DNA of 64,000 bases, taken from the NCBI GenBank assembly GCA_944323925.1, contig CALUUI010000004.1, forward strand, positions 1-64,000, given 5' to 3'. Below the pieces are notes generated by a model. That model was not told where the DNA came from. It saw only the letters and a program-made list of their open reading frames with translations, and made no database searches. Shown in pieces: positions 1-64,000 of the stretch (within the stretch, counting starts at the first letter, position 1; each line of letters starts with the position of its first letter). Source of the stretch: Candidatus Gastranaerophilales bacterium. Lineage in GTDB: Bacteria; Cyanobacteriota; Vampirovibrionia; Gastranaerophilales; Gastranaerophilaceae. A program made the position numbers and the translations under genes.

Positions 1-286
1 ATTCTACATAATTATTATTCCCAGTTTTTTTAATAAAATATCACGATTTTGTAATTTTGTTACAAAAATTTACAATTTGTTGCTCATAATTCTGTAAAAC
101 AAGTGTTATATGTATCAATTTATATTTCCTATAAGAAAATAAGCTAGTTTTCTCCTCAACAATTACGAATTTTTTATTTTATTCTTTTTGTGGATAATTT
201 ATAACTTTTTTTGTAAATTTTTGTTAAAAAGGTGACAATTATTTTGTTTAGTAGTTTTATATCTGTACAAGATTAGGAGACTTCAA
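1..286. other. AT-rich intergenic region at the window edge
   Basis: No gene, tRNA or convincing terminator is visible on either strand. It is strongly AT-rich with poly-T and poly-A runs. The only functional element I can support is the Shine-Dalgarno AGGAGA at 275-280, six bases before the ATG at 287. A promoter for that gene must lie here, but no hexamer pair stands out. Confidence 0.6.
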
Positions 287-742
287 ATGCCTATAGATGC
301 TATTAGTAATCCGATTCAAAATCATGTGTTGCCTGATAATATATCTTTAAAGAATAAAAGTAAAAAAGAAACTTCCCCATATTTTTTAGCATCAAATCCG
401 ATTGTAGATTCTTTATGTTGGGGAGCTTTTGGTGCTGCTGCAGGTGCAGGGTATAGTGTCTATTCTCAAAAGAAACTTTTTAAAAATCAAGAAAATCTGG
501 ATAGAGTTATTAATTCTATTACAGAGAGTATTAGTAATGCAAAAGCAAATAATCAAAATACCGCTAAGTTAGAAAAGGCTCTTGAGTTGCTTAAAAATAA
601 AAAACTTAACTGGCGTTCTGTTAAAAACTGGGGAATTGCAATTGGGCTTTTGGCTTTTCTACCTCAGCTTTTAATAAATTCATTATATTGGGCAGGTAAA
701 AAAGGGTATGATAAGATTAATGAGCCCAAAACTCAAAATTAA
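287..742 (+). CDS. small membrane protein of unknown function
   Basis: 151 residues, not recognised. Two hydrophobic stretches are visible: an Ala/Gly-rich one at about residues 41-59 and a longer one at about 113-136. They flank a charged, helix-forming stretch (about 62-108), which suggests a two-pass membrane protein with a cytoplasmic or periplasmic helical loop. There is no signal peptide. The start is supported by AGGAGA six bases upstream. The gene converges on the DUF1893 gene and the two stop codons overlap (739-742). No neighbour suggests a role. Confidence 0.75.
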   Translation: MPIDAISNPIQNHVLPDNISLKNKSKKETSPYFLASNPIVDSLCWGAFGAAAGAGYSVYSQKKLFKNQENLDRVINSITESISNAKANNQNTAKLEKALELLKNKKLNWRSVKNWGIAIGLLAFLPQLLINSLYWAGKKGYDKINEPKTQN

Positions 743-1206
743 CGTTTGTTTAATACTTTAAATGCTTTTTCCGGAGAATCAATATTCTTAACCTTTTTTT
801 CCATCGGACATAGTCCTGTTTTACTTCTGTTTAGAATATTATCTACTATTTGTTCAGTGGTGTAATTTACGTTATATTTTTCAAAAACTTCAATAGCAGG
901 CCTTGAGATTATTGGTGTATAAACCCGTTTTGCTTTACCGTATACAAGCAATAGAGCAGAGGCTTTACCTATTTTCTTATCTCCCACATAAGCGTTTTCG
1001 AAATTTCCTGTTTTAAGGTAATTTAATAAAGGTTTTATCCCTCGTCCATCATACCAATTTACATATCCGTCTTTAATTACGACAAGTGAATGAGTTTCAA
1101 GCTCGCGCTTCAATATATTTTCTGTATTGTCATATAAGTTTGCATTTGCAAGATTTATTGAAAATATTAGACATAATATGCAAAAAATAACTTTGATTAA
1201 ATTCAT
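739..1206 (-). CDS. DUF1893 family protein with signal peptide
   Basis: 155 residues. Residues 1-22 form a signal peptide (MNLIK, hydrophobic core, then ANA). The rest carries the DUF1893 pattern: a VVxxG..xxxxxGRGIKPLL segment, the GDKKIGKASALLLVYG core, a SRPAIEVFEKYNV segment and the terminal ILNRSKTGLCPMEKKV. The family has a cytidine-deaminase-like fold, and its function is unsettled. The CPME motif near the C-terminus is retained. An export signal on this domain is unusual, since family members I know of are plain cytoplasmic domains. SD GAGGAG lies upstream of the ATG. It is the last gene of a ctpA-recJ-DUF1893 run. Confidence 0.8.
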   Translation of the reverse strand: MNLIKVIFCILCLIFSINLANANLYDNTENILKRELETHSLVVIKDGYVNWYDGRGIKPLLNYLKTGNFENAYVGDKKIGKASALLLVYGKAKRVYTPIISRPAIEVFEKYNVNYTTEQIVDNILNRSKTGLCPMEKKVKNIDSPEKAFKVLNKR

Positions 1207-1231
1207 AATAAAGTTCTCTCCTCAATTTTCG

Positions 1232-3565
1232 TTAGAGTTCTTTTTTCATCAATGATTTTCGATAGGTTTCTATGTTCTCTATTTCGGTTAAAAATTCTTT
1301 GTATTTTGGGTAACTTGTAAGTGTTTTATCCATATTTTTATCTTGTAAATTTATTATATATTTATCTTCGTCAATTCCTTCAATAGAGATAACACCTGCA
1401 TCTGCTAGTAATTCAAGTGTAATTCTAACCAAATCTTCTGAAATTGATAGAAAACTTGCGCATCCGATAATATTAAATTCTCCGTCTTTATTATTAACAG
1501 AGTATTTTATCATTCCTGAGAAGGTTTTTAAGATTTTTGGAATATCAAATTTGATATAATCGTATTTCATATAATGAATGGATTTTGGTGCAGCTTTTTC
1601 GATTATTCTATTAAAGTCATTTTCGTTTGCGGGATAGTCAAAAAACATTATACCGTCGCAATTTTGAATATTTATTCTTGAGATTATTCTTGAGGATAGA
1701 TTTGGATAAGGTTTTAGACCTTCAATAATACTTTTATTTTCTGCAAAAATAGAAATTTTAGTTTTAGAGTCTCTAACGTATTCTTCTACCATATTGAGTA
1801 TATTTGTTTTCTTTCTATGGTCGTAAATTTTTACGGAAGGTTCTTCAACGGCTTTAAGGTATTCAGAGTGAATATCTTTAAGTATGAGTTGAATGCTAAT
1901 ATTTCCGTTAAATTCATTAATTTGCGGAGCAAAAGCGATGTCAAGCGTGTCACCTTTAGCAAGAGCTATATCGCCCATTGACCATCTTATACAGTCGAAA
2001 GTTTTTTCTCCTGATTGCACAGTGAGTTTTAAGTGATCTTTATTTGCTCCCATTAATTTTTTATCTTTTATTTGAAGATTTTTCATAACAAATACAGGTG
2101 TTGGGTTGCCTGCGCCAAAGGGTTCAAGCCTTGAAATATCGTTAACAAGGTTTACGTCTATATCGTCAGGTGTAACTTCCAAATCGACTTTTAGAGTCGG
2201 CTTAAGCTGTTTATCACCTAAAAACTCATCAATAGTTTTACTCAGTCCTTCTGCCACTTCTTCAAGCGATGTTTTTTCTATGGAGAATGCAAGTCCTGCT
2301 GCCATAGTGTGTCCACCATAAGTATCAAGCAGAGGAGAAATATTTGAAATCATATCATATAGAGGTACTTCCTCAACACTTCTTGCAGAACATCTTATTT
2401 GCTTTGTATCTTCGGAATATGTCATTAAAAATACAGGCTTATAAAAGGTTTCTACAAGTTTAGATGCTACAATTCCGATAATTCCTAAGTGCCATTCGGG
2501 GTTATATAAAATGATTGCATTTTTGTAGTTGCCTTTAGTTTTTAGCATTTCAAGAGCTTGCTCGTAGGTGTTAGAAGTAAGTTCTTGTCTTATTTTATTG
2601 AAATTTTCTAAAGTAATAATTGATAATTCGACTTCCTGTTTGTTATCAGTAACCATTAATTTTAATGCTGCTTCTGCGGTATCAAGTCTGCCTGAAGCGT
2701 TAATTCTTGGAGCAACGCCGAAGGCAATTTGTTCGGCCGTTAGTCCGTTATCAAGATTGTAGCCGGCAACTTCTAATAATCTTTTAATTCCGTAATTTTT
2801 ACCTTCTTGTATTAATTCTAAGCCCTTAAGTACAAAATAACGGTTTTCACCAATAAGCGGAACAACGTCAGCTACTGTACCGACAGCAACGTAAGGTAAT
2901 ATGTCGTATATAAATTCAAGTTTATTGAACCTTTCAAGTAGTGCTTGAGCCAGTTTAAAAGCTACACCAACACCGGCAAGAGCTGTAAGATGGTTTATTT
3001 GTGAAGCCGTGAGCCTTTCATCAAGCGCGAAGGGTGCTTTAGGGTTTATAATAGCGAGAGCTTCTGGTAGAATATCAGGTGCTTCGTGGTGGTCAGTTAT
3101 TATTACGTCTTTCTGAAAACTCTTTATGAACTTTACTTCTTCAACATTACTTATACCACAATCGCAGGTAATAAATAATTTAGGCTTTTTCTGAGTCATA
3201 AGTTTTACAAGAACTTTTGTATTAAGCCCGTGACCGTCGTTTTCTCTATCAGGAATATAATAATCAACATTTGCATTAAGTTCTCTAAGAGTTCTTAATA
3301 GAAGTGAAGTAGAGGTTACGCCGTCTGCATCAAAATCACCATAGATTAGTATAGGTTCGTTATTTTCTATGGCAAAAACAATTCTATCAACAGCAGCTAC
3401 CATACCGCAGAAAGCGTTAGGATGAGTAATAGTTGTTTCCATAGGGTTTAAGAAATCACGAATTTCTTCATCTGCTGTAATTCCTCTCAATGCAAGAAGC
3501 CGCTGAATTAGCGGCTCATTTGCGTTTGATTTATCCTGTACTAACCATTCTTTTGTGATATACAT
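1232..3565 (-). CDS. recJ: single-stranded-DNA exonuclease RecJ
   Basis: 777 residues. It degrades single-stranded DNA 5' to 3' in recombinational and mismatch repair, in the cytoplasm. The DHH phosphoesterase core is clear: DFDADG at residues 77-82, DHH at 158-160, then the DHHA1 part with NASGRLD (289-295) and GGHTMAAG (417-424). An OB-fold region with GAGNPTPVF follows at about 485-580. A further roughly 190-residue C-terminal domain makes it longer than E. coli RecJ (577) and similar to the long Firmicutes forms. The ATG lies inside the 3' end of ctpA (25-base overlap), so translation is probably coupled. Confidence 0.95.
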   Translation of the reverse strand: MYITKEWLVQDKSNANEPLIQRLLALRGITADEEIRDFLNPMETTITHPNAFCGMVAAVDRIVFAIENNEPILIYGDFDADGVTSTSLLLRTLRELNANVDYYIPDRENDGHGLNTKVLVKLMTQKKPKLFITCDCGISNVEEVKFIKSFQKDVIITDHHEAPDILPEALAIINPKAPFALDERLTASQINHLTALAGVGVAFKLAQALLERFNKLEFIYDILPYVAVGTVADVVPLIGENRYFVLKGLELIQEGKNYGIKRLLEVAGYNLDNGLTAEQIAFGVAPRINASGRLDTAEAALKLMVTDNKQEVELSIITLENFNKIRQELTSNTYEQALEMLKTKGNYKNAIILYNPEWHLGIIGIVASKLVETFYKPVFLMTYSEDTKQIRCSARSVEEVPLYDMISNISPLLDTYGGHTMAAGLAFSIEKTSLEEVAEGLSKTIDEFLGDKQLKPTLKVDLEVTPDDIDVNLVNDISRLEPFGAGNPTPVFVMKNLQIKDKKLMGANKDHLKLTVQSGEKTFDCIRWSMGDIALAKGDTLDIAFAPQINEFNGNISIQLILKDIHSEYLKAVEEPSVKIYDHRKKTNILNMVEEYVRDSKTKISIFAENKSIIEGLKPYPNLSSRIISRINIQNCDGIMFFDYPANENDFNRIIEKAAPKSIHYMKYDYIKFDIPKILKTFSGMIKYSVNNKDGEFNIIGCASFLSISEDLVRITLELLADAGVISIEGIDEDKYIINLQDKNMDKTLTSYPKYKEFLTEIENIETYRKSLMKKEL

Positions 3566-4734
3566 GTCATCCCTTGTAATACTTCAATTGCTTTTTTTAG
3601 CTGAACATCATTGTTAGCTTTAATATTTTCTTCTGTTAACTCAACAACAATATCCGGAGTAATACCTTTTTTGTTGATATCAGTGCCGTTTGGAGTCAGA
3701 TATCTTTGAATAGTAAGGTTCATACCTGTACTGTTAGGAAGTTTGTTAATTTCTTGTACAAGCCCTTTTCCAAAAGATTGTTCTCCGACAATAACAGCTC
3801 TGTGGTTGTCTTTTAGTGCGCCGCTAAGAATTTCACTGGCGGAAGCTGAACCTTTGTTTATTAAGATTACAACAGGCTTATCTGTTATGTTTGCAAAAGT
3901 TGCTCTTGTTGTATCTTTGTATCGGTCGCGGTCAACAGTGCTAACTATTACTCCGCCTTTTAAGAACATATCTGATATAGTTATCGCATTTGAAAGTAAT
4001 CCGCCTGGGTTAGAACGTAAATCAAGAATTATACCTTTCTTATCACCGCAGTTGCTTAAGATTGTTTGAATTTCATTTGAAGCATTCTTGCTTATGAAAG
4101 AACTTAATCTTATATATTGAATATCAGCAGGTATTTGAGTTTCAATAGGCATTTTAGTAGAAACGGACTTTATTTCAATTTCGTCACGGACAATGGTATA
4201 CAGTTTAGGCTCTGCATTTTCACGTTTTATAAGCAGGCTAACCGTTGTACCTTTTTCTCCTCTGATTCTTTCTGCCGCTTTGTCAATAGAAATCCCTTTT
4301 GTACTTTTTCCGTCAATCTCGAGGATATAGTCATCAGCTTTTAGACCTGCAAGTTCGGCAGGAGAATTTTCTATAGGCGCTATAATTACCAAATTTCCGT
4401 CTCTAATACCGATTTGTGTTCCAATCCCTTTTAGAGAACCTTTTATGGATGTTGTTTCTTCATTGAATTCTTTTTCATCTAAAAATCTTGTATATGGGTC
4501 GTCAAGACTTGCCAGCATTGTATCGATTGCGACATAGCAATCATCAAATGTTTTTAACTTATTCTTATATTTGTATCTCCAACTATTCCAGTCTTGATAG
4601 TTGTTTGTTGGATCAACATATTTTCTGTTGATTAGTTTCCAAACATAATCATACAATTCATCAGGTGTTGCGGCTTGTACAGCGTTACAAACCATTCCTG
4701 ATATTATAGCTGCCAATATTAAAAATTTTCTCAT
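3541..4734 (-). CDS. ctpA: C-terminal processing serine protease (S41, CtpA type)
   Basis: 397 residues. A periplasmic tail-specific protease that trims or degrades exported proteins. Signal peptide at 1-21 (cleavage near AVQA/AT). PDZ domain at about 95-180. The protease domain contains SNPGGLL (241-247), the catalytic serine in GSASASE (S298, judged by the 25-residue distance to the lysine) and the general-base lysine K323 in SFGKG. This is the normal Ser-Lys dyad arrangement. A strong SD (AAGGAGG) precedes the ATG. It is the first gene of the operon with recJ, divergent from ppdK. Confidence 0.95.
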   Translation of the reverse strand: MRKFLILAAIISGMVCNAVQAATPDELYDYVWKLINRKYVDPTNNYQDWNSWRYKYKNKLKTFDDCYVAIDTMLASLDDPYTRFLDEKEFNEETTSIKGSLKGIGTQIGIRDGNLVIIAPIENSPAELAGLKADDYILEIDGKSTKGISIDKAAERIRGEKGTTVSLLIKRENAEPKLYTIVRDEIEIKSVSTKMPIETQIPADIQYIRLSSFISKNASNEIQTILSNCGDKKGIILDLRSNPGGLLSNAITISDMFLKGGVIVSTVDRDRYKDTTRATFANITDKPVVILINKGSASASEILSGALKDNHRAVIVGEQSFGKGLVQEINKLPNSTGMNLTIQRYLTPNGTDINKKGITPDIVVELTEENIKANNDVQLKKAIEVLQGMTCISQKNG

Positions 4735-4870
4735 TCCATCCTCCTTACGGTATTTTACCGCATACAGATTTTATTTTCAAATAGTTAACGTTTGTATCTA
4801 CATTATGAACGATTGTTGTAATATTTCAAATATATTATGTAAATATTATTTAAAAAATATTGTATAGTAT

Positions 4871-4899
4871 TTGTTTCAAAAATATCTTTATGTTACGAT
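4871..4899 (+). promoter_or_regulatory. candidate promoter of ppdK
   Basis: TTGTTT (4871-4876), 17-base spacer, TACGAT (4894-4899) with a TG at 4891-4892 giving an extended -10. This would leave a leader of about 43 bases holding the SD AAAGGAGA before the ATG at 4949. It is found by eye from hexamer matches only. Confidence 0.4.
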
Positions 4900-4948
4900 T
4901 TTGAATTATAAAACTTTTCTGTAATACAAGAAAATAAAGGAGAAATAG

Positions 4949-7609
4949 ATGGCAGAGAAAAGAGTATGGCTCTTCAGAGAAGGAAATGCTGATATGCGTA
5001 ATCTTCTTGGCGGTAAGGGCGCAAATTTGGCTGAAATGACAAATCTTGGTTTACCGGTACCTCCGGGTTTAACTATTACTACTGAAACCTGTATGGATTA
5101 TATTAACAACGGAAATAAAATGCCAGAAGGTTTGATGAATGAAGTAAAAGCAGCATTATTTGATGTTGAAACTCAAACAGGCAAAAAGTTTGGTGATTCT
5201 ACAAATCCGTTATTAGTATCTGTACGTTCAGGTGCAAGAGTTTCAATGCCTGGTATGATGGAAACTATTCTTAACCTCGGTTTAAATGATGATACAGTAG
5301 AGGCTATGATTAGATTAACAAATAACCCTCGCTTCTGCTATGACTCATATAGAAGATTTTTAACAATGTTTGGTTCTGTAGCGTGGGAAATGGACAGACA
5401 AAAATATTTCGAATCAGAAGTAGAGAAAGTTAAAGCTAGAGAAGGTGTTAAATCTGATACAGAAGTATCAGCTGACGGTTGGAAATCTTTAATTCCTATA
5501 TACAAAAATGTAATTAAAGAAGTTACCGGTAAAGAATTTCCACAAGACCCGTATGTTCAACTTCAAGAAGCGATTGAAGCCGTATTCCGTTCTTGGAATA
5601 TTCCTAGAGCTGTTGCTTACAGAAATATGAATAAAATTGATCACAACTTCGGTACTGCTGTTAACGTACAAACAATGGTATTCGGTAACATGGGTGATGA
5701 TTGTGCTACAGGTGTTTCATTTACTCGTAACCCTGCAACCGGTGAAAACAAATTCTATGGTGAATATTTAACAAATGCTCAAGGTGAAGACGTTGTTGCT
5801 GGTATCAGAACTCCAAAACCGATTGCTGAACTTGAAACAGAAATGCCTGAATTATACAAGCAATATGTTGATATAGCAAAGAAACTTGAACTTGGATACA
5901 AAGATGTTCAAGATATGGAATTTACAATTGAAAAAGGAAAGTTATATATTCTTCAAACAAGAAACGGTAAAAGAACAGCAGCTGCTGCTGTAAGAATTGC
6001 GGTTGAAATGTGTAAAGAAGGTATAATTACTAAGGAAAGAGCAATCCAATTAGTTGATCCTTATTCAGTAAATCAAATTTTGTTACCTTGCTTTGACGCA
6101 AAAGCAATGGAAGAAGCAAAGAAAATTGCACACGGTGTAAACGCATCACCCGGTGCTGCAGTTGGTAAGATTGTATTTGATACTGAAGAAGCAGCACAAA
6201 GAGGTGAGGCAGGAGAAAAAGTTATACTTGTTCGTGTAGAAACTTGTCCTGATGATATTCACGGTATGGCTGTTTCTCAAGGTGTATTGACCCTAAGAGG
6301 CGGTGCAACTTCTCACGCAGCTGTTGTTGCAAAAGGTATGGGTAAACCTTGTGTATCAGGATGTGAAGACATGAAAATTGACTTGGCAAACGGTACTTTA
6401 ACTGGCGCTGATGGCAGTGTTTACCATAAAGATGATATTATTTCACTTGATGGTGGAAAAGGTATTGTTATGGCAGGTGCTGTTAAATTGGCTGAAGCTA
6501 AAATTGATGATAATTTCTTAACCTTCTTCAAGTGGGTTGATGAAATTAAAACAATGGCTGTTGAAGCAAATGCGGATACACCAAAAGATATCGAAAATGC
6601 ACTAAAATTCGGTGCTGAAGGTGTTGGACTTTGTCGTACAGAGCACATGTTTATGGATCCTGACAGATTACCTTGGGTTCAAAAAATGATTATTGCCGGG
6701 ACTGCTGAAGCTAGAAAAGAAGCGTTAGACAAATTGCTACCTATGCAATATTCTGACTTCTATTCTATGTTTAAAGCTCTTGGCGCTAAACCGATGACTA
6801 TTAGACTTCTTGATCCGCCACTTCATGAATTCTTACCTTCTAAGGAAGATTTAATTGCTGAAGTTGCTACTCTAAAAGCATTAGGTAAAGACTATAAAGA
6901 AAAAGAAAATATGCTTCATATCGTTGAAGGTCTTGCTGAGTCTAACCCAATGATGGGGCTAAGAGGTTGCCGTCTTGGTTTAACTTATCCTGAAATTAAT
7001 GAAATGCAAGTAAGAGCTATTTTTGAAGCTGCTTGTGATATTAAAAAAGAAGGCGTTGATGTTAAGCCTTATGTGATGATTCCTCTAATTGGTCACGTTA
7101 ATGAACTTAAAGTTGCTAAGGAAATCCTTGAAAGAGTTGCTGAAGATGTTATGAAAGAAAAGAATATTTCTGTTGATTACAAATTCGGTACTATGATTGA
7201 AATCCCTCGTGCAGCTTTAACTGCAGACCAAATAGCTGAATACGCTGAGTTCTTCTCATTTGGTACAAATGACTTGACTCAAATGACTTTTGGTTATTCA
7301 AGAGATGATGCTGAAGGTAAGTTCTTAAAACGTTATGTTGAACAAAAAATCCTTCCTGCTAACCCATTTGAAACTCTTGATACACAAGGCGTTGGTCAGT
7401 TGATGGAAATCGCTATGGAAAGAGGCAAAAAAGTAAATCCAAGCCTTCTTGGCGGTGTTTGTGGTGAACACGGTGGTGATCCTGATTCTGTTAAGTTCGC
7501 TCATAAAATCGGACTTGATTATGTTTCTTGCTCTCCATTCAGAATCCCTCAAGCAAAATTAGCTGCCGCTCAAGCTGTTGTTGAACAAGCTAAGTTAGTT
7601 GCTTGCTAA
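4949..7609 (+). CDS. ppdK: pyruvate, phosphate dikinase
   Basis: 886 residues, full family length. It interconverts pyruvate, ATP and phosphate with PEP, AMP and pyrophosphate. In a fermenting organism it can replace pyruvate kinase or supply PEP. The N-terminal ATP-binding domain begins with GGKGANLAEM. The swivelling phosphohistidine domain has GGATSHAAVV with the catalytic H456. The C-terminal PEP/pyruvate TIM barrel ends with GGVCGEHGG, where C838 is the catalytic cysteine. SD AAAGGAGA precedes the ATG. It is a single-gene unit closed by a strong terminator. Codon use is biased towards highly expressed forms, like fusA and tuf. Confidence 0.97.
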   Translation: MAEKRVWLFREGNADMRNLLGGKGANLAEMTNLGLPVPPGLTITTETCMDYINNGNKMPEGLMNEVKAALFDVETQTGKKFGDSTNPLLVSVRSGARVSMPGMMETILNLGLNDDTVEAMIRLTNNPRFCYDSYRRFLTMFGSVAWEMDRQKYFESEVEKVKAREGVKSDTEVSADGWKSLIPIYKNVIKEVTGKEFPQDPYVQLQEAIEAVFRSWNIPRAVAYRNMNKIDHNFGTAVNVQTMVFGNMGDDCATGVSFTRNPATGENKFYGEYLTNAQGEDVVAGIRTPKPIAELETEMPELYKQYVDIAKKLELGYKDVQDMEFTIEKGKLYILQTRNGKRTAAAAVRIAVEMCKEGIITKERAIQLVDPYSVNQILLPCFDAKAMEEAKKIAHGVNASPGAAVGKIVFDTEEAAQRGEAGEKVILVRVETCPDDIHGMAVSQGVLTLRGGATSHAAVVAKGMGKPCVSGCEDMKIDLANGTLTGADGSVYHKDDIISLDGGKGIVMAGAVKLAEAKIDDNFLTFFKWVDEIKTMAVEANADTPKDIENALKFGAEGVGLCRTEHMFMDPDRLPWVQKMIIAGTAEARKEALDKLLPMQYSDFYSMFKALGAKPMTIRLLDPPLHEFLPSKEDLIAEVATLKALGKDYKEKENMLHIVEGLAESNPMMGLRGCRLGLTYPEINEMQVRAIFEAACDIKKEGVDVKPYVMIPLIGHVNELKVAKEILERVAEDVMKEKNISVDYKFGTMIEIPRAALTADQIAEYAEFFSFGTNDLTQMTFGYSRDDAEGKFLKRYVEQKILPANPFETLDTQGVGQLMEIAMERGKKVNPSLLGGVCGEHGGDPDSVKFAHKIGLDYVSCSPFRIPQAKLAAAQAVVEQAKLVAC

Positions 7610-7627
7610 TTATAGCTTTATGTATTT

Positions 7628-7661
7628 AAGGAGCACAGACTGTAGTCTGTGCTCCTTTTTT
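7628..7661 (+). terminator. rho-independent terminator of ppdK
   Basis: Long perfect hairpin AAGGAGCACAGAC / GTCTGTGCTCCTT around a TGTA loop, followed by six T. It lies 19 bases after the ppdK stop. Confidence 0.95.
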
Positions 7662-7705
7662 ATTTGTGTAAAGTTTTGTAACGAATTATAAGATATTCTG
7701 CAATT

Positions 7706-7734
7706 TTGAATTATAGATATACTTTATATATATG
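7706..7734 (+). promoter_or_regulatory. candidate promoter of the small RNA at 7740
   Basis: TTGAAT (7706-7711) with TATATA (7727-7732, 15-base spacer) or TATATG (7729-7734, 17-base spacer). It lies after the ppdK terminator and before an isolated second terminator, so it would drive an independent short transcript. Confidence 0.35.
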
Positions 7735-7739
7735 TGAGC

Positions 7740-7864
7740 GATAAATAATAAATAAAAAAATAACACACAAACCTTTCATACAACCTACACACTAACCTTC
7801 TACACACATGAGGAATTATTAAACAAAATTCCAAACCTTTCATTCTTCGAAAGGTTTTTTTTTG
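7740..7864 (+). ncRNA. candidate small non-coding RNA
   Basis: Between the ppdK terminator and the acetyltransferase lies about 125 bases with no open frame, a plausible promoter just upstream and its own terminator at 7833-7864. The body is A/C/T-rich and nearly free of G, with repeated CCT elements. AAACCTTTCAT occurs twice (about 7768-7779 and 7833-7843), with CAACCTACACAC and AACCTTCTACACAC in between. An unstructured C-rich body ending in a terminator is typical of antisense-acting sRNAs. The 5' end is a guess. The alternative is a long leader of the acetyltransferase gene with an attenuator. Confidence 0.4.
7833..7864 (+). terminator. isolated rho-independent terminator
   Basis: AAACCTTT / AAAGGTTT hairpin with a nine-base loop, followed by at least six more T. 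It is 40 bases upstream of the ATG at 7905 and does not end any gene, as ppdK already has its own terminator. Confidence 0.75.
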
Positions 7865-7904
7865 TCTTGATTTCTTATGATAATATTTATTTAAGGAGGG
7901 AGAT

Positions 7905-8489
7905 ATGAACGAAAAAGAAAAAATGTTAAGAGGTTTATTATATGATGCAAGTAAAGATAAAACGTTATATGATGAACGTATAAGATGTAAGACACTTTGT
8001 TATGAATATAATAATATAACACCTGCAAATACAGAAGAAAGAAAAAACTTAATAAAGAAAATTTTGGGTAAAGTAGGTGAAAACTATTGGATAGAGCCTA
8101 ATTTTTATTGCGATTATGGGTATAATATAGAAATAGGTGATAATTTTTATTCAAATCATAATTTGGTAATATTGGATCCTGCACCTGTAGTTTTTGGTGA
8201 TAACGTATTTATAGGTCCAAATTGCGGATTTTATACGGCTCAGCATCCATTGAATGTTGAGACAAGAAATAAATTTTTAGAATATGCTTTTCCTATATAT
8301 GTAGGGAATAATGTATGGTTTGGCGGGAATGTTGTAGTATTACCAGGGGTTAAAATAGGTGATAATACGGTTATTGGTGCGGGCAGTGTTGTTACAAAGG
8401 ATATACCGTCTAATGTGATAGCTGTAGGTAATCCGTGTAATGTTTTAAGAGAAATAACAGAAGAAGATAAGTTTAAATATGAGAGATAA
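7905..8489 (+). CDS. sugar O-acetyltransferase (maltose acetyltransferase type)
   Basis: 194 residues. It should transfer acetyl from acetyl-CoA to a hydroxyl of a sugar such as maltose, glucose or a galactoside. The N-terminal Mac domain covers about residues 3-55 (EKMLRGLLYDASKDKTLYDER). The left-handed beta-helix follows, with hexapeptide repeats such as IEIGDN, VFGDNVFIG, IYVGNNVWFGGNVVVLPGVKIGD and VIGAGSVVTKDIP. The family's catalytic histidine is in TAQHPLN. Length matches E. coli Maa and LacA. SD AAGGAGGG is very strong. The physiological acceptor cannot be told from the sequence, and the neighbours are unrelated. Confidence 0.93.
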   Translation: MNEKEKMLRGLLYDASKDKTLYDERIRCKTLCYEYNNITPANTEERKNLIKKILGKVGENYWIEPNFYCDYGYNIEIGDNFYSNHNLVILDPAPVVFGDNVFIGPNCGFYTAQHPLNVETRNKFLEYAFPIYVGNNVWFGGNVVVLPGVKIGDNTVIGAGSVVTKDIPSNVIAVGNPCNVLREITEEDKFKYER

Positions 8490-8490
8490 G

Positions 8491-9123
8491 TTATTCTTGA
8501 GTTTTGGTTATTAAAACAAGATCGCCTCTTTTTACTTCTGTTGAAAGCTGCTTAATAATTTCATTGTCCATTCTCATACATCCGAGCGATGCGTATTTCC
8601 CAATACTGTTTGGGTTATTCGTTCCATGAATAAATTCTCCGGTTGAACCTTTTGCACCAGTAATAGGATTAAGAGTCTGAAGACAAATAATCCTTGGTCC
8701 GTAATCCCAGGGCTTTCTGTGCCTTCTTGTCATTTCAGGTGCAGATTTATAAGGATATCGTTCAACATGGCTTACTATGCGAAGTCCTGTATCTGTTGGT
8801 GTAGATTTTTTACCGCTTGCAATTCTATAGGCTATTTCAGGAATCCCTTCATCTGTGTATTTATATAAAATATTGGTTGATAAGTCTACAACTATTTTAG
8901 CTGTTTTCTTTTCACCTTTCACTGTTAAAATCGGATTAGGTGCTTTGTTTAGTATATAGGTTGAAGTTGTTCCTTTTGCCGGAACTTGTGTTGTTATTTC
9001 AATTGTATCTTGCTTAATTTCTTTTATCCCTGCATTCAAGTTTAGAGTGCTAAGGGAGAAGGTGCCGGTAAGGATTGCAGCTTTGATGTAGGTTTTTAAA
9101 TTAGAATTAAAACTTATTTTCAT
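8491..9123 (-). CDS. L,D-transpeptidase (YkuD domain)
   Basis: 211 residues from the ATG at 9121-9123. A TTG seven codons further up is possible but gives no better SD. It would form 3-3 peptidoglycan cross-links or attach envelope proteins in the periplasm. The hydrophobic segment at about residues 11-32 looks like a signal peptide. The catalytic signature is complete: HGTNNPNSIGKYASLGCMRM, with the active-site cysteine in the GCMRM part and the upstream histidine. It is the last gene of the nrtR-like/secG/metallophosphoesterase run and converges on the acetyltransferase with a one-base gap. Its N-terminus, MKISFNSNLK, resembles the short Asn/Phe/Ser motif seen in other secreted unknowns here. 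Confidence 0.92.
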   Translation of the reverse strand: MKISFNSNLKTYIKAAILTGTFSLSTLNLNAGIKEIKQDTIEITTQVPAKGTTSTYILNKAPNPILTVKGEKKTAKIVVDLSTNILYKYTDEGIPEIAYRIASGKKSTPTDTGLRIVSHVERYPYKSAPEMTRRHRKPWDYGPRIICLQTLNPITGAKGSTGEFIHGTNNPNSIGKYASLGCMRMDNEIIKQLSTEVKRGDLVLITKTQE

Positions 9124-9162
9124 ATATTTATAACAACAGAACAAAATTTTTTTTGACTTGTC

Positions 9163-9945
9163 TTATACAAAATCAATAACAATAATTTCAGGAACGCAGC
9201 AAAAACGTACATTCATTATACTATCACCCAGTCCTTTTGTTACAATCAATGTATTATTGTTATGTTTGAAAAAACCGTTAGCATATTTAGTTCCTGATTT
9301 AGCAGGTACAATTAAAGCCCCATAAAAGGGAATTTGTACTTGTCCACCGTGGTTATGCCCTGCAAGAGTAAGATAAACTTCTTTTTCAATACTAAAAAAT
9401 GGGTCAGGATTGTGCGTTAACAGTATGGTTGTTTTGGTTGAATGTTTGAGAGCTTTATTAGGATTTGGAAGTCTCGTTTGTAAATCTTCAAGTCCGGCTA
9501 TTGTTATTTGAGATTTATTAATGTTCAATTTTATTGACTCATTTTCAAGAACATTGATATTATTCTGTTCTAAAATAGATTTTATATATGCACCGTTTTG
9601 CCACCAGTCGTGATTTCCAAGCACTGTATAAAATCCGTAGTTTGTTTGGATTTTAGATAAACCATCAGCGATATCTTTAATTGGGAGTGTTTGTTTTTCA
9701 CTGTACCCGTTTACAAAATCTCCGGCAGATAGCATTATATCAGGTTTAAGTTTATTTATTTTTTTTACAATTCTTTTTAATCTGTTTTTTTGTTTTTTAG
9801 CTATATGAAAGTCACTAGCAAAAACAATTCTGAGATTTTTAATCTCAGAATTGTTTAGTTTATATTTTTTTATAACTATAATGTTAGGCTCTATAAAAAA
9901 GCCCCAAAATAATAATATTAGACATATTATTATAAAAAATACCAT
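9163..9945 (-). CDS. membrane-anchored metallophosphoesterase (YaeI/YkuE/LpxG-like)
   Basis: 260 residues. N-terminal membrane anchor at about 2-18. The calcineurin-type metal-binding motifs are present in order: ASDFHIAK, AGDFVNG, GNHDWW, LLTHNPDP and LAGHNHGGQ. Relatives include the B. subtilis YkuE phosphodiesterase and the Chlamydia LpxG enzyme that hydrolyses UDP-2,3-diacylglucosamine in lipid A synthesis. Which activity applies here cannot be decided. The start follows the secG stop by four bases, so the two are translated as a unit. Confidence 0.88.
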   Translation of the reverse strand: MVFFIIICLILLFWGFFIEPNIIVIKKYKLNNSEIKNLRIVFASDFHIAKKQKNRLKRIVKKINKLKPDIMLSAGDFVNGYSEKQTLPIKDIADGLSKIQTNYGFYTVLGNHDWWQNGAYIKSILEQNNINVLENESIKLNINKSQITIAGLEDLQTRLPNPNKALKHSTKTTILLTHNPDPFFSIEKEVYLTLAGHNHGGQVQIPFYGALIVPAKSGTKYANGFFKHNNNTLIVTKGLGDSIMNVRFCCVPEIIVIDFV

Positions 9946-9949
9946 ATAC

Positions 9950-10174
9950 TTACTTAATTATGCCAAATCCAAGTAAAAATATGCAAACAATAAATATAGC
10001 AGCAACGATACCTGTTAATTTATTAAGCCCTTTTTCTGCACTTTTTTGAGATGCAAACATATTAGCTGCACCGCCAATTCCTGCGATTCCGTCACCTTTT
10101 GGTGAGTGCATAAGGATGAGTACTATTAATAATAGTGCGGATATGGTTAATAATCCCCAAGTAAATATAAGCAT
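9950..10174 (-). CDS. secG: preprotein translocase subunit SecG
   Basis: 74 residues, a typical SecG size. It is an auxiliary subunit of the SecYEG channel in the inner membrane. Two membrane spans (about 2-23 and 52-72) flank a Gly-rich cytoplasmic loop with SPKGDGIAGIGG and an FASQKSAEKGLNKLT stretch, which is the family signature. It starts directly after the stop of the NrtR-like gene. Confidence 0.92.
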   Translation of the reverse strand: MLIFTWGLLTISALLLIVLILMHSPKGDGIAGIGGAANMFASQKSAEKGLNKLTGIVAAIFIVCIFLLGFGIIK

Positions 10175-10864
10175 TTATTTTTTCTCCTTTTTAATAAAGT
10201 GAGCTCTTTTAGAGTTCAATTTAATAGTTTCAAATTTATATAATCTTGCAGGTCTTTTAGAAGAAGTTTTTGAAAATTCATCAAGTTCAACAAGACCTTC
10301 TGTTTGAATAGCTTTCTTTCTGAAATTTCTTTTATCAAGGCTTTTACCCATAATAAGCTCATATGCTTTTTGCATTTCAGTAAGAGTAAATTTTTCATTT
10401 AAAAGTTGATAAGCAACAGGGCACATCTCAAGTCTTTCACGAGTACGTTTGAGAGAATACATAATAATTTCCTTGTGGTCAAAAGCCAGAGGTGGAAGAT
10501 TGGAAACCTTGTGCCAACCTACATCAGGATTATCAATAATTTCAATATCTTCAGCTCTTATTAGCGCAAAATAAGCACAAGTTATGACTCTTGATATAGG
10601 GTGTCTAAGCGGATCACCGAAGGTGTAAAGCTGTTCAAGATAAATATTATCCACATTGGTTTTTTCTTTTAAAACCCTCATAGCGGCTTCATCAAGATTT
10701 TCAGACATCCTGACATAACCGCCCGGAATTGCCCATTTGCCCTTAAATGGTTCATTATTTCTTTTAATAAGCAGAACCTGCAAAGAGTTATTCTTGATAG
10801 TTAGAATAACAATGTCTACAGTAATTTCGTGTGTCTTAATCTCATTAAACATATTTTTACCCAT
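10175..10864 (-). CDS. NrtR-like regulator: Nudix domain plus C-terminal winged helix
   Basis: 229 residues. The N-terminal Nudix fold (about 10-145) has a Nudix box starting GGYVRMSE, but the catalytic RE and EE positions read RV and EK, so hydrolysis is probably lost. This is typical of NrtR, which uses the domain to sense ADP-ribose or related NAD metabolites. The C-terminal part (about 155-215) matches the NrtR DNA-binding winged helix (FTLTEMQKAYELIMG, LDKRNFRKK). No NAD genes are adjacent, so its targets are unknown. No SD precedes the ATG. A TATAAT lies five bases upstream, so the message may be leaderless. A second ATG at 10852 is an alternative start. Confidence 0.85.
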   Translation of the reverse strand: MGKNMFNEIKTHEITVDIVILTIKNNSLQVLLIKRNNEPFKGKWAIPGGYVRMSENLDEAAMRVLKEKTNVDNIYLEQLYTFGDPLRHPISRVITCAYFALIRAEDIEIIDNPDVGWHKVSNLPPLAFDHKEIIMYSLKRTRERLEMCPVAYQLLNEKFTLTEMQKAYELIMGKSLDKRNFRKKAIQTEGLVELDEFSKTSSKRPARLYKFETIKLNSKRAHFIKKEKK

Positions 10865-10869
10865 GTATG

Positions 10870-10897
10870 ATTATAAAACAAAAAATAATTAAGGCAA
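10870..10897 (-). promoter_or_regulatory. promoter of the nrtR-like operon, placed for a leaderless mRNA
   Basis: On the minus strand: TTGCCT (10892-10897), 16-base spacer, TATAAT (10870-10875), then only CATAC before the ATG at 10864. The predicted start of transcription falls at or within the start codon. Confidence 0.55.
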
Positions 10898-11029
10898 GAA
10901 TACACATGAACACTTTTTTGTAAGTGGTTGTTGTATGATTTTTTTGTTTATGTAACAATATTGTAAGATGCACAAGATGCTGAATTAATAGTATTATTTA
11001 AAATAATTAATGTAGAAAAGGAAAAGAAT

Positions 11030-13120
11030 ATGGCTAGAAAAACTCCATTGGAAAAAATTAGAAACATTGGTATTGCCGCACACATTGATGCAGGTAAGAC
11101 CACTACAACAGAACGTATATTGTTCTATACAGGTAAAACTCACAAAATCGGTGAAGTTCACGATGGTGCAGCGGTAACCGACTTTATGGAACAAGAGCGT
11201 GAAAGAGGTATCACAATTCAATCTGCGGCTGTAACAGCTGAATGGAAGGGACATCAAATTAACATTATTGATACTCCGGGACACGTAGACTTCACTATTG
11301 AAGTTGAACGTTCACTTCGTGTATTAGACGGTGTTGTTGCTGTATTTTGTGCAGTAGGTGGTGTTCAATCACAATCTGAAACAGTTTGGAGACAAGCTAA
11401 CAGATATGAAGTACCAAGAATGGTATTTGTTAACAAAATGGATAGAACAGGTGCAGATTTCTATCGTGTAGTTGATCAAATTAAAAACCGATTAGGTGCT
11501 AACGCTATTCCTATTCAATTACCGATAGGTGCTGAAGATCAGTTTACAGGTCTTGTAGACTTAATGACTATGAAGGCTGAAATTTATACAAATGATTTAG
11601 GTACTGATATAAGAGAAGAAGAAATTCCTGCTGATTTAGCAGAAAAAGCTAAAGAATATAGAGATGCAATGGTTGAAGCTATTGCAGCTGAAGATGATGC
11701 ATTGATGGAAAAATTCTTCGAAGATCCTGAATCTATTACTGTTGAAGAATTAAAGGCTGGTTTAAGAAAAGCAGTATGTAATAACAAAATTGTTCCTGTT
11801 TGCTGCGGTACAGCGTTTAAGAACAAAGGTGTTCAACTTTTATTGAACAACGTTGTAGATTATATGCCATCACCTGTTGATGTAAAAGCTATTGAAGGTG
11901 AATTAGAAGACGGAACAAAGACTGAAAGACATTCTTCTGACTCTGAACCGTTCTCAGCTCTTGCATTCAAAGTTATGACAGACCCATATGTTGGTCGTTT
12001 AACTTTCTTAAGAGTTTATTCAGGTGTTATTACTTCAGGTTCTTATGTTCTTAATGCAACAAACGGTAAGAAAGAACGTATTTCAAGACTTGTAAGAATG
12101 TATGCTGATCAAAGACTTGAAGAAACAGAAGTATATGCAGGTGATATCTGTGCAGCGGTTGGTTTAAAAGATACAACCACAGGTGATACATTATGTGACG
12201 AAAAAGCTCCAATTATATTGGAAAAAATGTCATTCCCTGAACCGGTTATTTCTGTTGCTATTGAACCAAAAACAAAAGCTGACCAAGATAAGATGGGTAT
12301 TGCTCTTCAAAAACTTGCAGAAGAAGATCCATCATTCCGTGTTAAATCTGATACAGAAACAGGTCAAACAATTATTTCTGGTATGGGTGAACTTCACTTA
12401 GATATTATTGTTGACCGTATGTTAAGAGAATTCAAAGTTGAAGCTAACATTGGTAAGCCTCAAGTTGCATATAGAGAAACTATTAGAGGAAATGCAGATC
12501 AAGATTCTAAATTTATCAGACAATCAGGTGGTAAAGGTCAATATGGTCATGTTAAAGTTAGAATTTCTCCTGCTGGTGAAAATGAAGGCTTTGTATTTGA
12601 AAACAAAATCGTTGGTGGTGCTATTCCTAAGGAATACATTGAACCAGCAAGAAAAGGTATGGAAGAGGCTCTTGAAGGAGGTATCTTAGCTGGATTCCCA
12701 ATGATTGACGTTAAAGTTGAACTTTATGATGGTTCATATCACGAAGTTGACTCTTCTGAAATGGCATTCAAAATCGCTGGTTCTATGGCTATGAAGGAAG
12801 GTACTAAGAAGGCATCTCCTTGTATTCTTGAACCAATGATGAAAGTTGAAATTGAAATTCCTGAAGAATATACAGGTACGATTATTGGTGATATTTCAAG
12901 AAGACGTGGTCGTGTTGAAGGTCAAGAACCTCTTGGAACGACTGGTAACGTTATCGTAAGAGCTACAGTTCCTCTTGCTAATATGTTTGGTTATGCTACT
13001 GACTTGAGAAGTAATACTCAAGGTCGTGGTACTTTCTCTATGGAATTCAAGTGCTACGAACAAGTTCCTGCTAACATTGAAAAAGAAATTATTGAAAAAT
13101 ACAGTGCAAGCAAGGCATAA
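11030..13120 (+). CDS. fusA: translation elongation factor G
   Basis: 696 residues, complete. The GTPase drives translocation of the ribosome and, with RRF, recycling. The G domain has [12 protein letters not shown] (G1), ERGITIQSA (G2), DTPGHVDF (G3) and [10 protein letters not shown] (G4). Domains II-V follow, including GMGELHLDI and [20 protein letters not shown] precedes the ATG. It is transcribed alone, outside the usual rpsL-rpsG-fusA-tuf order, and is closed by a strong terminator. Confidence 0.98.
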
Positions 13121-13133
13121 CTTGATAGTGTTT

Positions 13134-13167
13134 AAAAAGGGCGGCGAAGTTTCGTCGCCCTTTTTTT
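13134..13167 (+). terminator. rho-independent terminator of fusA
   Basis: AAAAAGGGCGGCGAA / TTCGTCGCCCTTTTT hairpin with one G-T pair and a two-base spacer, followed by a T run. It lies 13 bases after the fusA stop. Confidence 0.95.
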
Positions 13168-13235
13168 ATTGTAGAATTTTTTTGTTTTTTTATTTATAAT
13201 GGCTACATATGAGAGTATTGTTTAAGGAGTAGAAA

Positions 13236-14624
13236 TTGTACGGATTAATTTTAGCGGGTGGTTCAGGTAGTCGTTTATGGCCTCTATCAAGAGAGCTATA
13301 TCCAAAACAGCTTTTAAATTTACAAAGTGAAGACAGTCTTTTACAAAATACATATAAAAGGTTATCAAGTCTTATTGACGACGATAGCATTATTGCTTTG
13401 ACCGGAGTAAAGCATGTTTCATCCGTTAAAGCTCAGTTATCAAAGTTAAGCAGTAGTGTAAGAGTTTTGTCTGAACCTATATCAAGAAATACGGCACCTG
13501 CAATTGCTGTTGCGGTAAAAAATATTTTGGATAAGGGTAAAGATGATGTAATTTTAGTTGTTCCATCGGATCATTTAATCAAAAATACAGATAAATTTAT
13601 TTCTACTGTAAAAAAAGGTGAAGTGTTAGCTAATAAAGGATATTTAGTTACTTTTGGTGTTCAACCTTCTTATCCTGAGACAGGATATGGTTATATTAAT
13701 GTTTCAGATATTTCTGTTGAGTCTGGTTTTAAGGTAAATAAATTTGTTGAAAAACCTGATTATGAGTTAGCTGAAAAATATTTTAAATCAGGTAAATATT
13801 TTTGGAATGCAGGAATCTTCATGTTCAAGGCTTCTGTATTTATGGAAGAACTAAAGAAAAATTCTCCTGAGATATATTCTTTGTTATACAAATTTGATTT
13901 TACTCAATCTGATGAAATAAAATATTTGGATTTCGAATTAATGCCAAATATTTCTATTGATTATGCAGTAATGGAAAAGTCAGATAAGATAGCGTTGGTT
14001 AAATTAGAAAGTGACTGGAATGATTTAGGCTCTTGGGCCTCGATTTATGATACTGAAAAGAAGGATGAGAACGGGAATGTTCTTGTTGGACATGTAATTG
14101 ATTTAGAATCAAAGAATTCATTAGTTTATTCCTCTTCAAAACTATGCGCTACTATCGGCTTAGAAGATATTGTTTTAATTGAAACCGAAGATGCTGTTTT
14201 AGCGTGCAGAAAAGACAGGACTCAGGATGTTAAAAAAGTTTATGATATATTGAAGCAACAAAATGATAATACACATTTAGTTCACAAGACAGTATTCAGA
14301 CCTTGGGGATTTTATACTGTTTTAGCTCAAGGTGAAGGGTTTTTAACTAAAATGATTCAGGTTAATCCGGGGCAAAAACTTTCTGTTCAGTCGCATAATT
14401 TTAGAAGTGAACATTGGGTAGTCTTAAAAGGTACTGCTAAGGTTGTTTTAGAGGGTAAGGATTATATTTTAAGCCCTGGCAATAGTATTGATATTCCATT
14501 GAAAGCTATACATTCATTGCAAAATCCATATAAAGAGCCAATTCAAATTATTGAAGTCCAGTTAGGAGATCCGCTCATTGAGGAAGATATAATCCGTTAC
14601 GAAGATATGTATGGACGGGTATAA
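13236..14624 (+). CDS. manC: mannose-1-phosphate guanylyltransferase / mannose-6-phosphate isomerase
   Basis: 462 residues with TTG as the start codon, supported by AAGGAG six bases upstream. It makes GDP-mannose for surface polysaccharides. The N-terminal nucleotidyltransferase has LILAGGSGSRLWPLSRE, PSDHLI, TGYGYI and KFVEKPD. The C-terminal type II isomerase cupin occupies about 345-460 (FRPWGFYTVL, SVQSHNFRSEHWVVLKG, PLKAIHSLQN). The two-domain arrangement is the usual ManC/AlgA/XanB form. mtaB follows 14 bases later. No other polysaccharide genes are nearby. Confidence 0.95.
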   Translation: MYGLILAGGSGSRLWPLSRELYPKQLLNLQSEDSLLQNTYKRLSSLIDDDSIIALTGVKHVSSVKAQLSKLSSSVRVLSEPISRNTAPAIAVAVKNILDKGKDDVILVVPSDHLIKNTDKFISTVKKGEVLANKGYLVTFGVQPSYPETGYGYINVSDISVESGFKVNKFVEKPDYELAEKYFKSGKYFWNAGIFMFKASVFMEELKKNSPEIYSLLYKFDFTQSDEIKYLDFELMPNISIDYAVMEKSDKIALVKLESDWNDLGSWASIYDTEKKDENGNVLVGHVIDLESKNSLVYSSSKLCATIGLEDIVLIETEDAVLACRKDRTQDVKKVYDILKQQNDNTHLVHKTVFRPWGFYTVLAQGEGFLTKMIQVNPGQKLSVQSHNFRSEHWVVLKGTAKVVLEGKDYILSPGNSIDIPLKAIHSLQNPYKEPIQIIEVQLGDPLIEEDIIRYEDMYGRV

Positions 14625-14638
14625 ATAAAAAGGTTTTT

Positions 14639-15928
14639 ATGAGTGGTAAGTTCTTTATAAAAACAATGGGGTGTAAGGCTAACCAATTTGAGGGTGGCAT
14701 AATCATAGAAAATCTTATTTCAAACGGCTACTCTCAAGTTAATTCAATTAGCGAAGCTGATTTTTTTATTCTTAATTCTTGTACTGTTACTCATAAAAGT
14801 GATAATGAAGCACTTTATTTGTTAAGAAATGCAAAACATGAAAATCCTGATATTATAAATGTTATAACAGGCTGTGTCGCACAAATAAAAAAAGAAGATT
14901 TATTATCTTTAGATTACATAGATATTGTAGTAGGTAATGATGAAAAACTTAGGATATCTGATTATTTAAGTAATATAAAGTCATCTAATGTAATGGATTT
15001 GATGCAGAAAACAGATTTTACTCCTGCCGTATTAAATGATATTTATAAAACACGAATCGGGCTAAAAATTCAAGATGGCTGTAATAGCAGGTGTTCATAT
15101 TGTATTATTCCTTTCGCAAGGGGAAAAAGCAGAAGTGCAGATGTTAAATTTTTAACAGAGCAAATAAATAACTATGTAAAACATGGTTATAAAGAAGTTG
15201 TCTTAACCGGTATTCATATTGGTCAGTGGGGAAAAGAATTTGGGCTTTCACTTTTAGATTTATTGAGGGAAATTGAAAAAACTTCTATTCCGAGATACAG
15301 ACTAGGTTCTCTTAACCCTTCAGAAATAGATTCAGAGTTGCTTGATTTTCTGCAAACTTCTTCAAAATTTTGCCCGCATTTTCATTTGTCATTACAGTCG
15401 GCTTGCGATAAAACGTTAAGAGCTATGAACAGGTTTTATAAAGTAGAGGACTATTTAGCACAAATTGATGATATTAATTCCAGATGGAAAAATCCGTTTC
15501 TTGGTTCTGATATTATTACAGGTTTCCCTGGTGAGACTGATGAAGATTTTGAAGTTACGCTAAACAATCTTAGAAAATCTGGCTTGACTCAAATACACAC
15601 TTTCCCGTATTCGGTAAGAGAAGGTACAGTAGCTGCAAATATGCAAGAGCAGGTCCCGCTAAAAATAAAAAATTCAAGGGCCGATTTAGTTAAAAAATTA
15701 TCAAAAGAAAAGTTTGAAAAATTTATAAATGCCAACATAAATACTAATACTACTGTCTTAATAGAAAAGCGTTTAGATAAAAAGATAGGCATGTATAAAG
15801 GAGTTACTCCAAATTATTTGACAGTTTGTATTCCGTATCAAGAAGTTGATTTATTTAATACGATTCAACCAATAAAAATAGAGAGCATAAAAAACGGGAA
15901 ATTATTCGGAACTTTTATAAATATATAA
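14639..15928 (+). CDS. mtaB: tRNA t6A37 methylthiotransferase (MtaB family)
   Basis: 429 residues. A radical-SAM enzyme that adds a methylthio group to threonylcarbamoyladenosine at position 37 of tRNAs. The N-terminal UPF0004 domain has three cluster cysteines in MGCKANQFE (C12), NSCTVTHKS (C48) and TGCVAQ. The radical-SAM motif is CNSRCSYCIIPFARGKSRS. The final region is TRAM-like. The TVTHKSD and IPFARGKSRS wording fits MtaB better than MiaB or RimO. It follows manC closely with only a weak SD (AAAAAGG). Confidence 0.9.
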   Translation: MSGKFFIKTMGCKANQFEGGIIIENLISNGYSQVNSISEADFFILNSCTVTHKSDNEALYLLRNAKHENPDIINVITGCVAQIKKEDLLSLDYIDIVVGNDEKLRISDYLSNIKSSNVMDLMQKTDFTPAVLNDIYKTRIGLKIQDGCNSRCSYCIIPFARGKSRSADVKFLTEQINNYVKHGYKEVVLTGIHIGQWGKEFGLSLLDLLREIEKTSIPRYRLGSLNPSEIDSELLDFLQTSSKFCPHFHLSLQSACDKTLRAMNRFYKVEDYLAQIDDINSRWKNPFLGSDIITGFPGETDEDFEVTLNNLRKSGLTQIHTFPYSVREGTVAANMQEQVPLKIKNSRADLVKKLSKEKFEKFINANINTNTTVLIEKRLDKKIGMYKGVTPNYLTVCIPYQEVDLFNTIQPIKIESIKNGKLFGTFINI

Positions 15929-15962
15929 ATAAAAAATCACTCTTTTATTTGAGTTCTACTAA

Positions 15963-15991
15963 TTGACATCGAAATTCTTTAGTGGTATCAT
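15963..15991 (+). promoter_or_regulatory. near-consensus promoter of the RND efflux operon
   Basis: TTGACA (15963-15968), exactly 17 bases, TATCAT (15986-15991). Transcription should start near 15998 and give a leader of about 115 bases before the ATG at 16113. Confidence 0.8.
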
Positions 15992-15994
15992 TGA

Positions 15995-16008
15995 GTGGAA
16001 AGTTCCAC
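15995..16008 (+). promoter_or_regulatory. palindrome at the RND operon start point, candidate operator
   Basis: GTGGAA-AG-TTCCAC, six-base arms with a two-base spacer, covering the predicted transcription start four bases after the -10 box. A dimeric repressor bound there would block the promoter. No regulator gene lies beside the operon. Confidence 0.5.
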
Positions 16009-16112
16009 ATATAGAATAAAGATAAGAGAACATCAAAAATAAAAATATTGGAAAAGGGCGAACAGGGGAGAGAAGTTTAAAACTGTATAGCCAGAGACCA
16101 AGGTGAGGATAT

Positions 16113-17318
16113 ATGAGATATAAAATAATACTAATACTATTGATAATGGTAGGATTGATAGCAGCACGTGCAATATATAGTTCAACATCAACGAAAGGTG
16201 GTTCAAAGGGTCGTGCAGGAATGTCAGCACCAATAGTAACTGTTCAAAAGGTAAAAGAAGAACCGGTTATTTATTCATACGAAGCGCCAGCAAGGGTGAG
16301 TGCAAAGTATCGAGTAGAGGTAACCGCAAGAATAAGTGGCTATTTAACAAAGAGTTATTTTAAAGAAGGTGATTTTGTTAAGGCTGGTCAATTATTGTTT
16401 GAAATCGAGCCTTTAGAGTATAAGTTGGCTGTTCAACAAGCAAAGGGCAGCTTGGACAATTCTAGGGCTCAGCTTGAGTATTATGAAAAGCAGTTAGCAC
16501 GTTATAAGGATTTGGTATCTAAAGATTATGTAGCAAAATCCGATTATGATAATATGCTGGCGCAAAGAGATGCATATCGTGCGCAAGTGTCATTAAACGA
16601 AGGTGCATACAGAGATGCAATAAGAAATTATAGTTATACTCAGGTAAAGGCTCCTGTAGACGGGCGTGTCGGTATAATTAATGTAACGGTTGGGAACTAT
16701 GTAAATGCGCAAGCGGGATATTTGACAACAATAATAAGTGAAGATCCTATGTATGTAACTTTCCCGTTGAGTTCAAAAGATTATGTTGCCTTAAATACTG
16801 TAGATGGAGATGCAAATCAAAACAGGGTTGTAGAGTATAAATTTTCTACAGGAATGTTATATAGAGAAAAAGGTGTTCAAGATTTCAGAGACAACAAAGT
16901 TGATGAAACAACAGGAACAATTACTCTTAGGGCAACGTTTAAAAACCCATATGGGGAATTAATTCAAGGAGATTATGGTCGTATAATAATATATTCAAAT
17001 AAGAAAGCCCCGGTTCCTGTAATTCCAGTAGAAGCGGTGCAAGAAAACCAAGAAGGTCAATATGTATTTAAATTGGACGAACAAAATCTTCCTCGTTTAA
17101 CATATATAAAGACAGGAATACAACAAGATGGTAAATGGATAGTAACAGATGGCTTAAAGTCTGGTGATAAGATAATAACAGCCGGATTACAAAAGGTTGT
17201 ATCAGGTCAACCTGTAAAAATTGTTGAAAGTATTGAAGCAAAAGCTCAAACTAAAAAGCCAACAATATTTGATAAGATTAAAAAGTTATTTAACAGAGAC
17301 GGGAAAAAGGCAGAGTAG
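16113..17318 (+). CDS. RND efflux periplasmic adaptor (AcrA/MexA type)
   Basis: 401 residues. The membrane-fusion subunit that links the inner-membrane pump to the outer-membrane channel. N-terminal membrane anchor or signal at about 4-22. The lipoyl-like and beta-barrel parts contain VEVTARISGYLTKSYFKEGDFVKAGQLLFEIEP. A helical hairpin (about 108-175) follows, then VKAPVDGRVGIINVTVGNYV. The C-terminal membrane-proximal part has IPVEAVQENQEGQYVF. SD AGGTGAGG lies three bases before the ATG. It is the first gene of a three-gene operon and the pump starts four bases after its stop. Confidence 0.94.
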   Translation: MRYKIILILLIMVGLIAARAIYSSTSTKGGSKGRAGMSAPIVTVQKVKEEPVIYSYEAPARVSAKYRVEVTARISGYLTKSYFKEGDFVKAGQLLFEIEPLEYKLAVQQAKGSLDNSRAQLEYYEKQLARYKDLVSKDYVAKSDYDNMLAQRDAYRAQVSLNEGAYRDAIRNYSYTQVKAPVDGRVGIINVTVGNYVNAQAGYLTTIISEDPMYVTFPLSSKDYVALNTVDGDANQNRVVEYKFSTGMLYREKGVQDFRDNKVDETTGTITLRATFKNPYGELIQGDYGRIIIYSNKKAPVPVIPVEAVQENQEGQYVFKLDEQNLPRLTYIKTGIQQDGKWIVTDGLKSGDKIITAGLQKVVSGQPVKIVESIEAKAQTKKPTIFDKIKKLFNRDGKKAE

Positions 17319-17321
17319 AAG

Positions 17322-20300
17322 ATGGCAGGGAATTTATTTATAAAACGACCAAAATTTGCGATAGTAATATCTTTGGTAATTATATTAGCCGGATTGGTAG
17401 CAATACCTACATTGCCTTTAGAAGAATATCCATCAATAACCCCTCCGCAAGTCGTAGTAAATGCGACGTACAGCGGTGCGAGTTCGGACGTAGTAACATC
17501 AACGGTAGCTGCTCCTATTGAGTTGCAACTAAATGGTATAGAAGATATGATTTATATGTCTTCAACCTCATCAAATGGTCAATATCAATTGACATTATAT
17601 TTTGAAATAGGATCAGATCCGGATATGGCATTGGTAAATGTACAAAACCAATTGCAATTAGTAACTCCGAGGTTGCCGGATCAGGTTAAGAATTATGGTT
17701 TAACAGTAAGGAAGTCTACTGGTGGTCCGGGTGTATTAATGATTGCTCTTACCTCACCAAACCATACATATAATTCTTTATACCTAGCAAACTATGCAAC
17801 AATGTATTTGAAGGATGAAATAGCCAGAATACATGGTGTAGGAACAGTAAATGTATATGGCGCAGGTGATTATTCAATGCGAGTCTGGTTAAAACCGGAT
17901 AAAATGGCCAGTTTAGGCGTTTCTGTTGCGGATGTTAATTCGGCTATTCAGGCTCAAAACGTGCAAACTCCTGCAGGTAACATAGGAGTTGAGCCTATTG
18001 ATGTTCCTCAAATGATTAAGTTTACTTTAAGGACAACTGGACGTCTTAAAACGGTAGAAGAATTTGAAAATATAATCATTAGAGCAAATCCTGATGGTTC
18101 TAATATAAAGATTAAGGATATTGCAAGAGTTGAATTGGGCGCTGAAAAATATTCTTCAATGTCTGCTGTTGATGGGAATGATTGTGCAGTAGTTATGATC
18201 AATCAATTACCAGAAGCAAATGCTATTGAGTTGGTTAAAAATATCAAGAAAAAGGTATCAACTCTAAGTAAGAGATTTCCGCCAGACTTAAAATATTCAT
18301 ATCAATATGATCAAACAGAGTTCATAGAAGAATCAATTAATGAAGTAGTGCATGCTATAGTTTTGGCAATCTTATTAGTAAGTATAGTAACATATTTCTT
18401 CTTAGGAACAGCAAGAGCAGCATTTATACCATTCTGTGCGATACCAGTATCATTATTAGGTGTATTTATTTTCCTTGTATTGTTTGGTTTTTCAATCAAT
18501 TTGTTAATATTATTTAGTTTAGTATTGGCAGTAGGTCTTGTAGTAGACGACGCAATCGTTGTGTTGGAAAATACCCAGCGTCATATTCAAGAAGGTAAAG
18601 ATCCAAAGACCGCAACAGAAGTAACGATGGATGAAGTATTTGGTGCGGTAGTTGCAACTTCATTAGTTTTGATGGCCGTATTTGTTCCTGTATCATTTAT
18701 GTCAGGGATTACGGGGCAAATGTTCAGACAGTTTGCTATTTGTATTGCGACATCAATCGGTTTATCAACAATTGTTGCTCTTACTCTTTCACCGGCATTA
18801 TGCTCTATAATTTTAAAATCCGGTGATGAGTTAAAAGAAAATAAATATATAAAGCAATTTAATATTTGGTTTAATGAATTAAGGGAAAAATATCTACTAG
18901 CTGTAAATTATTTTGTATCCTCACCCAAGAAAACAATATTAGTTCTTTTGGGTATAGTATGTTTCATTTTATTTATGGCAAAAATTATTCCTACCGGATT
19001 TTTACCTGATGAAGATAGAGGTGCGTTAATTTCGCAAGTTCAATTACCTGATGGTGCAACATTAACCAGAACAAATGAAGTAGCTAGTGAGCTAGCAAGA
19101 GAATTTAGTAAAATTCCCGGAGTTGAAACATTATTAACTATTGTAGGTTTTAATGGGGATAATACGGCGCTTCTTATTACTGATTTAGAGCCTTGGGGTA
19201 AGAGAAAATCATCAAAGTTGCAGATAAATAGTATTATTTCACAAATTAACCAAATTACTTCAGGGTACACAAAAGCAATCGTATTTACAACGCAACCGGC
19301 AGCAATAGCAGGTATGAGTATGTTTGGCGGATTTGAATATCAACTACTGGATAGAGGCGATAGAACACCAGATGAATTGTATGTAGAAGCTCAGAAGTTA
19401 ATGGGTGCTGTAATGAAGTCACCAAAATTCAAAAGTATATATACCTCTTATACTGCATCAATGCCTCAAAAAATAGTAGAAGTCGATACAGAAAAAGCAA
19501 CTGCTCAACAAGTTGATATTTCAGAAATTTATAATACATTGGCTGCACAATTTGGTTCTACTTATGTAAACGATTTTAATAAGTTTGGTCGTGTGTATCG
19601 TGTATATATGCAGGCAGATTCAGAATACAGAACGGTTCCGTCTGATATTTCTAAAATTTATGTAAAAAATAAAGTTGGGAAAATGGTTCCGATTACTTCT
19701 GTAATCAAGATAAAAGATATAATCGGTCCATATTCATTAACGAGATTTAATTTGTACCAAGCAATAACGTTGAATGGTTCACCAGCCACAAATGTAAGTT
19801 CAGGTCAGGCGATGGCAGAAATGGAAAAGATATCGGATGAAGTATTGCCACAAGATATGGGCTTTGAATGGTCTGGTACATCATTGCAGGAACAAAAATC
19901 TTCCGGTCAGATTGGTCCGATTTTGTCAATGGCATTAATATTTGTATATTTATTCTTGGTCGCACTTTATGAAAGTTGGACTTTGCCAATGGCCGTTATG
20001 CTAATAGCTCCGGTTTCGATATTAGGAGCTTTGTTCTTCCAATATATAGCAGGGTTATCACTGGATATATATGCACAAATCGGTTTGGTTATGCTGATAG
20101 GTTTAGGAACCAAGCAGGCAATATTAATTGTAGAGTTTGCCAAAGATGCAATGGAAAAAGATGGACTTAATTACCATGATGCAGCTATTCAAGCTGCGAG
20201 ATTAAGGTTTAGGGCAGTAATGATGACTTCAATAGCATTTTTGTTAGGCTTATTACCGTTAGTATTTGCTAAAGGTGCAGGTGCTGGTTCAAGACATTCA

Positions 20301-20444
20301 ATTGGTGTATCAGTATTTGGTGGTATGTTGGCAGTTACTGCTTTTGGTAGTATTTTAGTTCCGGCATTCTTTGCTATGATATCAAAAATGAAAGAAAGAT
20401 TTTATGAATATTTAAAAAATAGAAAATCTGGAGGCTTGAAATGA
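17322..20444 (+). CDS. RND multidrug efflux pump, HAE1 family (AcrB type)
   Basis: 1040 residues, full length for AcrB. A proton-driven trimeric exporter in the inner membrane with 12 membrane spans and two large periplasmic loops. It starts [19 protein letters not shown]. The proton-relay aspartates sit in [14 protein letters not shown] (span 4), and the matching lysine is in [16 protein letters not shown] (span 10). The [19 protein letters not shown] element is typical of the family. The substrate cannot be predicted. The TolC gene overlaps its stop by four bases (ATGA). Confidence 0.96.
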
Positions 20445-21940
20445 GAAAGTTAGTAGTAATATTTCTTTTATCAATATTTTCTCTAACTCAAGGCTTGGCT
20501 TATGCAAATGTTATTCCAATGTTTGAGCTTGGAAATATAATAATAGATGAAGAATATCCTGATAGTACAAAAGTAGAACCTTTAGTAGCACCAAGAGAGA
20601 ATTCAGAAAATTTAAAAATTGAGGGTGGAGTGGAAGAATCTTCGATGCCTGCTGATTATGCAGAGTTTTCCTTAGAAGATTGTTTGCGTATTGCTCTGGG
20701 AAATAATCCAAGAATTCAATCAGCTATGCAAGACATATTAGCATCAGATGCCAAGATTCGTCAGGCTTGGTCTAATTACTTCCCATCATTTAGTTGGCAA
20801 ACAGGTTATACAAGGATTAAGCAACTTCAATTGTCGGATGCAATTGGTAGAAATCTTATATTTAACTACTTTGTGTTAGGACAAATTACAGCGAGTCAGA
20901 TGCTGTATGATTTTGGAGTAACACAAAACCAAGTAACTATTCAGAAAATAGATAATAAAATTTACAAAATGAATTTGTCTGAAGTAATAAATGATGTTGT
21001 TTATCAAGTAAAAGATGCATATTATCAGTTATTATACGCACAAGAAAATAAAAATGTTGCACTTGATATGGTAGATAAATATACTTTATTCTATAATCAA
21101 GCAAAGTCATACTATGAATCAGGTATTAGTCCTAAAGTTGATGTAACGATAGCAGAAGTAAACTTAAGCAGTTCAAAGTTAACATTAATTCAAGCGGAAA
21201 ATGCTGTTGATGTTGCAATTGCAAAATTGAATAATGTAATGGGTATACCTTATTCAGATAAGTACAAATTATCAGATAAATTAGCTTATAATGCAATGGA
21301 TATAACATTAGATCAAGCAGAAAGTATAGCAAAAGAAGCCCGCCCAGAGTATAAAATGGCAGATTTGCGAGTAGAGTCAGCATTGCAAAATGTAAAATTA
21401 ATTAAAAAGTCGTGGGCACCACAATTAGCATTAAAAGGTCAGTTTCAAGTAGGTGGTAGGACTTTTGTTAATAACTATGGTTATAACTTTGGTGGATATC
21501 TGAACTTTCCGACTATAAACGGAATGTTGTTAAAAAACCAAATAAAGGAAGCAAAAGCTCTTTATTCGAGACAAATAGCGGAAGCCTTAAACACTAAGAA
21601 TAATATTTATTTAGATATTCAACAAGCATATTACAGTTTTAATGAAAAGAAAAATCAAATACCTGTTGCAACATTAGGTGTAAAGCAGGCAAAAGAAAAC
21701 TATGAATTATCTTTTGGACGTTATAAAGTAGGTGTAGGCTCACCAACAGAATTAAAGGATGCTCAAGTTGCATATCAAAATGCGTTATTAAGTTATTTTA
21801 ATTCTCTTTATCAATATAATACCGCTGTTGCTTATTTAGAAAAAATTGTTGGTAAAAATTTGAATCCTTCAGAAGTAAAACTAGATAAGGATGCGGTTTG
21901 CCCTGATAATACAAAGAAAAAGAAAAAAAATAGTGATTAG
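20441..21940 (+). CDS. TolC-family outer membrane efflux protein
   Basis: 499 residues. A trimeric outer-membrane channel and alpha-helical periplasmic tunnel for the RND pump. Signal peptide at 1-22 (LAYA/N). After a short acidic linker come the two OEP repeats, beginning [20 protein letters not shown] and [20 protein letters not shown], each with the usual long helices. The tail is Lys-rich (KKKKKN). Translation is coupled to the pump gene by an ATGA overlap. A complete tripartite exporter implies an outer membrane. It ends one base from the convergent repeat-protein gene, with no terminator between. Confidence 0.94.
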
Positions 21941-21941
21941 A

Positions 21942-23543
21942 TTATAGCTCAAAGTCTTCAACTTCAATAATCTGGTTATAAGCTATGTTGTTTAGCAATT
22001 CTTTATCTATATTTGAGTTTTTTGAAATGTATATCAGGCCTCTTACACATTCAAGTTTCCCTAACTCTGATAGTTTTGAGTCAGCAATGTCTAGATCTCC
22101 ATTTATTATTTTTAAATTTCCTAAAGAATGAATGCCTTGTCCAATAATAACGTCACCTCCAATATATTCTAAATTTCCTAGCTCCAGATTGTTAGAATTA
22201 AAATTAACATTTCTACCAATATATTGAAGTTTACCAAAAGAGGTGATGTATGAATTCAAATAAACAGAACCTCCAATTTTTTCTATATTTAGTAAGTTTG
22301 TAATTGAAGATTTATCAAAATAAGCGTTTCCTTTAATCTCTTTTAGTTTATCAGTTGTCATAACTTCAGAGTTGTTAAAATTAGCATCGCCTAAAACATA
22401 TTCAAGCTCTCCAATAGATGAAACATTAGAATTGCAGAGTTCTAAATCTCCCCAAATAGATTTAATATTCTTCAAAGATGTAGCTTTGGAGTTAGAGAAA
22501 AATGCGTTACCCCTAATAATATTCGTTTGCTCAAGAAGTTTATCCTCATTTATACCAAGGTCTGAAAACGATGTATCTTCACTTGGTTGTTTATATTCTC
22601 GAATACTAAGGTTTCCGTTCTCGTCCCTTTCTGGCTCAAATCCTAAATAAGTGTATATTTTTTCAGTATCATTATCTTTAATAGCTTTGTTAAGTTGAGT
22701 ATAAATTCCTTCAAAGTTTTTATAGCGTTTTTCTGCTTCATCAAAATGAATTTTAGCTTTGCCACAAAGTTTTAAATTGTTTTCATTAATGTATTTTTTT
22801 ACTTCGTGAAAAGTTTTGAAGTCAATTTTTGAGTCATTACGTTCATTTTGTATTTCAAGTACTTCATCCCCAACAAATCTTAGACATAGTTTAGCATCTC
22901 CGTTTTTTACAAAAATATGGAAATCACCGTTTTGTAAATGAGATTCAGCCATATACGCTTTTGTACACCAAGTTTTGTTAGATAATAATTTTAATAAAGT
23001 TACATTGTTAAAAAATTGGTTTGGAGAATTAGTTTTTGAAGGTATAACGATCCATCCGTTTGTAATATTTTTTCCAAGAAGATGTGAACGTAAAAATGTT
23101 TTGTAAATAGAGCTAAAGTTGAATTGATATTCTTTGTTCTGGTCAAGTTCAATTTTTATAGCATCTAAAGTTTTGTCAAAAGACTCTTTACAAAAAATAG
23201 GAGGTAAGTTATCGTTATTATTTTTTATATTTTTTAACAAGCTCAATATAGCTATAAGAGCAGTCGAAGCCGAACCTAAATTTAAAAGAAAAGTTTTCCA
23301 TTCTTCAGTTATCATTGTTCTTTGAAAAATTGTTTCATCATTTTTGCCCTTTAAATCTTTAGAGCAAATTTCATTGAATTTTTTTATCGCCCATTCTTTA
23401 AAATCATTTATGTTATTAAATTTTTCGACCGGCGCTTTGAATTTTCTAACACAAGCATAATCAATATTCTTAAATTGATTAGGCTTCATAGCAGAAAATG
23501 AAAGATTATAATTAGTATGATTACAAGAATTAATACTGTTCAT
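21942..23543 (-). CDS. large unknown protein with eight 20-residue repeats
   Basis: 533 residues from ATG 23541-23543; a TTG at 23561 would add six. Three parts are visible. (1) An N-terminal stretch with a Phe/Ser/Asn motif (YNLSFSAMK) and a possible membrane helix near residues 90-108. (2) A middle part with TWCTKAYMAE, GDFHIFVKNG and VLEIQNERN, a Trp-Cys-Thr ... Gly-Asp-Phe ... Glu-Ile ... Asn pattern I associate loosely with PcfJ-like phage and plasmid proteins. (3) Residues about 343-507, eight tandem units of about 20 residues (consensus IxGdxxfxxSxIxxLgxLey), as in a right-handed solenoid. No SD is visible. A perfect 12-base palindrome abuts the ATG. I cannot assign a function. Confidence 0.8.
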   Translation of the reverse strand: MNSINSCNHTNYNLSFSAMKPNQFKNIDYACVRKFKAPVEKFNNINDFKEWAIKKFNEICSKDLKGKNDETIFQRTMITEEWKTFLLNLGSASTALIAILSLLKNIKNNNDNLPPIFCKESFDKTLDAIKIELDQNKEYQFNFSSIYKTFLRSHLLGKNITNGWIVIPSKTNSPNQFFNNVTLLKLLSNKTWCTKAYMAESHLQNGDFHIFVKNGDAKLCLRFVGDEVLEIQNERNDSKIDFKTFHEVKKYINENNLKLCGKAKIHFDEAEKRYKNFEGIYTQLNKAIKDNDTEKIYTYLGFEPERDENGNLSIREYKQPSEDTSFSDLGINEDKLLEQTNIIRGNAFFSNSKATSLKNIKSIWGDLELCNSNVSSIGELEYVLGDANFNNSEVMTTDKLKEIKGNAYFDKSSITNLLNIEKIGGSVYLNSYITSFGKLQYIGRNVNFNSNNLELGNLEYIGGDVIIGQGIHSLGNLKIINGDLDIADSKLSELGKLECVRGLIYISKNSNIDKELLNNIAYNQIIEVEDFEL

Positions 23544-23555
23544 ACTTATATAAGT
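23544..23555. repeat. perfect 12-base palindrome before the repeat-protein start codon
   Basis: ACTTATATAAGT is fully self-complementary and ends at the base before the ATG of the minus-strand gene. It could be an operator or overlap a -10 box (TATATA). In AT-rich DNA such a palindrome can also be chance. Confidence 0.35.
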
Positions 23556-23590
23556 TTGCACAAAAAAATTTTTGCATGAAAATAAAAAAA

Positions 23591-24355
23591 TTATGCAGAC
23601 AAAGTTTCAATCGATTTTAAAGACTTGAATTTTTTAGTGGAATGAGCAAGAATATGTCTGCTAAGCAAATTAAAACAAACATCAAGTATTTTTATTGTTG
23701 CTTTTTTGTCATATTCACTTTCATAGTCGAAATCAAACTGAAGCATAGCTTGTAGGAAATCTCTGAGTTTATAATTTAATTTAAGATTGACATTTAATTC
23801 CTCATGACAATCTTTACAAATAACTCCACCCATAGGCAAAGAAAGGAACATATCTTCATTTAATATTTGGTTTCCACAGCAAAGACAAGAATCTAATTCA
23901 AGCGAAAAGCCTTCAATCAGCATCATTTTAAGTTGAAATTTGATAACAGCAATAAGGATGTCCTCCTTTTTTGTAGCTAAATCGATACGGTTAAGAGCTT
24001 TATATAAAAGATCGTAAATCTCTTTGCTAGAAGGATCATCTTCTACCCCGAAGTTAGTAACCATTTCTGTAATATACGAGGAGTAAACAAGTTTATCTAT
24101 ATCTTTTCGAATGTTTTTAAAAGTATTAAGCGATTGAGCTTGGCAAATTCTGTCAAAAGTTTTACCTTTGATAAGTGTCAAATTATTAGCAACCATCAAA
24201 TCCATTCTTGCCCCAAGTTTGCTGGTTGTTTTTTTTAATCCTTTAGCAACACCTTTTAAAATTCCTTTGTCTTTTGAGTAAAGAACAATAATTTTATCAG
24301 CGTCACTAAGATTATAAGATTTAAGATTTATAGCGTCAGTGACATAATTATTCAT
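23591..24355 (-). CDS. recO: DNA repair protein RecO
   Basis: 254 residues. It binds single-stranded DNA and helps load RecA with RecR/RecF. The N-terminal OB-fold covers about 1-80 (TDAINLKSYNLSDADKIIVLYSKDKG, split by family positions; GVAKGLKKTTSKLGARMD). The C-terminal helical part carries a four-cysteine zinc site: CLCCGNQ and CKDC, with LPMGGVICKDC between. Length matches B. subtilis RecO. Its ATG overlaps the last eight bases of pilT, so the two are cotranslated. Confidence 0.93.
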   Translation of the reverse strand: MNNYVTDAINLKSYNLSDADKIIVLYSKDKGILKGVAKGLKKTTSKLGARMDLMVANNLTLIKGKTFDRICQAQSLNTFKNIRKDIDKLVYSSYITEMVTNFGVEDDPSSKEIYDLLYKALNRIDLATKKEDILIAVIKFQLKMMLIEGFSLELDSCLCCGNQILNEDMFLSLPMGGVICKDCHEELNVNLKLNYKLRDFLQAMLQFDFDYESEYDKKATIKILDVCFNLLSRHILAHSTKKFKSLKSIETLSA

Positions 24356-25448
24356 AATAATTCACAGTCCCGGTAAAAGCACCTTTAATCATTTTATTAA
24401 GTTCATTTTCATCTTCAGAGACCGCAAGAGCTTCTTTTTCAGTTAATTTTCCTTGCTTAACAAGAGTCGTAAGAGATGTGTTAAGAGTCATCATTTCGTC
24501 GTAAGAACCATCTTTAAGACAATTATATATTTCATCATAATTATCTTTGATAATATAATCTTGAACCGTTGGAGTAACAACCATAATTTCGCAGGCCGGA
24601 ATTCTTTTCTTAAGCGCAGAAGAATAAACGAGTTTTTGCGCGATTGTTCCTCTTAAGGTATCAGCAACTTGTTTTCTAATAATATCCCTTGAAGATTGCT
24701 CAAACATATCAACAATTCTATTTATAGTTTGTATAGAATTGTTAGTGTGAAGAGTTGCAAAAACCAAATGTCCAGTTTCAGCAGCCTTAAGAGCAGCCAG
24801 CATAGTTTCTTCATCTCGAATTTCTCCTAATAGAATAATATCAGGGTCTTGTCTAAGCACATACTTAAGTCCTGACATAAAATCAGGCGTATCAAATCCA
24901 ATTTGTCTTTGAGAAACAATACTTTTCTTATTAGCAAAAACAAATTCTATAGGGTCTTCTAAAGTAACAATATGTTTTTGATACTCAGAATTAATGATGT
25001 CTATAAGAGCAGCAAGAGTAGAAGATTTTCCGCACCCGGTAGGTCCTGTAACGAGTACAATCCCGTTGTTAAGTTTTGAAAATTGTTTTACAGCTTGTGG
25101 AAGTTCAAGTTCTTCAATAGTAGGAATAGCATAAGGAATATTTCTTATAACAAGAGCCGGTTTAGCGAGTTGTTGGCTAAAGTTAACCCTAAATCTGGAG
25201 CATCCTTTTATTTCAAATAAGAAGTCCATGTCACAAGCATTGTAAATAGAATCTCTAAGTACGTCAGGGACAATAACAGCAACAGCATCTTTAAGTTCGG
25301 AATCAGTAAGAGTAGGAGCATTAACGCGCCAAATAATCCCATCTTTTCTTATATAAGGTGAATGCCCAACTCTTAGATGTTCGTCAGAAGCCCCCATAGC
25401 AACGGCTTTTTTTAGAAAGCTAATAATATTAAATTTTTCTTCTTCCAT
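24348..25448 (-). CDS. pilT: PilT-type ATPase (type IV pilus retraction family)
   Basis: 366 residues from the ATG at 25446-25448. A 24-codon upstream extension is hydrophobic and unlike the family, so I reject it. A hexameric ATPase. Motifs in order: Walker A GPTGCGKSSTLAAL, Asp box with LEDPIEF, Walker B LLGEIRDEETMLAAL and the His box ETGHLVFATLHTN. The PilT hallmark AIRNLI is replaced by a variable C-terminal region. No pilus structural genes lie in the window, so its partner system cannot be named. SD candidates are GGGAG and AGAGG. It is cotranscribed with recO. Confidence 0.9.
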   Translation of the reverse strand: MEEEKFNIISFLKKAVAMGASDEHLRVGHSPYIRKDGIIWRVNAPTLTDSELKDAVAVIVPDVLRDSIYNACDMDFLFEIKGCSRFRVNFSQQLAKPALVIRNIPYAIPTIEELELPQAVKQFSKLNNGIVLVTGPTGCGKSSTLAALIDIINSEYQKHIVTLEDPIEFVFANKKSIVSQRQIGFDTPDFMSGLKYVLRQDPDIILLGEIRDEETMLAALKAAETGHLVFATLHTNNSIQTINRIVDMFEQSSRDIIRKQVADTLRGTIAQKLVYSSALKKRIPACEIMVVTPTVQDYIIKDNYDEIYNCLKDGSYDEMMTLNTSLTTLVKQGKLTEKEALAVSEDENELNKMIKGAFTGTVNYYE

Positions 25449-25581
25449 CCTCTTAAATCTCCCTGATGAAATTATAACAAATATAAAAACACGTGTCCAT
25501 AAAGTAAAAAAGCAAAGCATGAAATAGAATATTAATAATTATTGGTAAATAAGTTTAGGTTAAAGAAAGAATTTTCAACCA

Positions 25582-25609
25582 TTGACAATATAACTTGAAA
25601 GGGTATCAT
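25582..25609 (+). promoter_or_regulatory. promoter of tuf
   Basis: TTGACA (25582-25587), 16-base spacer, TATCAT (25604-25609). The leader would be about 55 bases and ends with SD AAAGGAG before the ATG at 25673. Confidence 0.8.
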
Positions 25610-25672
25610 ATTAATATAACTTAATGTAAGTAAGTTAACGTAGTATAATGAAGAGTAAAGGAGATTAATCTC

Positions 25673-26881
25673 ATGGCACGTGAAAAGTATGAACGCACCA
25701 AACCGCACGTTAACGTTGGTACAATAGGCCACGTTGACCACGGTAAAACAACATTAACTGCAGCAATCACAGGTTGTATGGCTGCAGCAGGTAAAGCGCA
25801 AGCAAAGAAATTCGATGAAATCGACGCAGCTCCTGAAGAAAAAGCAAGAGGTATAACCATCTCTACAGCACACGTAGAATATGAAACAGATACAAGACAC
25901 TATGCACACGTTGACTGCCCGGGCCACGCTGACTATGTAAAGAACATGATTACCGGTGCAGCACAAATGGATGGTGCTATTCTTGTAGTAGCAGCAACAG
26001 ATGGTGCAATGCCTCAAACTCGTGAACACATCCTACTTGCAAGACAAGTTGGTGTTCCTAACTTAGTTGTATTCCTTAACAAATGTGATATGGTAGATGA
26101 TCCGGAATTGTTAGACTTAGTTGAAATGGAAGTAAGAGAACTTCTTTCTTCTTACGAATTCGACGGTGATAATATCCCATTCATCCACGGTTCAGCATTG
26201 AAGGCTTTAGAAGCAGTTCAAGCTAACCCATCAATACAACGCGGTCAAGATCAATGGGTTGACAAGATTTGGGAATTGATGGATGCTATCGATTCTTACT
26301 TCCCAACTCCTGTTCGTGACCTTGACAAACCATTCTTAATGCCTGTTGAAGACGTATTCTCTATCACTGGTCGTGGTACAGTTGCTACAGGTAGAGTAGA
26401 ACGTGGTATTGTTAAAGTTGGTGATGAAGTTGAATTAGTTGGTTTAGGCGAAACTAAGAAGACAACTGTTACTGGTGTTGAAATGTTTAGAAAATCTCTT
26501 GACCAAGGTCAAGCTGGTGATAACATCGGTGCATTGCTTCGTGGTATTGATAAGACTGAAATTCAACGTGGTCAAGTTCTTGCTAAACCAGGTTCAATTC
26601 ACCCACACACTAAGTTCACTGCTAACGTTTACGTTTTAACTAAAGAAGAAGGCGGACGTCACACTCCATTCTTCCCAGGTTACAGACCTCAGTTCTATAT
26701 CAGAACTACTGACGTTACTGGTTCTATCAAATTCGATGGCGAAATGGTTATGCCTGGTGACAACGTTGTTATGGAAGTTGAACTTATCGCTCCAGTTGCT
26801 ATTGAAGAAGGTATGAGATTCGCTATTCGTGAAGGCGGACGTACTGTTGGCGCTGGTGTTGTTGACAAAATTCTTGCTTAA
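25673..26881 (+). CDS. tuf: translation elongation factor Tu
   Basis: 402 residues. Delivers aminoacyl-tRNA to the ribosome. G1 [16 protein letters not shown]2 ARGITIST, G3 [26 protein letters not shown], listed here by position of the family boxes, and G4 NKCDMVDD are all intact; domains II and III follow. It is a single-gene unit with its own near-consensus promoter and terminator, 12.5 kb from fusA. Codon use is strongly biased, as expected for the most abundant protein. Confidence 0.98.
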
Positions 26882-26901
26882 TTTTGTTTAACTTACATTT
26901 C

Positions 26902-26935
26902 AAAGAGCAAACAATAAAATTGTTTGCTCTTTTTT
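26902..26935 (+). terminator. rho-independent terminator of tuf
   Basis: AAAGAGCAAACAA / TTGTTTGCTCTTT hairpin with a TAAAA loop, followed by TTT. It lies 20 bases after the tuf stop. Confidence 0.95.
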
Positions 26936-27033
26936 CATGTGTATATTAATTTATGTAACAAATATATACTTTTTATATAATATTTTGTCAATTTTCTTTA
27001 CATTTCTGCCTTATAATATATAAGAGGACTATT

Positions 27034-27552
27034 ATGAGCAATATTAACTTTAATTTTAATAGTGGTAAAGAAGATTTTACTTCATTAAAAGAAGCTATAT
27101 TTAAGCGTGCAAGAGAGAAGGCAGAGGCCTTGAACAATGAAGTAAAAGAAAGTTATACGTCAGATGTAAAAGCTGATATAATGGAAAGTGCTCGTATAAG
27201 TGTAAGAAACAATCCTTTTATAAATTTAACTGAAGATGAAGAAAAAATAGAAGAAGCGGTAAAAAGTGATATAAAAGAGCAATCAGCAAGACCGACGATT
27301 TTGCATTCTAAAGATATTGATTATAGTAAGCGAGGTAAAAATAGACGTTTTCCTTCAAGAATCAATAATGAGTTATATACAGCAGCGGTAAGAGAGGGCG
27401 CAATGCGTGAGGCAAGCGCAACTATCAGGCAAAATCAAAATGTAATGAATAGTTTGAAATTTTTGAATACGCAGGCTGCGATAGCTTTAAATAAAAGATT
27501 TATTAATACAGAAATTGAGCAACCGCCGAAAGAAATAACTTTTGGGATTTAG
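27034..27552 (+). CDS. unknown soluble, helical, charged protein
   Basis: 172 residues, not recognised. No signal peptide or membrane span. It is rich in Lys, Glu, Arg and Asn and predicted helical (about 15-70 and 115-150). The N-terminus reads NINFNFNSGKED, an Asn/Phe/Ser motif shared with unknown proteins at 55763 and 21942 and with the L,D-transpeptidase. SD AGAGGA precedes the ATG, and TATAAT sits about 15 bases further up. It ends one base from a convergent gene. Confidence 0.75.
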   Translation: MSNINFNFNSGKEDFTSLKEAIFKRAREKAEALNNEVKESYTSDVKADIMESARISVRNNPFINLTEDEEKIEEAVKSDIKEQSARPTILHSKDIDYSKRGKNRRFPSRINNELYTAAVREGAMREASATIRQNQNVMNSLKFLNTQAAIALNKRFINTEIEQPPKEITFGI

Positions 27553-27553
27553 C

Positions 27554-28135
27554 TTATTCTTCTATAGGTAAATGTGTCATGTGGATAGGCGCAACAAGAA
27601 CAATAAGTAACTCTGCACCTGAGGCAATGGTAATATGTTCGCCCATTTTTCTTGTTGGTCCCGGGCGATATTGAATAACGCCCATAAAATGTCTTGCAAT
27701 TCCTCTTTGGTAGTGTGGAACTTTAATATACGTTTCAGGTTCTGTCATACCTCCGCCAAAAAGGTTATCGTTTGAGGTATATAAATAACCTTTTATTGGA
27801 AGTTTATATCCATCTGGGAGTTCCATTTTATTAACAAATATTTTCATTGAAGCGTGTGTGCCAATAATAGGCTCATTCTTTTTTTCAATATAACCGCTAA
27901 ATTTTGTACCTTTAGGAAGAATTTTATGTTCGTATAAATAAATATCATTTGTTGATATAAAGTTTAGGCTGTCAGTTTCATCGTTGTACGCTGTTGAAAA
28001 TTCTTGTAAATTTATTACAGGTATAAAACTACCTGTTGGAATATCAAATTCGTTATAATCTTTTATTTCCGGCTCAGCTAGAGTCGGAAGTATAGATAGT
28101 AATAAAATTATACAAATTGTTAAGACTTTTTTCAT
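27554..28135 (-). CDS. exported unknown protein, loosely VirB10/TrbI-like
   Basis: 193 residues. Signal peptide at 1-20 (LPTLA/EP). The mature part follows a pattern like the beta-barrel domain of VirB10/TrbI: IPTGSFIPVI, then DIYLYEHKILPKGTKFSGYIE, then MELPDGYKLPIKG. It is about half the size of that domain and lacks the transmembrane N-terminal part, so this may be only a shared barrel-like sequence style. The C-terminal stretch ITIASGAELLIVLVAP is hydrophobic. No secretion genes lie nearby. No SD is visible. A TAAAAT lies six bases before the ATG, so the message may be leaderless or nearly so. Confidence 0.7.
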   Translation of the reverse strand: MKKVLTICIILLLSILPTLAEPEIKDYNEFDIPTGSFIPVINLQEFSTAYNDETDSLNFISTNDIYLYEHKILPKGTKFSGYIEKKNEPIIGTHASMKIFVNKMELPDGYKLPIKGYLYTSNDNLFGGGMTEPETYIKVPHYQRGIARHFMGVIQYRPGPTRKMGEHITIASGAELLIVLVAPIHMTHLPIEE

Positions 28136-28200
28136 ATTTATATTTTATATTATAATAATCAAGAATAGAAGAGCAAATTGTTTTAAAATTAGAATGTTAC

Positions 28201-28229
28201 TTGACAATATAAACCTTTAAAGCGACAAT
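28201..28229 (+). promoter_or_regulatory. promoter of the gcv operon
   Basis: TTGACA (28201-28206), 17-base spacer, GACAAT (28224-28229). The leader would be only about 15 bases, just long enough for the SD AGAGGG. This leaves no room for a glycine riboswitch. Confidence 0.6.
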
Positions 28230-28249
28230 CTATAAAGAGGGAAAGAAAG

Positions 28250-29353
28250 ATGACAAAGCAAACGTTTTTACATGACAAGCATGTTAAGTTAGGCGCACGG
28301 ATGGTTGATTTTGCGGGTTGGCATATGCCGGTTCAGTATACATCAATTATTGAAGAGCATAATACTGTAAGGAATAATGTAGGATTGTTTGATGTATCGC
28401 ACATGGGAGAAGTTATTGTTAAGGGGGAAGATGCCCTTCCTTTTTTGAATAAGTTAGTCCCTCAAGATTTGACTAAACTTGTTGAACGTAAAGCCATATA
28501 TTGTCAGATGACAAACAAGTCTGGTGGAATTATTGACGATTTAATAATTTATAAAATAGAAAATGAAAAATATCTTATAATTTTTAATGCATCTCGAATA
28601 GATGAAGATTTGAATTGGATGGTTAGAAATAAAAATGGGTTTAATGTAGATGTAATAAATGAATCACATAACTATTCACTTTTAGCAGTTCAAGGACCAA
28701 AGGCTTGTGACTTGATGAAATCTATAGGATTAGAAGATTTGCCGCCATTTTTTTCAATTAAGCGTGCAGAATTATTTAATGTAAATTTATGGGTCTCAAG
28801 AACCGGATATACAGGAGAAGACGGTGTTGAAATTCTTGTAAGAAACGAGTTTTCGGAGATGCTTTGGGATAAAATTCTTGAGGCAGGTAAAGATTTAGGT
28901 ATTAAGCCAATAGGTTTGGGGGCTAGAGATACTTTAAGATTAGAGGCCGCCTTGCATTTATATGGGAATGACTTAGATGAGGATACAACACCTGTTGAGG
29001 CTGGGCTTGCTTGGTCTGTAGCTAAGGATAAGTTAGATGATTATAATGGTAAAGAAGTTATAATGGAGCAGCTTAAAACTGGCGGGCGAAAGAAACTTAT
29101 TGGTTTAAAAATGCTTGATAAAGGTATTGCACGCCATGGGTATGAAGTATATGATAAAGATAAGAAAATAGGTGTTATAACAAGTGGGGGGATTTCTCCT
29201 GTACGGGGCGAAAATATTGCACTTGCTTATATTGATAATAATCCTGATTATAAATTAGACTCTATTATAGGAGTTATGATTAGAGATAAGATACACAATG
29301 CTCAAATCATTAAAAAACCTTTCGTTAATAAAAGAAATAAGACAGAAGTATAA
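28250..29353 (+). CDS. gcvT: aminomethyltransferase, glycine cleavage T protein
   Basis: 367 residues. It transfers the methylene group from aminomethyl-lipoyl-H protein to tetrahydrofolate, releasing ammonia. Typical segments: HVKLGARMVDFAGWHMPVQY, VGLFDVSHMGEV, the folate-site SGGIIDDLIIY with the conserved aspartate, SRTGYTGEDGVEI and LGARDTLRLEAALHLYG. Length is as in other bacteria. First gene of gcvT-gcvH-gcvPA; gcvH begins 13 bases after its stop. Confidence 0.96.
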   Translation: MTKQTFLHDKHVKLGARMVDFAGWHMPVQYTSIIEEHNTVRNNVGLFDVSHMGEVIVKGEDALPFLNKLVPQDLTKLVERKAIYCQMTNKSGGIIDDLIIYKIENEKYLIIFNASRIDEDLNWMVRNKNGFNVDVINESHNYSLLAVQGPKACDLMKSIGLEDLPPFFSIKRAELFNVNLWVSRTGYTGEDGVEILVRNEFSEMLWDKILEAGKDLGIKPIGLGARDTLRLEAALHLYGNDLDEDTTPVEAGLAWSVAKDKLDDYNGKEVIMEQLKTGGRKKLIGLKMLDKGIARHGYEVYDKDKKIGVITSGGISPVRGENIALAYIDNNPDYKLDSIIGVMIRDKIHNAQIIKKPFVNKRNKTEV

Positions 29354-29366
29354 GGAGATTTAGAAG

Positions 29367-29744
29367 ATGAATGAAAGCGCATTATGCTCAAAAACTCATG
29401 AATATGTTCTTGAACTTCAGAATAACCAATATGAAGTAGGAATAACAGATTATGCTATAGAACAATTAGGAGATATTGTTTTTGTTGAGTTGCCAGAAGT
29501 CGGTTCAGTTTTTGAGAAGAATGAAGTTTTTGCAACAATCGAGTCTGTTAAAGCGGCTTCAGAAGTATATATGCCAATAAGTGGTAAAGTCATTGAAATC
29601 AATGAGTCAATTGTTGATTCTCCGGAAAGTTTAAATGACGAGTCTGTTGAAGACAAGTGGTTTATTAAAATAGAATCTGAAGCAGATCAAGTTGAATTTG
29701 CAGATTTATTAGATTATTCTGATTACAAAGAAGAAATAGAATAG
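29367..29744 (+). CDS. gcvH: glycine cleavage system H protein
   Basis: 125 residues. The lipoyl-bearing carrier of the glycine cleavage system. The lipoylation motif is ESVKAASEVYMPISG, where the lysine in VKA is the modified residue. The beta-sandwich elements TDYAIEQLGDIVFVELPEVG and the SPESLNDESVEDKWFIKI end are typical. The start is preceded by AAGGAGAT. Located between gcvT and gcvPA. Confidence 0.96.
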   Translation: MNESALCSKTHEYVLELQNNQYEVGITDYAIEQLGDIVFVELPEVGSVFEKNEVFATIESVKAASEVYMPISGKVIEINESIVDSPESLNDESVEDKWFIKIESEADQVEFADLLDYSDYKEEIE

Positions 29745-29750
29745 GGTGAT

Positions 29751-30983
29751 ATGGATAATTTTTTAGCACATAGTGAAAAAACAAGAAAGCAAATGCTTGC
29801 TGATATAGAATGCAATACAGTTGAAGATTTATTCAGGCAAGTACCAAACATTATCAAAGATTTTAAGCTCGCTGAACCATTAAGTGAAATGGATACGCAA
29901 AAATTAATAAAATCTTTGGCTAATAAGAATAATGTTTGCTATACCTCTTTTGTAGGTGCAGGGGTTTATAACAAGTTTATACCAGCAGCCGTTAACTATG
30001 TTGCTGAAAGGTTTGAATTTTTAACTGCATATACCCCTTATCAACCGGAAATATCTCAAGGTACTTTGCAAATCATTTATGAATTTCAGTCAATGATTTG
30101 TAGGCTTACCGGAATGGATATTGCTAATGCTTCAATGTATGATGTTTCTACCGCAGCTGCTGAAGCAATTTTAATGAGTATGAGGATAACTAAGAAGAAT
30201 AAAGTTCTTATCTCAAGTAAAATTAATCCGCAGTATAAAGAAGTAATAAAAACATATCTTTGGGCAGGAAATTTTGAACTTGAATGGTTTGATATTTTGC
30301 CAGAGAATGTTTCTGAATATTCTGCTGTTGTATACCAAAATCCTGATTTTTATGGTGAGCTTGTAGAGGTAAAACCATTGGATACCTTGATTATTGTAAT
30401 TCAAGATATTGCAGCATTGTCAATTATTGAGCCACCAAAAAATGCAGATATAGTAGTCGGAGATATTCAGCCGGCAGGCATTCCTGTATGGTTTGGTGGA
30501 CCTCACGCGGGTTATATGGCTTGCCGCGAAAAGTATATGCGCCAGCTTCCTGGAAGGTTGGTAGGTAGAACCGTCGATAAAGATGGAAATCAAGCATTTA
30601 CTCTTACTATTCAGACACGTGAGCAGCATATTAAAAGGGAAAAGGCTACAAGTAATATTTGCTCAAATCAATCACTAATAGCGCTTATGGCAACTTTGTA
30701 TTTTTCGTTGATGGGTGAAAATGGTTTTAAGCAAGCAGGATTAATATCTGCTAAAAGAGCTCATCTTTTGTCAGAAAAATTAAATTCCATCGGTATTAAG
30801 ACTTTGAATAAGGATTTCTTTAACGAGTTTGTTATAGAAGTAAAAGACGCAAATGAAACTTTAAATATTCTTAAAGCTAACAATATTATAGGTGGACTTA
30901 AATTATCTGATACAAGGATTTTAGTCTGTGCAACCGAAATGACATCAATTGATGATATTAATAAATATGTTAACTGTTTATAA
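29751..30983 (+). CDS. gcvPA: glycine dehydrogenase (decarboxylating) subunit 1
   Basis: 410 residues. The N-terminal half of the split P protein (GcvPA), a PLP-fold subunit that normally pairs with GcvPB. Landmarks: FVGAGVYNKFIPAAVNYV, YTPYQPEISQGTLQ, DVSTAAAEA, WFGGPHAGYMACREKYMRQLPGRLVG and LTIQTREQHIKREKATSNICSNQ. It is slightly shorter than most GcvPA (about 440-450), and both ends look intact. gcvPB, which holds the PLP lysine and usually follows, is absent here and elsewhere in the window. The next gene is convergent. Confidence 0.93.
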   Translation: MDNFLAHSEKTRKQMLADIECNTVEDLFRQVPNIIKDFKLAEPLSEMDTQKLIKSLANKNNVCYTSFVGAGVYNKFIPAAVNYVAERFEFLTAYTPYQPEISQGTLQIIYEFQSMICRLTGMDIANASMYDVSTAAAEAILMSMRITKKNKVLISSKINPQYKEVIKTYLWAGNFELEWFDILPENVSEYSAVVYQNPDFYGELVEVKPLDTLIIVIQDIAALSIIEPPKNADIVVGDIQPAGIPVWFGGPHAGYMACREKYMRQLPGRLVGRTVDKDGNQAFTLTIQTREQHIKREKATSNICSNQSLIALMATLYFSLMGENGFKQAGLISAKRAHLLSEKLNSIGIKTLNKDFFNEFVIEVKDANETLNILKANNIIGGLKLSDTRILVCATEMTSIDDINKYVNCL

Positions 30984-30993
30984 TAGTTGAATA

Positions 30994-31440
30994 TTACATT
31001 TCAATCTTACAGACGCTTGAATCGCCTAAGTATTTATTCCAAACTTTAAGCACAGGACTTTGTTGAGCTTGTTCTAATGTCATGTTTTGGTATTTTTGAG
31101 GATTTTTGAGAGCGTTTTGAGCTTCTGTTTCCATTGTTGTATAGATTTCTTTTAATTGGTCTAATTTGAAATCACAATTAACTTTTGATTTAAAACCAAT
31201 TTCTTTAAATTCAACAATTTCTTGATATTTACAGGTATAACCATCCCATCCTACTATTTTTTTTGTAACTTTAGAGGTCATACCGTCTATTTCTATTTCA
31301 TCTACGCTATTAAATTCAGAACAATTTTTTAAAGCAGAGATGAATTCAGCAGTATTGTCTGTAACGCTTGTATTTTGTGCTAGAACAATACTTCCAATTA
31401 TAATAACAGAACCTAAAAAGTAAAGAATTCTTTTATTCAT
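30994..31440 (-). CDS. small exported unknown protein
   Basis: 148 residues from ATG 31438-31440, which has AAAGG upstream; a TTG three codons earlier is less likely. Signal peptide at about 1-21 (VLAQN). The mature part is acidic and contains three cysteines (KNCSEF, YTCKYQ, VNCDF) plus SSVCKIEM at the end, so disulphides are possible. The segment FISALKNCSEFNSVDEIEIDGMT-like and LEQAQQSPVLKVWNKYLGD has no match I know. It overlaps the end of atpC by eight bases, so it is translated with the ATP synthase genes, which may be accidental. Confidence 0.75.
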   Translation of the reverse strand: MNKRILYFLGSVIIIGSIVLAQNTSVTDNTAEFISALKNCSEFNSVDEIEIDGMTSKVTKKIVGWDGYTCKYQEIVEFKEIGFKSKVNCDFKLDQLKEIYTTMETEAQNALKNPQKYQNMTLEQAQQSPVLKVWNKYLGDSSVCKIEM

Positions 31441-31825
31441 GATTTGCAACCTTTAATCTAGTCATAGCTCTAGCTAATGCCATTTCAGCTCTTGTAAGAT
31501 TCATTTGTGCTTCGTGTTTTGATAATCGTTCCTCAGCCCTTGCTTTTGCTTCTTTTGCACGCTGTATATCAATATCAGCTTCAGACTCACAAGCATTTGT
31601 TAATATAATTGCATTGTTATCGCTAAATTGAAAAACTCCGCCCATTGTTGCGTAGAAGTATGTTTCGGAGTTCGATGTAACTTTTGTAACTCCAATAGCT
31701 AAAGGCGTTGTTATTGGTTGCCTGTTCGGTAATATACCAATAACACCTTCTTTGCCTGTTATTTCCAGTTCATCAACAGTTCCATCATATATAGTTTTAT
31801 TATGTGTTATTATTTTAAGATTCAT
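31433..31825 (-). CDS. atpC: F1 ATP synthase epsilon subunit
   Basis: 130 residues. The rotor-stalk epsilon subunit, which also inhibits the enzyme. The N-terminal beta-sandwich has KIITHNKTIYDGTVDELEITGKEGVIGILPNRQP and the ATMGGVFQFSDN stretch. The C-terminal helical hairpin covers about 88-130 (RAKEAKARAEERLSK). It lies three bases after atpD, with no other ATP synthase gene around. Confidence 0.95.
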   Translation of the reverse strand: MNLKIITHNKTIYDGTVDELEITGKEGVIGILPNRQPITTPLAIGVTKVTSNSETYFYATMGGVFQFSDNNAIILTNACESEADIDIQRAKEAKARAEERLSKHEAQMNLTRAEMALARAMTRLKVANHE

Positions 31826-31828
31826 ATA

Positions 31829-33250
<1,422 letters not shown>

Positions 33251-33262
33251 TTAAAATCAAAA

Positions 33263-33291
33263 TTATTTTAGCATAAATTATCTTTATCTGC
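33263..33291 (-). promoter_or_regulatory. promoter of atpD-atpC
   Basis: Minus strand: TTGCAG (33286-33291), 17-base spacer, TAAAAT (33263-33268) preceded by TGC, giving an extended -10. The leader is about 20 bases and carries the SD. Confidence 0.6.
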
Positions 33292-33327
33292 AATTAGATT
33301 AAATAAATTTGGACTACTCGTAGGAGT

Positions 33328-34230
33328 TTATTTTAAAACTATTTCTCCAACAATATCTCCGTGTAAAGTTTTTATTTTATTGTCATAGCTGAAACTTCCC
33401 CAATTTAGTCTGTTTAAATATTCCAGCAGAGCTATTCGTCTTGATTTCATATCACAATCTTGTATTTTTATTCCTACGGCTTCTTGGTTTAAGGTATTGT
33501 AAACAATACATAGTCCACCGGCTCCGACTTTTGCAATAAGATTGCTTGAGTTTTCCATAACTTCAGTATCTAATCGATCTTCCCCGCCGATGATATATGG
33601 ATTATTTTTGAATGCAGATTTTATTATTTCATATTTAGGGTTGCTAAATAAATTTTTGTAGCCTTTTACCATATTTGCTAATGGCATTGATAATATTGGG
33701 ACTCCGCACCCGTCCTTTGTTATAGGATAATTTTCTGTAACTTCGCAGAATTTGTTTATTTGTTCTTTTACCAATTGTTGTAATGGATGATTTTTGTCGT
33801 CATAAGTTTTGATATCCCATCCGTTTATTTTGCATAAAGCAAGAAAAAGTAAATGTTTACCTACACAATTGTTGTAGAGTTCGTTAGGGGCTTTACCCAT
33901 TTGCTCTAAAAATTTAGCAGATTTTTTTGATAGTGGAGGATGAATACCGCATTTTAAGTCTGTTATTTTGACTTTAAATTTATTCAACAGCGATTCTGCA
34001 AGTTTAACATGACACTCTTCTCCTGCGTGAGAGGCGCAGGTAAGAGCAATTTCTGCTGATGTAAGCTGAAATTCGTTGTGTATTTTATAATCTACGAGTA
34101 ACGAGGCCTGTAAGGGCTTTGCGCAGGATCTTAGATAGTATATCTTTGTATCTTTAGAACTTTCACCTTTTGAAAACTCAACTATATGTTCTTCTTCTAC
34201 AAGACCATCCCTTATATACTTTAATAACAT
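33328..34230 (-). CDS. asparaginase II family protein (PF06089 type)
   Basis: 300 residues. Belongs to the Rhizobium etli thermolabile asparaginase family, which hydrolyses L-asparagine to aspartate and ammonia and is unrelated to E. coli AnsA/AnsB. Signatures: LRSCAKPLQASLLVD, CASHAGEECHV, LKCGIHPPLS, NNCVGKHLLFLALC and TKDGCGVPILSMPLANM. The usual NNCSGKH reads NNCVGKH, a change close to the active site. No signal peptide, so it is cytoplasmic. It follows the MshEN-like gene by nine bases and is probably cotranscribed. Confidence 0.85.
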   Translation of the reverse strand: MLLKYIRDGLVEEEHIVEFSKGESSKDTKIYYLRSCAKPLQASLLVDYKIHNEFQLTSAEIALTCASHAGEECHVKLAESLLNKFKVKITDLKCGIHPPLSKKSAKFLEQMGKAPNELYNNCVGKHLLFLALCKINGWDIKTYDDKNHPLQQLVKEQINKFCEVTENYPITKDGCGVPILSMPLANMVKGYKNLFSNPKYEIIKSAFKNNPYIIGGEDRLDTEVMENSSNLIAKVGAGGLCIVYNTLNQEAVGIKIQDCDMKSRRIALLEYLNRLNWGSFSYDNKIKTLHGDIVGEIVLK

Positions 34231-34239
34231 TTATTTTGC

Positions 34240-34986
34240 CTACATTTTATTTTCTTTTATAAAGTTAAGTATTCTGGCTAACTTAACTTTTAATATATCG
34301 CATTCTTCTTTTAATTTTTGATTTTCGGCTAGCAGATTTAAGTCTTCTTTTGAACCCATTGCGTGGGGTATAATATCATCTGATAATATAAATTTTTTAC
34401 TAGCCTCTTCTTTTATTAGCATAACACTTTTCATGTCTTTCTCTTTAATGATACCCATTTGAACCATTAATTCCGCAATGAAAACGTGCTTGCCTTTAGC
34501 TTGAAGCTCTTGTTGTCTAGCTAGTACTTTTTCAAGATCTTCAATTGACATTTTTCCGGCACGGATAAAATATTCACCTGTTCTATATTTCCCAGCGATA
34601 AATCCTGCTATTGAGGAAACAAGCATTGGAATGTCTTCGGTAAAATATTTTTGATCCATACAAAAAGTAAATGCTTTTGCCATTTCCTCCATCGAAAATT
34701 CTCCGGCAATTGCTATTTCTACTAAATTCATATTCTTTTTGCAACAGTTTAAGAAGGTATAGATATTGTCATCCCAACAACTATCCTTGTTTGCTAACTC
34801 TTGTTCGCCTAAATCTGATAGCTTTGGTTGGTATACGTGAAATAATTCATCTTGCTGAGCTGATATAAAATCTTGGCTTAAATATTTTTTTAAATCGGTT
34901 GATAAATTTATGTATATAGCTTGTTTTATCCATAATGGAAAAGTGTATAATCTTTCCATAAATTCACTATAATTGTTCTTATCCAA
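34240..34986 (-). CDS. unknown protein with MshEN-like segment and C-terminal coiled coil
   Basis: 248 residues with a TTG start; an ATG at 34959 is an alternative. No signal peptide or membrane span. Residues about 136-198 (GEYFIRAGKMSIEDLEKVL, then FIAELMVQMGIIKEKDM) repeat the pattern 'G..li..g.i....l..al' found in the MshEN domains at the N-terminus of PilB/GspE ATPases, some of which bind c-di-GMP. The C-terminal stretch (about 218-245) has leucine heptads. The N-terminal 130 residues are unfamiliar. It is probably a scaffold or regulator, but this is weakly supported. Confidence 0.65.
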   Translation of the reverse strand: MDKNNYSEFMERLYTFPLWIKQAIYINLSTDLKKYLSQDFISAQQDELFHVYQPKLSDLGEQELANKDSCWDDNIYTFLNCCKKNMNLVEIAIAGEFSMEEMAKAFTFCMDQKYFTEDIPMLVSSIAGFIAGKYRTGEYFIRAGKMSIEDLEKVLARQQELQAKGKHVFIAELMVQMGIIKEKDMKSVMLIKEEASKKFILSDDIIPHAMGSKEDLNLLAENQKLKEECDILKVKLARILNFIKENKM

Positions 34987-35072
34987 TGCTCTTAATCCTT
35001 CTTTTATATGATAGTAATAAACACAAAAGAATTATATCATATTATTGGGTACTATGTAAAGGAATATTAATT

Positions 35073-35555
35073 ATGGGAATGGACGGTTTGTCAATGGCTA
35101 ATACCGGCAGGTTGAAAGAATCAACCTCCCTTGATTATTCCAAAGAAAGTGAAGAAATTGCCAAAGAAGATACTGAAAAAAGTATGATTGTTCAGGAGTT
35201 GACTGAACAAGAAAGAGTTAACGAAGAAAAAGAAGAAAATAAAAAACGTAGAAAGTCTGAAAAAAAACATTCTGGTGAAGATTCAGAAATGTCTGATTCT
35301 GACGAAAACGATGATTTTAATCAGGATTTAGATGATTCTGATGAAGCCGGTGAGAATATTTCTCCAGAAGATTTATTATTGGTTGATGGTGAAAATAAAG
35401 GTTTTTATACTAAGTTAAGTAAAAATTTGGAAAACATAGAATTATATGATAGAATAACAGACAGATTGATTGGTACTATAACTCCCGCCGAGTTAAGTTA
35501 TTTGATTTCGAAACTTAATATGGGTACAGGTATTTTTATCAATAAGAAAGTATAA
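35073..35555 (+). CDS. acidic protein with FlaG-like C-terminus
   Basis: 160 residues from the ATG at 35073, which has AAAGGA nine bases upstream. An upstream in-frame extension to 34986 lacks an SD and overlaps the neighbouring gene, so I reject it. Residues about 20-90 are highly charged (KEENKKRRKSEKKHSGED, then Asp/Glu/Ser repeats). The C-terminal 35 residues, with ENIELYDRITDRLIGTITPAEL and a following LNMGTG, resemble the FlaG pattern 'D..T.eVIr.IPpEe.l'. Position directly before fliS and a fliT-like gene fits the common flaG-fliD-fliS-fliT order, though fliD is missing. Assignment is tentative. Confidence 0.6.
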   Translation: MGMDGLSMANTGRLKESTSLDYSKESEEIAKEDTEKSMIVQELTEQERVNEEKEENKKRRKSEKKHSGEDSEMSDSDENDDFNQDLDDSDEAGENISPEDLLLVDGENKGFYTKLSKNLENIELYDRITDRLIGTITPAELSYLISKLNMGTGIFINKKV

Positions 35556-35560
35556 ATATA

Positions 35561-36040
35561 ATGAATTATAATCCCTATAATAAATACGTAAAAAAATATC
35601 AAGAAAGCAATGTAAATACGGCAGATCCTAAAGAAATTATGATTATGCTTTTTGACGCATGTATTCAGTTTCTAAATAAAGCGGCTATCGCAATAGAAGA
35701 AAAAGCGTATGCTAAAAAAACTGAAAATATAAATAGGGCGAAGCAAATTTTAAGGGAGTTTATGCGAACAATAGATTTGGAAAATGGTAATGATACGTCC
35801 AAACACTTGTATTTATTTTATAATCGCCAAATTAATAATTTATCTAAAGTAAGCATAAATAGGGATTTAGAATTGCTAAAAAAAATTATTCAAGATTTAA
35901 CAGATATAAGAAATGCTTTTATACAAGCGATTAAAATTGTGAACCAAGATTTATCTAAAACAGAGCGAGAAGAAGAACGCTTGAAATATCAAGAAGAATA
36001 TGGAGAAGAAGGATATTCTTCTCATGATTATGGAGTCTAG
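35561..36040 (+). CDS. fliS: flagellar export chaperone FliS
   Basis: 159 residues. FliS holds unpolymerised flagellin in the cytoplasm. The N-terminus NPYNKYVKKYQESNVNTADPKEIMIMLFDACIQFL is the family signature (spread over residues 3-38). Further helices follow, with INRAKQILREFMRTIDLENG and LKKIIQDLTDIRNAF. A 25-residue acidic tail extends beyond the usual end. It starts five bases after the FlaG-like gene. No flagellin is present in the window. Confidence 0.9.
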   Translation: MNYNPYNKYVKKYQESNVNTADPKEIMIMLFDACIQFLNKAAIAIEEKAYAKKTENINRAKQILREFMRTIDLENGNDTSKHLYLFYNRQINNLSKVSINRDLELLKKIIQDLTDIRNAFIQAIKIVNQDLSKTEREEERLKYQEEYGEEGYSSHDYGV

Positions 36041-36042
36041 AA

Positions 36043-36426
36043 GTGGAAAAGCAATTTGAACAGTTAATGTTATATTACAATCAATTAAAAGAAATGGCCG
36101 TGCAAATTTCTGTAATGTTGGAAAAAGAGTCGTATAATGATGCGCTTACAATGTTAAATAATAGAAAGCGTGTAGTCCGCGAAATGGGGCTTATAGAAAG
36201 ATATCTTGAACTAAATCCTAAGCAGAAAAAAGTTGTTGAAGATATAAAAAAAGAAATTATGGAAATTGAGGCAAAGAATATTCAAAAATTGCAAACTGAT
36301 ATGGAAGATGTTAAGTATGAACTTGATATTGTTTCAGCAAAGGTTAAATTTAGAAACAAATATAATCCCTATGAAGCAGAGCAAGCAACAGGAAATGTAA
36401 TCAATATAAAAGATAACGAAGCCTAA
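36043..36426 (+). CDS. FliT-like flagellar chaperone
   Basis: 127 residues with a GTG start, supported by GGAG seven bases upstream. All helical: residues 1-90 form two or three helices (MEKQFEQLMLYYNQLKEMAV, LTMLNNRKRVVREMGLIERYL). This matches FliT in size, helical content and position directly after fliS, but FliT sequence is poorly conserved and no single motif proves it. FliT is the chaperone of the filament cap FliD. It converges on ychF. Confidence 0.6.
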   Translation: MEKQFEQLMLYYNQLKEMAVQISVMLEKESYNDALTMLNNRKRVVREMGLIERYLELNPKQKKVVEDIKKEIMEIEAKNIQKLQTDMEDVKYELDIVSAKVKFRNKYNPYEAEQATGNVINIKDNEA

Positions 36427-36435
36427 AGTCTTGAT

Positions 36436-37533
36436 TTATACTGCAAATCTAAAGTGTACTAAATCTCCATCTTGTACAACATAGTCTTTGCCTTCAAGTC
36501 TTGTAACACCTTTTTCTTTACAAGCTACATAAGATCCTAATTCTGCAAAATCTTTGTACGGCGTTATTTCGGCTCTGATAAAACCTTTTTCAAAATCGGT
36601 ATGAATTACACCTGCAGCTTGCGGTGCTTTTGTCCCGTTTACTATCGTCCAAGCGTGAACTTCTTTTTCGCCGGCGGTTATAAATGTAATGAGATTTAGT
36701 AGCGAATAAACCGATTTTATCATTTTGTCGATTCCGCTGTCTTCTACGCCTAAATCTTTTAAATATTCTTTTGCTTCTTCTGTTCCTAATTCAACGAGTT
36801 CTTCCTCTATTCTTGCAGAAATAATAACCATCTCTGCTCCGTGAGTCTTTGCGTACTCTCCAACTTGACGGGTGTATTCATTTCCGTCTTTGAGGTCAAA
36901 CTCGGATACGTTTGCGCAATAAATTATCGGTTTCACCGACATTAGGTTAAGTTGCTTTATTATTGCCTGCTCATCTTCGTTAAAATGTTCTTTTACATTA
37001 ATAAATGTACAATCAGACAACAGCTCTGTTAATTTCTTTAAAACTTTATCTTCTAAAACGGCATCTTTATCTCCGCCCTTTGCTTGCTTTGATATTCTAG
37101 CAGCTCTCTTTTCAACCGTTGATAAATCGGCAAGTGCAAGTTCTGTATTTATTGTTTCAATGTCGTCGATTGGATTAACTTTTCCTGAAACGTGAATTGT
37201 ATTTTCATCATCAAAACATCTTACTACTTGTATGATAGCATCTACTTCTCTTATGTTATGTAAAAATTGGTTCCCAAGTCCTTCCCCTTGGCTTGCTCCT
37301 TTTACAAGCCCTGCTATATCTACAAATTCTATTACGGTTGGGATGATTTCTTGTGTCTTACAAAGTTTTGCTAAAACTTCTAAGCGTTCATCCGGAACTG
37401 TTACTACTCCAATGTTAGGCTCTATTGTACAAAACGGATAATTCGCACTTTGGGCATTTTTTGTTGCGGTTAGTGCATTAAATAATGTTGATTTCCCTAC
37501 ATTCGGTAGTCCTACTATTCCGGCTCTTAGCAT
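36436..37533 (-). CDS. ychF: YchF/OLA1-type GTPase/ATPase
   Basis: 365 residues. An Obg-related P-loop NTPase that binds ribosomes and prefers ATP in several species. G1 AGIVGLPNVGKSTLFNALT, the NYPFCTIEPNIGVV switch, G3 DIAGLVKGASQGEGLGNQFL, a coiled-coil insert (about 125-200) and the C-terminal TGS domain (about 280-363, ITAGEKEVHAWTIVNGTKAP). The C-terminus VQDGDLVHFRFAV is typical. A single gene on the minus strand after the fli cluster. Confidence 0.96.
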   Translation of the reverse strand: MLRAGIVGLPNVGKSTLFNALTATKNAQSANYPFCTIEPNIGVVTVPDERLEVLAKLCKTQEIIPTVIEFVDIAGLVKGASQGEGLGNQFLHNIREVDAIIQVVRCFDDENTIHVSGKVNPIDDIETINTELALADLSTVEKRAARISKQAKGGDKDAVLEDKVLKKLTELLSDCTFINVKEHFNEDEQAIIKQLNLMSVKPIIYCANVSEFDLKDGNEYTRQVGEYAKTHGAEMVIISARIEEELVELGTEEAKEYLKDLGVEDSGIDKMIKSVYSLLNLITFITAGEKEVHAWTIVNGTKAPQAAGVIHTDFEKGFIRAEITPYKDFAELGSYVACKEKGVTRLEGKDYVVQDGDLVHFRFAV

Positions 37534-37609
37534 TTATTTGTTTCCTCTTTTTATGTTACCTTTCTATACTAACACAAAAAGAGTTATATTGCTTAAGTTT
37601 TATTATTTA

Positions 37610-37750
37610 CTATTTCTTTTTCTTTTCCAGATTATTTTCCACCCAGACTAATGTTATTGGCTCTATATTGTTAAAGCCATTAGTTTTGTATTTTTCGTCG
37701 TATTTTTTTATTTTATACGACAGGATTTTAAAAAATTTTGCCAGTTTCAT
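37610..37750 (-). CDS. small lysine-rich protein, 46 residues
   Basis: Open frame of 46 codons in the gap between rpsT and ychF, too short for many callers. It begins MKLAKFFKILSYKIKKYDEK and ends with a Lys-rich tail; the middle TNGFNNIEPITLVWVENN contains a tryptophan. It stays open without stops in very AT-rich DNA and uses coding-like triplets, which argues for a gene. There is no good SD, but TAAGAT lies six bases before the ATG, and a TTGTTT-15-TATAAT promoter lies upstream after the rpsT terminator. Function unknown; it may be a basic nucleic-acid- or ribosome-binding peptide. Confidence 0.4.
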   Translation of the reverse strand: MKLAKFFKILSYKIKKYDEKYKTNGFNNIEPITLVWVENNLEKKKK

Positions 37751-37814
37751 ATTTATATCTTACATTTTTGTATTTAAGTTAAATTAACTTTTGGGCTATA
37801 TTATTTTGTTTTTT

Positions 37815-37841
37815 ATTATACTTTTTACTTAGTCCAAACAA
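37815..37841 (-). promoter_or_regulatory. candidate promoter of the 46-residue gene
   Basis: Minus strand: TTGTTT (37836-37841), 15-base spacer, TATAAT (37815-37820), immediately downstream of the rpsT terminator arm. It would give a leader of about 58 bases. Confidence 0.4.
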
Positions 37842-37879
37842 AAAAGGCGACTGATTAATATTAATCAGTCGCCTTTTTT
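37841..37879 (-). terminator. rho-independent terminator of rpsT
   Basis: Perfect 19-base inverted repeat AAAAAGGCGACTGATTAAT / ATTAATCAGTCGCCTTTTT with no loop bases in the formal repeat. It begins 12 bases after the rpsT stop, with a T run on the minus strand. The symmetric A and T tracts could also make it work on the plus strand. Confidence 0.93.
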
Positions 37880-37891
37880 ATCTTTTGCAAA

Positions 37892-38158
37892 TTACTTAGC
37901 AAGTTTGTTTATAGCAAGACTTAATCTTGATTTCTTGCGAGCAGCTGTATTTTTGTGAAGAATACCTTTAGAAACAGCTTTATCACATAATTTGTAAACT
38001 TGTGATATTGCAGAATTAAGAGCTGTCTTATCTTCACCTGATGCTAATTCTAATGCTTTCTTAATTGCAGTCTTGATAGAAGATTTGAAAGCTACGTTTC
38101 TTAATCTGTTTTTTTCTGCTGTTAAAATTCTTTTCTTTGCTGACTTAATATTTGCCAT
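37892..38158 (-). CDS. rpsT: 30S ribosomal protein S20
   Basis: 88 residues. A 16S rRNA-binding primary assembly protein of the small subunit. It shows the family form: MANIKSAKKRILTAEKNRLRN, helical throughout, ending GILHKNTAARKKSRLSLAIN. SD AAAGGA lies before the ATG. A single-gene unit with its own promoter, a 70-base leader with a hairpin and a strong terminator. Confidence 0.97.
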   Translation of the reverse strand: MANIKSAKKRILTAEKNRLRNVAFKSSIKTAIKKALELASGEDKTALNSAISQVYKLCDKAVSKGILHKNTAARKKSRLSLAINKLAK

Positions 38159-38188
38159 TGTTTTATCCTTTCTATTTATATTTGTAAC

Positions 38189-38211
38189 TTTACGGTTAAT
38201 GACTCCGTAAA
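38189..38211 (-). promoter_or_regulatory. hairpin in the rpsT leader
   Basis: TTTACGG / CCGTAAA arms separated by nine bases, located 30 bases before the start codon in the 5' leader. S20 is known to repress its own translation in E. coli, so a leader structure could serve this, but no S20-site resemblance is shown. Confidence 0.35.
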
Positions 38212-38236
38212 CTTACAGAGGATAGTGAGTAATTTT

Positions 38237-38264
38237 ATTATATATAAAAAAATATTATTTTCAA
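38237..38264 (-). promoter_or_regulatory. promoter of rpsT
   Basis: Minus strand: TTGAAA (38259-38264), 16-base spacer, consensus TATAAT (38237-38242). Transcription should start near 38230. Confidence 0.7.
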
Positions 38265-38271
38265 TCTTTTA

Positions 38272-39576
38272 TTAATAATCTGCAATAATTGCATTACCAA
38301 AGTTGCCTTTATAGATTAAGGTTTTGTATTTATCATTTTTGTAAACATAGATTTCATATGAGATATCCGGGTAAGCAACTTTTTTGTAGTGTTTTTGACC
38401 TTTATGGATTATGTTTATAATAGGTGATGTTTCATTTGGTCGTAAATATTTGTTTTTTTCAAATAGTGTTTCTGTGTAACTTGCAGTTAGATTCCCTTTT
38501 CTGTAGAAGTTTATATCTATCTTCATATTACTTAAATTGAAAGTAGAGATATTTTTTACTCTAAATCTTAGAGTAAAAATATCTTGTTTTTTTGAAGTTT
38601 GAACTTTTGATTGCAAAAAATCAAATTCAATAGTGTCAGAGTTTATTATATTATTTTGATAAAAGTTTTTAACAGATCCTGCTTTATAAATATATAATTT
38701 TTGAGAAGGATAATCACCTCTTATTCTACTTATTTCAGCGGCCCTCATAAGAGCTTCGTAATATAAGTAAAAACTTATAAGTTGTGGTTCTCGTTGTTTT
38801 ATATGTTCATAATAATTTACAGCTTCCATAGGTTTTATATATGAAAGAACAAGTGCAAGTTTGTATTTTACTGTTAAGTCGCTAGGAGCAGCTTTTTCTG
38901 CTCGTTTTAAATAACGATAGGCTTCGATAAAATTATTTTGTTTTACATAATTATCCGCTACTTTTACGTTTGAAGCTAATATACCATTTGTAATATATTC
39001 TCTTACTTTAACTTTTCTTATATTTAATTTATTAAAATAATATTCTGCTTTTTCGTAATATTTATTTGCAGAAAGAGGATTATTATTTTTGTAATAGTAG
39101 TCTGCAATTAAAAGGTTTGCATTACATTTGAATTTTATCAAATTTTGGGAATTTTTATCGACAACCAAGTTTTCAATTTCTTCTGCTTGTTTGGGTTTGT
39201 CAAATTGAAGGTATAACATCAATAATTTTAAGTAATGCTCATAAGTAGCATCAGGAGCTTGCTGAATTGCTCTTTTATAGTAGAATTCTGCTTTTTCAAA
39301 GTTTTCTATTGTCTGATATAATCCCCCGATATAGATATTAAATTTGTAGTCATCAGAATACAACTTCCCTAAAAATTCTTCTTGTGACAATATACTAGCC
39401 GTAAATTTTTTATAAAAATCACTTTTGGTTTCTTTGGTTAAGTACAATTGGTCTTCAATAGATAATCTTGCATTTATTAATGAAACAGTAACAACAAGTG
39501 TTGCAAGTGAGAATGCAACAAAGAATGTTGTAGCATATTTAATTTTAAGAAAATCTATTTTTTTGAATTTAATCAT
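38272..39576 (-). CDS. membrane-anchored TPR protein of unknown role
   Basis: 434 residues from ATG 39574-39576, which overlaps the mgtC stop by eight bases; an upstream TTG is less likely. One membrane span near residues 16-36 (ATTFFVAFSLATLVVTV). TPR-like helical repeats cover about 80-290, for example YIGGLYQTIENFEKAEFYYKRA and YRYLKRAEKAAPSDLTVKYK. The last 130 residues are beta-rich (FTLRFRVKNISTFNLSNMKI, RPNETSPIINI), like FxLYD or other extracytoplasmic beta-sandwich domains. It probably faces the periplasm as a scaffold. Cotranscribed with mgtC and possibly the oppBC pair. Confidence 0.8.
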   Translation of the reverse strand: MIKFKKIDFLKIKYATTFFVAFSLATLVVTVSLINARLSIEDQLYLTKETKSDFYKKFTASILSQEEFLGKLYSDDYKFNIYIGGLYQTIENFEKAEFYYKRAIQQAPDATYEHYLKLLMLYLQFDKPKQAEEIENLVVDKNSQNLIKFKCNANLLIADYYYKNNNPLSANKYYEKAEYYFNKLNIRKVKVREYITNGILASNVKVADNYVKQNNFIEAYRYLKRAEKAAPSDLTVKYKLALVLSYIKPMEAVNYYEHIKQREPQLISFYLYYEALMRAAEISRIRGDYPSQKLYIYKAGSVKNFYQNNIINSDTIEFDFLQSKVQTSKKQDIFTLRFRVKNISTFNLSNMKIDINFYRKGNLTASYTETLFEKNKYLRPNETSPIINIIHKGQKHYKKVAYPDISYEIYVYKNDKYKTLIYKGNFGNAIIADY

Positions 39577-40294
39577 TAACCTCCAGAATAGAAGCAGATT
39601 CAATATTACTAAATTGTTTTAAGTCATCATATAAAGAAGTTAATTTATCTTTCTTTTGAATTTCAATAGTTGCATTCAGTTTAATTTTATTTTCTTGAAG
39701 ACTGGTTCTTTTAATAGAGAAGTTTATTAAATCGAATTTTGTATCCAAAAAATCTTTAATAGGTTCTTCATCCTTTGCTTCACAGTAAATAGTAATGTTA
39801 TATTTTTTAATTCTTCTTGTTCCTGAAGGCAAGAATTGTTTTTCAAAAATTCTAATTAATGTAAGAACAGCAACAGCAAAAATGGTTGTAGCCATACCTA
39901 TAGTAAGCAGACCTGCCCCGCACGCCATACCGATAGCTGCGGCTATCCATAAAGTGGCAGCGGTTGTTAAACCGAAAATCATCGGTCCGTTTCTTAATAC
40001 GGCACCTGCACCGATGAAGCCGATACCTGAAACGACTTGAGCAGCAACTCGTCCGGTATCTCTAATACCGTTTGCATCCTCTGCTGTTACAACTGTTGGG
40101 AAACCGTAAATGGAAATTATTGTAAAAATACAAGCACCTAGACATACTAATATATGAGTTCTTAGTCCTGCATATTTATTTGTAAGTTCTCTTTCTAACC
40201 CCAGAACGAAACCGTAGCAGACAGCTGCAAAAATTCTTATGACTATATTGTAATCAAATATATTTTCAACTATTCCATTCCCTGGTAACATCAT
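39569..40294 (-). CDS. MgtC/SapB family membrane protein
   Basis: 241 residues. The N-terminal half has five hydrophobic spans with the family motifs VLGLERELTNKYAGLRTHILVCLGA, RVAAQVVSGIGFIGAGAVL (split by position) and GLTTAATLWIAAAIGMACGAG. The C-terminal 85 residues form an ACT-like soluble domain (KYNITIYCEAKDEEPIKDFLD). MgtC relatives influence magnesium homeostasis and bind the F1Fo ATP synthase in Salmonella. The role here is unknown. It starts ten bases after the oppC stop. Confidence 0.9.
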   Translation of the reverse strand: MMLPGNGIVENIFDYNIVIRIFAAVCYGFVLGLERELTNKYAGLRTHILVCLGACIFTIISIYGFPTVVTAEDANGIRDTGRVAAQVVSGIGFIGAGAVLRNGPMIFGLTTAATLWIAAAIGMACGAGLLTIGMATTIFAVAVLTLIRIFEKQFLPSGTRRIKKYNITIYCEAKDEEPIKDFLDTKFDLINFSIKRTSLQENKIKLNATIEIQKKDKLTSLYDDLKQFSNIESASILEVND

Positions 40295-40304
40295 AAATTT
40301 TCCC

Positions 40305-41372
40305 TTATTTAAAACTTTCTCTTTTTCTTCCCTTTGGATCTAATATATCTCTTATTGTATCACCTAAAACGTTAAATGATAAGACGGCAATAAAAATTAA
40401 TACTCCGGGAGTTAGAAGCCAGGGTCTGTAGAGGATATTTGTAAATTCTTGGGCTTCTTTAAGCATATTTCCCCAGCTGGCATCCGGTTGTTGAATACCA
40501 AGTCCCAAAAAACTTAAACCGGACTCAGACAAGATATAAGACGGTACAGCAAGAGTCATAGCAATTATTACATAGCTTGTTGTTTGAGGGAGAATATGTT
40601 TTACAATAATTCTTAGTGGGCTTGCTCCGATTGTTTTAGCTGCAAGTACAAAGTCTTCATTTTTAATAGAAAGCACCATGCCTCTTACTACTCGGGCAAA
40701 ACTTGCCCAGCCGATTAATGCAAGGATAACGACTATTAAACCAAATCTTGCTGTGCTGCTCATGCCGGCAGGAAGTATTGCGGCAAGGATTATTAAAAGA
40801 TAAAACGAGGGTATTGCCATTATACCTTCTGCTATACGCATCATTATCATATCTATTTTGCCGCCGAAGTATCCTGAAATCCCGCCATAAATCAAACCGA
40901 TTGGGAAAAGTATAAATAGGGCTAAAAAACCTACAGTCATTGATATTTGACCGCCAAAAAATAATCTTGAAAAGACATCCCGTCCGTTTATATCTGTTCC
41001 TAGCAGGTATAAATTCCCGCCTTTTTCAACTCCGAACAGGTGTAGTTTGCAAGGAATAATACCAAATATTTTATATTCCCAACCAAGGTTAAATGGTTTG
41101 ATATAGTACTTTTTACTTCTATCTTCTTTGAAAATGGTTTGCATTAATTCTGGTTCGTATTTTCGAATGTAATTATAGGTATATGGAAAAGACAGTTTTC
41201 CTTTTTCATTGATTATATAAATTTTTGAAGGGGGAACGTAAGCTAAATCTCTGTTAGAATAATTCTTCGAATATGGTGCAATAAAGTTTGCAAGAAAAAT
41301 CAGTCCGTATAAAGTTACAAGGACTAAAAGTGCAATTCTTGCGAATGTATCTTTCCAAATCTCTTTTATCAC
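40305..41372 (-). CDS. oligopeptide/dipeptide ABC transporter permease, OppC/DppC type
   Basis: 355 residues. One of two inner-membrane permeases of a peptide- or nickel-type importer. The N-terminal span is followed by an unusually long periplasmic insert (about 30-120, VPPSKIYIINEKGKLSFPY) before LLGTDINGRDVFSRLFFGGQISMTVG. The EAA-loop motif is AAKTIGASPLRIIVKHILPQ. It overlaps the partner permease by four bases (ATGA-type overlap). No binding protein or ATPase gene is adjacent. Confidence 0.92.
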   Translation of the reverse strand: MIKEIWKDTFARIALLVLVTLYGLIFLANFIAPYSKNYSNRDLAYVPPSKIYIINEKGKLSFPYTYNYIRKYEPELMQTIFKEDRSKKYYIKPFNLGWEYKIFGIIPCKLHLFGVEKGGNLYLLGTDINGRDVFSRLFFGGQISMTVGFLALFILFPIGLIYGGISGYFGGKIDMIMMRIAEGIMAIPSFYLLIILAAILPAGMSSTARFGLIVVILALIGWASFARVVRGMVLSIKNEDFVLAAKTIGASPLRIIVKHILPQTTSYVIIAMTLAVPSYILSESGLSFLGLGIQQPDASWGNMLKEAQEFTNILYRPWLLTPGVLIFIAVLSFNVLGDTIRDILDPKGRKRESFK

Positions 41373-42334
41373 GTTCTAATCCTCGGGTCAGTTATTATCA
41401 ATAATATATCAGCAATGAGATTACCTAAAACAAGCATAAATGCCCCAATCATTAAAGATGCCATTACAAGGTTTATATCTGATTTCATAACGGCTTCAAG
41501 GATTAGTCTGCCCAGTCCGGGGTATTGAAAAACATATTCTGTTAAAGCGGCACCGCTTAATAGCCCTGCAAATTCAAACCCTAAAAGTGTTATCATTGGG
41601 TTGATTGCATTCCTTAGTGCGTGCTTGAATATTATTCGTCTTTCAGAAAGACCTTTTGCTCGCGCGTATTTTATATAGTCGCTGTCAAGTACTTCAAGAG
41701 TGTTTGCTCTCATTTGTCTTTGTAAGCTTGATAGTGAAATCGTAAATAATACAAGTGCTGGTAAAAATACATGCTTTGATATATCAAATACTTTTTCGAT
41801 TAAGTTCATTTCGCTAAAGTTATACGAGGTTAAACCTCCGACAGGAAACCAACCTGTCTTTACGGCAAATATCAGTAATAGTATTGCAAAAAAGAATGAC
41901 GGAATTGCCATCCCCATACTTGTTAGCAGTGTTAATAACCTGTCGGCTATTGACTTCTGCTTTATTGCCCCAAGCAAACCCAGTGGAATACCTGCAAACC
42001 AAGTTGTTATTATAACAATGCTTGTTAATAAAAGTGTATTTGGTATTCTTTCAGCTAACTTTCTTGAAACTTTTTCCCCTGATGAAGTATAGCCCAAATC
42101 CCCTTTGATGAATGATTTTGCCCAGAGTAAGTATTGGATGTAGATTGGTTTGTCTAACCCAAGTCGCTTTTGTTCTTTTTCTAGTGTTTCCTGCGATATT
42201 GACGGGTTTAGTCTTAATTCACCTAATGGGTCAACAGGACTTAAGCGAATTATGAAAAAACTTATTATAGATACAAATATTAGTAATGGAATCGTTTGAA
42301 GTATTCTTTTTAATATGTATCCTACTAAGTTCAT
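41369..42334 (-). CDS. oligopeptide/dipeptide ABC transporter permease, OppB/DppB type
   Basis: 321 residues with six predicted spans. N-terminus YILKRILQTIPLLIFVSIISFFIIRLSPVDP is typical (residues 6-36). The EAA loop is YARAKGLSERRIIFKHALRNAINPMI, followed by LSGAALTEYVFQYPGLGRLILEA. SD GAGGAG precedes the ATG. It pairs with the downstream OppC-type permease. The solute-binding protein and the ATPases must lie elsewhere. Confidence 0.93.
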   Translation of the reverse strand: MNLVGYILKRILQTIPLLIFVSIISFFIIRLSPVDPLGELRLNPSISQETLEKEQKRLGLDKPIYIQYLLWAKSFIKGDLGYTSSGEKVSRKLAERIPNTLLLTSIVIITTWFAGIPLGLLGAIKQKSIADRLLTLLTSMGMAIPSFFFAILLLIFAVKTGWFPVGGLTSYNFSEMNLIEKVFDISKHVFLPALVLFTISLSSLQRQMRANTLEVLDSDYIKYARAKGLSERRIIFKHALRNAINPMITLLGFEFAGLLSGAALTEYVFQYPGLGRLILEAVMKSDINLVMASLMIGAFMLVLGNLIADILLIITDPRIRT

Positions 42335-42396
42335 ATTTCTCCTCGTTTGGTAAGTTAATTATATCATGTTTTCTTTTCTATTCCATTACCTGTAGA

Positions 42397-42425
42397 TTGA
42401 ATATTCTGCTTGTTAATTATATTAT
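42397..42425 (+). promoter_or_regulatory. promoter placed for a leaderless aldolase mRNA
   Basis: TTGAAT (42397-42402), 17-base spacer, TATTAT (42420-42425), then six bases and the ATG at 42432. No SD-like sequence precedes the ATG. Confidence 0.6.
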
Positions 42426-42431
42426 TTATTT

Positions 42432-43436
42432 ATGGAAGTAAAACTGCTCGATTGTACTCTTCGTGATGGGGGTTATGTTAATGCCTGGAAGTTCGGTTGT
42501 AAAAATATTTATACAATCGTCGAATCTCTGGTTCTGGCAAATATTGATTTTATCGAGCTTGGATTTTTTAAAAACTCTCAGGTTGCATCAATTAATTCTA
42601 CTTTGTTTGATAGTGTACACGATGGTAATAACCCGTTTTATTGTTTTATTAACGAGTTTAAAAAACAAAAATTCTCTCTTATGGTTAACGCAGGGGAACT
42701 TTCTTCAGAATTTTTATCAAAAGAAAAAATTCCTGAAAATGTCTATATAAGAATTTCTTTTAGGAAAGAATATAAATCTGAGGTGATAAAGTTGGCTGAT
42801 AAACTTATGCTCAATGGAATAAAAGTATTTTTATGTCCGATGTTTGTAAGTATCTATTCAAGAGATGATTTGAAAAGTTTAATTAATGATATTGATATTT
42901 TAAGCCCTTATGCGCTTTCTCTTACGGATACATCAGGCTCTATGTTACCCTCTCAGGTCAGTGAGTTAATACTATATGCGGATTCGCTATTAAATAATCA
43001 AACGGCTTTGGCTTTTCATTCTCATAATAATTTGAATGAATCTTATGATATAGCAAAATTATTACTGAAACTGGATTTATCTCGAATTTTAATATTGGAT
43101 GCTTGCTTAGCAGGCATGGGGAGAGGTGCAGGGAATCTTTCCACTCTTAAAATCGCAGAAGAATTTAAAGGGAAATATAATAGCGCTTTCATAGACAGGG
43201 CAGAAAAATTAATTATCAAGGAGTATTATTCGGCATCTCCTTGGGGGGTAAGCGAAGGACTTGCTTTAGCTGCAATAAATTCCTGTCACCCCGATTACGG
43301 TACTTTTTTAGATAATTCTGATATAAAACCTTCAAGTTATAATTATATTCTTAACTTAATTCCTGAAAAAAATAAGTATAAGTTTAATCGTCAAATTATA
43401 GAAGAATTAATTATACCGCTAAGTAAACATTGTTAG
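42432..43436 (+). CDS. HMGL-like / 4-hydroxy-2-oxovalerate aldolase-like protein
   Basis: 334 residues. A DRE-TIM metallolyase superfamily member. Motifs: LLDCTLRDGGYVNAWKFG (metal-binding Asp and catalytic Arg), IELGFF, the metal-ligand HSHNN, and GMGRGAGNLST. This subgroup, often annotated as 4-hydroxy-2-oxovalerate aldolase, commonly sits alone or in polysaccharide clusters rather than in aromatic degradation. No pathway partners are adjacent. The exact substrate is unknown. Expression appears leaderless. Confidence 0.85.
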   Translation: MEVKLLDCTLRDGGYVNAWKFGCKNIYTIVESLVLANIDFIELGFFKNSQVASINSTLFDSVHDGNNPFYCFINEFKKQKFSLMVNAGELSSEFLSKEKIPENVYIRISFRKEYKSEVIKLADKLMLNGIKVFLCPMFVSIYSRDDLKSLINDIDILSPYALSLTDTSGSMLPSQVSELILYADSLLNNQTALAFHSHNNLNESYDIAKLLLKLDLSRILILDACLAGMGRGAGNLSTLKIAEEFKGKYNSAFIDRAEKLIIKEYYSASPWGVSEGLALAAINSCHPDYGTFLDNSDIKPSSYNYILNLIPEKNKYKFNRQIIEELIIPLSKHC

Positions 43437-43572
43437 TGATATTTGTTTTAAAGTATTGAAGTTCCCTATGCTTTATTGTTCTTATATATGGAACATTTTT
43501 GTTAGCTCGTTTTACAGAACATAAACCAACATATTTTTCTTCATTTTGAAAAATTTTACGTAAAAAGTTCAT
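43411..43572 (-). CDS. small unknown protein, 53 residues
   Basis: Open frame of 53 codons in the gap before the DUF1858 gene, beginning MNFLRKIFQNEEKYVGLCSV and ending NNVYLAV. The ATG has a good SD (AGAGG, eight bases upstream) on the minus strand and a TTGACT-16-TAATAA promoter-like pair further up. The protein is basic with a single cysteine and no obvious membrane span. Its 3' end overlaps the convergent aldolase gene by 26 bases. Not recognised. The SD and the length in AT-rich DNA favour a real gene. Confidence 0.5.
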   Translation of the reverse strand: MNFLRKIFQNEEKYVGLCSVKRANKNVPYIRTIKHRELQYFKTNITNNVYLAV

Positions 43573-43591
43573 ACACAAATCCTCTTTAATA

Positions 43592-43600
43592 TGCTACAAT
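43592..43600 (+). promoter_or_regulatory. extended -10 promoter of the DUF1858-nfeD-SPFH operon
   Basis: TGC-TACAAT at 43592-43600 with no clear -35. The leader would be about 38 bases with the SD AAAGGAGG before the ATG at 43645. Confidence 0.5.
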
Positions 43601-43644
43601 AGTTTTATTAATGATTTTTGTAGTTTAGTCAAAGGAGGTATTAT

Positions 43645-43851
43645 ATGACAGAGAAAGTATCAAAAGACATGAATATTATGGATATAGTAAATCAATATCC
43701 TCAAAGTATTGAAATATTCCAAAAGTACGGTTTAGGTTGTATCGGATGCGCTGCAGCAAGATTTGAAAACTTAGATGCGGGTGCAAGAGTTCATGGCTTC
43801 AATGCTGATGATATGGTAAAAGAGATTAATGAACTAATTGGCGCTGAATAG
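43645..43851 (+). CDS. DUF1858 redox-disulfide domain protein
   Basis: 68 residues, the whole protein being one DUF1858 domain: ITMDIVNQYP-like start (NIMDIVNQYPQSIEIFQKYG), then the double cysteine in GLGCIGCAAARFENL and a helical end (ADDMVKEINELIG). The domain is associated with hybrid-cluster proteins and redox or metal chemistry, and CxxC is its presumed active or metal site. Strong SD AAAGGAGG. Eight bases separate it from the nfeD-like gene. Confidence 0.88.
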   Translation: MTEKVSKDMNIMDIVNQYPQSIEIFQKYGLGCIGCAAARFENLDAGARVHGFNADDMVKEINELIGAE

Positions 43852-43859
43852 GTGATAAC

Positions 43860-44282
43860 ATGCATTTATGGCTGTTTATATGTATTATAGGCGTAGCTCT
43901 GTGTATTTTAGAGATACTTACGCCTACAATGTTCTTTCTTAATCTTGCAATAGGAGCATTCTTAACAGCAATTATATCCGTTTGGTTTCATAATGTTACT
44001 GGTCTTATTGTTATATTTGTCGTTATATCGTCAATTGTTTTGGCATTTTTGAGACCGCTTTTGTTGAAGCGCGAACCAAAAGAAAATAAGACTGGAATAG
44101 AAGGCAAGTATATAGGAAAAATTGCGAAGGTTGAATCAGAAATAACAAAAAATTCAGGTGTTATATCCATATATGGTGAACGCTGGGAAGCACGAAATAT
44201 CTATGATGATATTATTCCTGAAGGTGCTGAGGCTCGTATTGTCAGAAACGAAAGTCTCATAATGTTTGTAGAAAAAGTTTAA
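43860..44282 (+). CDS. NfeD-like membrane protein
   Basis: 140 residues. Two or three hydrophobic spans in the first 70 residues (LFICIIGVALCILEI, FFLNLAIGAFLTAIISVWF, LIVIFVVISSIVLAFL). The C-terminal OB-fold domain has GIEGKYIGKIAKVESEI and GVISIYGERWEARN, the short NfeD1b form without a protease domain. NfeD proteins partner with slipins, and the SPFH gene follows 14 bases later, as expected. Confidence 0.9.
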   Translation: MHLWLFICIIGVALCILEILTPTMFFLNLAIGAFLTAIISVWFHNVTGLIVIFVVISSIVLAFLRPLLLKREPKENKTGIEGKYIGKIAKVESEITKNSGVISIYGERWEARNIYDDIIPEGAEARIVRNESLIMFVEKV

Positions 44283-44296
44283 AAGAAAGGAGAGAT

Positions 44297-45271
44297 ATGG
44301 GTTTAATTTTTGGATTAGCCCTTGTTGTTTTACTTTTGGTGTACCTTATCAAAGGTATATATATTGTTAAACAGGCAGAGGCCGTTATTGTCGAACGTTT
44401 GGGTAAATTTGACAGAATTTTATACCCTGGGCTTAATTATATTATTCCGTTTATTGAAAATACAAGAGGAATAACTTGGAAAATTACACATAAGGCATTG
44501 GATGGTTCTACTTACTCTTATATAAAAGAAATAGATAGAATTGATTTAAGAGAAACGGTATATGATTTTCCACGTCAAAATGTTATTACAAAAGATAATG
44601 TTACAATAAGTATTAATGCACTTATTTATTTTCAAATCGTTGAACCGAAATCTGCTGTTTATGAAATAACTAATCTTTCAGATGCAATAGAGAAACTGAC
44701 CCAAACGAGTTTAAGAAACCTTGTAGGGAAAATGGATTTAGATGAATCTTTGGTATCAAGAGATCATATTAATAAGGAATTAAGAACAATCTTAGATGAT
44801 GCAACAAACAAATGGGGCGTAAAAGTTAATCGTGTAGAATTACAAGATATCATACCTCCAAAAGATATTCAGTCATCTATGGAAAAACAAATGAAGGCAG
44901 AGAGAGACAGAAGGGCGACAATACTTGAAGCAGAAGGTATGAAGACAGCAGCAATATTGAAAGCAGAAGGTGAGAAAGAAGCTGCGATTAACACTGCAGA
45001 GGGTGAAAAACAGGCAGCTATTTTAAGAGCGGATGGTGTTGCTCAAGCAAGAATACTTGAAGCAGAAGGTGAAAAAGAAGCAATAAGAAAGATTATTGAA
45101 GCCCTCGCCGGAAACGGGCAGCCGGATAAATATTTGATTGCTATGAAATATTTAGATTCTCTTGAAGCTATATCTTCAGGTAAAGATAATAAAGTAGTTT
45201 ATATGCCTTATGAAGCAACAGGTATTTTAAGTTCTATTGACGGCATTAAACAAATGTTATCTAAAAACTAA
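44297..45271 (+). CDS. qmcA: SPFH/Band 7 protein (slipin, QmcA-like)
   Basis: 324 residues. A membrane-anchored scaffold of lipid microdomains. N-terminal span about 2-20, then the Band 7 domain starting GIYIVKQAEAVIVERLGKFDRILYPGLNYIIPF (positions 21-54) with ETVYDFPRQNVITKDNVTIS. The C-terminal half has repeated EAEGEKEAAI-type heptads typical of the coiled coil (about 200-260). There is an insertion near residues 55-75 (GITWKITHKALDGSTYSYIK) relative to short slipins. SD AAAGGAGAG. Operon with the nfeD-like gene. Confidence 0.92.
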   Translation: MGLIFGLALVVLLLVYLIKGIYIVKQAEAVIVERLGKFDRILYPGLNYIIPFIENTRGITWKITHKALDGSTYSYIKEIDRIDLRETVYDFPRQNVITKDNVTISINALIYFQIVEPKSAVYEITNLSDAIEKLTQTSLRNLVGKMDLDESLVSRDHINKELRTILDDATNKWGVKVNRVELQDIIPPKDIQSSMEKQMKAERDRRATILEAEGMKTAAILKAEGEKEAAINTAEGEKQAAILRADGVAQARILEAEGEKEAIRKIIEALAGNGQPDKYLIAMKYLDSLEAISSGKDNKVVYMPYEATGILSSIDGIKQMLSKN

Positions 45272-45291
45272 AATTGATTTCTTAAATTATC

Positions 45292-45324
45292 AAGTGGAGA
45301 GTTATTTTTAACTCTCCACTTTTT
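45292..45324 (+). terminator. rho-independent terminator of the SPFH gene
   Basis: AAGTGGAGAGTTA / TAACTCTCCACTT hairpin with a TTTT loop and a following T run, 20 bases after the stop. Confidence 0.92.
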
Positions 45325-45335
45325 AGTCTGTATAA

Positions 45336-45371
45336 AAAAACGGATTTGATAATTTTATCAAATCCGTTTTT
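45336..45371 (-). terminator. rho-independent terminator of fba
   Basis: AAAAACGGATTTGATAA / TTATCAAATCCGTTTTT hairpin with a two-base loop. On the minus strand it is followed by a T run and lies 25 bases after the fba stop. It sits back to back with the SPFH terminator. Confidence 0.92.
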
Positions 45372-45396
45372 AAAGATACTTATTAGTCTTGCTAAA

Positions 45397-46353
45397 TTAG
45401 TCGTCAGCGTGACCAGCAGTACCAAGAACTTGCATTTTGTGTTTAACAAGTTCTTTAACAGCAGTTCTACCAGGACCCATATATTCACGAGGGTCAAATT
45501 TTTCAGGATGTTCAACAAAGAATTCTCTGATGGTAGAAGTCATTGCTAATCTTAAGTCTGTATCAATGTTAATCTTAGCAACGCCATTCTTAGCTGCATA
45601 AGCAAGCATTTCTTCAGGAACGCCTTGAGCATCAGGAAGATTACCACCAAATTGGTTGCATTTATCAACAAGATACTTAGGTACTGAAGAAGAACCGTGA
45701 AGAACGATTGGGAAGTCATATCCTGTTACAGCATTGATTGCTTTTTTACATTCAGCTAATCTTTCAAAGTCTAATTTAGCTTCACCTTTGAATTTGTAAG
45801 CACCGTGAGATGTACCAATAGCAATAGCTAATGAATCACAACCGGTTTCTTTAACAAATCTTGCTGCTTCTTCAGGGTCTGTGTATGTAGCGTGTTTTGC
45901 TGCAACTTTTACATCGTCTTCAACACCTGCTAATTTACCTAATTCAGCTTCTACTGAAACTCCTCTTTGGTGTGCATATTCAACAACTTGTTTTGTTAAA
46001 GCAATGTTTTCTTCAAGAGGGAAACGGCTTCCATCAATCATTACAGAAGAAAAACCACCATCAATACAAGCCTTACAAATATCAAAATCTGCACCGTGGT
46101 CTAAGTGTAAAGCGATTGGAACAGTTGTTGTTTCTAATGCTGCTTGTACTAATTTGATTAAATATGTTTGATTTGCATATTTTCTTGCACCAGCTGATAC
46201 TTGAAGTATGATTGGTGAACGTGTTTCGTCAGCTGCTTCTGCAATACCTTGCAAAATTTCCATATTGTTTACGTTGTAAGCACCTATTGCATATTTACCT
46301 GCTAGTGCTTTTTTGAACATTTCATTTGTTCCTACGAGTTTTCTTTCGCTCAT
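45397..46353 (-). CDS. fba: class II fructose-bisphosphate aldolase
   Basis: 318 residues. The zinc-dependent aldolase of glycolysis and gluconeogenesis. Metal and substrate motifs: GAYNVNNMEILQGI, SAGARKY, LHLDHGADFDICKACIDGGFSSVMIDGSR (positions 82-111), SVEAELGKLAG, AIGTSHGAYKFKG and VLHGSSSVP. The C-terminus KHKMQVLGTAGHADD fits the class IIB branch. SD AAGGAG. A single-gene unit with its own terminator. Confidence 0.96.
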   Translation of the reverse strand: MSERKLVGTNEMFKKALAGKYAIGAYNVNNMEILQGIAEAADETRSPIILQVSAGARKYANQTYLIKLVQAALETTTVPIALHLDHGADFDICKACIDGGFSSVMIDGSRFPLEENIALTKQVVEYAHQRGVSVEAELGKLAGVEDDVKVAAKHATYTDPEEAARFVKETGCDSLAIAIGTSHGAYKFKGEAKLDFERLAECKKAINAVTGYDFPIVLHGSSSVPKYLVDKCNQFGGNLPDAQGVPEEMLAYAAKNGVAKINIDTDLRLAMTSTIREFFVEHPEKFDPREYMGPGRTAVKELVKHKMQVLGTAGHADD

Positions 46354-46650
46354 TTGAGTCTCCTTATATATTTTAAAACCGTACTCTCATAAATTACTAC
46401 AAAAAAAATTCGATTACAACTTTTCTTTTTCTATAGACATATTTTTAGCTATCAGCCAGTAGTATAAATTTTATATATCCTATAAATATACCATGGTGGC
46501 TTATTGTTTATATGCTCTTAATAGGCTTAAATATAATTAAATCTTTTTCATACTTCCAACTATTCTTAATTCCAAGAGTCGCAAGACTCTTTTTTTTAGC
46601 TTAACCATATAATAATCCCTTAATTAAAAACTAAGGGATTTAAATGGATA
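46354..46650. other. gap with an orphan terminator and a tiny open frame
   Basis: 297 bases between two minus-strand genes. It holds a plus-strand terminator (46574-46597) with no plus-strand gene before it, an inverted repeat AATCCCTTA / TAAGGGATT (46614-46622 and 46632-46640), and a 23-codon minus-strand frame (46537-46608, MVKLKKRVLRLLELRIVGSM at its start) with AAGGGA seven bases upstream. Either a short plus-strand RNA or a tiny cationic peptide could be encoded. Neither is established. Confidence 0.5.
46574..46597 (+). terminator. orphan rho-independent terminator
   Basis: AAGAGTC-GCAA-GACTCTT with a stable GCAA-type loop, followed by six T on the plus strand. The genes on both sides run on the minus strand, so it must end an unannotated plus-strand transcript or be decayed. 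Confidence 0.65.
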
Positions 46651-48000
46651 TTATGCTGCTTGGTTAATATCATTTTGTGGCATTTGAGCCTTTAGGCTGT
46701 TCAAAGCATATTGGGCTGCAGCTCTAACTGTTTCATTATTATCACTGGCAATTAGGGCTTCATATATCGGTGTTAATTCTCTTGAATATTCATTCCTTTG
46801 TAAATAAATAAGAGCGTCAAGAGCTGAAAGTCTTATTGTATCATTGTCGCTTTTTAGAGAATTAACGATAGCTGAAAGTCCGGGTACATCTGTAATTGCT
46901 ACTGTTGTATTTGCTTCATCTTTAACTTCTTTTAAGAAAGCATTTGATAGTATAGCGAGAGTTGCAATTCCATATTCTTTATTTCGTTCAGCTAATTCAA
47001 GTTCTGAGAGCTTGTTTGCATAGTTTTTGTCTTCTTCAGAGATGTTGTAAGGAAGCACAATTTTGTCATCTGTTATGTGTTGTTGCTTTTGTGCATAATA
47101 TGCTTTGTAGTTTTCTATAATTTGATTTCTGATATTTGTTTGAGCTTCAGTTGGTCCTGAAAGGTTTGTTGTATCTTTATTTACAATATCAATTATGTTG
47201 TGAAATATTGGCTCAACTATGTAAGGATGAATAGTATCAGGGTTGTTATCTAAGCCAGCATCCATAATTTCTTTAAGTTGGAGTGCTTGAATATCGTAAT
47301 TTGTTGAATTTAAGTTTTCTGCGATTTCAATATAGTTTATTGCAGGAGAACCGTCTGATGGCGGAACAATTTCTACTTTAGAAATTTGTTTTGGAGCTGT
47401 TTCGTCAGGATCCTTTATTATTGGTGTATTTGTATTTTCTTGTAATTGTATATTTTGATTTTCCCCTGATTGGTCGGTTGTTTCATTATTCTGACTGTTG
47501 CGTAGCATTGTTTTCATTATATCCGGAGGTATAATTGTCAGAGCCGGTTGCTTATTATCAGTTGTTTGAATAGTAACATCTGAATCTTCTGTTGATTTAG
47601 CAGAAGTAGTTTCTTCTTTAGGCAATTCAGTATCTTCATTTTTTGTTTCTTTAGACACGGCATTTATTGTTGGTTTTAAATCTATATAAACAGGTGCAGG
47701 TACTGAAACGTGTTTCTTTTCAGGAATAACACTATCCGGTAATTCTACTACAGGCTTTGGTGATGGCAATTGGGGTTGGGGGTTTTGTATTTGTCTTTGT
47801 TTAAGCAACTCGGGGTATAGTTCCGCAGGAATTTGTTTTTCTTCGTATTTATAGATTTTTATGTTCGGTGGAGTCGCAGGCTGTGAAGTTTGATTTTGTT
47901 CTCCCACGTTTACTACCGGATTGTGAATATCTATTTTTACCCCATTATAATTTTGGGTTGTTAAATATGGATTTTTCCCTATTGCATCTGTTGTTGCCAT
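46651..48000 (-). CDS. proline-rich protein with C-terminal HEAT-like repeats
   Basis: 449 residues, no signal peptide. Residues 18-32 carry YNGVKIDIHNPVVNV, almost identical to a segment of the small protein encoded just upstream at 48058-48273. A long Pro/Glu/Thr/Gln-rich, probably unfolded stretch covers about 33-225. The C-terminal 220 residues are helical, with HEAT-like units such as GLSAIVNSLKSDNDTIRLSA and LDALIYLQRNEYSRELTPIY. It looks like a scaffold with a short linear docking motif. SD AAAGG. Not recognised beyond this. Confidence 0.75.
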   Translation of the reverse strand: MATTDAIGKNPYLTTQNYNGVKIDIHNPVVNVGEQNQTSQPATPPNIKIYKYEEKQIPAELYPELLKQRQIQNPQPQLPSPKPVVELPDSVIPEKKHVSVPAPVYIDLKPTINAVSKETKNEDTELPKEETTSAKSTEDSDVTIQTTDNKQPALTIIPPDIMKTMLRNSQNNETTDQSGENQNIQLQENTNTPIIKDPDETAPKQISKVEIVPPSDGSPAINYIEIAENLNSTNYDIQALQLKEIMDAGLDNNPDTIHPYIVEPIFHNIIDIVNKDTTNLSGPTEAQTNIRNQIIENYKAYYAQKQQHITDDKIVLPYNISEEDKNYANKLSELELAERNKEYGIATLAILSNAFLKEVKDEANTTVAITDVPGLSAIVNSLKSDNDTIRLSALDALIYLQRNEYSRELTPIYEALIASDNNETVRAAAQYALNSLKAQMPQNDINQAA

Positions 48001-48057
48001 TTTTTTTACCTTTCACACTTTTATATTATTATAAAGTAGTTTTTAATTATAAAATTG

Positions 48058-48273
48058 CTATTTTATTTCTTCTGCTTTTGTTTCTGTAACTTGAGGTTGT
48101 TGTGGCTCATAAATACTTGTTTGTGGAATGTCATAAATTGGTTGTGTGTATGCTGGTGGAATATTTACGGTTGGATTTTTAATATCGATTTTTACACCAT
48201 TGTAGCTTGCTGTTTCTCTGTTGCAGCATTGTGGACAATTACAATTTGGAATAATTGGTGAAATGTTTGGCAT
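48058..48273 (-). CDS. small Cys- and Pro-rich protein sharing the YNGVKIDI motif
   Basis: 71 residues. The N-terminus contains a cysteine cluster, CNCPQCC (residues 11-17), which could bind a metal. Residues 24-38 read YNGVKIDIKNPTVNI, matching YNGVKIDIHNPVVNV in the next gene. The rest is Pro/Gln/Tyr-rich and probably disordered. SD AAAGGA precedes the ATG. It lies 57 bases upstream of its partner gene and is probably cotranscribed with it. Function unknown. Confidence 0.7.
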   Translation of the reverse strand: MPNISPIIPNCNCPQCCNRETASYNGVKIDIKNPTVNIPPAYTQPIYDIPQTSIYEPQQPQVTETKAEEIK

Positions 48274-48375
48274 GTTGTCGTCCTTTCTATATAAACACTA
48301 ACGCTTATATAAAAATTGTAAATGAATAATATTGACTTTTTTGTAGTAAATTGTAACAAATATTTACACAAGTAA

Positions 48376-48975
48376 TTATAGTTTATTAATTACATCAAGT
48401 CCGTTGTAGTTAAATATTTTTTTAGTGTTTCCAAGTTTATATTCTTTGGCGAGTAATGCCCCTGCAATAGCTTCAAGTTGGGCAGCAGGAATCATGTTAC
48501 TTGGAAGATTATTAAAACCGTAATTAAGTTTTAGTGTAGATTGAAAGTACTTACAGTCTGCAGGACTTCGCTCTTTGTAGTTTGAATACAGATTGAGTTT
48601 TTGTCTTGTAAGATAGATTTCAAAGCGTTTTACGTCAATGTTGTTGCTTGCAAGTTTTGAAAAATAATCGCTGCCTCTTTGTGAAAAACGTTGCATCCAA
48701 TTATCTCTATTTAGAAAGTTTTGGTTTTCATGTATCCTTTGATAAGGTTTTGAAAGAACGCGCCACTTTCCATTAAGCATAGCATTATCCCAAGGTAATG
48801 ATACTAATATTATTGAATTTTTTATAGAAGGGAAATTATCAAAGAAAAAGACAATATCATTCATTGAAAATAATTTGTCGACGTATGATAACTTGCCGTT
48901 ATCTTCTAAAACAGCAACCCCGGACTCTATGGAAGAGTTTGCACCTATTGATAATCCAATATAATATTCTGTCAT
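48376..48975 (-). CDS. unknown protein, possibly RNase H-like fold (DUF429-like)
   Basis: 199 residues from ATG 48973-48975, which avoids overlap with motB; an ATG at 49002 would overlap it by 20 bases. The start YYIGLSIGANSSIESGVAVLEDNG has the beta-hairpin pattern of RNase H-fold proteins. SIILVSLPWDN, VKRFEIYLTRQKL and the late PAAQLEAIAGALLAKEY sit where DUF429 proteins have their conserved Asp/Glu elements. Several acidic positions differ, so activity is uncertain. No SD is visible; TATAAT lies six bases before the ATG, inside the end of motB. Confidence 0.6.
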   Translation of the reverse strand: MTEYYIGLSIGANSSIESGVAVLEDNGKLSYVDKLFSMNDIVFFFDNFPSIKNSIILVSLPWDNAMLNGKWRVLSKPYQRIHENQNFLNRDNWMQRFSQRGSDYFSKLASNNIDVKRFEIYLTRQKLNLYSNYKERSPADCKYFQSTLKLNYGFNNLPSNMIPAAQLEAIAGALLAKEYKLGNTKKIFNYNGLDVINKL

Positions 48976-48982
48976 AATTTGA

Positions 48983-50059
48983 TTATATACCAAAATCCTC
49001 ATCTGATGGTAATTTTACATCAAGCATTATAACAGGGACATCGTCTTTAGTTTTTAAATCATTATCTAAACTTTGGTAAACTGCTTGATTTTTTTTGATT
49101 GCTGATTTAGGAGGTAATTTATTATATTTGAGGTTTTTAGTTTCATTAATATCAGTATCAGAGTCGTTTGTTTTAAAGTTAAAATCGGTCATTTTAGCTG
49201 CATATTTAACATCATTAACAATTTTTTCTCTTTGTTTTTGGAGTTTAATTTGTTCTTCCATCGGAATTTTCTTTAAATCAATTCCTGGTTTTTCAGCTTC
49301 TTTATATTTATTTTTAAGTATCATTATTTCAATTCTTCTATTTTTTTCAGCATCTTGTTTAGAGTTGTTGTCAGCGACAGGTCTTGTATCAGCATAACCA
49401 ATAGCAGTAAAAAGCTGAGGGAAGAATTTAAATCTTTGTATCAGGTATCTTACGACAGAACAGGCTCTGGCAGCTGAAAGCTCCCAGTTAGATGGGTATT
49501 GTCTGGTAGAAATCGGTGCACTGTCAGTGTGACCTTCTACTCTCATATTGTGTAAAATGAATTTTTCACAGATTAGTACTCCTACTTTATCAAGCATTAA
49601 TTTAGCAGAAGGACTTAGATCTGCTGAAGCTGATTGAAATAAGTATCTGTCATCAAAGGTTAGTAGTAGTCCTCTTTCTGTTAATTTAGCAGAAACTCCA
49701 TCCAATTCATCATTTTTTACAAGTTCATTAATAATTTTTTCTATTTCTTGAAAAGAATTATCTTCATATTTGGCATTCATGTATTCAAACATAAGGCTAG
49801 GAATAAAAGAGTTTGCCATTGTTGATTCATCAAAGAATTTATCGCTGCTTTCTAAAATACTTTCTTGTCCGCTAAGTAGAGAATTAGCTTCAAAAGCTTT
49901 TCTTACAGCTTCTTCAAATTTTGTAAAATCAGCAATATCAACTTGAGAAAGTGCATATAAAACTACAAATGTAGCAAATAACAAGGTGATAAAATCGCCG
50001 TATGATACGAGCCATCGCTCAAGGTTTTCATGAGGTTCTTCTTTTTTCTTTTTTGCCAT
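48983..50059 (-). CDS. motB: flagellar motor stator protein MotB
   Basis: 358 residues. The ion-channel and peptidoglycan-anchoring stator subunit. One membrane span with the proton-binding aspartate in WLVSYGDFITLLFATFVVLYAL (about 17-38). The OmpA-like peptidoglycan-binding domain covers about 130-250 (VEGHTDSAPISTRQYPSNWE, LSAARACSVVRYL, NRRIEIMI). A Lys/Asp-rich tail of about 100 residues is longer than usual. The motA stop and motB start overlap (TAATG). MotB is distinguished from plain OmpA/Pal proteins by the span and its pairing with motA. Confidence 0.92.
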   Translation of the reverse strand: MAKKKKEEPHENLERWLVSYGDFITLLFATFVVLYALSQVDIADFTKFEEAVRKAFEANSLLSGQESILESSDKFFDESTMANSFIPSLMFEYMNAKYEDNSFQEIEKIINELVKNDELDGVSAKLTERGLLLTFDDRYLFQSASADLSPSAKLMLDKVGVLICEKFILHNMRVEGHTDSAPISTRQYPSNWELSAARACSVVRYLIQRFKFFPQLFTAIGYADTRPVADNNSKQDAEKNRRIEIMILKNKYKEAEKPGIDLKKIPMEEQIKLQKQREKIVNDVKYAAKMTDFNFKTNDSDTDINETKNLKYNKLPPKSAIKKNQAVYQSLDNDLKTKDDVPVIMLDVKLPSDEDFGI

Positions 50060-50832
50060 TATGCGCCTTTCTTTGGTGCAGTCGATTTGCTGTCTAAGAT
50101 GAAGGATTGTAATTTTCGTTCAATAAGTGCCGGTGATTCTCCTGCTTGAATAGATAAGATTCCTTCACAAATAACTGTCTTTGCGAGAAATACTTGTGCA
50201 TAGTTACATCTTAATCTGCTTGCAAAAGGTAGCATGACAAGGTTAGCAGCAAACAGACCATAAATTGTAGCAACGAAAGCGACCGCAATACCAGCACCCA
50301 ATTTTGACGGGTCTGATAAGTTCTGCATTACTTGGATTAACCCTAATACGGCACCGATAATACCTAATGTTGGTGAGTATCCGCCGAATGACTCAAATAC
50401 CTTTGCTGAAGTTGTAATTTTTGTTTCTAATTGTTCTATTTGGTTTTCCATAATCTCTCTTACAAGAGTTGGGTCTGTACCATCGGCAACAGCCTCTAAC
50501 CCTAACGTAAGCAATGGATCAGATGCGAGTGCTGCTTCTTTCTCAAGAGCAATAATACCTTCTTTTCTTGCTTTTGTTGCAAATCGCCCTATTTCAGCGA
50601 TTATTGCTGGTAAATCAACAACCGGCGGAATAAATATATCTTTTATCGACATTATTGCATCTTTTAGTACAGGCATTGGGAAACTTAAGAAAACAGCTCC
50701 TGATGTACCGCCAAGTACGATAAATGCAGCAGTTATTTGTATTAATTGACCAATGTTTCCGCCTTCCATTGCTTGACCTGTCAAAATGAAGGCTAAGCCC
50801 ATAAACAAACCTATTATTGCAAAAATATCCAT
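50059..50832 (-). CDS. motA: flagellar motor stator protein MotA
   Basis: 257 residues. Four membrane spans. The N-terminal pair is GLFMGLAFILTGQAMEGG and LIQITAAFIVLGGTSGAVFL. The cytoplasmic loop holds KARKEGIIALEKEAA and the LEAVADGTDPTLVREIMENQ stretch. The second pair carries the channel prolines in SPTLGIIGAVLGLIQVM and GIAVAFVATIYGLFAANLVMLPFA. Cotranscribed with motB. Confidence 0.94.
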   Translation of the reverse strand: MDIFAIIGLFMGLAFILTGQAMEGGNIGQLIQITAAFIVLGGTSGAVFLSFPMPVLKDAIMSIKDIFIPPVVDLPAIIAEIGRFATKARKEGIIALEKEAALASDPLLTLGLEAVADGTDPTLVREIMENQIEQLETKITTSAKVFESFGGYSPTLGIIGAVLGLIQVMQNLSDPSKLGAGIAVAFVATIYGLFAANLVMLPFASRLRCNYAQVFLAKTVICEGILSIQAGESPALIERKLQSFILDSKSTAPKKGA

Positions 50833-50956
50833 AACTTCTCCAATGTATTCTTTTTATTCTTATTTTAACGGGATTTTGTTTATTTTGTATCATATATTTG
50901 AAGTATTAACACTGGGTTTGAGCGTGTAAATTTTTGATTTGTATATATTTTTCTTG

Positions 50957-50965
50957 TGATATAAT
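50957..50965 (+). promoter_or_regulatory. extended -10 promoter of PC4-priA
   Basis: TGA-TATAAT at 50957-50965, a consensus extended -10. A TTGATT at 50934-50939 is 20 bases away and is probably not used. The leader is about 26 bases with SD GGGAGG before the ATG at 50998. Confidence 0.65.
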
Positions 50966-50997
50966 TTTCTTATTCAATAAAAAGGGAGGGTATATAA

Positions 50998-51237
50998 ATG
51001 GCTGATTCTAAAATTTTAGCAACTATTCAAAGAACTGATACTGAGCAATTACAAATTTCTGTTAGTGAATATAGGGGTAAAAGTTACTTTAATTTAAGAA
51101 TTTTTTATACAACAGATGATGGTGCAACTTGGCTTCCAACCAAAAAAGGTGTTACTTTTGCTCCTGATCAATTAGATATTTTATCGGATGCAATTGAAGA
51201 AGCGAAGAAAGAATTTATGTCAGAAGAAGAAGCATAA
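50998..51237 (+). CDS. PC4/p15-type single-stranded-DNA-binding protein
   Basis: 79 residues, one PC4 domain: LQISVSEYRGKSYFNLRIFY, DGATWLPTKKGVTFAPDQL and a final helix (LDILSDAIEEAKKEF). Bacterial PC4 proteins such as YdbC bind single-stranded DNA or RNA as dimers. Its stop overlaps the priA start by one base (TAATG), so it is coupled to the replication-restart helicase. This fits a DNA-metabolism role. Confidence 0.88.
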   Translation: MADSKILATIQRTDTEQLQISVSEYRGKSYFNLRIFYTTDDGATWLPTKKGVTFAPDQLDILSDAIEEAKKEFMSEEEA

Positions 51238-53435
51238 TGAAGTATGCACTTGTTCTTGTAAATATTACGGGTTTAGGTGTAAAGACATTTAGTTATCTTA
51301 TACCTGAGGAACTCAAAGATATTATCAAGATTGGACAACCCGTGCTTGTTCCGTTTGGAAGGCGCGGGCTTGTTAATGCTTTTATTGTTGGATTTTCGGA
51401 TTATTTACCGGGAGAGTTTACTCCTAAAAAAATTAGTAAAATTCTTGATGAAAAGCCTCTATTTTCACTTAAATATCTAAAATTACTAGAGTGGGTAGCC
51501 AATTATTATTGCACTGATTTAGTAACTGTAATCAATATGGCTATTCCAGAAAAATTTATTGAGATGTCCTCAAAGGTTTCTAAAACAATTGAGTTTGTTT
51601 CAAAAGACGGGGCGACAAAACGCCAACTTCAAATTTTAGAGAATTTGGAGAGTGTGGGAAAGTATTCTTTAAATAAATTTTTAAAAGAGTTTAAGACGAC
51701 ATTACCTACCATAAAAAAAATGGCTGATTCTGGATTTTTAAAGATAACTGATGAAGAAGTTTATAGGAATCCTTTGAGTATTTTTAAGGATATTAAAACA
51801 GAACCATTGTACGAACTATCTGGAGAACAAGAAAGAGTTTATCAGGAAATTTCTGCAAAAATGCGTTCACAAAAACCTCTTTTGCTTCATGGTATTACTG
51901 CATCAGGTAAAACAGAAGTATATTTCAGGTTAATAAAAGATGTTATCGATTCAGGAAAGAATGTTTTATTTTTGGCTCCGGAAATTGCTTTGGCATCTCA
52001 GTTAACCAAAAGACTTGCAAGAAAGTTTGGCATAGAAGATGTAGCAATATGGCACAGTAGTATTTCAGAAGGTGAAAAGTATGATGTATGGAAACGTTTG
52101 TATGACGATAAGGTAAAAATTCTTGCAGGTGTTCGTTCAGCAGTGTTTGCCCCGCTTAATAATATCGGACTTATTATTGTTGATGAGGAGCATGAGAGCG
52201 CATATAAACAATCAAATCCTGCGCCAAGGTATGATGCTAAGACCGTTGCGCAAAGGCTTGCACAGTTCCATCAAGCACCAATTCTATTAGGCTCTGCTAC
52301 TCCGGATATTTCAACTTATTATTTTGCAAGTAACAATAACAATCTTTTTGAATTACATAAGAGGTTTAATAATCATCCGCCTGCAAAAACCAAAGTTATC
52401 AACATGCAGGAGTATGGAAAAGCGTCATATAAAGGAATTATTTCAAAGCCTTTGCAGACTGAAATTACTAAAACCTTAGAAGAAAATCATCAGGTAATAT
52501 TGTTATTAAATAGACGAGGATTTTCGACCTCTACTCAATGTCAGGCCTGCGGGCATGTGATTGAGTGCCCGGACTGTTCTATTCCTATGATTTGGCATCA
52601 TACAGATAAAATTTTAAAATGCCATTATTGTAATAAAATTATGCCATTCCCTGATATTTGTCCAAATTGCGGATCAGATGCTTTAAGAAATACAGGAGTT
52701 GGAACTCAAAAAATTGAGGTACTTGTAAAAGAATTATATCCCGATGCTCGTATTGCAAGGATTGATAGCGATATTCTTGTCAGAAAAAATGCTCATATTG
52801 AGTTGTTGAATAAATTTCAAGCAGGTGAAATTGATATATTAATTGGTACTCAAATGATAGCCAAAGGTTTAGATAACCCTAATGTAACCCTAGTAGGTGT
52901 TTTGAGCGCCGATGCAGGGTTTTCACTACCTGATTTTAGAGCATCGGAACGTGGGTTTCAGTTATTAACTCAGGTTGCGGGGCGCTCGGGCAGAGGACAG
53001 GAGCAGGGACAGGTTATATTTCAATCTTATAACCCCTCTTATTATGCTTTTGAAAGTGCAAAAGAGCAAAATTATGAATCGTTTTATGCTAAAGAACTAA
53101 AATTAAGGCAGGAGTATGATTATCCCCCATTTAGCCAAATTATCAGATTGATTATAAGTTCAGAAAATAACTTTCGTGCTGAAAAATCGGCGATGGAAAT
53201 AGGAATGAGATTTTCACAAATGACTGATAAGCACGGATTTTCAGAATATCTTGAAATCCTCGGACCTTCACCTTGCATTATTGAAAAAATCAGCAATAAA
53301 TACAGATTTCAAATTTTGATAAAAAACAAGTTATCACAAAAAGGGCATCAGTTTGTTTCTTCGTTTTTAAACAAGATAATAATGCCTAAAGATATAAAAT
53401 TAGCTGTTGATGTTGATCCGTTGGATATTTTATAA
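51237..53435 (+). CDS. priA: primosomal replication-restart helicase PriA
   Basis: 732 residues. A 3'-5' DEAH-type helicase that reloads the replisome at stalled forks. N-terminal DNA-binding domain about 1-105, then a winged helix. Walker A is HGITASGKTEVYFRLI, Walker B IIVDEEHESAYKQ. The zinc-binding insert is CQACGHVIECPDCSIPM followed by CHYCNKIMPFPDICPNCGSD (eight cysteines). The motif V/VI region is GTQMIAKGLDNPNVTLVGV and LLTQVAGRSGRG. Complete. Confidence 0.96.
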   Translation: MKYALVLVNITGLGVKTFSYLIPEELKDIIKIGQPVLVPFGRRGLVNAFIVGFSDYLPGEFTPKKISKILDEKPLFSLKYLKLLEWVANYYCTDLVTVINMAIPEKFIEMSSKVSKTIEFVSKDGATKRQLQILENLESVGKYSLNKFLKEFKTTLPTIKKMADSGFLKITDEEVYRNPLSIFKDIKTEPLYELSGEQERVYQEISAKMRSQKPLLLHGITASGKTEVYFRLIKDVIDSGKNVLFLAPEIALASQLTKRLARKFGIEDVAIWHSSISEGEKYDVWKRLYDDKVKILAGVRSAVFAPLNNIGLIIVDEEHESAYKQSNPAPRYDAKTVAQRLAQFHQAPILLGSATPDISTYYFASNNNNLFELHKRFNNHPPAKTKVINMQEYGKASYKGIISKPLQTEITKTLEENHQVILLLNRRGFSTSTQCQACGHVIECPDCSIPMIWHHTDKILKCHYCNKIMPFPDICPNCGSDALRNTGVGTQKIEVLVKELYPDARIARIDSDILVRKNAHIELLNKFQAGEIDILIGTQMIAKGLDNPNVTLVGVLSADAGFSLPDFRASERGFQLLTQVAGRSGRGQEQGQVIFQSYNPSYYAFESAKEQNYESFYAKELKLRQEYDYPPFSQIIRLIISSENNFRAEKSAMEIGMRFSQMTDKHGFSEYLEILGPSPCIIEKISNKYRFQILIKNKLSQKGHQFVSSFLNKIIMPKDIKLAVDVDPLDIL

Positions 53436-53437
53436 AT

Positions 53438-53821
53438 TTACATAACTATATCAAGGTAGCTTTGCGGAAATTGTGATGCGGTTGATTTTGAAATACATCC
53501 TACATTAAGACTTTCTGCTATTAGTTTTATATTGTATGTTGCAGAGATTATTACAATTTTTGTTTTGTTATATTGAGATAATTTTCTTATCTGCTCAACG
53601 AACCATTCTCCTGCGTATTTAGGTGCAAAGTCTTCTTCCATCTGTAAATCGGTTATGATGATATCAAATGGCTCATTTATATTATTATAAACTTTATCAT
53701 AGCCTTCCCTTGCAGAAGCTGCGGTTTCAAACATTGCATTTGTACCGAGTAGCTCTCTTAGGATTAACATGTGTTGGTCGCGCCAACCTTTTACATCATC
53801 TACAATTAATATTTTCTTCAT
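53438..53821 (-). CDS. stand-alone response regulator receiver protein
   Basis: 127 residues from ATG 53819-53821. The start is fixed by an ATGA overlap with the aroH stop; a 29-codon extension inside aroH is rejected. Receiver landmarks: acidic pair D8-D9 in LIVDD, phosphoacceptor D58 in IIITDLQM, S93 in IISA and K112 in GCISKS. There is no output domain. No histidine kinase gene is nearby. It would act as a CheY- or Spo0F-like diffusible relay protein. Confidence 0.88.
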   Translation of the reverse strand: MKKILIVDDVKGWRDQHMLILRELLGTNAMFETAASAREGYDKVYNNINEPFDIIITDLQMEEDFAPKYAGEWFVEQIRKLSQYNKTKIVIISATYNIKLIAESLNVGCISKSTASQFPQSYLDIVM

Positions 53822-54168
53822 TTTCTTAGTTCGCTTGCACCTTTCAGATATATAAATTCTGGAGTAAAATTCTCTCCGCAGTTTACAACTATCATTACAC
53901 GAATACATTTTCGTAGTGAATTTTTTACCTTTAGTTCGTTATAGCACATCATTGGAATATCCTTCCAATGCAAATCTATTCTTGCAAATTTTGCAGGAAA
54001 TGCCGCATCCAAGTCGTCGGTCATTGTAAAAATTACATGGGAAATCATATCTAAATCAAGATTATTTTTTAGCACCATTTCAGAAAGAATTTCTATTGTT
54101 GCATTTTTAATATCTTCTTCTGTGTTGTTATCTACAGTTATGGCTCCTCGTATGCCTCTTGTAATCAT
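53818..54168 (-). CDS. aroH: chorismate mutase, AroH type
   Basis: 116 residues. Converts chorismate to prephenate for Phe and Tyr synthesis. Matches the trimeric B. subtilis AroH family: RGIRGAITVDNNTEEDI with the active-site arginine, TMTDDLDAAFPAKFAR, MMCYNEL with the glutamate, LRKCIRVMIVVN with the second arginine and FIYLKGA with the tyrosine. It starts 12 bases after fmt and overlaps the receiver gene by four bases. Confidence 0.94.
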   Translation of the reverse strand: MITRGIRGAITVDNNTEEDIKNATIEILSEMVLKNNLDLDMISHVIFTMTDDLDAAFPAKFARIDLHWKDIPMMCYNELKVKNSLRKCIRVMIVVNCGENFTPEFIYLKGASELRK

Positions 54169-54180
54169 ATTTCCCCCTCT

Positions 54181-55119
54181 TTAGTTAGTTTTGATTAGTT
54201 GTTTGCAGTTTAGTCCGTTGTACCAATCTCTTGCAAACATTTCACCTTTGCTTTCGGGTTTTACCTTTATTAATCTTATAACTCCGTTACCTGTTGAAAA
54301 ATCTACTCCGGTTTTACCTGCTCGTATAATCTCTCCGACAGGTGCATTTGTAGTTTCACTTAGTACTTCTGTTTCTAAGACTTTTATAGTTTTATTGTTG
54401 TAGCAAAAGTACGCCCCCGGGGATTTGTAAATCCCTCTTACAAGGTTGTGAATATCTTTTGCTGATTTACTCCAGTCAATTTTAAATTCATCAGGTGTTA
54501 ATTTATTTGCAAAACAAACACCTTCTTCGCATTGTTTGACAGGAGTAAGTGTACCTTCTTTTATTCCGATTAGGGTTTTGGCAATTAATTCGGGTGATTC
54601 GTTTGAAATTCTGTTGTATAAATCTTCACACGTCATATTATCGGGAATCTCAATAGGCAGTTTTATACAAATATCTCCGCAATCAAGCCCAAGCTCTGTA
54701 ATCATAGTACAAATTCCTGTTTCTTTATCTCCGTTAATGATACATCTTTGAATAGGGTTTGCGCCTCTGTATTTAGGGAGCAAAGATGCGTGTAGGTTTA
54801 TTGTTTCATACTTAGGCATATCCAAGATTTCTTGCGGCAGAATTTGACCAAAAGCAAATGTGACAAAAAAATCTGCGTTCAATTCTTTTATTTTAGCTTG
54901 AATTTCAGGCTCTTTTCTTATTGATTTTGGCTGAAAAATTGGAATATTCATACTAAGAGCTGCTTTTTTAATAGGTGAAGGTGTTATTTTATTACCTCTG
55001 CCTGCGGGTCTGTCAGGTTGGGTCACAACACCTACCAGCTCAAAATCTCTAGAATTATACAAATATTCAAGTGATTTAACTCCGATATCAGGAGTTCCCC
55101 AGAATACTACTTTAATCAT
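54181..55119 (-). CDS. fmt: methionyl-tRNA formyltransferase
   Basis: 312 residues. Formylates initiator Met-tRNA using 10-formyl-THF. The N-terminal formyltransferase domain has VFWGTPDIGVKSLEYL, TQPDRPAGRG, NLHASLLPKYRGANPIQ and TELGLDCGDI (the Asn-His-Asp catalytic set). The C-terminal domain covers about 205-310 (LVRGIYKSPGAYF). It overlaps the end of def by eight bases, the usual def-fmt pair. Confidence 0.97.
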   Translation of the reverse strand: MIKVVFWGTPDIGVKSLEYLYNSRDFELVGVVTQPDRPAGRGNKITPSPIKKAALSMNIPIFQPKSIRKEPEIQAKIKELNADFFVTFAFGQILPQEILDMPKYETINLHASLLPKYRGANPIQRCIINGDKETGICTMITELGLDCGDICIKLPIEIPDNMTCEDLYNRISNESPELIAKTLIGIKEGTLTPVKQCEEGVCFANKLTPDEFKIDWSKSAKDIHNLVRGIYKSPGAYFCYNNKTIKVLETEVLSETTNAPVGEIIRAGKTGVDFSTGNGVIRLIKVKPESKGEMFARDWYNGLNCKQLIKTN

Positions 55120-55684
55120 CTTTACTATCCTTTAACATTTCATCAAGTTCCGGTTCGGAAAGCAGCTTATCAACTTCAACAGGTGGCAAATTATATTTGG
55201 TTAAAACTTCGTCTGCTTCAAATCTGTTTATTGAATGGTCGATAAATAATATTCCGTCAAGGTGATCAAATTCGTGTTGAATTGCTCTTGCAAGTAGCGA
55301 GCCGTCCTTTGCTTCAATTACAAAACTTCTTCCGTTAATATCAGTTGCTTTTACAAGAATATTTGCATATCTTCTGACATCTGTATATGCTTCCGGAAAA
55401 CTCAAACATCCTTCGTGACTTTTGCAAGCTCCAGATTTCTTTATTATTTTAGGGTTTATAAATGTTATTGGATTTAACGGCTCGTTTTCAGTTGAGCAGT
55501 CTACTACAAATACTCTTAAATTTTCTCCTATTTGCGGGGCTGCCAGTCCTACACCGTTATTTTTATACATTGTGTCATACAAATCTGCTACTAAGGCTTT
55601 GATTTTTGCAGAAACTTTGTGAACTTCTTTTGATGGTTCTCTTAAGCTTTTTTCTCCGTATTTTAAAATCTTTCTTATTGACAT
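55112..55684 (-). CDS. def: peptide deformylase
   Basis: 190 residues. A metal-dependent enzyme removing the formyl group from nascent proteins. All three motifs are intact: GVGLAAPQIG, EGCLSFPE (metal cysteine) and QHEFDHLDGILFID (two metal histidines and the catalytic glutamate). First gene of def-fmt-aroH-receiver. SD AGAGGTG precedes the ATG. Confidence 0.97.
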   Translation of the reverse strand: MSIRKILKYGEKSLREPSKEVHKVSAKIKALVADLYDTMYKNNGVGLAAPQIGENLRVFVVDCSTENEPLNPITFINPKIIKKSGACKSHEGCLSFPEAYTDVRRYANILVKATDINGRSFVIEAKDGSLLARAIQHEFDHLDGILFIDHSINRFEADEVLTKYNLPPVEVDKLLSEPELDEMLKDSKDD

Positions 55685-55704
55685 AGTTTCACCTCTTTAA
55701 GTTT

Positions 55705-55733
55705 ATTATATCATAAAGATTTCTCTACTTGAA
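55705..55733 (-). promoter_or_regulatory. promoter of the def operon
   Basis: Minus strand: TTCAAG (55728-55733), 17-base spacer, TATAAT (55705-55710), with TGA before it as an extended -10. Its -35 overlaps the -35 of the divergent gene at 55763. Confidence 0.7.
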
Positions 55734-55756
55734 ATCGGATTTTTTTGAGTTATCAT
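55729..55756 (+). promoter_or_regulatory. divergent promoter placed for a leaderless mRNA
   Basis: TTGAAA (55729-55734), 16-base spacer, TATCAT (55751-55756), then TGAGTT and the ATG at 55763. No SD is present. The two divergent -35 boxes share five bases. Confidence 0.65.
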
Positions 55757-55762
55757 TGAGTT

Positions 55763-56152
55763 ATGAAAGTACATAATATCCAACAGCAAAACAATTTTAA
55801 TTTTAAATCAACAACTCAAGGTAAGGAAAAATTTACAGATAAGTTCTCGTCAAGAATAAAGAACTCTGCTGATTTGAATGATTGTGTATCCGTTCCAAGA
55901 AGCGTATTTAAAGGGTATTTAGCATTTATGCTTGGAACCGCAGCGCTTACTATGGGTACGTTTATCCCTCAATCAGCGAAAAAACTCAAAACAGGTGTTA
56001 TGGTTGGAGGCAATCTTATTAACCTGTATGGTATTTGGAGTTTTGTAAGACCTTATTTAGTAAAAGATGCAGCCCCTACTGTTAAAGGTAGTGCTGTTTT
56101 AAATCCGACAGACGGAAATATTAAAACAGAAGAAAATAAAAATAACGCATAG
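55763..56152 (+). CDS. small membrane protein of unknown function with NFNF-type N-terminus
   Basis: 129 residues. The N-terminal 45 residues are polar and begin MKVHNIQQQNNFNFKSTTQG, with the Asn/Phe/Ser motif seen in other unknowns here. Two hydrophobic helices follow: FKGYLAFMLGTAALTMGTF (about 49-67) and TGVMVGGNLINLYGIWSFV (about 77-95). The C-terminal 30 residues are disordered and charged. There is no SD, and the promoter position implies a leaderless message. The stop codon lies inside a hairpin. Confidence 0.75.
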   Translation: MKVHNIQQQNNFNFKSTTQGKEKFTDKFSSRIKNSADLNDCVSVPRSVFKGYLAFMLGTAALTMGTFIPQSAKKLKTGVMVGGNLINLYGIWSFVRPYLVKDAAPTVKGSAVLNPTDGNIKTEENKNNA

Positions 56153-56167
56153 GATTTATGCGTTATT
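56141..56167 (-). terminator. terminator shared by convergent genes
   Basis: AATAACGCATA / TATGCGTTATT hairpin with a five-base loop. On the minus strand it is followed by TTTATTTTC and lies about 30 bases past the transglycosylase stop. On the plus strand it includes the stop codon of the gene at 55763 and has only a short T run, so it mainly serves the minus strand. Confidence 0.7.
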
Positions 56168-56198
56168 TGGGTATGTCGTCATTATCATTGTTGTCTTT

Positions 56199-56903
56199 TT
56201 ATAGATAATCAGAAAGAATATTTCTGACATAGTTTTGTGTTTCTTTGTATGGCGGAACTCCGGAATACTTATCTACGGCACCTGGACCTGCATTATATGC
56301 TGCAAGTGCTAGAATTACATTCCCGTTATATCTGTCAAGCATTGATTTTAAATACTTAACTCCACCTTCTACGTTTTGTACAGGATTCATCGGGTCTGTT
56401 ACACCTAAGCCTTTTGCTGTTGACGGCATTAATTGCATTAAGCCCATTGCGCCGGCATGTGATTTTGCTTTTGGATTAAAGCCCGATTCTTGTTTTATTA
56501 GTGCTTTTACCAATTTATCGTCCACCCCGTGTTTTTTTGCAACACTTGTTACAAGGTTTAATATCTGATTTTTGCTTGGTGCATCAAGATTTATTCCTGT
56601 AGGATTTGCGCTGTTTATGCTATCGGCATTTTCAACCTTTTGTGCGTTAACGTTTAGTGCTTTGCCTGTCAAAAGTGAACCAAAAGGAGTTTTAGCGCTT
56701 GACTTTAGTACATTATCAAAACTTGGACCTTTATATTCTTGTACGCCTTCAGGTAGGTTTGGTGCAAGCGGATTATTTACGTTGTTATCTGCTTTTATTT
56801 GTCTGTTAAAATTATCAACATAACGGTTAAGCTCTACATATCTTTGTACCGCTTGGTTTTGTCCGCCTGATGATAATAAATTTTGTATCATTGATGAAAA
56901 CAT
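56199..56903 (-). CDS. lytic transglycosylase (SLT domain)
   Basis: 234 residues. Cleaves peptidoglycan glycan strands. The C-terminal SLT domain covers about 120-232, with the catalytic glutamate in [20 protein letters not shown], then [27 protein letters not shown] and [16 protein letters not shown]. There is no signal peptide. The N-terminal 110 residues are polar with a [10 protein letters not shown] segment, like the F..vL export-type motif in flagellar FliE/FliK-region and YjbJ-like proteins. It might leave the cell through a flagellar-type exporter. The gene stands alone. Confidence 0.88.
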
Positions 56904-57047
56904 AATTTTGTCCTTCCCGTTTTGTCTACGGAAAAATTTTTTTTTGCTTTAATTTGTTTTAAATATATCCACTATATGTACTATTTAATTTGAAATTTAT
57001 AAAAGTCAAAATTGACCTGTCTGGTTTATTTTTCTAATTAGGGTTTA

Positions 57048-57056
57048 TGATATGAT
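57048..57056 (+). promoter_or_regulatory. extended -10 promoter placed for a leaderless mRNA
   Basis: TGA-TATGAT (57048-57056), then six bases and the ATG at 57063. No clear -35 and no SD are visible. Confidence 0.45.
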
Positions 57057-57062
57057 TATTAT

Positions 57063-57896
57063 ATGGATGAGTTTTTGAAGAAAATTGAGAGTCAACTTGT
57101 TGAGTATTCTGTTTTGCCTGTGGAATATAAAAAACTTCTTGATGATATGATTTTGTCTAATGCCAAGCGTATTCGTCCAAGGCTTGCGTATTTGGTTGTA
57201 AGAGCTTGCGGAGAAAATGTTTCTAATGAGCAAATTAAACTTATTTCAGCAGGTGAAATTTTGCATACAGCGTCTCTTATACATGACGATATCATTGATA
57301 ATTCTGATATAAGGCGAGGCATTGAAACAATAAATAAAAAATTTGACTCGAAATTGGCGGTAGTGACGGGTGATTTGTTGGCGGCAGAGGGGTTAAAAAA
57401 AATTCTTGCTTTGAAAAATATTGAAATTTTAAATTTGTTTCAAAATACGTTTAAGGATATGTGTGAATCTGAGATTTATCAATATTTTACAAGGGGTGAA
57501 ATTCCTAACTTTGAGAATTATCTTGACAAAACCTCAAAAAAGACAGGTGCTTTATTTGCTGCAATTCTAGAAGGTACAGCTATTTTGTCGCAGAGGCTTA
57601 ATCGAAAATTATTAAGAGATATTGGGCTTGCTTTTGGAATTGCGTTTCAAATCAGAAATGATTTGAACGCATACGAAGATAATAATAATCAGGATAGGTT
57701 AAATAAGATATATACAGCTCCGGATATTTTTTATAGTGAGTATAAAGATTTTCAAATTTCGATTGAAAAAACAAATGATTTAATAGATAATGAAGTCAGA
57801 AAAGTTCTTGATATAATAAAGGACTTCCCTAGTAATGAGTATAAAGAAGAATTAATCCGTATGGTTAAGGAGAGTTTATGCAAGAGGACAAAGTAA
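57063..57896 (+). CDS. polyprenyl diphosphate synthase family protein
   Basis: 277 residues. Chain-elongating prenyltransferase fold. The first aspartate motif is intact (HDDIIDN, D75-D76-D79), with the FRPRL-type region as KRIRPRLAYL and KTSKKTGALFA for the diphosphate site. The second aspartate-rich motif, normally DDxxD, reads NDLNA (199-203) in FQIRNDLNAYED. The protein is also short (most are 290-330). It may be a regulatory or non-catalytic subunit, or an enzyme that tolerates the change. It overlaps lepB by 19 bases. Confidence 0.85.
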   Translation: MDEFLKKIESQLVEYSVLPVEYKKLLDDMILSNAKRIRPRLAYLVVRACGENVSNEQIKLISAGEILHTASLIHDDIIDNSDIRRGIETINKKFDSKLAVVTGDLLAAEGLKKILALKNIEILNLFQNTFKDMCESEIYQYFTRGEIPNFENYLDKTSKKTGALFAAILEGTAILSQRLNRKLLRDIGLAFGIAFQIRNDLNAYEDNNNQDRLNKIYTAPDIFYSEYKDFQISIEKTNDLIDNEVRKVLDIIKDFPSNEYKEELIRMVKESLCKRTK

Positions 57897-58486
57897 AAAG
57901 TTTTATTCTGGAGACAATAGAAACAATTGCTTTTGTTATTGTTGCAGTTGTATTAATAAGATTTTTTATAGGTGAAATCCGTTGGATTCCGTCCGGCTCA
58001 ATGCATCCAACCTTGATGGAAGGTGATAGAATTTTTGTAGAAAGGGTATCAAGATTTTACAAAACACCGGAGAGAGGAGATATAATGATTTTTTATCCGC
58101 CTTTTGTTGAGTTAGATAATTCCTTTGGCGGTGTATTTAGAAGACTTACAGGTTTTTTCTGCAAGGATATTGCCTATATAAAGAGGGTAGTAGGAATGCC
58201 CGGTGATAAACTAGAAGTGAAAAGTAATAGTGATGGTTCGCATACCGTGTATATTAATGATAAGCCGTTAGATGAACCTTATATACAAAGTCCTTATGAT
58301 TACATAAAGTGTAGTGAAAAGATGTATTGCGGTCCTTTTGTTATACCGGAAGGTCACTATTTCATGATGGGTGATAACAGAGGAAATTCTCAAGACAGTC
58401 GTTTTTGGGGATTTTTACCAGAGGACAGATTTATTGGCAAGGCTGTATTTTTGTTTTGGCCTCCGCTTAGAATGAAAAATCTTTAG
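57878..58486 (+). CDS. lepB: signal peptidase I
   Basis: 202 residues. Removes signal peptides from exported proteins at the outer face of the inner membrane. One N-terminal span (about 10-31). Catalytic S41 in PSGSMHPTLMEGD, general-base K102 in AYIKRVVGMPGDKLE, and box E MGDNRGNSQDSRFWGFLPED. The start has AAGGAG upstream inside the preceding gene, so translation is coupled. Complete. Confidence 0.96.
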   Translation: MQEDKVKSFILETIETIAFVIVAVVLIRFFIGEIRWIPSGSMHPTLMEGDRIFVERVSRFYKTPERGDIMIFYPPFVELDNSFGGVFRRLTGFFCKDIAYIKRVVGMPGDKLEVKSNSDGSHTVYINDKPLDEPYIQSPYDYIKCSEKMYCGPFVIPEGHYFMMGDNRGNSQDSRFWGFLPEDRFIGKAVFLFWPPLRMKNL

Positions 58487-58508
58487 TTTATAGAAAGGAG
58501 AGTTTACT

Positions 58509-59708
58509 ATGTGGGAAAAAGATTTCGATGTTAATCAGATTTCAGAAATCAGAACTCGTACGTCTGTATTTTTCGGTGCAGGAGCGATAAATCGTATAGA
58601 TTTTATCGCCGAAGATTTAAAAGCAAAAGGCTATGACAAGGTAATAGTTATGAGCGGACGCAACGCTTATAAATCAACCGGAGCTTGGGATGTTGTAGAA
58701 AAAGCATTTATCAAACACGGTATTGGATATATTAATTATGATAAAGTTACGCCAAATCCAACAACTATAGCTGTTAATGAAGCGGTAAAAATGGCAAAAG
58801 ATTTTGGTGCCAAGGCTGTTGTATCAATTGGTGGCGGTTCTCCAACTGACGCAGGTAAGTCAGTTGCTATTCTTCTTGAATATCCTGACAAAACCTGTGA
58901 AGAACTTTACGAATTTAAGTTTGTGCCAACAAAGGCTGCACCAATTATTGCAATTAATCTTACTCACGGAACAGGGTCTGAAACAAATAGATTTGCAGTT
59001 GTAACTATTCCTGAAAAGAATTACAAACCTGCAATTGCTTATGATTGTATTTATCCTATGTATGCAATTGATGACCCTGCATTGATGACAAAGCTGTCAC
59101 CAAAGCAAACAAGATACGTTTCTATTGATGCTGTTAACCACGTTGTAGAAGCATGTACATCAAAGGTTGCTTCACCATATACTGTTACTCTTGCAAGAGA
59201 AGTTATCGAGCTGGTAGCAAAATATTTGCCGATAGCAAATGAATCACCTGAAAATATTGAAGCAAGATATTTCTTAACTTATGCAGCTATGATAGCAGGT
59301 GTTTGTTTTGATAACGGAATGTTACATTATACACATGCTCTTGAGCACCCGCTAAGTGCTGTTAAACCGGAATTATCACACGGGTTGGGACTGGCTATGT
59401 TACTTCCTGCTGTTGTAAAAAATATTTATTCGGTAAAAAGCCAAACTTTAGCATACATTTTAGAGCCAATAGTTCCTGGACTTAAGGCAGATGCTTCGGA
59501 TGCACAAAAAGCTGCCGATGGCGTTTATAACTGGTTAGCATCTGTTGGTGTTTCTGAAAAACTTTCTGCTGAAGGTTTCTCCGAAAATGATGTAGATAAT
59601 CTGGTAAATCTTGCATTTACTACTCCTTCTTTAGATGGTCTGCTTGGTATTGCTCCAACTGCGGCTACAAAAGAAGTTGTTGCTGAAATTTATAGAAGTT
59701 CTTTATAA
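58509..59708 (+). CDS. iron-containing (type III) alcohol dehydrogenase
   Basis: 399 residues. NAD(P)-dependent, reducing aldehydes to alcohols in fermentation. The nucleotide-binding half has FFGAGAINRI and GGGSPTDAGKSVA, then LTHGTGSETNRFAVVTIPE. The iron-binding residues lie in AVNHVVEA, LHYTHALEHPLSA and LSHGLGLAMLLPAV. The exact aldehyde (acetaldehyde, butyraldehyde, methylglyoxal type) cannot be read from sequence. SD AAAGGAG; 22 bases after lepB, and followed by a terminator. Confidence 0.94.
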   Translation: MWEKDFDVNQISEIRTRTSVFFGAGAINRIDFIAEDLKAKGYDKVIVMSGRNAYKSTGAWDVVEKAFIKHGIGYINYDKVTPNPTTIAVNEAVKMAKDFGAKAVVSIGGGSPTDAGKSVAILLEYPDKTCEELYEFKFVPTKAAPIIAINLTHGTGSETNRFAVVTIPEKNYKPAIAYDCIYPMYAIDDPALMTKLSPKQTRYVSIDAVNHVVEACTSKVASPYTVTLAREVIELVAKYLPIANESPENIEARYFLTYAAMIAGVCFDNGMLHYTHALEHPLSAVKPELSHGLGLAMLLPAVVKNIYSVKSQTLAYILEPIVPGLKADASDAQKAADGVYNWLASVGVSEKLSAEGFSENDVDNLVNLAFTTPSLDGLLGIAPTAATKEVVAEIYRSSL

Positions 59709-59726
59709 CTTTTATATCCGCAATTT

Positions 59727-59760
59727 TAAAAAGTGGCAGATTAATTCTGTCACTTTTTTT
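59727..59760 (+). terminator. rho-independent terminator of the alcohol dehydrogenase gene
   Basis: AAAAAGTGGCAGA / TTCTGTCACTTTTT hairpin with one G-T pair, followed by a T run, 18 bases after the stop. Its right arm overlaps the likely -35 of the next gene. Confidence 0.88.
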
Positions 59761-59776
59761 ATTTTTGGTGTATCAT
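59747..59776 (+). promoter_or_regulatory. promoter overlapping the terminator, placed for a leaderless mRNA
   Basis: CTGTCA (59747-59752), 18-base spacer, TATCAT (59771-59776), then ATCTGT and the ATG at 59783. No SD is visible. Confidence 0.45.
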
Positions 59777-59782
59777 ATCTGT

Positions 59783-61096
59783 ATGATGAAGAGATTTTTA
59801 TTTTTACTATCACTAATATTATTAGTTTCAAACACAAATTTAGCTTATGCTGTTACTTCTGATAAAGCAGAAATCAAAGCTATTAAAAATGTTTTAAAAC
59901 AACAAGTTCAATCAGCTAACAAATATAGTTATCCTGATTTTATTAAATTCTTTGATTGTAGTTATATTAATTCAGATGGATTTAATCTGGATATTTATTC
60001 AAAACTTGTTGAAGATACATGGACTTCTTATAGTAATATTCAGTATGCACAAAAGGTTAAGAATGTTTCTGTTTATGGAAATGATGCTATAGCGGAAGTA
60101 TTGGAAACTGCTAATGCTCAGATAAAATCTGAATACGATCTTTCAGGACATTTGAAAAGTATAGCTAATAATGTTTATTATTTAAAGAAAACTGATGATG
60201 GTTGGAAAATTGTTTCTGATTTGGTATTAACGGAAGATACATATTTATCTTTTGGAGAATTGATTGGTAAAACACCTGTTTTATCTGTTCCGTACCAAGT
60301 ATTAGCTAATCAAAATTTTACAGCATCGTTGTCTTTTGAAACACCTAAAAATACAATAGCAATTGCTTCTATTAATCAGGAAAAAGTTACTTTCCCTCAA
60401 CAGTCATCTAAAGAAAACTATAGGAAACTTCCAGATGACGGTATATTGGAAAGATTCTTTACTTCTAACGGTGATGGGGTAAATGAGTATATAGTTGCAT
60501 CAATCGGGCTTACAAGACCTGAGTTTGAAAACAAAGATTTACAAATTAGTGTTACAGGGATTGCCTATATTATAAAGAGGATTAATGTTATTCCGGAAAA
60601 CAAATATATTGAAAAAGATGGGCTTATAACTGTAAGTGAAAGATTATTAAGATTGAAAAAAGATGAAGCAGATGTCGAATTAAAAGATGTACAAACATCT
60701 TCTGAAGAAGTAAAAAAAGAAATAAAAAAGAAAAATAATAATAAAGAAGAAGTAAAAAATAGTTCAACTTCAGATAAGGAAGTTAAAATAAATAATACAA
60801 AAGATGAAAGCAATACAGAAGTAAAAAAAACAGAAGAAAAAGCTACCAAAGTTAAGACAAAAGAAGAAAATAAAGATAAGAAAATGGCACCTGAAAAAAT
60901 GAAAAAAGAAGAGAAAACCATTTCAGAGCCCGGGCAAAAAGCAAAAAATAGTCAAAAAAACATAAAAAAAGATAAAACAAAAAAATCTGATAAGAAATTA
61001 AAAGGAACTTATTCTCCGGAACCGGTTGGAATAGACACTACAATGACGGTTTCTCCTATAGAGGATAAGCCAGCAGATAGTGTTGATATTAAATAA
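59783..61096 (+). CDS. exported protein: NTF2-like domain plus long Lys/Glu tail
   Basis: 438 residues from ATG 59783; the ATG at 59786 is equally possible. Signal peptide about 1-23 (LAYA/VT). Residues about 25-150 have the SnoaL/NTF2-like pattern: KNVLKQQVQSANKYSYPDFI, VYGNDAIAEVLETANAQIKS and YYLKKTDDGWKIVSD. A second beta-rich part covers about 160-285. The last 130 residues are low-complexity Lys/Glu/Thr (VKKTEEKATKVKTKEENK), ending in a Pro/Asp stretch. First gene of an operon with lspA, rluD and a membrane protein. Function unknown. Confidence 0.78.
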   Translation: MMKRFLFLLSLILLVSNTNLAYAVTSDKAEIKAIKNVLKQQVQSANKYSYPDFIKFFDCSYINSDGFNLDIYSKLVEDTWTSYSNIQYAQKVKNVSVYGNDAIAEVLETANAQIKSEYDLSGHLKSIANNVYYLKKTDDGWKIVSDLVLTEDTYLSFGELIGKTPVLSVPYQVLANQNFTASLSFETPKNTIAIASINQEKVTFPQQSSKENYRKLPDDGILERFFTSNGDGVNEYIVASIGLTRPEFENKDLQISVTGIAYIIKRINVIPENKYIEKDGLITVSERLLRLKKDEADVELKDVQTSSEEVKKEIKKKNNNKEEVKNSSTSDKEVKINNTKDESNTEVKKTEEKATKVKTKEENKDKKMAPEKMKKEEKTISEPGQKAKNSQKNIKKDKTKKSDKKLKGTYSPEPVGIDTTMTVSPIEDKPADSVDIK

Positions 61097-61111
61097 TTAG
61101 TAGAGGGTTAG

Positions 61112-61579
61112 ATGTCAAAAAATAGTAAAATGTTTTATATGTGGTTAACGTTAGCATTTTTTATATGGCTTGATACCTACTGTTCATCTGCTATTGCGTC
61201 ATACATTTATAAAAATGGTGCTGTAGAAAATCCAATTTTAAGTTTGATTTATGTTAAAAACACAGGTGCTGCGTTTAGTATTTTAGAACATTCTACAACT
61301 CTATTGATTATTATTTCCATTGTAGCATTGTTTTGGATTTTACATTGGATGATAAATAATATCTTTAGATTAAGTCCTGTTTTTATATTTTGGTCAAGTT
61401 TATTGTGTTCTGGTATAGCTTGTAATCTATATGAACGTATTCATTACGGATTTGTAAGAGATTTCTTTAAATTAAATTTTATAAATTTCCCAGTGTTTAA
61501 TATCTCGGATGTATTTATAAATTTAGGCGTTTTTGCTATTATCATTCTTGTTATTACAAAGAAATGTTATAAAAGATGA
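61112..61579 (+). CDS. lspA: lipoprotein signal peptidase (LspA)
   Basis: 155 residues, four spans. Cleaves the signal peptide of prolipoproteins in the inner membrane. Family features: D21 in FIWLDTYCSS (usual form DQ.sK, so the Lys is lost), VKNTGAAFSILEH, then GIACNLYERIHYG, VRDFF (D117) and FPVFNISDVFI (D133). The aspartates in V.D and FN.(A/S)D, thought to be the catalytic pair, are kept. The aspartate of the highly conserved N..DR is glutamate (E108). It overlaps rluD by four bases (ATGA). Confidence 0.88.
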   Translation: MSKNSKMFYMWLTLAFFIWLDTYCSSAIASYIYKNGAVENPILSLIYVKNTGAAFSILEHSTTLLIIISIVALFWILHWMINNIFRLSPVFIFWSSLLCSGIACNLYERIHYGFVRDFFKLNFINFPVFNISDVFINLGVFAIIILVITKKCYKR

Positions 61580-62487
61580 TAAAAGTAATTGCAGATTTGT
61601 CGATAGAAAATAAAAGGTTAGATGTTGCATTAGCGTCTATTCTTTGTGATTTTTCACGCTCCAAAATTCAAAATTTAATAAAATCATCTTTAGTAAGGGT
61701 TAATGGTGAAACAGCGAAGTCTTCTCAGAAAATCAAGTTGGATGATTTAATAGAAATTGAGGAGCAATCTAATGTATCTGTATCAATACAGCCTGAGGAT
61801 ATTCCTTTTGAGGTTGTATATGAAGATGATAATATGGCGGTTGTAAATAAACCGTCAGGAATCCTTACTCATCCGACAACTATGGAACGTTCAGGAACTT
61901 TAGTCAATGGTTTACTGTATAGGTTTGGTCAAAACTTATCGGATATTAACGGTGAGTTCAGACGTGGAATCCTTCATCGCTTGGATAGGAATACATCAGG
62001 CTTGCTAATGATTGCTAAAAATAATCGTGCTCACGAATTTTTAGCCGAGCAGATTAAACAAAAAACAGCTATAAGAAAATATTTGGCGCTTGTCAAAGGT
62101 GTAATAAAAGATGATTTTATGATAATTGATAAGCCAATTGGCAGGACATTTACTGATACTTGTAAGATGTGTATATCAGAAGATGGTAAACCTTCTATTA
62201 CAGAATTAACAGTTCTTGAACGCTTTTCAGATGCTACATTTGTTGAACTTAAACTTTTCACCGGCAGAACTCATCAAATTAGGGTTCATTTATCAAGTAT
62301 TAATCATCCGGTTTATAATGATACATTGTATGGTTTTGGAAAGATGAAAATAAAAACTCAGGAGCAAGTTTTGCAAGCATATAAATTAGAGTTTGATAAA
62401 CCGTTTAGTAATGAACGCTGTATTGTTGAAATTCCGAAGGATGATAAAATATGTAAAGTTTTAAAATTTTTAGGAGGTAAAATTTAA
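61576..62487 (+). CDS. RluA-family pseudouridine synthase (RluD-like)
   Basis: 303 residues. Isomerises uridines in large-subunit rRNA or tRNA. N-terminal S4 domain about 10-65 (RLDVALASILCDFSRSKIQ). The catalytic motif is GILHRLDRNTSGLLMIAKN, where the aspartate of RLDR is the nucleophile. LVNGLLYRFG and TGRTHQIRVHLSSINHPVYNDTLYG (spread over 228-255) complete the fold. RluD is the best guess within the family. Confidence 0.93.
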   Translation: MIKVIADLSIENKRLDVALASILCDFSRSKIQNLIKSSLVRVNGETAKSSQKIKLDDLIEIEEQSNVSVSIQPEDIPFEVVYEDDNMAVVNKPSGILTHPTTMERSGTLVNGLLYRFGQNLSDINGEFRRGILHRLDRNTSGLLMIAKNNRAHEFLAEQIKQKTAIRKYLALVKGVIKDDFMIIDKPIGRTFTDTCKMCISEDGKPSITELTVLERFSDATFVELKLFTGRTHQIRVHLSSINHPVYNDTLYGFGKMKIKTQEQVLQAYKLEFDKPFSNERCIVEIPKDDKICKVLKFLGGKI

Positions 62488-62489
62488 CT

Positions 62490-62807
62490 ATGAAAAATAA
62501 TTTTGTAAAAATAATTTTGTTTTTAATATTAGTATTGTTTGTTGCTGGCATGTATTATACTCACCCTGCAAAAAATATTCTTTTTGAAAATTACATTTTT
62601 AATATTTTATTATTTGTTTCTGGAATTACTTTGGGTGTATTTATAATGCAATTTTTCTTAGATAAGTCTTCAAACGCTCTAAAGGCTTATAAGCGAGAAT
62701 TAGAAAAAGAATCGATATCAAGTACCGAATCTTCATCTCAAATAAAGGTTTTGGAATCAAAAATTGAAGTATTGGAAAAGGCTTTAAAACAAGCACTTGG
62801 TAAGTAA
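62490..62807 (+). CDS. small two-span membrane protein with coiled coil (LapA-like)
   Basis: 105 residues. Two spans, IILFLILVLFVAGMYYT (about 8-24) and IFNILLFVSGITLGVFIMQFF (about 36-56), followed by a helical coiled coil (about 65-104, KVLESKIEVLEKALKQAL). This is the layout of LapA/DUF1049 proteins, which tether LPS-assembly or division factors, but the sequence match is weak. Two bases after rluD; convergent with the GntR-like gene with no gap. Confidence 0.7.
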   Translation: MKNNFVKIILFLILVLFVAGMYYTHPAKNILFENYIFNILLFVSGITLGVFIMQFFLDKSSNALKAYKRELEKESISSTESSSQIKVLESKIEVLEKALKQALGK

Positions 62808-63908
62808 TTATTTAGAAACAAAATCTGAACTTACAGCAAGCCATTGATATGATGGTTCTTGTTCAGCCGGTCTTGCTATAACAAAGGTTCCGCCCCATCT
62901 GCCCGGAGAGGATGTTAAAATTCCTTCTTTTGTGAGCTCTTTTATTGCCCTGCGAATTGTATTTGGACTTAAGTCCAGTTGTTTAGAAAGTGCTGCAATA
63001 GGCGGAAGTTTAGAGCCCGGGTAGTAATTTTCAGCTATCATATTTTTTATTCTTTGTTGTGTTTTTTCATAGTAATAATATGCTGTAACTGATGCAGGTG
63101 CAAAAATTGAAGTTTCTCTTTGAGGCTCATAAGTGTGCTCTGTAGGAATTTTTGAAACAATTGTTCCGTATCTGCCTCTGAGTGTTACAAGTATTCCTTC
63201 TTCAACGAGTAGGTTTATTGCATCATTTATTGTCTTTAAGCCTACATTGAATTTTTTTGCCAATTCTTTGTTAGCAGGTAGTTTGTCTGATACTTTGCAA
63301 TTTTCGGTGATGTATTTTTTAAGTTCTTTTTTTATCTTCTCAACAAGAGTTTCAAAAGCAGTGTCTGATATTTCAAAATCAGTCTTTGCTATTACAAAAT
63401 CTTGCCTGCCCTCTTTTTTTATTATGTTTTCCGATACCAAACCTTGAAGCGCACTCCTTACTGTGTTTAAAGGAATGTCTGTTATTTGTGACAACTTTCT
63501 TGTCGCTGGAATTGTTTCACCAATTTTAAAGTTATTATCTTTTAAATATTTTTTTATATATTCTATTGCTGTATCTCGCTTAGAGGTCAATTTTAAGTTG
63601 TTGGTATCATTCTTATTTGCATTTATAAATGTACCTTTTTTCTGCTTTGAGGTCAGATAGCCCCTATCTTCAATGTTTCGTATAGCGTTCTGTACTGTTC
63701 CTACGCTTACTCCCAAGTGGTATGCCAAGTCTGTTTTTGATGGAATTAGATCATTATGCTTTATTTTGTTTTGCTTGAGAGCACCCTCTATCCAGTTTAT
63801 TAACCACTCTGATATTGTTGTCGTTTTATCTGTGTTCTTTAAACTGGGACAAGGTAAATCTATATCTTTAATATTTATAACTCTTGTTGCGTAATTTTTA
63901 TTATCCAT
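62808..63908 (-). CDS. regulator with four tandem GntR-type winged helices
   Basis: 366 residues. Four GntR-like winged-helix units can be read by their repeated LP...LA..l.vs..Tv..ai..L..eGil....g.G.fv pattern: about 31-96 (LIPSKTDLAYHLGVSVGTVQ), 110-174 (TIPATRKLSQITDIPLNTVR), 184-252 (KLPANKELAKKFNVGLKTIN) and 278-344 (KLPPIAALSKQLDLSPNTIR). No FCD, UTRA or aminotransferase effector domain is present; the short linkers leave no room for one. Normal GntR proteins have a single such unit. SD AAGGTGAG and a good promoter precede it. Targets unknown. Confidence 0.88.
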   Translation of the reverse strand: MDNKNYATRVINIKDIDLPCPSLKNTDKTTTISEWLINWIEGALKQNKIKHNDLIPSKTDLAYHLGVSVGTVQNAIRNIEDRGYLTSKQKKGTFINANKNDTNNLKLTSKRDTAIEYIKKYLKDNNFKIGETIPATRKLSQITDIPLNTVRSALQGLVSENIIKKEGRQDFVIAKTDFEISDTAFETLVEKIKKELKKYITENCKVSDKLPANKELAKKFNVGLKTINDAINLLVEEGILVTLRGRYGTIVSKIPTEHTYEPQRETSIFAPASVTAYYYYEKTQQRIKNMIAENYYPGSKLPPIAALSKQLDLSPNTIRRAIKELTKEGILTSSPGRWGGTFVIARPAEQEPSYQWLAVSSDFVSK

Positions 63909-63936
63909 AATCTCACCTTTTTAATTTTATACATAA

Positions 63937-63966
63937 ATTATAAAAACAAACAGAAGCCCTTGTCTA
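63937..63966 (-). promoter_or_regulatory. promoter of the quadruple winged-helix regulator
   Basis: Minus strand: TAGACA (63961-63966), 18-base spacer, TATAAT (63937-63942). The leader is about 25 bases and includes the SD. Confidence 0.6.
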
Positions 63967-64000
63967 TAAATATTAAAAATTATTAAGAAAAAGCAATTTT

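Follow-up and report, generated by a model that had tools for sequence, protein, structure and literature searches.

A short N-terminal sequence shared by two adjacent genes, here called A and B, in a 64,000-nucleotide stretch of DNA from a Candidatus Gastranaerophilales bacterium (the window) is, in the reading toward which we cautiously lean, the docking element of a protein-assembly system of the Vampirovibrionia: a beta-strand tag that would tether both gene products, along with a third protein, C, to a common site. The tag is carried by two scaffold proteins, A and C, in nearly every close relative examined and thus marks an assembly system that has not been studied before. The features of A and B are collected in Table 1.

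Table 1. Positions in the window of genes A and B and of their parts
Feature	Description	Position	Strand	Evidence
Gene A	449 aa: tag, Pro/Gln-rich linker, HEAT domain	46651..48000	(-)	ORF, Pfam HEAT, AF2 all-alpha solenoid, order-wide orthologues
Tag of A	residues 18-32, YNGVKIDIHNPVVNV	47905..47949	(-)	ORF translation, genome pattern search, orthologue retention, codon comparison
Disordered Pro/Gln-rich linker of A	residues 33-220	47341..47904	(-)	AF2 mean pLDDT about 37-63
HEAT/ARM-type solenoid domain of A	residues about 221-440	46681..47340	(-)	AF2, Foldseek, subthreshold Pfam HEAT
Gene B	71 aa, tag-only, 57 bp upstream of A	48058..48273	(-)	ORF; adjoins A in 7/7 genus genomes
Tag of B	residues 24-38, YNGVKIDIKNPTVNI	48160..48204	(-)	ORF translation, genome pattern and profile search, codon comparison
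Second shared block of B	residues 45-56, PIYDIPQTSIYE	48106..48141	(-)	masked-profile test
Cys cluster of B	CNCPQCC, residues 11-17	48223..48243	(-)	genus alignment

The initial annotation had described a near-identical 15-residue motif in these adjacent genes, and both open reading frames and the motif are as it described them: YNGVKIDI(H/K)NP(V/T)VN(V/I) is common to A and B, with 12 of 15 residues identical. The core of the tag is [AG]-V-x-I-x-I-x-N-P-x-V. A degenerate DNA pattern for Y-x-G-V-x-I-x-I-x-N-P found three sites without a mismatch in the 1.94-Mb genome, those of A, B, and C, and no site with one mismatch. When a motif profile built from the three was run against the whole genome, it recovered them at E values of 1.1e-7 to 1.7e-6, with nothing else under an E value of 0.3 and the next candidate at 0.36. 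Given three perfect sites, no near misses, and this gap in the profile search, the tag stands far beyond chance and is almost private to three proteins. A site on contig C16 (YSGLNIGINDP) considered as a fourth tag has two mismatches and lies inside a YkgJ-type protein (PF03692 near the cutoff); we attribute it to chance.

The codons of the two tags differ mostly synonymously, which argues for conservation of the protein sequence rather than for a fresh repeat of the DNA: 7 of 14 are identical in this genome, 5 differ synonymously, and 2 differ nonsynonymously. A recent DNA duplication of the tag was rejected on this ground and because each of the seven genus genomes has both genes. In a test for gene conversion across seven related genomes, codon identity between the A and B tags of one genome was 53/98, whereas permuting the pairings gave an expectation of 46.7 (p = 0.045), a difference on which we base no claim of conversion. 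Within the genus, summed over all genome pairs, which are not independent of each other, there were 152 synonymous versus 10 nonsynonymous codon differences in the tag of A and 100 versus 30 in that of B. The direction is clear and points to purifying selection on the tag codons of both genes.

A and C do belong, in their C-terminal halves, to the HEAT-repeat proteins (PF02985/PF13646). The Pfam HEAT score of A in the window, 22.1 bits, is just below the cutoff of 23.5; an orthologue (L097) is above the cutoffs of both HEAT (28.6 versus 23.5) and HEAT_2 (35.6 versus 27.7). In an AlphaFold2 (AF2) model of A built on 59 sequences, residues 223 to 448 form helices only, with block pLDDT values of 91 to 98 up to residue 440. 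Foldseek searches with this model returned armadillo-repeat proteins, peptide binders included, as the best matches (E values of 1.3e-3 to 1e-2), and none was a close solved relative (best E value, 1.3e-3). The likeness to HEAT/ARM solenoid scaffolds covers the C-terminal domains of A and C, whereas nothing in Pfam or NCBIfam corresponds to the N-terminal half, tag plus linker. The view of the motif as a short, conserved stretch that lies in disordered flanks and behaves like a docking tag gains support from the same model, in which the tag is unfolded, with pLDDT values of about 45 to 55 versus above 90 for the HEAT domain, and lies outside that domain rather than in a larger folded one. The HEAT groove of A would be a conceivable receptor for the tag of the same chain; the model, at low confidence, leaves the tag undocked.

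Close relatives of A in named records come mostly from Candidatus Gastranaerophilales metagenome-assembled genomes. Among A orthologues with a complete N terminus, the tag is kept in 78 of 78, a count that leaves out two further orthologues cut by a contig end; its usual form is YNAVKID(I/V)xNPxV, and across carriers it starts 13 to 74 residues from the N terminus. A natural variant is found in five genomes (L140-L142, L145, L147), in which the tag of A has drifted uniformly to YNAVQINLDTPTLN. Protein C, encoded on contig C11, has 295 residues; it starts with MSGYLDNQYQVPNYSGVNIQIINPAVN and continues with a Pro/Tyr/Gln-rich linker and a C-terminal HEAT-like domain. This layout matches that of A, so that both have one architecture of N-terminal tag, long disordered linker, and C-terminal HEAT-type domain. 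When 22 C orthologues from six families were aligned, the tag residues V, I, I, and P proved invariant, with a constancy equal to that of any HEAT-domain position. In many genomes, YkgJ-type genes (CxxCxxCC, PF03692) divergently adjoin C (L119-L124, L264, L267); a further protein of this type, encoded in the present genome (L128:4614-5195), contains a weak stretch resembling the tag.

Tagged proteins were counted with a tag profile at an E value of ≤0.003 in an even sample of genomes of the class. Within f1, the family of this genome, 36 of the 37 other genomes have exactly two, A and C, a number that is by itself no proof of a physical complex; in the 37th (G023), the second tagged protein appears only at an E value of 0.01. 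In the present genome, three were counted (A, B, and C), and the same threshold gave one or more in 128 of the 137 genomes from across the order. Outside the order but within the class, A-like proteins of families f9 and f15 are tagged (SSAVNIQIIEP and SAVTINITNP), and in f14 a tag-only gene of 104 to 110 codons lies directly before a gene for a disordered tagged protein of 695 to 721 residues, both carrying PQSNGVNITIINPTTNV; no HEAT domain was detected in the larger protein. A phylum-wide sample gave a single marginal match (E value, 1.4e-3) among genomes outside the family, and there is no convincing case outside the class. Had the motif been confined to A and B, it might have been a recent local duplication, as the initial annotation had allowed; instead, it occurs order-wide in A, in C, and in other families of the class. 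The search of relatives that it had proposed shows carriers whose remaining parts are a HEAT domain, nothing, or a long disordered chain. An unlinked 114-residue tagged protein with a CC pair was also seen in G014 (L258:3676-4017), away from A. Several otherwise unlike proteins (L117:5267-5881, L224:4455-4766, L224:5401-5964) have an N-terminal FKG stretch, as in SNSFKGYNNG, LPFKGIVPLK, and QTFKGAEPVR, possibly a second shared tag.

A and B had been taken for unrelated proteins with nothing in common outside the motif except Pro/Gln-rich disorder, and here the results differ. Orthologues of B match a profile of A at E values of about 1e-9, but that profile contains two A sequences of the same genus, and we therefore made an independent test in which the tag was masked in B, the N-terminal profile came from A orthologues outside the genus, and 2,000 shuffles served for comparison. 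The masked B orthologues L130, L133, and L134 scored 12.1, 8.4, and 8.4 bits, above all 2,000 shuffles (maximum, 6.8); masked B of the window scored 5.6 bits, equaled by 6 of 2,000. The match lies in the second block of B, in which PIYDIPQTSIY corresponds to PYYNYPQAQLYDYPQ, a block that comes after the tag in orthologues of A from other genera. These scores point to a partial relative of A's N terminus, and B is best read as a shortened, tag-only form of it that lies just before A in each of the seven genomes examined from the genus.

The initial annotation also drew attention to the Cys cluster of B, as a hint of a possible metal or redox component. CxCPQCC is conserved in six of the seven B proteins of the genus, with the variant CCPCCNQQC in one. 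It is not peculiar to B; CPPC or CPPCPPC clusters occur in the linkers of many A orthologues from other genera, and the A proteins of this genus have no cluster of the CPPC type. It may therefore be that A and B split two combinations between them, tag-plus-scaffold in A and tag-plus-Cys in B. B, a Pro-rich protein, has no Pfam match at an E value of ≤1, including PF03692 (YkgJ-type CxxCxxCC), and neither the tag nor B falls under any Pfam, NCBIfam, or PADLOC family. Upstream of B, and likewise in L113, is a gene for a 208-residue protein (window positions 48376-49002, minus strand) whose best Pfam match, DUF4780, is below the cutoff (E value, 0.23).

How might the tag work? One can picture that the alternating V-x-I-x-I forms a beta strand, ended or capped by the Asn-Pro turn, and that a beta edge of a shared site serves as the pairing partner of this strand. 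Through flexible linkers, the HEAT domains of A and C, and likewise the Cys module of B, would be held in one assembly; B would either act as A's competitor at the site or supply its Cys module with no scaffold attached. No tool used here identified a binding partner of the tag. Candidates for the site are a small protein, E, which is probably membrane associated; another receptor; or the tags themselves. Gene order favors E, whereas double tags, genomes with one carrier, and a low-confidence model favor pairing of tag with tag; another receptor is favored by nothing in particular and compatible with everything. The preferred docking reading places the tag with the short linear docking motifs on disordered tethers, with which it shares a conserved short motif, the disordered tether, and varied carriers, although no recorded motif of its sequence was found with the tools used.

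That the tags of A, B, and C would pair with each other is possible, though we regard it as doubtful. V-x-I-x-I, NP, and V-x-V would form a beta arch, and the arches would stack as in HET-s/RHIM-type motifs, with B capping or seeding the stack. Consistent with this, eight A orthologues have two tags per chain, 25 to 29 residues apart, and AF2 places strands within both tags of one such orthologue (residues 19 to 22 and 41 to 51), a hint of tag-tag pairing in strands modeled at a pLDDT below 50. Two genomes (G062 and G067) have a single detectable tagged protein, with E and C undetected. Against it stand the low pLDDT of those strands and the sequence of the tag itself, with a nearly invariant Pro and K/D charges, features that are unusual in cross-beta cores. 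Beyond that, a more far-reaching version can be envisioned, which we hold to be unlikely: a widespread, previously undescribed scaffold assembly of the Vampirovibrionia built by a homotypic beta-pairing tag (G/A-V-x-I-x-I-x-N-P), in which A, C, and the small membrane-associated protein would sit in one conserved complex and tag-only proteins such as B would be recurrent soluble modulators of its assembly.

By its logic, the nearest known kind would be the amyloid signaling motif of adjacent genes (bacterial BASS 1-10; fungal HET-s, sigma, and PP; animal RHIM). Such motifs were discovered through adjacent gene pairs sharing a near-identical motif (PMC8086366), which is also an argument for pairing of the tags. 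The likeness extends to a short motif of about 15 to 40 residues in disordered flanks, near-identity between neighboring genes, a beta-strand pattern, and sometimes two copies per chain, and neighboring genes with a near-identical motif are what we see for A and B in seven genomes of the genus and for the f14 pair. However, a BASS is defined by an NLR-type receptor and an effector partner with a C-terminal motif (PMC12261475). In A, B, C, and E, Pfam found no NACHT or NB-ARC domain and none of an effector, and the tag is N terminal in all carriers; on this feature, the system falls outside BASS. Among the Pfam matches at an E value of ≤1, none was to an amyloid-motif family. The system differs further in the nearly invariant Pro and in being carried order-wide by one-copy scaffolds, whereas amyloid motifs are found on variable defense genes.

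The gene neighborhood brings in E, a protein of 140 to 240 residues with Gly/Ala-rich hydrophobic segments at both ends. If the tags of A and C bound E, both HEAT scaffolds, and B with them, would be recruited to the inner membrane, an arrangement that we consider distinctly unlikely in spite of the gene order. E directly follows C in the f1 loci read. Families f2, f3, and f4, as well as one genus of f1, have C, E, and A in this order without an intervening gene, an arrangement that points to an ancestral cluster, broken up afterward in most of f1, the present genome among them. Like A and C, E is present in 38 of 38 f1 genomes. On the other hand, E was not detected in the f9 and f14 genomes with tags and is, at that detection limit, no universal receptor; its hydropathy is marginal, with several members lacking any segment above the threshold; and in f9 and f15 an E-like protein follows C-like proteins that have no tag. 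These untagged C-like HEAT proteins (L276-L281, L284, L285) have a recurring IPPPxxLAPxxF instead, and a sigma-70 region 4 gene is close to several of them.

B could be a tolerated partial duplicate, and in the extreme case it would be an aging copy of A's N terminus without present function, the motif recording nothing but common descent. As a probable partial paralogue that adjoins A and is absent from most other genera, B would fit such a history, but we find it quite improbable: the tag, the Cys cluster, and the second block are intact in all seven members of the genus, the codon differences in its tag are mainly synonymous, and other lineages, too, have gained or kept tag-only genes beside large tagged ones. 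In L200 and in genus g6 (G011, L105:4933-5145), the gene directly preceding A is tag-only or encodes the tag plus a short tail; together with this genus and f14, at least four lineages have a tag-only gene beside a larger tagged one.

The least credible reading, and one we consider highly improbable, is that of an N-terminal secretion or sorting signal, for instance for export related to type II secretion or type IV pili: the N-terminal position of the tag and the secretin and T2SSE ATPase genes beside A in f7 would suit it, but A and C have no hydrophobic membrane or signal segment in a hydropathy scan, the variable distance of the tag from the start and its two copies per chain fit poorly, the gene context is not conserved, and we found no evidence for the sorting role that had been proposed beside docking. 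The other neighbors of A indeed vary by lineage, with fba and motAB in this genus and grpE-dnaJ in f9, and were therefore left aside as functional clues; for the same reason, we rejected a link to motility (motAB beside B) or to a type IV pilus or secretin. An anti-phage defense system was likewise rejected, as no PADLOC profile matched A, B, C, or E.

We conclude that one bacterial class has a genuine tag system, of the kind of short docking motifs on scaffolds, which is in no family library used here; among the open-access papers searched, none names both Gastranaerophilales and HEAT repeats. Gastranaerophilales are common gut bacteria, represented in the examined records by metagenome assemblies only, and have many lineage-specific proteins without an assigned role. 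For one group of these, a system is now defined, with two scaffold genes, a small partner gene, a core tag of 12 residues, and natural tag-only and double-tag variants. The tag is a ready peptide bait for a partner search, and the YNAVQINLDTPTLN variant would be useful for comparing partner specificity. If the tags pair with each other, they would be a new beta-pairing assembly motif outside immune signaling; if they bind E, the system would be a membrane scaffold specific to one class of nonphotosynthetic relatives of the cyanobacteria.
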